Positions 1 to 33,888 of a DNA stretch of 33,888 nt are shown here, piece by piece. The DNA comes from Parabacteroides sp. (GTDB lineage Bacteria; Bacteroidota; Bacteroidia; Bacteroidales; Tannerellaceae): assembly GCA_021204335.1 (NCBI GenBank), contig JAJPZM010000066.1:1-33888 (forward strand). Reading direction: 5' to 3'. Position 1 is the first letter of the stretch, and every line of letters starts with the position of its first letter. Both the position numbers and the translations under genes were made by a program. A model generated the notes under the pieces. The model saw only the letters and a program-made list of their open reading frames with translations, did not search any database and was not told the origin of the DNA.

Positions 1-54
1 AAATAGGACATTATGAGGATAATCATAACGCTTATAAATAGTACCTTTACAAAC

Positions 55-184
55 AGAATCGGACGGCCAGTTTACTCCGAGGATAACCCGCAAGTTATCG
101 CTAAAAAGGGTAAAATGAGTGATTCTATCTTGTAAAAGATCGTGTGAGTGGGACAGCTCTTCTATAGAGCCTGTCCCCTTTTTT
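55..184 (+). ncRNA. Putative small RNA downstream of and antisense-oriented to the fecR at 247..1274
   Basis: TACCTTTA (-7-like, 42-49), perfect hairpin GATAAC-ccgcaa-GTTATC (82-99), small hairpin ATCTT..AAGAT, then intrinsic terminator 150-184. No convincing ORF. Confidence 0.35.
150..184 (+). terminator. Intrinsic terminator, plus strand (opposite to the adjacent fecR)
   Basis: GGGACAGCTC-ttctata-GAGCCTGTCCC hairpin (one bulge) followed by CTTTTTT. Confidence 0.7.
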
Positions 185-246
185 GGGGCAATTCTTACGT
201 CATAGGCTTCACAATTTTTTAAGATTAACAATTTATTTACTCTCTA

Positions 247-1274
247 TTACGGCTTCTCATCCAATATGATCGTATCTCCATGGGATTCATAAGTAATGGG
301 AGCCGTAAGGCTGATTATTTCTATTACATTGTCTAAGCTGTTATTTTTGATAACACCCGAAAAACGATAGTGTTTTATCTTTTCTGATTTGAATTCGAGC
401 TGCACATTGTACATCCGGTTTAATAATATGGCGATGTCGTCCAGTTTCTCTTTTTCAAACGCCAGTTCGTTGTTGCGCCACATGCGGGCATACGCCACAT
501 TATCCGAAGTGCCCACAGTCAGGCTTTTACTTTGCCGGTTCAGGCTGACGTGCTGGTCGGGAGTTAGAATAACCGTATTGTTTTCTCCTGTCCCGGCCTT
601 TATACTTCCTTCGAATAGGGTGGCAACAAAATTCGGATCTTCATCGTACGCCTTTACATTAAAAGATGTACCTAAAGCTTCGACTTCCATTTCCCCTGCT
701 TTTACGATGAAACGATGTTCTTTATCTTTTGAAACTTCAAAATAAGCCTCTCCATTCAGAGAAACATTACGCTCTTTTATTCCATAATCACTTTTATAAC
801 GGAGTTCTGTGTGGGAGTTCAGCCAGACTCTAGTCCCATCTGGTAATGTGATACTCGCTCTCTGGCCTTTTTCCGCCGATACTATATATTCATTGGCTAC
901 CGGCAAATCTTTCCGGGTGTATAAATAAGAGGAAAATGCAATGCCTATACATAATAATATGGTAGCAGCATAAGGCAGGAAGCGCATAAAATAGGATCTT
1001 TGTTTGATTGGCGTGATCTTCCGGTCTTCATTCGATTTCTCTATTTCATGCATTCTCTCTTTGATACGCAGGAACATACGTCCTTGTATTTCTGCCGGCA
1101 ATTCCTCGTCGGAGGTTTCAATCCAACGTTGTTGATAAAATTCCAGTATTTCATCTTTGGACGCAGCATTGCGGAGCCATTCCAGAAGCAACTGTTCTTC
1201 CTCCGGAGATGTTTCGCCACGCATAAAGCGGTCTAGTAGCTCTATATTTATATTGTTTTTTTGTCATCATTCAT
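247..1274 (-). CDS. FecR-family anti-sigma factor; apparent 5' frameshift in an A7 run
   Basis: ORF 247..1224 has the FecR core (EKGQRASITLPDGTRVWLNSHTELRY..EAYFEVSKDKEHRFIVKAGEMEVEALGTSFNVKAY). Start ATG at 1274 (MNDDKK..) joins to ..INIELLDRFMRGE only if one base is restored in the A7/T7 run at 1256-1262. Confidence 0.85.
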
Positions 1275-1331
1275 GTTATATATCCGTATTAAAGGTCAAT
1301 CCCTTACAAGAGGAGTGAAAAAAGTATGTAT

Positions 1332-1943
1332 TTAACATTCGTTAGCCAAAACGAATAGTAATATAGCCAATAAATGATCATCGGACAATTTCTGTTTCAA
1401 AAAACGTAATGAACGGCAAAGTTGAGTCTCGACTGTTTTCTCGGAGATCGACAGGCGAGCCGCTATTTCTTTATTCGATAAGTTCTCTTTCCTGCTCAAT
1501 TCAAATATTTTTTTTCGTGACAGGGGTAATTGTTCGATCAGGGAATCGATATAGAGACGAAGCGAATCTGCGTCCAACTTTTCTTCCATCAGGAAGTCTT
1601 CATCGGACTGTTGTTGTGATAATGCATGAAATGCCGATTCAGACAGCAGGCGATTTTCAGTTTCTTTATAGACCATATTGCGGGCTATGGTAAACAGATA
1701 AGCATCAAAACCTTTATCCAAATCAATCGATTCACGTCTTTCCCATATCTTCATGAAAACACTTTGGGTAATATCCTCCGATAAAATCCTGTCGTATAAT
1801 AGTGAGTTGATAAAGTTAAAGACATGTGAATTGTATTTCCAGTAAATGGATTCGAAAGCTGTTTCATCACCTTCCTTCAGGCGCTTTAATACAACTGCAT
1901 CTATGCTTTTCAGTGTGTGCTTCTCCATATCCTCCTTCTGCAA
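1332..1943 (-). CDS. RNA polymerase ECF-type sigma-70 factor
   Basis: Sigma-70 region 2 (YKYNSHVFNFINSLLYDRILSEDITQSVFMKIWERR) and region 4 (LPLSRKKIFELSRKENLSNKEIAARLSISEKTVETQL). Likely start is the Met at 1928. Confidence 0.93.
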   Translation of the reverse strand: MQKEDMEKHTLKSIDAVVLKRLKEGDETAFESIYWKYNSHVFNFINSLLYDRILSEDITQSVFMKIWERRESIDLDKGFDAYLFTIARNMVYKETENRLLSESAFHALSQQQSDEDFLMEEKLDADSLRLYIDSLIEQLPLSRKKIFELSRKENLSNKEIAARLSISEKTVETQLCRSLRFLKQKLSDDHLLAILLFVLANEC

Positions 1944-1950
1944 ACTCTGG

Positions 1951-1958
1951 CAAAGGTA
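1951..1958 (-). promoter_or_regulatory. Bacteroidetes -7 element (TAnnTTTG) upstream of ECF sigma gene
   Basis: Reverse complement reads TACCTTTG just upstream of the sigma start. Confidence 0.5.
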
Positions 1959-2017
1959 AATATTTATTTGAATGATGAAATTCTTTTAACAGTTAGGTAC
2001 TGAATAAATGTACATGA

Positions 2018-2116
2018 ATAAAAAGGAAGAAGAGAGAATCTTGCCAGACCCTCTCTTCTAAAATGTGTGATTCAATTAAACACCCATTGCCGTGGGATTA
2101 TGTTTAATCTTAAAAC
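2018..2116 (-). ncRNA. Putative small structured RNA, copy L (inverted paralogue of 14684-14795)
   Basis: Minus strand GTTTTAAGATTAAACATAATCCCACGGCAATGGGTGTTTAATTGAATCACACATTTTAGAAGAGAGGGTCTGGCAAGATTCTCTCTTCTTCCTTTTTATT. Hairpin AAACA[uaau]CCCA-cggcaa-UGGGUGUUU; terminator 14-bp stem with GGCA loop and U-run; TACTTTTG -7 motif at 2121-2128, 4 nt before the conserved block. Confidence 0.6.
2020..2059 (-). terminator. Intrinsic terminator of putative sRNA copy L
   Basis: Minus strand AGAAGAGAGGGTCT-GGCA-AGATTCTCTCTTCT (14-bp stem, two G.U) then TCCTTTTT. Confidence 0.75.
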
Positions 2117-2120
2117 GCAC

Positions 2121-2128
2121 CAAAAGTA
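2121..2128 (-). promoter_or_regulatory. -7 promoter element (TACTTTTG) for putative sRNA copy L
   Basis: Matches TAnnTTTG; conserved RNA block begins 4 nt downstream. Confidence 0.45.
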
Positions 2129-2203
2129 TAAATAATTGGGCGATAGGTCTCTATCCGAAGGTGAAAAGAACTATAATAATTACAAATTAGCCTCTGCTGC
2201 GCG

Positions 2204-3804
2204 TTATTTTATCCGCTCGAACCAAGGCAACCTCTCGAGTGGAGTATTTACCTCTATCGTTTTGGGACCACGGAACTTCTTGCCAGTATCGTCTTTCCAT
2301 TCCCCCTTAGGCAACATCACCGTACGGGTATGTTCCCGGGTAACGACCGGAGCTACCAGATATTTATCGCCCAGCATAAACTGGTCTTTGCAATCGATAA
2401 AGCCTTGGTGCGGGAAAGCATATTCCATGTGACGGATAATCGGTTCGCCGGACAGAGCTGACCGGCACGCCTGTTCAAGGATATAGGCTCTCATCTGTTC
2501 GTGCAGGTGGGCGTAATTGCGGCAGATTGCCAGATGCTTTTCATCCAGGATGCGCCAGGGAGCGACGGAGAACTGCATCATAGGCATTAAAGCATGCACC
2601 TGGCAGGAACGGACAATCAACTCCTGGTCAAGCTTGGTCTGGTCGACTCCCAGGAAAGAGCCGAACTGTCCGCCGCCAATCATATCGGGACAGGTGTATG
2701 CATAGCCCAGCAGGCCGGCGGCAATCATATCGGGAATTAACAGCCCCATGGCATTCCAGGAATAATCCTTGTCGCCCAGCCGTTGCACAAGCGCCTGTCC
2801 GCCCATCTTCCAGCCGGCACGATATTCATTATAAGGGAAGTCGAGGCCGATCTTCGCCCAATATTCGCACATATCGACCGAGGTGGCCGACTTATCGTAA
2901 AACTCCAGCGAAGGGTCATTGTAATGGCCTATGTCGCCGGCGTCGAACTTAAAACCATCCACTCCGTATTTCTCCTGTGTAGCGCGCAATTGTTGTTTCA
3001 GATGTTCGGCAGCAGCCGGGTTGCTTAAATCGTAGCAGGCGCTATATCCGTTCCACCAGGGGATGATGGCAGCCTCGTTGGTCCCCTTCCGTTTGATCAG
3101 ATATCCTTTCTGCTGCAACTCGCGGAACTCCGGGCTGTCCGGGCTTACGAACGGACATATCCAAAGCATGATGCGGAAGCCGTCTTTATGAAGCTGTTCG
3201 ATCATCCCTTTCGGATCGGGGAAACGCTCCGGCTTGAAATCGAAATTGCCATAATATTTCTGCCAGTTATCGTCGACCATGAATACGCCAACAGGGAATC
3301 GTTCTTCAAAATGTTGTCTGCATATTTGAGAATATCTTCCTGATTCTGGTTATACATCAACTCGATCCATGTATTATACTGGGGTATGGAGAAAAACAGG
3401 GAGTCGGGTAGCTTACCCGAAGGCGGAAAGTGCTTTGCGGAAGCAGCCAGATAGGCATCTTTCAGGGTGTTGCCGGCAAGCACCGGTTCCAGACTTTCAT
3501 AATCGGAATAGATGCGTAAATCCCCGTTCTCCACTTTAAAGGAGAAAGGCTTGTCGCTCCAGATATACCGTCCCTGGGAAGAGACGAGCAACGGTACATT
3601 CTGATTATTCAGGTTCTCTGCGGCAAGGTCGAACAAGCGCAGATCCTTAAAAGGCATTTGGGAGCCTAATCCTACCATGCCACCCCACCATTTTTCGTTT
3701 TCCAGCGAAGTGATTCTGGATTCGTATTTGCTCCCTGCCCAGCCGGGTAATATCCCCAAAAGAAGGGATAAGGCTACCAAAAAGACTTTCATTGAATGCT
3801 TCAT
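2204..3804 (-). pseudogene. Glycoside hydrolase family 31-like (alpha-glucosidase/xylosidase), frameshifted
   Basis: N-part 3202..3804 and C-part 2204..3280 join as ..NILKN[G]FPVGVFMVDDNWQKYYGNFDFKPERFPDPKGMIEQLHKDGFRIMLW.. if one base is restored near 3297-3301. GH31 motif DGFKFDAGD present. Confidence 0.85.
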
Positions 3805-3847
3805 GTTTGTTAGATTAGTTGATTGTCTTCACAAAGATAAAGCATTT

Positions 3848-6264
3848 TTACTTGATTGCCAACTCGACAGTTGCTGATTGCAACAGTGGGGAGGTTAATT
3901 TCACCTTAACCGTGCCCTCCTTATCCGTCACCTTCAAATAACCGACCAGCTTTCCCGACCGGCAACGCAGTCTGGTGCCTTTATAATTATCCGTCACGTT
4001 AGAGCCGCCGTTTTCCATGCCGACCAGACGGGCAGGGCCTTCCAGGTGGCAGGTCACTTCGTTGTCTGCCAGAACGACAGGGATATTGTTTTCATCCACA
4101 ACCTGAATCAGTAACTGCAAGAGGGTGTCTTTCCCGACCTGTTCTTCTTCAAAGAAAGAAGCTTTCAAGGCATAAGGGCGTCCGGACGTTTGTATCTTGT
4201 CTTTAGCTGCAGCCTTGCCGTCGTTGTAGGCAACCACTTCCAATACTCCGGGTTTATAAGGGATGTCCCAGGAGATAACAGCCGTTTGGTCATCGTAAGG
4301 CTTACGTTCGCCCACCAGTTCCCCGTTCAGGTAAAGTTTGGCTTCCCGGCAATTCGTGTAAGCAACGACTCGGATCGTTTCTCCCGCTTCGTAATTCCAG
4401 ACGGCCGGCGCATTCGTATCCATCCAGCGGTTTCGTCCGGCAGGTTGATAAGTACCCAGATAGGCAACCGGAGCGTCCGACCATAAAGCGCGCTGGAAAT
4501 AGCCGCTTGGTTTTATATTCCTGCCATATCCACCAGTCCGGCTGTAGAACCGCGCGATGGCCAGGGGCCAGTTTTACCCAGAAAGTCATATCCCGCCCAG
4601 ATAAACTGGCCGAAAACATAGTCGTTATCGCGTACTGCTTTCCAGGCTTCCAGCCCGCGGCTCGTTTCGCTTCCGTAGAGAATACGGTCGGGATATTTCT
4701 CATGGTCTTGCTGATAGCGTTTTTCCGTATAGTTATAGCCTGCCACATCGAGCACCTTCGGATAATCGGTTTCGTTAGACATCACCGGGCCGGCAAGGGC
4801 GGCTGTCACCGGACGGGAGAGGTCGTGCTTTTTGGCTTCACGTACCAGGTTGCGTGCAATCTCGCCCAGACGTTCCGCCCGTGGTTGTCCTTTCTGGTAT
4901 CCTTTGACATGTTGCTGGCCGATACCTTCCTAGTTCAGGATAGGATGAGAATAGGGATCGTTGGGATAATCGACTTCATTTCCGATACTCCACATGATAA
5001 TGGAAGGATGGTTCCGGTCGTGGCGGATCATATCGGCCAGGTCGCGCTCCGCCCATTCACGGAAATAGCCGGCTGATCCCTGAAAACCGGGAATACCGTT
5101 ATTCCAGCCGGTGATCCATTTCTTTTTAGGATATTCCCACTCGTCGAATGCTTCATCTTTTACCAAAAGCCCTAACTCGTCGCAGAGATCGTATAGATAA
5201 GGAGCCTGCGGGTTATGGCTCAACCGGATGGCGTTACAGCCGATCTCTTTCAATACCGACAGGCGGCGGCGCCATACTTCTTTCGTCACGGCAGCTCCCA
5301 AGCATCCGCCATCGTGATGGATACATACCCCTTTGATCTTCCGGTTCTGCCCGTTCAAGGAGAATCCTTTGTCCGGGTCGAACGCCAGCGTGCGGATGCC
5401 GGCATGGGTTTCCGATTCGTCTATTACTTTCCCGTTTTGGGTAACAAGCGTCTTTATCGTATATAGATAAGGAGTTTCCAGATCCCACAGGACGGGAGAA
5501 GTTATCTGGCACGACTGTTCCAGCGTTTCCACCCGGTTGCCCTGCAAACTGATATTCTTACTGCTGCTTCCTACCTTACGATGTTCTTTGTCGAATACTT
5601 CCTGCTTTACGGTCAATGTCGCGGGTTTGTCTGTTGTATTATTCAGTTCCGTCCGAATGGCGAGCGTGGCATTCTTTCCCTTCACTTCCGCTTCATAGCT
5701 TACTCCCCACAGGTTGATATGAACCGGGTTGGCATAGACCAGGTATACATCTCTGTAAATGCCCGAACCGGTGTACCACCGGGAATCTGCCGATTGGGAA
5801 TGGTCGACCCGTACCGCCAGCACATTACGTCCGCCCCAGTTAATGTAGGGCGAAAGGTCGTACATGAAGGAGATATAGCCGTTCGGGCGTTTCTCGATCC
5901 ATTTCCTATTGATGAAGACTTCACTATTGTTGTACACGCCTTCAAAATAGATATAGGCTTTCTGTCCTTTCCGATCGGCCGGGACATCCAGTTCTTTCCG
6001 GTACCAGCCAATCCCACCGGGCAAGAAGCCGGTACGGCTGGCATTGTCGGGACTCGCTATCTGTTCTACACTCCAATCGTGGGGAAGATCCAGTGTCTTC
6101 CAGTCCGAATGATCGAAAAACTCTGCCCCGGCATAGTTGATATCCCCCAGATGGAAAAACCAGTTATCGTTAATTAATTTATCTTTACCAAATCCCTGCC
6201 CCCATACGTCAACTGAGAATAACTGCATCAACAGCAGCACAACTAAATACTTCGTGTTCTTCAT
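3848..6264 (-). pseudogene. Glycoside hydrolase family 2 (beta-galactosidase-like); one in-frame TAG and one frameshift
   Basis: GH2 core (RLSHNPQAPYLYDLCDELGLLVKDEAFDEW, IIMWSIGNEVDYPNDPYSHPILN). TAG at 4930-4932 in ..HPILN*EGIGQQHVKGY..; 1-nt loss near 4513-4520 before ..NIKPSGYFQRALWSDAPVAYLGTYQ.. Confidence 0.9.
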
Positions 6265-6357
6265 AACTACTTGTTTTTCTAAATATAAAGATGGTCAGAA
6301 AGATTCAACCTCCTGACCACCAAAGATATATCATTATTTCGAATTAAAATGTATGAT

Positions 6358-7946
6358 TTACTTTAATTCTTCAACACGAAAATAATCTACATCAACAAAT
6401 CCTTTCCCGTCAATAATATCCGGGTTAATACAAAAAAAACTCCGACTTTCGAACCGATCCACTGACCTTTATCTATTTTCAATGTAAAATCGAAGGGAGT
6501 ATAATCATCCCCGTTCACACTATATGAATATTGGCAGGTTGCATTGGAAAGAACGCAGACTTTTAACCATAGGTTTTCAACGTCGCACTCCACGGTGCTT
6601 AATTCTCGGGGAGGATAACCGCAGGTTTCCTGATTTCCTTCATATAATACAATTTCTTTCTTTCCCTTATTATTCCGGGCACAAAGGTAAGTATGGTAGT
6701 TCCCCATCATGACTAATCCGGCTCTTTCCCCATCCTGTAAAGCGGATATGTTCATTTTGGTTGTAGCATAGAACTCTGGTGCCGGCAGTTTTTGCAATAA
6801 CAAATTACCGGAATAGTATAAATTGCCTTCTTCCGTTGGAGATGAAGCAGCGTATAAACGGATGTTTCCTTTGGATTCCGAAAGAGAATACCACTTGTTT
6901 TGTTCTGCAGCTTGCTATTGCCATTGTAATCCTAAGGATGAGTCGTTAAATTCGTCGGTACTTTGGGGTACTTCAACCGGATAAGTCGAGCCTACATTGG
7001 GTTTTTTATATTTCAAAACAGGTATTCCGCATCCTTCCTGCTTTTCGTCCAGTCCTATTATAGGCCAGTCATTAATCCATTTTGCTGGCTGCAGATGAAC
7101 TATCCTTCCGTAGGCATTTTTATCCTGAAAATGAATGAACCATCATTCTCCAGTTTGCGTATCAACTAATCCTCCCTGATGAGGACCGTTAATTCCGTTC
7201 CCTTCTTTCAGTACTTTCTTTGCTTCATAAGGACCCTCTATATTTTAGACCGTAATACCGTTTGCCAGCCCGTAGCAACACCTCCTGCCGGTGCAAGAAT
7301 GTAGTACCATCCGTTGCGTTTAATCATCTTTAATCCTTCAAGTACAGGATTTTCCTCGTTATTCCAGCAAACGATTTTTCCGTTATCCAGCAAACTTAAT
7401 CCGTCATCCGTCATCCAATGAAGGTAGGCAGGACCTCCGCATAGTTTGCTTCTAACCAAATAAGCATTTCCGTTATCATCCCAGAAAGGGCATGGATCTT
7501 CCCACTGCGAAACTTTTAATATATTCTTCAGCATCCATTTTCCTGCCGGATCGTCTGTATAAGCGGCAAACAAACCTTCTTCCGGCGTACAAAAATAAAC
7601 ATAAAATAACCCGTTATGATAACGGATCGAAGGAGCCCAGGATCCTTGTCCATGTGCCGGATATTTATAGCGGTCAAACGGTAGTTCGGTATATACATGG
7701 TTGATGATTTTCCAGTTAACCAAATCTTTAGAATGCAAAACCGGGATTCCCGGCGCACAGGTGAAACTGGATGCAACCATGTAATAATCATCATTTACAC
7801 GAATCACATCGGGGTCTGAATAATCGGCATGAATAATGGGGTTTGTATAAGTTCCATCCCCCATTATCGGGTGACCATACCTAAGAACTCATCGAAAAGA
7901 CCCTCAATAATAAACAGCTGGTTAACAGCAAAATCTTGTTTCTCAT
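6358..7946 (-). pseudogene. Glycoside hydrolase family 43 with C-terminal ConA-like domain; about six lesions
   Basis: Reconstructed reading: MRNKILLLTSCLLLRVFSMSS*VWSPDNGDGTYTNPIIHADYSDPDVIRVNDDYYMVASSFTCAPGIPVLHSKDLVNW..RSKNIEGPYEAKKVLKEGNGINGPHQGGLVDTQTGE*WFIHFQDKNAYGRIVHLQP..LGLQWQ*QAAEQNKWYSLSE... Stops at 7881, 7143, 6915; frameshifts at 7858-7862, 7243-7246, 6432-6439. Confidence 0.85.
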
Positions 7947-8003
7947 GATTCCATTTTTATATATTCTTTATAATTAACGATAGCACTCATTACAACCAAT
8001 GGA

Positions 8004-9542
8004 TCAGTTATTAAAAACCTGCATTACAAACCCGGGGTCTGATTCATCTTTATCCGACACTTTCTGAAGGCCGATTTCCATAATCACATCTTCCGGGATA
8101 ATTACCCGATTGTCTTTAATAAGTATGCGGTTGGTAATATTGGTCGCCTTGTCCATCGCCAAATCTTGTCCCCAGACTGTTACGTTGGAAGCATCTATCG
8201 GTTCAGGATATATTAACGTTACCTTTTTAAACTTTCCAAATATACCAATAGGATATGAACCCAGAGGAACAGTTTGTTCGACCTCTACCGGTTCTGTCAC
8301 ATAGTCACGCGATAAGGTACGACCAATTGAAGCAATAGCAATCGCACCGTTCGGATATAGCGAAGATAAAAGGAAAGGACGGTTTGGATTATCCGTTGTA
8401 CAGGTTAATAAAGGTAGGTTTCTGCTTACTCGTGCCGGAGCCGACGCCTTGATCGTTTTGCCTGGTTGTCGATTTTCATCCCAGTGCATCCAGCTTCCCC
8501 TATCTTTAAATACCCAATAATCTTCCAGCTTTACATTGTCAATCGCATATTCGCCTCCAACACCGAACGGTTGTGCTATACGGTGCCATCTTATACCGCG
8601 AATGACTTCGTCGCGACGTTGTTTGATGTTACGTCCTGCCGGCGGAAAGCTCCAGTCCTGCTTCCCGTTGGGAAATGTTCCCGTAAGCGGATGCCTCATC
8701 ACACCGATTGCACAACCCAGTCCGGCAGCAATATAAGGTTCATCTTCACAATTGATAATACCCTTCGCTCCTTTCTCTGTTTTATAAGGTAATAAATCTA
8801 CTATTCTGCCAATAGTTGTAGGTTGGCTTATTACATTTTCGACATCGTAAGTACGAAAAGCATCGCTAAAAGTTATAAAACTGTTATCCAAAGCATGTTC
8901 AATAAATAAATGCGGAGCATATTTATGTCCCAGGTCTGATAACATCCTTCTCCATTCGGCATTGATAGATTGCTTTCCCCAATCCACTTTCCAGTAAGAG
9001 AACTGAGCCGCTTCTGCTTCTTTGAGTCTTTCTATCCAAAAGTTTTCCGGATCGATTTCTCCCAATATCGGTGGTTCCTGGGCACATACCCAACCGCCGG
9101 CTCCGCGTCATCCCCGCTCTTTTATAGCAGTTACAAGCTTAGATAAACGTTCTGAATTGCTTCCTGTAAAGGAAGGAAAACGAGTACTATCCAAAACCAT
9201 TGAACCGAGATAATCGTTGTCGGAGCTATTCTGGTTTTGTGGAATATCCCATGAATCATCCATAACAAAATCCATATCCATCCTAATTTCAGGAAAAGCA
9301 TTCAACCAATTCTCCAGAGGTCCATCTCCAAAAAGATAATTCTCATTCATCGCGTAACGAAACTCCTCACTCGATTTATGACTGCATACATAACCTTGAA
9401 GGTTCCATGTGCAGAAATAATCCGGCGCTTTACTGGGAGTATCCGGTACTAAGCTTAACGGTAAATCATTATTACATGAAAAAAACGAAGCTATTAAAAC
9501 CATCAATAAAATTGATTTATATTTGAACTGTGATATTTGCAT
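8004..9542 (-). pseudogene. Alpha-galactosidase-like (GH27/GH36/GH31-clan type) lipoprotein hydrolase with one in-frame TGA
   Basis: Lipoprotein-like signal (..SFFSCNNDLP), TIM-barrel-like motifs FVMDDSWDIP, AAQFSYWKVDWGKQ. The two ORFs are in one frame joined by TGA at 9108-9110 (..AIKERG*RGAGGWVCAQEPP..). Confidence 0.65.
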
Positions 9543-9625
9543 ATTTAATTATTTATTATTTAAAATCGGAGATGGAGTAATCCATCCCCGATTAAAACAT
9601 AATTGAACTTATTCTGACATTGTAT

Positions 9626-11319
9626 TTACCAGTTCGGATTCTGTTTAAGATTCGGATTCAAATCGATTTCTGATTGCGGTATCGGATTGATATATTGTTT
9701 AGCAGGATCAAAGAAGCGAGTTTCGACATATCTGCGGGGAACACCGTCTACCAATACGGTTCTGTCATCTTTACCTACACCATCTAGGCGCATATAAGCA
9801 CCATATAAATCGCCTTTTAACCCATAGGTATATATTGTCGTTGTTTTTTCTGCAATTTTCCAACGCAATAAGTCAAAATAACGCAAGCCTTCTCCGGCGA
9901 GTTCCACACGACGCTCATTACGCACAAGGTCGATAATATCTTCTTTTGAATTATAATTTCCCCGATGTATCAATCCGGCGCCGCAGCGTTTGCGTAACTG
10001 ATCCAGCAAATCACAGATATCGCTTTTAGAACCGGCTCCGTACAATTCAGCTAAAGCTTCTGCCCGGATCAGCAGCACTTCTGCATATCGCAACATGATC
10101 AGGTCATTCGTACAATCCAGGATATCATTCATGGCATACGGTGACCAGTCTACATATTTATTCCACATATATCCGGTAGATGAAGGCTCCGACGCATTAT
10201 ACTGTTGTACGGCTATTGTTGAAGGGTCTTCCGGGTCATACAGGGTTCTTTCAATCGTATTCGTAGCCGAATTCAGATACCGGATCTATCCTGTAGGGTA
10301 AACAATCGATTGATAAAAACGAGGATCACGGTCCTTATAAGGATTTCTGGGATTATAAGTTGATCCGTTTTCATGTATCAAACGTCCGTCTGCCATCGGG
10401 TATGAATCAACTAGGGAACCTGTTGGCATAACAGCTCGGAAAGGGTCATCGCCAGAAATACCTTTCAACAGAAAAGTACGGTTCGCGATATGTCCGGTTT
10501 TAATACTACCCACTGTTTTTTTCTCTTGGAATTGACAGGATGATTTCATTGCTATTTTCAGCCATGCCTGAAAATAAATCCTCATAAGGCGTATCACCCG
10601 CCGTATTAAGCGTATATTTTCCCATCAGACCATCTGTAACAGCTAACGCCCCGGCCCAATCACCCTGAAATAATAAAACACGCGCTTTAAAAGTCTGACA
10701 TGCCCCCCCCATGTGATTCTTCCCCAATCCATTTGCTTACCATTCAGTAAACCGGATGCGAGATCCAACTGTGAAACGATAAAATCAACAACCTCAGTTT
10801 TGGAAGCCTGTGTCAGATTTTTGCTTTCTTCCACAGTTAGGACCTTATCGACCAAAGGTACTTCAGCAAAATAGAGTACCAGTTGGTTATAATTGTAGGC
10901 CAGCATAAAATGTACTTCTCCAAGCATCCTGTTCTTTAAATCTTCAGATAATTCAGGAACTCTCTCTACGTTTTCGAGAAACTGATAACATTTACGTATA
11001 TTCTCATAACTATTAGCCCATATGTTGTAGGGAACATCGCTATAAGAAGTTAAAGTTCCGTTTGCAACCTGTTGCTGGCCTCCATACCAGTCCCAAACCA
11101 TGTGCGCATTATCGGACATTGCTTCATCATAAGTAATAGAACCTGTTCCGTCTGTTTTCAGAGTACGGGAATATATATCTGTTAAGAACTTAAGGGCATC
11201 ACTTTCCGATTGCCAGAAGTTTTCTTCCGTTACTTTATCTTGTGGAACTGTTTCCAGAAAATCGTCACAGCTGCAAAAGCAAACGATCATTGTCAGTATA
11301 AAAATATATTTTTGTTCAT
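9626..11319 (-). pseudogene. SusD/RagB-family lipoprotein; in-frame TAG plus three homopolymer frameshifts
   Basis: N-term CSCDDFLETVPQDKVTEENFWQSESDALKFLTDIY; C-term LRYAEVLLIRAEALAELYG..RLDLLRWKIAEKT-type SusD end ..INPIPQSEIDLNPNLKQNPNW. Lesions: TAG 10286; T7 run 10516-10522; C8 run 10703-10710; T5 run 11309-11313 (signal peptide). Confidence 0.9.
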
Positions 11320-11329
11320 ATCGCTTTTA

Positions 11330-14300
11330 TTAAAATAATAGATTAACACCAAATGAATAGACTGCCACATGCGGGTAAGTCGATCTATCCCCGACCTTTG
11401 TTTCTGGATCCCATATTCTGAATTTAGTAAGAGTGAATAAATTTTCTCCTGACACCATCAAGCGGACTTTATCAATCCCCATTTTAGCAATATCGAACGT
11501 ATACCCGATTTGCAAATTCTTCAAACGTATATAAGATGCATTTTGTACCCAATGTTGCATGTTCCCATAGTTATACATCCAAGAATTGGTAATACGGGGA
11601 AAATAAGCGTTCGGATTCGGGTTTTCCGGATTAAAAGAATCAGTATAATGTTCTTTCAATGCAGAATAAATGCCCATAGGTATAATCAATTCATCTTTCA
11701 CATAACCATCCGCTTTTCCCACTCCCTGGAAAAAACAAGAAAAATCAAAATTTTTATAATTGAATCCCAGATTGATACCGAAAGTAAAACGGGGAATTGA
11801 ATTACCTATTACTGTTTTGTCTTCAGAATCTATCTTTCCATCATCATTTCTGTCTTTTATAATAACATCCCCGATATTCCAGTTTCCATTATAAGTTAGC
11901 ATCTGATCTTTATATTTTCATATTATTCTTGTGTAGTACAGATGTCCAATGTTTCCCAACCAAAAAGTGCATCGATCGGTTCTCCTTCAATTCTGGCCAT
12001 CAAATCTCCTGTCGGTGATTTATATCCTTTCAGGTCAGTGATCTTATTTTTGACATCCGAAAGATTGAAGCCTACAAAATAACTAAAATCCGTACCTATC
12101 TTATCACGCCAGTTGATCGACAAACCCCAACCTTTATTCTGCACGGAACCGGCGTTTTGCATGGGAGCATCTATACCTAAAGCCTTCGGTGCTTTCAGAG
12201 ATAATAAAATATCATCCGTATTTCTTTTATACCAGTCGAATGTTGTCTGTAATCGATTGTCAAACAAAGAGAAATCGACACCTAGGTTCAGGTTGGTAGA
12301 AGTTTCCCATGTTATATTAGGATTTCCTATTAATCTTTCCGCATATCCGGTGGAGATCACATTTCCAAAAATATAGCTATCACCTGATCCATAGGTTGAA
12401 TAATACTGGTAATCGTCTATTTGTTGATTACCTAATTGTCCCCAAGAGGCTCTTACTTTCAAATTCGGAACAATCGTTTTTACATTTTCAAAAAAGCTTC
12501 TTCTGAAATACGCCATCCTACAGAAAAAGAAGGGAATAAACCAAAGCGATTTCCTTTAGCAAACTTAGATGAACCGTCATATCTCAAATTGGCTTCTATC
12601 AGATATCTTTCTGCAAAAGAATAGTTCAAACGTCCGAAAACGGATGCCAACGCTGATTTGGTTGAATTACCTTCTGCACTGGCTGTATTCGGGTCTCCTG
12701 CATTTATCTCTGAAAAGTTATTATTTGGGAAATCCCTTCTGGAGGCTTTGGTATAGGCCCACTTGAATGTTTCAAGCGAACCTCCGGCCATCACCTTAAA
12801 GTAATGGGCATCAATCTGTTTTTCATAATTCATGGTAGCTGATGCAGTCAGGTTATTCCATTGTTCCCATTTGTCCATTTGCTTATTTCTTGCCACTACG
12901 TTAGTACCGGACTGACCTGCCGGTTCAAAAGACTTATAATCAACAGTCTTGTTAAATTGCTTGTTTCTATAACTGCTGGACTCGTAGGCAAATATTCCCT
13001 TAATGTTCAAACCTTCAACCAGATTAAACTCTGGACTGATCAAAGCGGAGATATTGTTATTATTTTTTATCCTGCGTCCATAATCATCTGTAACCATACG
13101 GACAGGATTAGTCGGAGCAGACAGATAAGACCATGTTCCGTCAGAATATTTTACCGGCATATATGGAACAGCCCTTCCTACACGTTGAAATGCCTTAAAA
13201 GAACCTCCATCACCGTCGATATCATCTGCATCGCCGGTGGTGTCGGTTTCCTGTCCGTTAAGATAAGTCAGGTTTACTCCCAGCTTAAACCACGATGTTA
13301 CTTTTGCTGTCGTATTAATTCTCAAATTATAACGCTCATAGGATGAATTAGGGATAATATCATCCTGCGACATATATCCCAAAGATGCCAGATAGGTAAT
13401 TCTGTCACTACCTCCCGCGAGAGAAACATTATGGGAATGCTGGAGAGCTGCAGAACGTAAAAATTCTTTATACCAATCGGTATTTCCTTCCAATAAGTCA
13501 GGATCTCCTCCGTTTTTCATTCGTTCTATTCTATCCTGGGGAAATAGAGAGGAAGACTTACCTTCGTTTTTTCATTGATTGGTTATACAATTCTCCATAC
13601 TGCCACGACTCTACCATCTGAGGCGTACGTATAGGTGTCTGAAAACCTATGTTTCCGGTGTAACTCAATGAAATTTTACCTTTCTCTCCTTTCTTGGTAG
13701 TAATCAGAACGACTTCATTAGCAGCTCGTGACCCATAGATAGAAGCAGATGCTGCATCTTTCAAAATAGAGATGCTTTCTACATCGGAAGGAACCACATC
13801 GTTAATGCTCATTGCAACACCATTAACCAGAACCAATGGGTCTGCATTTTGCCAAGTTCCTACATCTCTGATACGGATATTACCCTGATCGGCCTTAGGT
13901 TGCCCTGTATTCTGAGTGATCGTAACACCAGCAGCTTCTCCTGCCATTGCCTGCATCAGAGTTGTTACGGGTTTTGTTCCTATACGGGAAGATTTAATGC
14001 TCTCTACCGCACCTGTTAAATTCGTCTTCTTTTGAGTGCCATAACCTACTACAACGACCTCTTCAATACTTTGGGTATCTTCCTTCAATTGCACCATTAT
14101 ATTGTTTTTGCCATTCAAAGGAAAATTCTGGGCAATATAACCGATATAACTAATTTGCAAAATGGCATCCGGGGATGTTTCCGAACGAAATTGTCCATCT
14201 ATATCGGTAATAGTTCCATTGGTTGAACCTTTTTCTATTACATTAGCTCCTATGATCGGTTCCCCTGTAGCATCCTTGACTATACCGGTAATTATACGGC

Positions 14301-14674
14301 TTTGTTGGGGGACAGCTTTCTGGGGATTTACACTTAAGACGATATGACGGTCTTTAATTGTGTATTTCAAGCCTGTTTTCGAAACAATAGCATCCAGAAT
14401 ATCCTGAATACTCGCATTTTTTACTAATAGAAATTGTTTCATTCTTATTGATCTCTTCCAGATTATAAAAAAACAAGAATTCAGATTGTTTTTCTATTTG
14501 TTTCAGTACATTTTCCAATGTTTCATTTTTAGCTGAAACATTCAGTTTCGTTGTTTGTGCATAAGTTGCGGCTACTATCTGCGATAAACAGATGATTAGC
14601 ATTAACAAGGTTAATTTCATAATGTTTATAGTTCTTTTCAGGTTTACAGAAACAACTATACGTTGATTTTCCAT
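11330..14674 (-). pseudogene. SusC/RagA-family TonB-dependent receptor; one TAA and about four frameshifts
   Basis: Carboxypeptidase-regulatory-like domain (GIVKDATGEPIIGANVIEKGSTNGTITDIDG), TonB box region, plug (DAASASIYGSRAANEVVLITTKKG), SusC barrel end (FGVNLLF). TAA 11923; frameshifts near 11915, 12490, 13567, ~14425. Confidence 0.92.
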
Positions 14675-14683
14675 CCTTTGATT

Positions 14684-14795
14684 GTTTTAAGATTTAACAC
14701 ATATTCCACGGCAATGGAAATTTAATTGAATCACACATTTTAGAAGAGAGTATCCGGCAAGATGTTTCTCTTTCTTCTTAATTTCTTACATTATC
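14684..14795 (+). ncRNA. Putative cis-antisense small RNA in fecR-susC leader, copy R
   Basis: GTTTTAAGATTTAACACATATTCCACGGCAATGGAAATTTAATTGAATCACACATTTTAGAAGAGAGTATCCGGCAAGATGTTTCTCTTTCTTCTTAATTTC. Shares 30/30 nt core (14721-14750 vs 2051-2080, inverted) with copy L; CCTTTG 3 nt before the block. Terminator weaker than in copy L. Confidence 0.5.
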
Positions 14796-14835
14796 CACTC
14801 ATATTCTTAGATTTAAAAGTTAGTTACCCCATTTG

Positions 14836-15813
14836 TTATTTTTCAGAAATTGTTACTCGCCGGTCGTCAATCTTGTATTTGACCGGAATAGACAGATTTA
14901 TGATTTCCATGATATCTTTTATGCTTTGTCCTCGATAGAATGTACCGGTAAACGTCCGGTTATTCAATGCCCCGGAATTAACTGCAAATTGTACTCCGTA
15001 GACATGACTTAACCTGGCAAGAATTGCTTTCAGGCTTTGTTCGTGGAAATAGTAATAACCGGCAGTCCAGGAAATGAATTGTTCTGCATCTACTTTATAC
15101 AAATAGGCAGATTGGGTATTACGGTTATACACAAACTGCTGATCGGGTTTCAGGATTGTCGGTTTAGCGATATTCTGTGTTGTCAGGCGAACCGATCCAT
15201 CCAGCAAAGTGGTTATTACCAAAGAATCTAAAGGATAAGCCATTACATTAAACTTGGTACCTAAAACCTCGATATCCTGTTCTTTCGTTTTTACTACAAA
15301 GGGTTTGTTTTTCTGTTTTGTCACCTCGAAGTAAGCTTCCCCTTCCAGATAAACGATACGCTTGTCTTTCCCAAAATCTTTGTCATAATGGAATGTGGTT
15401 TTCGAACCCAGGCTGACATGTGTTCCATCCGGCAGTTCTACTACATCGGCTTCCAACCCATCTCCTCCGATATATCTGGAATACATCCCATTGTCTGTCT
15501 CATTAATAAAAAGGAAATAGGCCGAACTGGCAGCCACCGCAACTATAACAGCTGCGGCATAGCTTACTACACGAAGCCAAATATTAGACTTATGGGGAGA
15601 ACGATTCTTCTCATCCAGCAAACGCTGCCAGCTTTCAGCAATATCCAGCGACTTGCCGACTGCTAATCCGGCATCATACATTGCCTTAATCTCGAAGAAC
15701 AACTCTTTATTGGATGTATTTTCATTCACCCAGGTATAAAAGAGTTCCGTTTCCTCTTTCGTGAGACTACCTTGCAAGTAATCTATAATTAGTTCTGTAT
15801 ATTCGTTTTTCAT
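14836..15813 (-). CDS. FecR-family anti-sigma factor (intact)
   Basis: N-terminal domain, TM segment, FecR core (VELPDGTHVSLGSKTTFHYDKDFG..EAYFEVTKQKNKPFVVKTKEQDIEVLGTKFNVMAY). Confidence 0.92.
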   Translation of the reverse strand: MKNEYTELIIDYLQGSLTKEETELFYTWVNENTSNKELFFEIKAMYDAGLAVGKSLDIAESWQRLLDEKNRSPHKSNIWLRVVSYAAAVIVAVAASSAYFLFINETDNGMYSRYIGGDGLEADVVELPDGTHVSLGSKTTFHYDKDFGKDKRIVYLEGEAYFEVTKQKNKPFVVKTKEQDIEVLGTKFNVMAYPLDSLVITTLLDGSVRLTTQNIAKPTILKPDQQFVYNRNTQSAYLYKVDAEQFISWTAGYYYFHEQSLKAILARLSHVYGVQFAVNSGALNNRTFTGTFYRGQSIKDIMEIINLSIPVKYKIDDRRVTISEK

Positions 15814-16058
15814 GTTATTATTCTTAACCCGTTATTTTCCGGCTTTTTCGATGCCTTTACATATTTACAACGAACGGCAGCAAAAAAGTACTCACAAGAA
15901 AATGAACTTTTTTCATTTATCAAAATGTTATTAGTATAGCGACTAATTGTGATTAATATACCGGGTAAATGGAATTACCCATACGACTAATATATTTTAA
16001 CATATCAGAAAGATTATGGATATATGGTTTATCCATGCAATTTGTCATTCTCTTTTCC

Positions 16059-16066
16059 TACCTTTG
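16059..16066 (+). promoter_or_regulatory. -7 element TACCTTTG upstream of S41 protease
   Basis: Matches TAnnTTTG; gene starts at 16090. Confidence 0.5.
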
Positions 16067-16089
16067 TCCATAGACTAAATTAAAATATC

Positions 16090-19000
16090 ATGAACAAGAA
16101 ACTTATTCTTTCCTTGCTCGCTTTAGCCGGTGTCCCTGCCTTACTAATGGCAGCGGATGATGCACGCCTGTTGCGCTTCCCGGCTACAAATGGAAACGAG
16201 ATTGTATTCTCGTATGCGGGCGATTTGTATAAAGTTCCTGTAAATGGAGGAGAAGCACAGCGATTAACTTCGCATGTAGGCTACGAAATGTTTCCACGAT
16301 TCTCCCCTGATGGAAAAACAATTGCCTTTACCGGGCAGTATGATGGTAATACCGAAGTATTTACCATGCCTTCAACCGGCGGTGAACCTTTGCGCGTAAC
16401 TTATACGGCCACAAACTCACGCGATGACCTGGGCGATCGTATGGGACCCAATAATATTGTCCTGACTTGGACGCCTGATGGCAATAAAATAGTCTATCGC
16501 AACCGCATCAGCACAGGTTTTGACGGAAAACTTTATACGGTAGATAAGGACGGTGGGTTGTCGGAAGTTATTCCATTGCCCGAAGGTGGTTTTTGCAGCT
16601 ATTCGCCCGATGGAAAGCAGTTGGCCTACAATCGTGTAATGCGCGAGTTCCGTACCTGGAAGTATTATAAGGGTGGTATGGCAGACGATGTGTGGATTTA
16701 TAATCCGGAAAAACAATCCGTCGAAAATATAACGAATAATCCGGCACAGGATATTATCCCGATGTGGATCGGTGATGAAATTTTCTACCTTTCCGACCGC
16801 GACCGTACGATGAACATTTTTGTTTATAATACAAAGACGAAGCAGACTACTAAAGTCACTAATTTTACGGAATACGATGTTAAATTCCCCAGTGCAAATG
16901 GCAATACCATTGTATTTGAGAATGGCGGCTACATCTATAAGATGGATGCAACGGCCAAAAAACCGGAAAAGGTGGATATCCGCTTGGCTTCCGATAATAT
17001 ATATGCCCGCAGTGAGATAAAAGACGGTGCCAAATATATCACCGAAGCTAGTATATCTCCTGACGGCGAACGTATTGTGGTAACCTCACGCGGAGAAGTG
17101 TTCAACTTGCCGGTGGATAAAGGAGTAACAAAGAACATCACCCGCTCGCCGGGTCAGCATGACCGCGAGGCATAATGGTCGCCCGACGGAAAGCTGATCG
17201 CTTATATTCTGACGGAACCGGCGAGACGGAATTATATATGCAAGATGCTACGGGTGGTGAACCGGTGCAACTCACAAAGAATAACGATACCTATATCCGT
17301 TCTTTCGAATGGAGTCCCGACTCGAAAACGATTGTTTATACTGACCGTAAGAATCGTATTAATTTGCTGGATATTGCATCTAAGCAAGTCGCTCTGGTTA
17401 TTCAGGATCCGATGGCAGAAATAAGAGATGTCACCTTTTCTCCTGATAGTAAATGGCTGACTTATTCGCGTCCGGCTAGTAATGAGCATAGCATTGTTTA
17501 TGTGTATAATATTGCCGATAAGAAAGAATATCCGGTGACTGATAAATGGTGCGACTCCTCTAATCCTGTATTCAGCAACGACGGTAAATATTTGATATTT
17601 TCTTCCACCCGCGATTTCAATCCGACTTACGGCTCACTCGAATGGAACCATGTTTATAATAATATGAATGGTGTTTATCTGGCTCTGTTATCTCAGGATA
17701 CTCCTTCTCCTTTCCTGGAAAAAGATGCACAAGTAACAGTGAAAGAAGATAAAGCAAAGAAAGAAGAACCGAAGAAAGAGGAAAAGAAAGAAACTGCATC
17801 CGGAGTACCGACCGTAAAAATCGATATCGAAGGTATTTCCGACCGTATCATCCAGCTTCCGCTGGTAGGTTCATACTATTTTAATTTCTATGCGGATGGA
17901 AATAAAGTTTATTATTATACCCGTGGCGGTACAAAAGTGTACGACCTGGATAAACAGAAAGAGGATATCGTAGCCGAAGGCGCATCCATGTCTGTAGCTC
18001 CCGGAAGTAAAAAGGCTCTTTTCTATAAAGGCGAACAACTTTATGTGACCGATATCCCGTCGGGCAAAGTCGATCTGAGCGAAGCTGTCAACCTCTCGAA
18101 TATGAAGATCGCGACCGATTATCCGAAAGAATGGGCGCAAATCTTCGATGAGGCATGGCGCGCTTATCGTGATGGTTTCTATTCGGAAACAATGCATGGG
18201 GTAGACTGGAAAGCAATCAAAGAAAAATATGCCGTACTGCTTCCCTATGTGAAGACTCGTCTCGATTTGAACTATATCATCGGCGAAATGATCGGTGAGT
18301 TGAATTGTGGGCATGCATACGTTAATCCGGGTGAGCTCGATCGTCCTAAACGTATACAGACAGGCTTGCTGGGCGCTGAAATATCCCGAGACAAGAGTGG
18401 TTTCTTCCGTCTGGAAAAGATTCTGCCGGGTGCTTCCTGGAGCAAAGACCTGCGTTCGCCATTGACGGAGCCGGGTATCAATATGAAAGAGGGCGATTAT
18501 GTCGTAGCGATCGACGGTGTTGCTACCAACAGCGTAAAAGATATGTTCTCTTTGTTGGTTGGTAAGGCAAATGTTCCGACGGAACTCACGATTAACAGCA
18601 AGCCGCAACTGGCAGGAGCCCGTAAAGTGGTGATCAGTCCGCTTGCCGATGAATATCCGCTTTATCATTACAATTGGGTGCAGGATAATCTGAAGAAAGT
18701 AGAAAAGGCTAGCAATGGACGGATCGGTTACGTCTATATCCCGGATATGGGTGTAGAAGGTTTGAACGAATTTGCCCGTTATTTCTATCCCCAGTTGGAT
18801 AAGGAAGGTCTGATTATCGACGACCGTGCCAATGGCGGTGGTAATGTCTCTCCGATGATCCTCGAACGTCTTTCCCGCGAACCGTATCGTCTGACTATGC
18901 GTCGTGGTTCCAATCATATCGGAACCGTACCCGATGCTGTGCAAGTCGGTCCGAAAGTCTGCCTGATCAACAAATATTCTGCATCCGACGGCGACCTGTT

Positions 19001-19325
19001 CCCATGGGGCTTCCGTGTACTTGGCTTAGGGAAGCTGATCGGTACTCGTACCTGGGGTGGTATCGTTGGTATCAGTGGTCCGCTGCCTTATATGGATGGC
19101 ACCGATATCCGTGTACCGTTCTTTACCAGCTATGATCCGAAGACCGGCCAGTGGATTATCGAAAACCACGGTGTCGACCCGGATATCCTGATCGACAATG
19201 ATCCGATCAAAGAATGGAACGGTGAAGACCAGCAGCTCGACAGAGCAATCGAAGAGGTAATGAAAGAACTTCAGAACCGTAAGCCGTTGGCTCCGATACC
19301 GGCTCCGAGGGATTTCAGTAAATAA
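16090..19325 (+). pseudogene. Tricorn-like S41 family peptidase (PD40 propeller + PDZ + S41); one TAA and one frameshift
   Basis: PD40-type repeats (PRFSPDGKTIAFTGQYDGNTEVFTMPSTGGEP), S41 core (RIGYVYIPDMGVEGLNEFARYFYPQLDKEGLIIDDRANGGGNVSP). TAA at 17173-17175 (..DREA*WSPDGKLIAYI..), 1-nt loss near 17207. Confidence 0.92.
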
Positions 19326-19386
19326 ATTTGTTTTTCATAGAGCCTCGGATTATCATTGTAGGTGTTGATTCCGGGTGTTAATAGAT

Positions 19387-19437
19387 AATATCACTGGATT
19401 GATAGATAAAACTTATCAATCCGGTGATATTCTTTTT
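19387..19437 (+). terminator. Intrinsic terminator after S41 protease
   Basis: AATATCACTGGATTGATA-gataaaact-TATCAATCCGGTGATATT (18-bp stem, one G.U) then CTTTTT. Confidence 0.85.
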
Positions 19438-19496
19438 ATATCTTTTCCTGCCTTTGGTGCATAAGAAAGTATGATTTACCTAATCTGCACGAAATT

Positions 19497-19982
19497 ATGC
19501 GTATAACCTGGGTCTTGTTTCTCTTATTATTAAATGTATGTGCAGCCTCTGCACAACTGCCTGCCATCCAACTAAAGGATATTAATGGCAAAAGTCTGAA
19601 TGTCTCCGAATTGACGAAAAAAGGAAATCCTGTTATTCTTAGCTTCTTCGCTACTTGGTGTAAACCCTGCCAGCGCGAGCTGAATACGATCAGCGAAGTC
19701 TATGAAGATTGGCAGGATGAAACCGGTGTCGAACTGATTGCCGTCTCTATCGACCAGGGACAGGATGTTGCCAAAGTGAAGCCGCTTGTCGATGGAGCAG
19801 GTTGGGATTTTACTGTTTTGCTCGATCCGGGAAACGATCTGAAGCGTGCTATGGGGGTAACTGTCATACCTCATGTCTTTCTGTTGGACGGGCAAGGGAA
19901 TATCGTTTCCAGCCATATCGGATATACCGAAGGTGGCGATGCTGTCCTGATCAAAGAGGTAAGAAAACTGATTAATAAATAA
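19497..19982 (+). CDS. TlpA-family thiol-disulfide reductase
   Basis: Signal peptide, thioredoxin fold with FFATWCKPCQREL active site. Confidence 0.93.
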   Translation: MRITWVLFLLLLNVCAASAQLPAIQLKDINGKSLNVSELTKKGNPVILSFFATWCKPCQRELNTISEVYEDWQDETGVELIAVSIDQGQDVAKVKPLVDGAGWDFTVLLDPGNDLKRAMGVTVIPHVFLLDGQGNIVSSHIGYTEGGDAVLIKEVRKLINK

Positions 19983-19988
19983 ATCCGG

Positions 19989-21623
19989 ATGAAAAAGGTT
20001 TTCCTGGTAATAGCGATTTTATTTTTAGTGCATGTAGCCTATGCACAGGAAATACAACCGGTGCCCGACTCCACGCAAATAAAATCTGTTAAGGCACCGA
20101 AAGTACATCTTACCGGAAGCATTCAGTCGGATATCTTGTTTCCGGAAGAAGATAATGCCATAGGAACCGGTTCGTATAAAGATAAAGTGCTGACGAATAC
20201 TTACGTCGATCTGGCATTGTCTGTCGCTAACTACCTGACGGTAGGCGGCCGCTTCGAATATCTGGATCATCCGTTACCCGGCTTCGAGAAATATTTTGCC
20301 GGTTGGGGTGTCCCTTATTTTTATGCCACCGGGCGTTACCGGAATGCGGAGTTGACTGTAGGCGATTTCTATGAGCAATTCGGCAACGGACTGATATTGC
20401 GTACCTACGAAGAACGCAGTTTGGGTGTCGACAACTCCATTCGTGGTGGCCGGCTTATCCTGCATCCATTGAAAGGCGTCCGCCTGAAGGCGCTTGGTGG
20501 CAAGCAACGCCGTTACTGGGAACACAACGACAGCTATCTGTGGGGCGGTGATGCGGAAGTAAATCTGGATCAATGGTTCCATAAGCTCGACGAACAGAAT
20601 GCCCGTTTGTTACTCGGGCTATCCTACGCCGGAAAGCATGAAAAAGAAGAAGATATTTATATCAGCCCAAATGAAAAACTGAATTTGCCTTTAAATATAG
20701 CCGCATTCGATGCCCGCCTGCAATTTCAGAAGAATGGATATAACCTGATGGCGGATTATGCCTGGAAGATAAACGATCCCTCGTTCGATAACCAATACAG
20801 TTATGATCGGGGCAGTGCCCTTTTGCTTTCCGCCTCCTATTCAAAGAAAGGCATGAGTTTCCTGTTGCAGGCAAAGCGGAGTGAGAATATGGCTTTTCGC
20901 AGCTTACGGTCGATGACAGGGATTTCTTCTTTCATCAATTATCTGCCGGCTTTCGCCATGCAACAGACGTATGCATTGCCTGCTTTATATCCATACGCTA
21001 CCCAGGCATTGGGCGAATGGGCTTTTCAGGGGGAAGCGAGTTATAACTTCCGGCGGCATACCGCCTTAGGCGGCAGATACGGGACGCTGGTCAAACTGCA
21101 TGCCTCACATATTCGTGCGCTTTATGATACTCCGGGGCTAGATAATCTGTATTATCAGGATATTAATCTCATATTGGAAAAGAAGCTCAGCCGTTCATGG
21201 AAACTGAATGCCATGTATATGAACCAGCGTTACAATCAGCGGGTTGTCGAGGGACATGCCAATAACGGGGATATGATCCGGTCGAATATCTATGTATTGG
21301 AAGGAAAATACCAGGCAAGCCGTAAAGTTACTTTCCGTGGAGAACTTCAATATCTGAATACGCGTCAGGATGAAGGCGACTGGCTGTTTGCCCTGCTGGA
21401 AGTATCTGTTCTTCCGTCTCTTATGTTTACCGTTTCCGATATGTATAACAGCGGGGAGACCGACCTTCATTATTATATGGCTCCGGCTACTTATTCACGC
21501 AGCTCCCACCGTATCCAGTTGGGGTATGGACGGACGAGGGCGGGATACAGTTGTGCCGGCGGCGTATGCCGGTATGTTCCCGCCAGCAGAGGTTTTCAGT
21601 TGTCCTATAATTTTAATTTCTAG
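19989..21623 (+). CDS. DUF6029-type outer-membrane beta-barrel-like protein
   Basis: Signal peptide (..HVAYAQ), beta-rich body, terminal aromatic (QLSYNFNF). Family name by recognition of sequence type and neighbourhood; not searched. Confidence 0.7.
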   Translation: MKKVFLVIAILFLVHVAYAQEIQPVPDSTQIKSVKAPKVHLTGSIQSDILFPEEDNAIGTGSYKDKVLTNTYVDLALSVANYLTVGGRFEYLDHPLPGFEKYFAGWGVPYFYATGRYRNAELTVGDFYEQFGNGLILRTYEERSLGVDNSIRGGRLILHPLKGVRLKALGGKQRRYWEHNDSYLWGGDAEVNLDQWFHKLDEQNARLLLGLSYAGKHEKEEDIYISPNEKLNLPLNIAAFDARLQFQKNGYNLMADYAWKINDPSFDNQYSYDRGSALLLSASYSKKGMSFLLQAKRSENMAFRSLRSMTGISSFINYLPAFAMQQTYALPALYPYATQALGEWAFQGEASYNFRRHTALGGRYGTLVKLHASHIRALYDTPGLDNLYYQDINLILEKKLSRSWKLNAMYMNQRYNQRVVEGHANNGDMIRSNIYVLEGKYQASRKVTFRGELQYLNTRQDEGDWLFALLEVSVLPSLMFTVSDMYNSGETDLHYYMAPATYSRSSHRIQLGYGRTRAGYSCAGGVCRYVPASRGFQLSYNFNF

Positions 21624-21626
21624 AAG

Positions 21627-22454
21627 ATGAAAAAGATAAATTTATATAGTCTCCTTACCCTGTTGTTGCTCTTGCTGTTTGGTTGCGACATCATTAATGA
21701 GGATGAGCGCGTTATCCAGACAGATAAATTGCATTTTACCAATAAAGTAGTCCTTCTGGAAGATTTTACAGGCCATAAATGTGTGAATTGTCCGGTTGCG
21801 GCCGAGGAGATTGCCCGTTTGGAGGAATGGTGCGAAGGATATCTGATTGCTGTGAGTATCCATGCGGGCAGTTATGCCAATACTGCCGGTAGTGCCTGGA
21901 AAACAGGTTTCAGAACGGTAGCAGGAGAGGCGTATAACGATTTCTTCAAACCGGACGGTTATCCGGCTGCCATGGTCGACCGCTTCTCTTTGAACGGAAA
22001 AGTAACAAATAATAATGTACCCACCTGGAGTTCGCAGGTAATCGATCGTTTGAGCGGGGAGTCTCCTGTTGAAATAAAACTGGATGCTGCCTGGCAAGCA
22101 GGTATGAGCAAAATAACACTCCATGTATCTGTTGATTTTCTCCGGACAGTCCAGGATGAACTGGCATTGCAGTTGTGGATCATCGAAGATAATATTATGG
22201 ATGCCCAGCTAATGCCCGATAATACGATCAATGCCTCTTACATTCATCGTCACGTATTCCGTGATGCCATAAACGGCATTTGGGGAGATAGCCTGGGAGC
22301 TGATTCGGCAGAAGATTCTTCAATAGAAAGAGAATATGCTTATCAGCCGGCTGTTGCCTGGAAGAAGAACGATTTACAGATCGTAGCCTTCGTGTACGAC
22401 CGGAAATCATACGCTATCCTTCAGGCTGTTAAAGCGGAAATAGAACAGGAATAG
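21627..22454 (+). CDS. Omp28-related lipoprotein with thioredoxin-like CxxC
   Basis: Lipobox-like LLFGC, VLLEDFTGHKCVNCPVAAEEIARLEEW. Confidence 0.82.
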   Translation: MKKINLYSLLTLLLLLLFGCDIINEDERVIQTDKLHFTNKVVLLEDFTGHKCVNCPVAAEEIARLEEWCEGYLIAVSIHAGSYANTAGSAWKTGFRTVAGEAYNDFFKPDGYPAAMVDRFSLNGKVTNNNVPTWSSQVIDRLSGESPVEIKLDAAWQAGMSKITLHVSVDFLRTVQDELALQLWIIEDNIMDAQLMPDNTINASYIHRHVFRDAINGIWGDSLGADSAEDSSIEREYAYQPAVAWKKNDLQIVAFVYDRKSYAILQAVKAEIEQE

Positions 22455-22479
22455 TATTAATTATTAAATAGAATGTATC

Positions 22480-23184
22480 ATGATTAGAAAGCTGGTATTG
22501 TTTATATTGCCTGTGTTACTGGGCTGTATGTCGTTCTGGGGGCAGAGTGTGCAATGGGTGTATGGAGATAAACCTGTTGAAGAAGGTGCAGAAATCACTG
22601 TGACGGAATATGATCCGGTAATGGGACAGATGTTGTTGGAAATGGGAATCCACAATAATACTGACAAACAACTGGATGTTTCGGTAAGTAAGGAGATTCA
22701 GGAATTGGCGGAAGGTGGAGGCGTGCAACTCTGTGTCGGTACTACCTGTTACCCGGAAGGTGTTCTCAAATCAGACGAGTTTACCTTAGAGTCTAACGAA
22801 ACGAATACCTCTTTCCATGCCAATTACTTAATCCTGGATGAAAGTAAATATGGAAACAGTACGGTTATTTTCAAAATAACGGCCGGTGAGGAGACTGTTT
22901 CGGTAAAAGTTCATTTCAATTACTCCGGAACTGTTGCTAATGAAAACATCGGTAGGATAAACGGTTGGCAGATCTCTGCTGTAAACGGGTAGGCACTAGT
23001 GAAAGGCGCAGATGTCGGAAATGTATATTGCCAGATAGTAAATATCAATGGAATACCGGTTTACAAACAGTCGCTTCTCTCTGGGAGTGAAATCGTTACG
23101 CCTATACTGGCGGATGGTGTTTATGTGGTTACCCTTTATAAAGAAGGTAAAGTGCTGGCCTCTCAGAAAGTTTCTGTCAGATAA
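22480..23184 (+). pseudogene. Secreted protein with T9SS-type C-terminal sorting domain; in-frame TAG at the passenger/CTD junction
   Basis: Two in-frame ORFs split by TAG 22990-22992; C-part ALVKGADVGNVYCQIVNINGIPVYKQSLLSGSEIVTPILADGVYVVTLYKEGKVLASQKVSVR resembles a type IX CTD. Confidence 0.75.
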
Positions 23185-23203
23185 CTCTTTGATAGCATAG
23201 CGT

Positions 23204-24306
23204 ATGAAAAGAATTATACTTTTATTTTTTTTGTATTGCTTTCTTTCTCAGTCTCTCATGCACAGGAGAATGATCTTCCGGCTTTGGAATATCGTCGTGT
23301 TGTGGTCGCTGAGGAGTTAACTGCCACCTGGTGTGGCTACTGTCCGCGTGGAATTGTGGGGATGGCTGATATGAAAGCAAAATACCCGGACTCGTTTATC
23401 GGGATAGCGGTACATGATTACAGTTATAATTATGATCCGATGGGAGTGCGTGGATATGCCGACGGGCTGTACAGGTATTTTACCAGTTTGCCTAAAGTGT
23501 TGGTAAACCGGTAACGATCCGGCGATCCTTTTTACAATCTGGAATCGATGTATAAGCAGGAAATGGCAGAGCCTGTTATTTCTGCCGTAGCTCTTTCGGT
23601 CTCGTATGCCGATGAATCGAAGAATATATTATCGGCTACAATTCAAACGAAGTTTGCTTTTGCCGCCGAAGATGCCAGATATGCTTATGCAGTGGTTGTA
23701 CTTGAGAATGAAGTGAAAGGAACTGCTTCGGGGTATGCTCAAACGAATAATTTTTCGGGAAAGAATGATCCGATAGGGGATTTCGGTTCATTGCCTTCTA
23801 CTGTACCGGCTTCTCAGATGGTTTATCAGGATGTTGCACGTACTATCTTTCCTACATTTGATGGGATGGAGGAAAACCTGCTGTCAAAATTTGAGAAAGA
23901 TGAAGAAATTAGCCTGACATACGATTTGGAAGTCCCCGGAAATGTCGTGAATAAGGATAATATGGAAGTTGTCGTTTTGCTGATCGACAGTTCGACCGGT
24001 GAAATTGTAAATGCAGCTAAAGCATCCGTTTCAGATGAAACAACAACTACTTCAGAGAATGTACGTGTTTCGAATATGGAAGTAACGGTTTATCAGGATG
24101 GTTCGTCAATATTGGTAGATTTAAAAACAGTTTCTTCCGGCAAGTGCTCCGTTGAACTGTATAATATACAGGGCCAGCATCTGGATACGAAACTGGTTCG
24201 CACTAATGGGCCGATTTCATTCGTACCTTCTAACTCGGGTATTTATTTTGTCCGGGTAACAGATGGAAAAGATACGGTAGTGAAGAAGATTGTCTATCAA
24301 CGGTAA
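23204..24306 (+). pseudogene. Omp28-like thioredoxin-fold protein with T9SS C-terminal domain; T8 frameshift and in-frame TAA
   Basis: MKRIILL..(T8 23225-23232, frame change)..VLLSFSVSHAQ; VVVAEELTATWCGYCPRGIVGMADM; TAA 23512-23514; CTD VELYNIQGQHLDTKLVRTNGPISFVPSNSGIYFVRVTDGKDTVVKKIVYQR. Confidence 0.85.
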
Positions 24307-24336
24307 ATTAAGAAAAAGCTTATAAGCTCTATGCCG

Positions 24337-24377
24337 AAAGGTTGCATGCTATTTCCTTAAAGCATGCAACCTTTTTA
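24337..24377 (+). terminator. Intrinsic terminator
   Basis: AAAGGTTGCATGCT-atttccttaa-AGCATGCAACCTTTTT, 14-bp perfect stem plus T-run. Confidence 0.92.
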
Positions 24378-24407
24378 CTTTTTTGTTTAATCGTATGATA
24401 ATTCTTT

Positions 24408-24415
24408 TACCTTTG
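24408..24415 (+). promoter_or_regulatory. -7 element TACCTTTG upstream of ECF sigma, with TTTG at 24382-24385
   Basis: TTTG-n22-TAccTTTG. Confidence 0.6.
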
Positions 24416-24435
24416 CACAGAGAACTGCGTACATT

Positions 24436-25014
24436 ATGGATAAAGAATCACAGCACATCAATCAACTTAAAAAAGGGGGTATCTTGTCTTTCGAATACCT
24501 GTATAACTGTTGGAGTGGTAAGCTCTACAACTTTGTTATGCGCATTTCGAGGGGTGACGGTTATCTGGCGGGAGAAATTGTGCAGTATGTATTTATCAAA
24601 GTGTGGGAAAATCATGAATCTTTGGATCCGGACAAATCGTTTGGCGCCTATCTCTGTACGATAGCTAAAAACCAACTGGTAAATATTTATCAGCACCGGA
24701 TGCAGGAATATTTATATCAGGAAAAAACTATCTCCTCCGAACAATCCGAAAATACGACAGAGAAAGAAGTTGATTACCATTTATTGGAAGAATATATCAA
24801 CCCCCTGATCGAACAATTACCGCCAGCCCGTAAAGAAATATTCGTACTGAGCCGCCGCAGCCTGCTAACAAACAAAGAGATTGCCGAAAAGCTTCATGTT
24901 TCGGAAAACACAGTAGAGTCGCAAATAACCAAAGCTATCTCTTTCCTGCGCAGTAAGATAAACCAACATTATAGCCTCTCTATTCCGCTGCTTCTTTATT
25001 GGCTGTTTGATTAA
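24436..25014 (+). CDS. RNA polymerase ECF-type sigma-70 factor
   Basis: Sigma region 2 and 4 motifs (LPPARKEIFVLSRRSLLTNKEIAEKLHVSENTVESQITKA). Confidence 0.93.
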   Translation: MDKESQHINQLKKGGILSFEYLYNCWSGKLYNFVMRISRGDGYLAGEIVQYVFIKVWENHESLDPDKSFGAYLCTIAKNQLVNIYQHRMQEYLYQEKTISSEQSENTTEKEVDYHLLEEYINPLIEQLPPARKEIFVLSRRSLLTNKEIAEKLHVSENTVESQITKAISFLRSKINQHYSLSIPLLLYWLFD

Positions 25015-25085
25015 TAAAAGTTAAATAGTGAAACCTGCGTAACGGATTATATCCTGTTGCCTGTATACCCAATAGACATAACAAA

Positions 25086-26108
25086 ATGGAAAAGACCGAT
25101 TACATACAATTATTTGATAAATTCCTGCAAAAGCAGGCATCACCTGAAGAAGTGCAAACACTTATCCAGTGGCTGAAAAGTGAAGGCTCCTTTCAGAATT
25201 GGATAGATGAGGAATGGGATGCTGCCGCTTCTGCTATGGATACGGAGTTACAACAAAAATTACTGGGGTAGATAAAGGATAAGATCGGCCGGGAAAGAAA
25301 GATACAGTTGCCGGTGAAAAAACAACATCATAAACTTTATCAGTGGACAGCCCGTATCGCTTCGGTTATCATACTTTTGTTGTTAACAGGGATTTCGGTC
25401 TATCAGTATGCAAAACATCAGTTGGTTATGCCCGATATGATTGTTTCTGTCGAGAAAGGGCAGAAAGCAAATGTCGTTTTGCCTGACGGTTCAAAAGTAT
25501 GGGTTAATTCGGATCCCAAGCTGTCATACGGTAGCCGTTTTAACCAGGAAGAACGTGTATTAACATTGGAAGGTGAAGCTTATTTTGAAGTAACGCCGGA
25601 TAAAGAGCGTCCCTTTATCGTAAAAACGAATGAAGTGTCGGTTCGTGCTTTAGGAACCAGTTTCAATGTGAAAGCATACGGTGAAGATAATGATGTTTCT
25701 ACTGTTTTGATGACGGGTAGAGTTGGGGTGACTTCTAATTTAGATCGTTTTATTCTGAATCCGAATGAGAAAATAGTATTCGACAGGCAGACCGGGCGTA
25801 TGAACAAAAGCAGTGTGGAGGATACCGGTCACTATATCAATTGGAAACATCACATTTTGACCTTTAACGGGGAAACATTTGAAAATATCGCTCATACACT
25901 GGAAAGAAATTATAATACCCGGATAGTATTCGAGTCGGAAGCTAGGAAACAATACCGGTTTACAGGTACATTGGGTAATACAAGTCTGGAAAGCATATTG
26001 CAGATATTATCTCTGACCTCTCCATTGTCTTATGAAGTAAGAGATAGCGTCATTATTTTAAGTGAAAATGTAAATCAGAAAGCTTATTATGAGAAAGCAT
26101 TGAAATAA
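25086..26108 (+). pseudogene. FecR-family anti-sigma factor with in-frame TAG
   Basis: MEKTDYIQLFDKFLQKQASPEEVQTLIQWL..LQQKLLG*IKDKIGRERKIQ..; TAG 25269-25271; FecR core VEKGQKANVVLPDGSKVWVNSDPKLSYGSRF intact downstream. Confidence 0.9.
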
Positions 26109-26175
26109 TTATCAGTATACCATGCTTAACATTAAATCAATTTATTAGGATGAAGAATACAGGTTAACTTTTCAC

Positions 26176-26210
26176 AAAAAAAAGAATGGGACAGTGTCAG
26201 ACACTATCCC
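26176..26210 (-). terminator. Intrinsic terminator, antisense to PUL2 transcription
   Basis: Stem 26188-26210; T8 on the minus strand (A8 26176-26183). Confidence 0.65.
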
Positions 26211-26278
26211 AATTCATGATTAATCAACCGCACTTGGCTATCTCGCAAATAACAAGTGCAGGTATAAATACCATTAAG
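26176..26278 (-). ncRNA. Putative antisense small RNA in fecR-susC interval of PUL2
   Basis: Minus strand: TAATTTTG (-7) at 26283-26290; hairpins GGTATTTATACC (26261-26272) and GCACTTG..CAAGTGC (26230-26259); terminator GGGATAGTGTC-TGA-CACTGTCCC (26188-26210) followed by ATTCTTTTTTTTG. Confidence 0.55.
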
Positions 26279-26289
26279 TCTACAAAATT

Positions 26290-29200
26290 ATGAGATTTTT
26301 ATTAACCAGGGCATATTATGTCCTTAAAAAACGGCAATTTAAGTCAATTAAATTAGTCTTGCTTATTTTATTGCTCTCTCCTTCACTGTTTGCGCAGATA
26401 ACAATTAATGTAAAGAACCAGTCCATACGCCAGACCTTGAAAGAGATTGAGCGTTTGGGTAACTACCAGTTCTTTTACAATAATGATTTATCCAGTCTGG
26501 ATAAGAAAGTATCCCTCTCTGTAAAAGATGAATCGATTGGGTCTGTAATGGATAAATTATTGGCAGATACGGATATCTCTTATAAACAGGATGAAAATAA
26601 TCTGATTGTACTAACCTTGAAAGCGACTGCTGCCGGACAACAGACAGGCGACAACGTCAAAATCAAAGGTTCTGTATTTGATGACAATGGAGATCCTGTT
26701 ATTGGTGCAAATATCGTCGTTGAGGGTTCCACCAACGGAACAATAACCGACATCGATGGAAACTTCTTTTTGCAGGTATCTAAGAATGCGTTACTGCATA
26801 TTTCTTACATCGGTTATCTGGATCAGAAGGTTAAGATAGGTAATAATACAAATATTCGCGTTGTACTGAAAGAAGATACACAAACACTGGATGAAGTAAT
26901 CGTGGTCGGTTGTGGTACAATGAAGAAAAGCGATATTACCGGATCTGTGGCTTCTGTGCGGTTGGATGAACTGAAAGATGGAGCCAGTACCTCGGTCGAC
27001 CAAATGCTTCTGGGTAAGAGTGCCGGTGTAAATGTCGTACAGAGCAGTGGTGAACCGGGTGGCGGTTTCTCTGTAAACATTCGTGGTGCAAGTTCTATCA
27101 ATGGCGGTGTCTCTCCGTTGTATGTAATCGATGGTGTGCCTATCGATAATTCCCGTCCTGTTTCACAGGGTTCGATTGTAGGGTTCAGTGATAACAGAAG
27201 TCCCAGAAACCCGATGTCGTCTATCAACCCTGCTGATATCGAATCGTTGGAAATCCTGAAAGATGCATCTGCTACCGCTATCTACGGGTCGAGAGGTGCG
27301 AATGGTGTTATCCTAATCACAACGAAAAGCGGTAAGGCTGAAAAGATGAAAGTAAGCTATTCCGGTTCTGTCGGGATCCAAAGCCCTTCCAACAAGCTCG
27401 ATTTGTTGAATGCCACCGATTATAAGAGAGTGCTGAATGAGATTATCGATGCAGGTGGCAGTAGCGAATCAAATCGGGTTGGGAATATTGCCAATGGCGG
27501 AATCGGTACCGACTGGCAGGATGAAGTAACCCGGCAAAATGCGATTACTCATGAACATCAATTATCATTCTCCGGTGGAAATAGTAAAACATTTTACTAT
27601 ACTTCATTTAACTATGTTAATCAGGAAGGTATTGTAAAGAATACCAGTTTCGAGAGACTGGGAGCACGTTTGAATTTAAAATCCGACATCAACAACAACT
27701 TAAAAATAGGAATGAATGTGACCGGTTCTTATATGAAAGACCATTTTGTCGGTAACGGTTTCGGTGTCAATGAAAATGCCGGTGTAATGTATACCGCCTA
27801 CAATTATGATCCGACTGTGGCTGTAAAGGATGAAGATGGTAAATATGCCTTATCCCCTATTCTGACACTCGATAATCCGATGGCTTTGGATGAAGGAATG
27901 ACTTCCTATTCCGATACTTACAGGATTCTGGCTTCTGCTTTCGGAGAATACTATATCACAAAAGATCTGTTCTTAAGATTAAACCTGGGTACTGACTTTA
28001 TGAATGAAAGCAGAAAGAGCTTTGTTTCAAGTCTGACCAAACAGGGTGGATTTTATGGTGGCATCGGATCAAACCAGAATTCAGAGAAAAGCAACTATGT
28101 CGTAGAAGGTACGGCTAATTATAGCAAAACTCTGAATAAACATAGTTTCGGTGGATTGGCCGGTATTTCCTATCAACGCTATGTAACCAGTTATCTTAAT
28201 AACAGGGCGGCCGATTTCCCTAACGAATCGTTAGGAGCGGAAAATCTGAACCTGGGAAATCAGGAAACATTCAGAATGCAAAACTCTGTAACGGGAAACA
28301 GGCTTGCCTCTTACATCGGTTGTGTAAATTATTCGTTTGATGATCGTTATCTGGCTACGGTAACGTTCAGAGCCGACGGTTCTTCCCGTTTCGGTAAGAA
28401 TAATAAATTCGGTTATTTCCCCTCTGCGGCTTTGGCATGGAGACTGTCTAATGAGGCTTTTCTGAAAAATATCAATCAGATCACTTCTCTGAAGCTTCGT
28501 TTGGGATGGGGTAGAACCGGTAATTAGGAAATTGGAGATTTCCCGGCACTCAGTACGTATCAGTCGGCCGGCTCTGCAATATGGGATGGTAAACAGGTTG
28601 TAGGTACCGGATCCGCTAAAATACCTAATCCCGATTTGAAATGGGAAACTACGGACCAAATAAATTTGGAACTTGATTTTGGCGTCTTTAATAACCGTAT
28701 CAGTGGTGGAATCGATTACTTCTGGAAAAAGACAACCGATATGCTTTTGCAGTTACCTGTACCCCAGTCGACCGGTTATAGCAGTATCCTGTCGAATGTC
28801 GGAAGAATCGATAATAAGGGTATCGAACTTTTCCTAAATACGGTAAATATCGATACAAAAGACTTTAAATGGGAGTCGAACATCACATTTTCTTCCATGA
28901 GAAATAAAGTAAAGGATTTGGGAGGTATCGATGAGATCATTGTCGGTGCCGGTTATACGCATGTCGAACAAGTGGCTATCCGTAAACCGGGTCTGCCATT
29001 GAACTCTTATTATGGTTGGGAAGTTGCAGGCGTATGGTAGGAAAATGATGATTTCAGTGAAATGAAAGAAGACTACAAACCGGGTGATTTGAAGTATGTC
29101 GACCAGAATAATGACGGTGTCATTAACGATGCCGACCGCGTGGTGCTGGGTGATTCATTCCCCGATTTCCAATGGTCTTTTGGCAATACATTTACTTATA

Positions 29201-29652
29201 AGAATTTCGATCTGTATGTATTCTTTGAAGGTGTTCAAGGGGTGGATATGCTGAACGGTAACCTGATCGACGGTTATTTCCCGATCAACTTCAGACGTAA
29301 TAAATTCGCTGAACCTTATTTGAACAGATGGACTCCGGATAATCCGACTAATCAATATCCGTCTTTTGTGGATCCGCTGAAGCAAGGTCGTAAGGTGGTT
29401 AACTCCCGCACCTTGTTGGATGCTTCGTATGTGAAGCTCAGAACCATCCGTTTGAGCTACAAAGTTCCTAAGTTCAGTAGTTTGATTCAGTCTTTGCAGG
29501 TGTATGTGGCAGCAGACAATCTGTTGACATTTACCGACTATGTTGGATTGGATCCGGCAGTGAACCCCAATAATAACTTTAACTTCAGAATGGATTTTAA
29601 TGCATATCCCAGTGCAAAATCATTCATTTTCGGTGCGAAGATCGATTTTTAA
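26290..29652 (+). pseudogene. SusC/RagA-family TonB-dependent receptor with two in-frame TAG codons, no frameshift
   Basis: All three ORFs in one frame; TAG 28525-28527 inside the SusC motif GWGRTGN*EIGDF, TAG 29038-29040 in GWEVAGVW*ENDDF. Confidence 0.93.
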
Positions 29653-29676
29653 TGAACCATGTAAATAAAGAAATAT

Positions 29677-31149
29677 ATGAAATCAAGAAATAAAATAACA
29701 GTCTGCCTGTTTTCCTTATGCGGGCTATTGTCGCTACAGGGATGCGAAGGTATCCTGGAGGAACCTGTAAAATCGCAATTTACGGGAAGTACTTTATTGG
29801 CAACGAAATCGGGTATCGAGTCTGTGTTGGTGGATGCTTACGCTAAAGACGGTGGAATCAGAGATGTGATAAAAAGAGGTGAAATGACTACTGATATCAT
29901 GTGGCAAACAGGTGGAGGTGAGAATGGAACAGCCGTACCATTGATTAATTTCCGTTGGGATTCATCCAGCACTCTGGAGGCTTTCAACTGGATGAATCAT
30001 TGGGAAGAGATCAGGAACGCAAATATTGTACTTGCAAATACACCTAATGCGTCTGGATTTAATAGTGAAGCTGAACGGACCGGCTTACTTGCTGAGGCAC
30101 GATTTATCAGAATATGGGCTTATTATCAACTGTGGGATCAATTCGGTCCTGCTCCTCTTCGGAAAAGTTTGGATGACCCTCTCGAGTTGCCACGTGCAAC
30201 AGATGAAGAATTTAAAGAATTTATGGAATCGGAATTGAAAGCCATTATTCCAGATCTTTATGAAACAGGAAAGCAACCGGCTTATGGACGTGCTCATAGA
30301 GGGGCCGCTCAAACACTACTTTGTGTCTGGTATTTGAATACGCATCAATGGCAAAATTGTGTAGATATGACTCAGGAGATTATATCTAGCAATAAGTTTG
30401 CTTTATGCCCTGATTACAATAAGATGTTTGCCTTGGAAAATGAGAAAAATGAAGAATTTATCTGGGTAAAGACTTATTTGGCAAATAGCGGTCAGACAAA
30501 TAATATTCTGGCAACAAATCTGCCTTGGGATTTTTACAAGGGACTTGATGGTGGTATAGAAGGTGTCATTAATGAGAAATGGTCAAACTTTGCCTCTCAA
30601 TATCGTTTTTATGATGATTTTTATTATAGCTTTGCTCTTGAAGATCAACGTAGAGGACGTATATTGACCAAGTATGAAGATTCGAAAGGTAAAGTAGTAG
30701 ACCTTCTTGTCGATTATGAAGATGCTACTCGTGGAATGAAGTATCCGCCGGATCCGAATGCGTCGGCCAATAATCATGGTAACGACTTCCCGTTTTTTAG
30801 GTATGCAGTTGTTTTATTGTCCAGAGCTGAGGCTTTGAACGAATTGAATGGTCCTAATCAGGAATCTGTGGATTTGGTAAATCAGATAAGAAACAGGGCA
30901 GGTTTGGGTAGTGTCAATCTTTCTGATTTTCCTTCTAAAGAAGCACTGTTGGAACAGATCTTGAATGAAAGAAAATTAGAGTTCTGGAACGAAGGAAAGC
31001 GTAGAAGAGATTTGATCCGTACAAATCGGTTTATCAAATGTGCTCACGATCGTGGTATTACCAATGCTAAAGATACCCATGTGTATTTTCCTATTCCTCA
31101 ATCGGCGATAGATGCTAATCCATTGCTAAAACAGAATGATGGATATTAA
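29677..31149 (+). CDS. SusD/RagB-family nutrient-binding lipoprotein (intact)
   Basis: Lipobox LLSLQGC, SusD N-term and C-term (YAVVLLSRAEALNELNG..NERKLEFWNEGKRRRDLIR..IPQSAIDANPLLKQNDGY). Confidence 0.93.
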   Translation: MKSRNKITVCLFSLCGLLSLQGCEGILEEPVKSQFTGSTLLATKSGIESVLVDAYAKDGGIRDVIKRGEMTTDIMWQTGGGENGTAVPLINFRWDSSSTLEAFNWMNHWEEIRNANIVLANTPNASGFNSEAERTGLLAEARFIRIWAYYQLWDQFGPAPLRKSLDDPLELPRATDEEFKEFMESELKAIIPDLYETGKQPAYGRAHRGAAQTLLCVWYLNTHQWQNCVDMTQEIISSNKFALCPDYNKMFALENEKNEEFIWVKTYLANSGQTNNILATNLPWDFYKGLDGGIEGVINEKWSNFASQYRFYDDFYYSFALEDQRRGRILTKYEDSKGKVVDLLVDYEDATRGMKYPPDPNASANNHGNDFPFFRYAVVLLSRAEALNELNGPNQESVDLVNQIRNRAGLGSVNLSDFPSKEALLEQILNERKLEFWNEGKRRRDLIRTNRFIKCAHDRGITNAKDTHVYFPIPQSAIDANPLLKQNDGY

Positions 31150-31163
31150 AATTTATTATTACC

Positions 31164-32520
31164 ATGAATAAAGCAATATTACTATTAACAGCCTGCACCG
31201 GTTTAGTCCATACAATGGATATGATCGCTCAGAAACAAAGGCCCAATATCGTTATTATCTATACCGACGATATGGGAATAGGCGATTTGTCGTGCTACAA
31301 CAGCGGGTGGGTGGCTACCCCTAACATCGACAAACTGGCTTCGCAAGGCTTGAAGTTTAATCATTATTATACCTCATCTCCGGTAAGCTCCCCCTCGCGG
31401 GTGGGGCTTACTACCGGAATGTTTCCGACGGAGTGGGGCATTAACACCTTCCTGCACGAACGGAAAGGCAATGCCGATTGCGAGCAATGCGACTATCTGG
31501 ACAGCGATGCGCCTACAATGGCCAAATCGCTGAAAGCCGCCGGTTACGCAACCGCTCATATCGGGAAGTGGCACATGGGTGGTGGACGCGATGTAGGCGA
31601 TGCGCCTCAGATACCGAAATATGGTTTCGATGAATATGTGACGACTTATGAAGGCCCCGATCCCGATCCGCTGATTACGGCATCCAACTGGATATGGAGT
31701 GAAAAAGATAGCATCCAACGCTGGGATCGCACGGCTTACTTTGTAGACAAGACATTGGATTATCTGAGCCGTCACAAAGATAAACCTTGCTTCGTTAATC
31801 TCTGGCCGGACGATATGCACGATCCCTGGATCCCGTCATCCGGTTTCTATCCGTTCTCTGAAACCTGGTTGACCCGCAACAACTTCGTGGCTGTGCTCAC
31901 CCAGTATGATAAACAGATCGGACGTTTGATGGAAGGCCTCGGGCGCTTAGGGATACTTGAAAACACATTGGTTATCTTCACCAGTGATAACGACGCATTG
32001 CCGACCTTCGACAACGCACGTACCAACGGTCTTCGCGGCTCGAAGAACAGTATCTACGAAGGTGGCGTCAATATGCCTTTTATCGTCAGCTGGCCGGGAA
32101 CCATCAAAGCCGGAGAAACGGACAACGAGAGTGTAATCAATGCTGTCGACCTTTATCCCTCTTTATGTCGTATCGCAGGAGCCAAACTGATCGACGGCTT
32201 CGAGTATAGCGGCGAAGACATGAGTCAGGCATTGCTGGGAATAAAGACTCAGAAACGTACCAAAGATATGATGTGGGACTTCGGGCGCAACAAATATTCA
32301 ATAAACCCCAGAAAAAGCAACGCAGTCCGCATTTGGGTATCCGGCGGGATAATTGGAAGTTATTGGTCGACTCGGACGGAAAGAATATCGAATTCTACGA
32401 CATGGTAAAAGACCCGCACGAAACGACAGACCTCTCGGCCCGCCATCCCGAACTCTGTTCGGAACTGAGCAAAAGGTGATCGACTGGTATTTTACCAAAA
32501 GGAAAGTGAGTACGAAGTAA
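31164..32520 (+). pseudogene. Sulfatase (serine-type active site), two frameshifts near the 3' end
   Basis: RPNIVIIYTDDMGIGDLSCYNSGWVATPNIDKLASQG; S-S-P-S-R signature; frame changes near 32297 and 32471-32474; reconstructed end ..SKKVIDWYFTKRKVSTK*. Confidence 0.9.
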
Positions 32521-32581
32521 ACCTGTATTAATATTGCTTAGTGAATAATATCTTTAGCGGTATAAGTATCAAAACATACGA

Positions 32582-32616
32582 TATAGCATCCGGCAGGTAA
32601 CTGCCGGTTATGCTAT
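32582..32616. repeat. Palindrome/hairpin after sulfatase
   Basis: TATAGCAT-c-CGGCAG-gtaa-CTGCCG-gtt-ATGCTATA. Confidence 0.7.
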
Positions 32617-32881
32617 AAGCTACAAGTTAGCACGCAATAGAGAAGAATCCGAAACAATAGTGCCATACCTGCCGGCATGAGTGTCCTGGATGACCAAAAC
32701 AATAGTGCTACCACCTGCCAAACCGGCTAAAAACAGTTTCCCACAAAGCAATTCCAACTTTAGGTGTCAGCCGTCACTACCTCCAGCTAGCTGAGATATA
32801 GCAAATTATACTGAAAGGAGAATTGTTTTGGCTTTTTTTAAGAAAAACACGACAGAGTGTCCTAAACGACCATCCATAAAG

Positions 32882-32947
32882 AAACGGACAGGCATCGAAA
32901 GGCAAACGGATAGGCATCGGATAACAAACGGACAGGCACCCATTTTT
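32882..32947. repeat. Three degenerate 22-bp tandem units
   Basis: AAACGGACAGGCATCGAAAGGC / AAACGGATAGGCATCGGATAAC / AAACGGACAGGCACCCATTTTT. Confidence 0.8.
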
Positions 32948-33246
32948 AAAGGTCTGGTGTTTTGAAATGTTAAGTCCTTAGTTTTGATTTCAAAATAAAG
33001 GACTTCTGAGTTTAAAAGATTGGTATTTTTTCGGTTGATCAGCATAGCCTGGCTGAAACCAACAGGGTTCAGCGTATCTGTCTATTCTTTAGTTTGTTAC
33101 AAGACAAATGAAACGTGAAGGCAAGATGTTGAAGTGACATTGAGAGAGCCGGTTTGTCAAGCTCGAATGGCTAAAACCAATCCGGGGAAGCAATCAAATC
33201 TAATTATTCCCTATCTTTGTGAAGTTGTAATACAGAGAAACGCTTT

Positions 33247-33774
33247 ATGGAACGCTTTGCCGCAATCGATTTTGAAACAGCCAATGGGAAACGCAGCAGT
33301 GTATGCAGTGTAGGTGTCGTGGTTGTTGAAGACAATAAGGTAATCGACCAGGTATATAGCCTGATACGCCCTTATCCCAACTATTATACCCAATGGACGA
33401 CAGCCGTTCATGGACTTACGCCTGCCGATACCAACGATGCACCCGACTTTGAAGAAGTCTGGGCGGTAATCGACCCGAAGATCAAGGATCTGCCTTTGGT
33501 GGCTCATAACAGCCCTTTCGATGAGGGATGCCTGAAAGCGGTTTTCCAGACTTACGAACTAGCCTATCCCAAATACCAGTTCTATTGCACCTGCCGCCTG
33601 TCGCGGAAGATGTATCCTTTCCTGGTCAACCACCAGTTGCATACGGTGGCGGCCCATTGCGGTTACGACCTGACCAACCATCACCATGCGATGGCCGATG
33701 CATACGCCTGTGCGCATATCGCGGTCACAATGATGCGCGAGAAAGGAGTCAATACTTTACAGGAATTATTATAA
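33247..33774 (+). CDS. DnaQ-like 3'-5' exonuclease (DEDD superfamily)
   Basis: FAAIDFETANGKRSSVCSVGVV, LVAHNSPFDEGCL, HHAMADAYACAHI (DEDDh motifs). Confidence 0.9.
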   Translation: MERFAAIDFETANGKRSSVCSVGVVVVEDNKVIDQVYSLIRPYPNYYTQWTTAVHGLTPADTNDAPDFEEVWAVIDPKIKDLPLVAHNSPFDEGCLKAVFQTYELAYPKYQFYCTCRLSRKMYPFLVNHQLHTVAAHCGYDLTNHHHAMADAYACAHIAVTMMREKGVNTLQELL

Positions 33775-33782
33775 CGGTTTTT

Positions 33783-33826
33783 CATTTACACCTAGGTCTA
33801 ATTTGATTTAGAGGTAGGTGTAAATG
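33783..33826. repeat. Inverted repeat after exonuclease gene
   Basis: CATTTACACCTA ... TAGGTGTAAATG, 12-bp perfect arms. Confidence 0.75.
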
Positions 33827-33833
33827 AATTTAG

Positions 33834-33866
33834 AAGGGGCTGTCCAAAAAGTGGATAGCCCCTTTA
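33834..33866 (+). terminator. Hairpin/terminator-like structure
   Basis: AAGGGGCTGTCC-aaaaagt-GGATAGCCCCTT (one G.U) then TAGTT; short T content. Confidence 0.5.
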
Positions 33867-33888
33867 GTTATTGTTTATTTCGGTAAAA

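Follow-up and report, generated by a model that had tools for sequence, protein, structure and literature searches.

The window analysed here is the whole 33,888-nt stretch of a Parabacteroides sp. contig. Its minus strand carries PUL1, and past the GH31 gene at the end of PUL1 follow a small RNA gene, here called copy L, and an ECF sigma factor gene; a second copy of the small RNA, copy R, lies on the opposite strand at the head of PUL1 (Table 1). Many large genes of the window (GH31, GH2, SusC1, SusC2 and a protease-like gene) are split into adjacent frames in the regions 2204-6264, 11330-14674, 16090-19325 and 26290-29652, by sequencing errors or by gene decay, and the FecR and sigma genes are intact. 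The junctions of the broken genes, when printed, revealed no consistent homopolymer.

Table 1. Features of the window that bear on the two sRNA copies
Feature	Position	Strand	Basis
ECF sigma factor gene (sigma0), located downstream of copy L; has a TACCTTTG box of its own	1332..1943	-	Pfam; sequence
Copy L, predicted orphan DonS-type sRNA gene of ~95 nt, 5' end at ~2116	2020..2116	-	Covariance model, 105.6 bits; fold z -5.1; conserved in the P. gordonii orphan
Terminator hairpin of copy L, 14 bp plus T-run	2028..2059	-	Terminator calling
-7 box of copy L, TACTTTTG, consensus TAnnTTTG	2121..2128 (box reads 2128-2121)	-	Read directly
Decayed remnant of the start of a lost susC, ATG changed to ATA	2129..2190	+	Homologous to the MNNQRIVV...LKRTI start in relatives (alignment)
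GH31 gene, last in PUL1, one frame break	2204..3804	-	Pfam; 79-92% to P. gordonii
susC of PUL1, frame broken at several points; residues 1-86 share 80-86% identity with SusC from PULs a and b of relatives	11330..14674	-	
5' leader of PUL1 susC, with which copy L is predicted to pair (perfect core of 30 nt; duplex of -121.6 kcal/mol)	14684..14784	-	
Copy R, placed cis-antisense between fecR and susC	14684..14784	+	Covariance model, 86.6 bits
FecR anti-sigma gene of PUL1	14836..15813	-	Pfam FecR, FecR_C

The first-pass annotation had described an element of ~95 nt on the minus strand that matches the fecR-susC leader of PUL1 in inverted orientation, and this was confirmed. Copies L and R are 86% identical over 94 nt (BLAST, E=2e-22, far above chance), with an inverted similarity of 89% across 2038-2098 / 14703-14763, and the reported core of 30 identical nucleotides (2051-2080 / 14721-14750) is exact. 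Neither BLAST nor a covariance model gives any further significant copy in the 5.1-Mb genome. The proposed layout of a stand-alone sRNA gene is supported for copy L by its TACTTTTG box, a 5' hairpin (hairpin 1) with a CGGCAA loop, the 14-bp terminator with its T-run, and a strongly negative z-score of the MFE fold (-5.1, compared with -2.0 for copy R). It should be noted that copy L was also considered as the leader of sigma0; this was rejected as the main reading, as sigma0 has its own TAnnTTTG box past the terminator of the sRNA.

Both copies belong to a larger family. An alignment of 23 copies, from which the covariance model was also built, contains a 13-bp 5' hairpin with covariation and a terminator hairpin, together comprising 26 pairs. 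Base pairing is present in 96.8% of the alignment cells, two-sided changes occur at eight of the 26 pairs, and none of 500 shuffles reached the observed values. The earlier observation that the differences between L and R preserve the structure holds in the relatives: of the 23 copies, 13 have U-A and 10 have C-G at one pair of the inner stem. Comparison across relatives, which had been suggested as a check, revealed covarying stems and recurring paired copies; the expected conservation of the TTTG motif was found as well, the TAnnTTTG box being present in copy L and in 18 of the 22 other aligned copies and lost solely in four b copies (winR, G018b, G021b and G023b). The two hairpins share the loop CGGCAA in the majority of copies (19/23 and 18/23), and this repetition suggests a kissing or a protein-binding element.

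The covariance model matches 25 of 125 Tannerellaceae genomes, representing 7 of 16 genera; homologues were found in P. gordonii, P. goldsteinii, P. faecis, P. acidifaciens, P. massiliensis and others, and also in other genera of the family Tannerellaceae. The named records matched by a pattern scan place the window in Parabacteroides, not in Bacteroides. An order-wide sample of 394 genomes yielded, at E<=0.01, two Parabacteroides genomes, including that of the window, and one weak match (L084). Among 28 inspected loci with weak matches outside the Tannerellaceae, two lie at fecR-susC junctions (L084 and the weaker L156), and a distant relationship of the family to other DonS-type RNAs is possible. 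An Rfam search of the window at E<=1 gave no match for the sRNA family and returned only a spurious match to a snoRNA. Judged from these comparisons, this is an uncatalogued, covariation-supported sRNA family which, among the sampled genomes, hardly occurs beyond Tannerellaceae. Spread by phages, as for FopS, was considered and rejected, since neither GenBank phages (searched for the sRNA) nor IMG/VR (searched for the core pattern) contained a match.

The genomic position of the family is highly uniform. Among 27 clear copies (the 23 aligned ones plus L069, L071, L072 and L073), 25 face the head of a susC gene in antisense, their -7 box being located at its start codon; 24 lie between fecR and susC and one (G089, L016) lies between a sigma gene and susC. 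The DonS-type position that had been attributed to copy R is thus the usual one. The two exceptions are copy L, which is not antisense to any intact susC and faces a susC scar only, and the copy of P. gordonii (L036:6325). According to PMC7366714, which recounts Cao et al. 2016, the DonS-type RNAs of Bacteroides measure 78-128 nt and are encoded divergently from the susC homologues of PULs, to which they are antisense; for DonS itself, repression of the PUL has been shown in B. fragilis (same account). The present family is alike in size and in its divergent, antisense position at susC; it differs in that it occurs essentially only in Tannerellaceae among the genomes sampled and in that copy L is devoid of a cis partner.

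In B. thetaiotaomicron, the paralogous sRNAs FopS and GibS form a second known system (PMC11697453); they act in trans near the start codon of susC mRNAs, repressing them with involvement of the RRM protein RbpB. FopS RNAs start with a single-stranded seed, end in one terminator hairpin and are present in 12-15 copies per genome, and their authors state that an Rfam model has been deposited (PMC11697453). Paralogous sRNAs that target susC mRNAs, here by prediction, are common to both systems, and the genome studied here encodes RRM proteins too, three in number. However, in place of a single-stranded seed the Tannerellaceae family has the additional, covarying 5' hairpin of 13 bp in front of its terminator, and it has only 1-3 copies. 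Rfam gave no match to it at E<=1. Copy L and its relatives form a conserved Tannerellaceae family of predicted antisense RNAs of the DonS type, one orphaned member of which is probably trans-acting.

The origin of the orphan can be read from synteny. P. goldsteinii and two relatives (G023, G021 and G031) have the order sigma0 (-), fecR (+), sRNA a (-), susC (+), susD, further genes and GH31, and in G021 and G023 the GH31 gene is convergent and is the last gene of a neighbouring PUL, PUL b. The window has copy L immediately next to sigma0 and GH31 after that, with fecR, susC and the downstream genes of PUL a missing. P. gordonii lacks the same PUL a genes save one of 722 aa, and a convergent gene lies between its GH31 gene and its orphan sRNA; its susC scar has retained the ATG, followed by an early stop, where the scar of the window begins with ATA. 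No close homologue of SusC_a was found in the genome of the window (best match 46%, in an assembly that is 95.5% complete), which indicates that the SusC_a orthologue was lost. By this comparison, copy L is the head sRNA of a second, deleted PUL, and its gene stayed beside the decayed start of susC. The earlier view of copy L as a second copy at the distal end of PUL1 must be replaced: copy L is the head element of a deleted neighbour. The related expectation of a recurrent pair flanking a PUL was correct in that paired copies recur, but the pair belongs to two neighbouring PULs, each with its own head sRNA.

In an rpoB tree, P. gordonii falls beside P. goldsteinii, and the species of the window beside P. 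faecis (support 95 and 89). Together with the different extents of the deletions, this suggests two independent losses, both of which kept the sRNA, although horizontal transfer could mislead here. Common ancestry of the two orphans was rejected on account of these extents and of the intact locus that is kept by P. goldsteinii, the rpoB neighbour of P. gordonii. It had been considered since the two orphans carry the same G-C pair in the terminator.

A comparison of the two orphans revealed 82 of 90 identical positions in sRNA body, linker and terminator versus 28 of 46 in the susC scar (Fisher p=5e-5), so that in both cases the scar has decayed, the sRNA has not, and the orphan sRNA looks to be under selection. 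Between the intact a loci of G021 and G031 the corresponding values are 85/90 for the sRNA blocks and 44/46 for the susC start. Copy L might instead be a passive relic, left behind by the PUL deletion and having no selected role, whether or not it is transcribed. It is situated exactly at the expected head of the deleted PUL, only two species are involved, and no co-evolution of L and R is seen: they agree at 51/60 positions and L agrees with the b copies of other species at 50-52/60, so that two copies in one genome resemble each other no more than copies across genomes do. Nevertheless, we regard a passive relic as unlikely, at perhaps one chance in several, because the sRNA and the scar have diverged so unequally, because terminator and TAnnTTTG box are intact in both orphans, and because two apparently separate losses have both kept the sRNA.

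Selection could also act on the terminator only, which would end transcription of the PUL1 operon and shield the sigma0 gene. It is the sole terminator called on the minus strand between GH31 and sigma0 and the best kept block of the two orphans (29/31), but such a role would leave the conservation of the -7 box and hairpin 1 (42/47) unexplained, and the convergent gene of P. gordonii separates GH31 from the orphan; we consider it improbable. The same arrangement might allow copy L to arise chiefly by release from the PUL1 mRNA at its 3' end and to feed back on the susC leader. Copy L is on the same strand as PUL1, 88 nt past GH31, and no terminator was called between the two, so that a read-through PUL1 mRNA would end at the terminator of copy L; moreover, a near-perfect target is present in the leader of that very operon. 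OppZ of Vibrio cholerae, an autoregulatory sRNA derived from a 3'UTR (PMC7398697), provides the precedent, and an sRNA at the end of an operon aimed at its own start would constitute the same circuit. Unlike OppZ, copy L possesses a promoter box of its own and originated as the head element of another PUL, and the geometry is not common to P. gordonii. Thus, an OppZ-like feedback from the end to the start of PUL1 is conceivable, but release from the mRNA as the main source of copy L appears to be the least probable of these alternatives.

The reading that we prefer, with a probability of about one half, is that the family is normally antisense to the susC leader and that the orphan, having survived the deletion of its PUL, most likely acts in trans on the susC leader of PUL1. 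At up to 3 mismatches, the only other site in the genome for the linker of copy L is the PUL1 susC leader, and no further trans targets were found at this threshold. The earlier claim that copy L RNA would carry a 30-nt perfect complement to this leader was upheld, this being the only strong complement in the genome outside L itself, and the predicted duplex of -121.6 kcal/mol compares with a mean of -33.6 kcal/mol for shuffled sRNA. The proposed silencing of PUL1 in trans fared less clearly: the sole strong complement and the conservation of the orphan next to a decayed flank speak for it, and the missing co-evolution of L and R speaks against it. Repression of PUL1 by copy L is a plausible and, in our view, the best reading. 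It should be noted that the several frame breaks in PUL1 susC make its function in this genome uncertain, which counts against a trans role.

From the family, its structure, the synteny, the deletion and the conservation of the orphans, all of which are established, we infer the following scheme of transcription, pairing in vivo and repression. Members of the family would be transcribed antisense to the susC leader from the box at the susC start codon and, by analogy with DonS, would repress susC. After the PUL of copy L had been deleted, the sRNA gene with promoter and terminator would have survived, and its RNA would pair with the PUL1 susC leader. As both RNAs are structured, pairing would have to begin at loops or linker, perhaps the CGGCAA/UUGCCG loops, and it would block SusC translation in the manner of FopS RNAs acting on susC mRNAs. 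The distance of copy L from its target excludes transcriptional interference by copy L.

Copy R differs in its signals. Its -7 box is degenerate (ATCCTTTG) and lacks the TA, its terminator is weak and its U-tract poor; the corresponding copies of P. gordonii, G021 and G023 also lost TAnnTTTG (ATCCTTTG or TACTCTAA) and have poor U-tracts, and all four copies have retained the sequence of the body in spite of the loss of the box. Copy R may thus be a weak or silent sRNA gene, the complement of which is still the susC leader. A division of roles can tentatively be proposed, in which L keeps promoter, structure and terminator and R survives as the target, so that deletion of a PUL would have converted a cis-antisense RNA into a trans-acting one, possibly as part of a feedback loop from the end to the start of the operon; we hold this to be somewhat doubtful. 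The comparisons suggest a local regulator that became a remote one, as copy L outlived its sugar-importer gene and matches only the neighbouring PUL. If copy L indeed acts in trans, the conversion is traceable by sequence in two species, with the ancestral state kept in relatives. In any case, an uncatalogued sRNA family of Parabacteroides and relatives is added to the DonS-type antisense RNAs.

The sRNA does not appear to travel alone. The SusC proteins of PUL a and PUL b are 75% identical in the first 120 residues and 28.5% beyond, SusC1 of the window is 80-86% identical to both across its first 86 residues, and FecR1 is 65-70% identical to both FecRs, whereas SusD reaches 22-25%. These values indicate that fecR, sRNA and the N-terminus of susC travel as a head cassette common to otherwise unrelated PULs. 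Cross-talk by the sRNA would thus be possible wherever two such heads coexist, and the shared cassette makes cross-talk between PULs testable. More generally, SusC proteins that share this sRNA (14354-14674; L033/L034) are ~75-86% identical in the first 86-120 residues and ~28-45% later, and the PUL head appears to recombine as a unit. P. faecis has three copies of the sRNA (L040:6525, L040:13529 and L039:6681), each at its own fecR-susC junction, within ~40 kb. The FecR2-susC2 interval of the window (26280-26165, minus strand) contains a further antisense sRNA-like element with a TAATTTTG box, hairpins and GGGATAGTGTCTGACACTGTCCC plus a T-run, which is unmatched by the covariance model of the family and represents another DonS-type layout.
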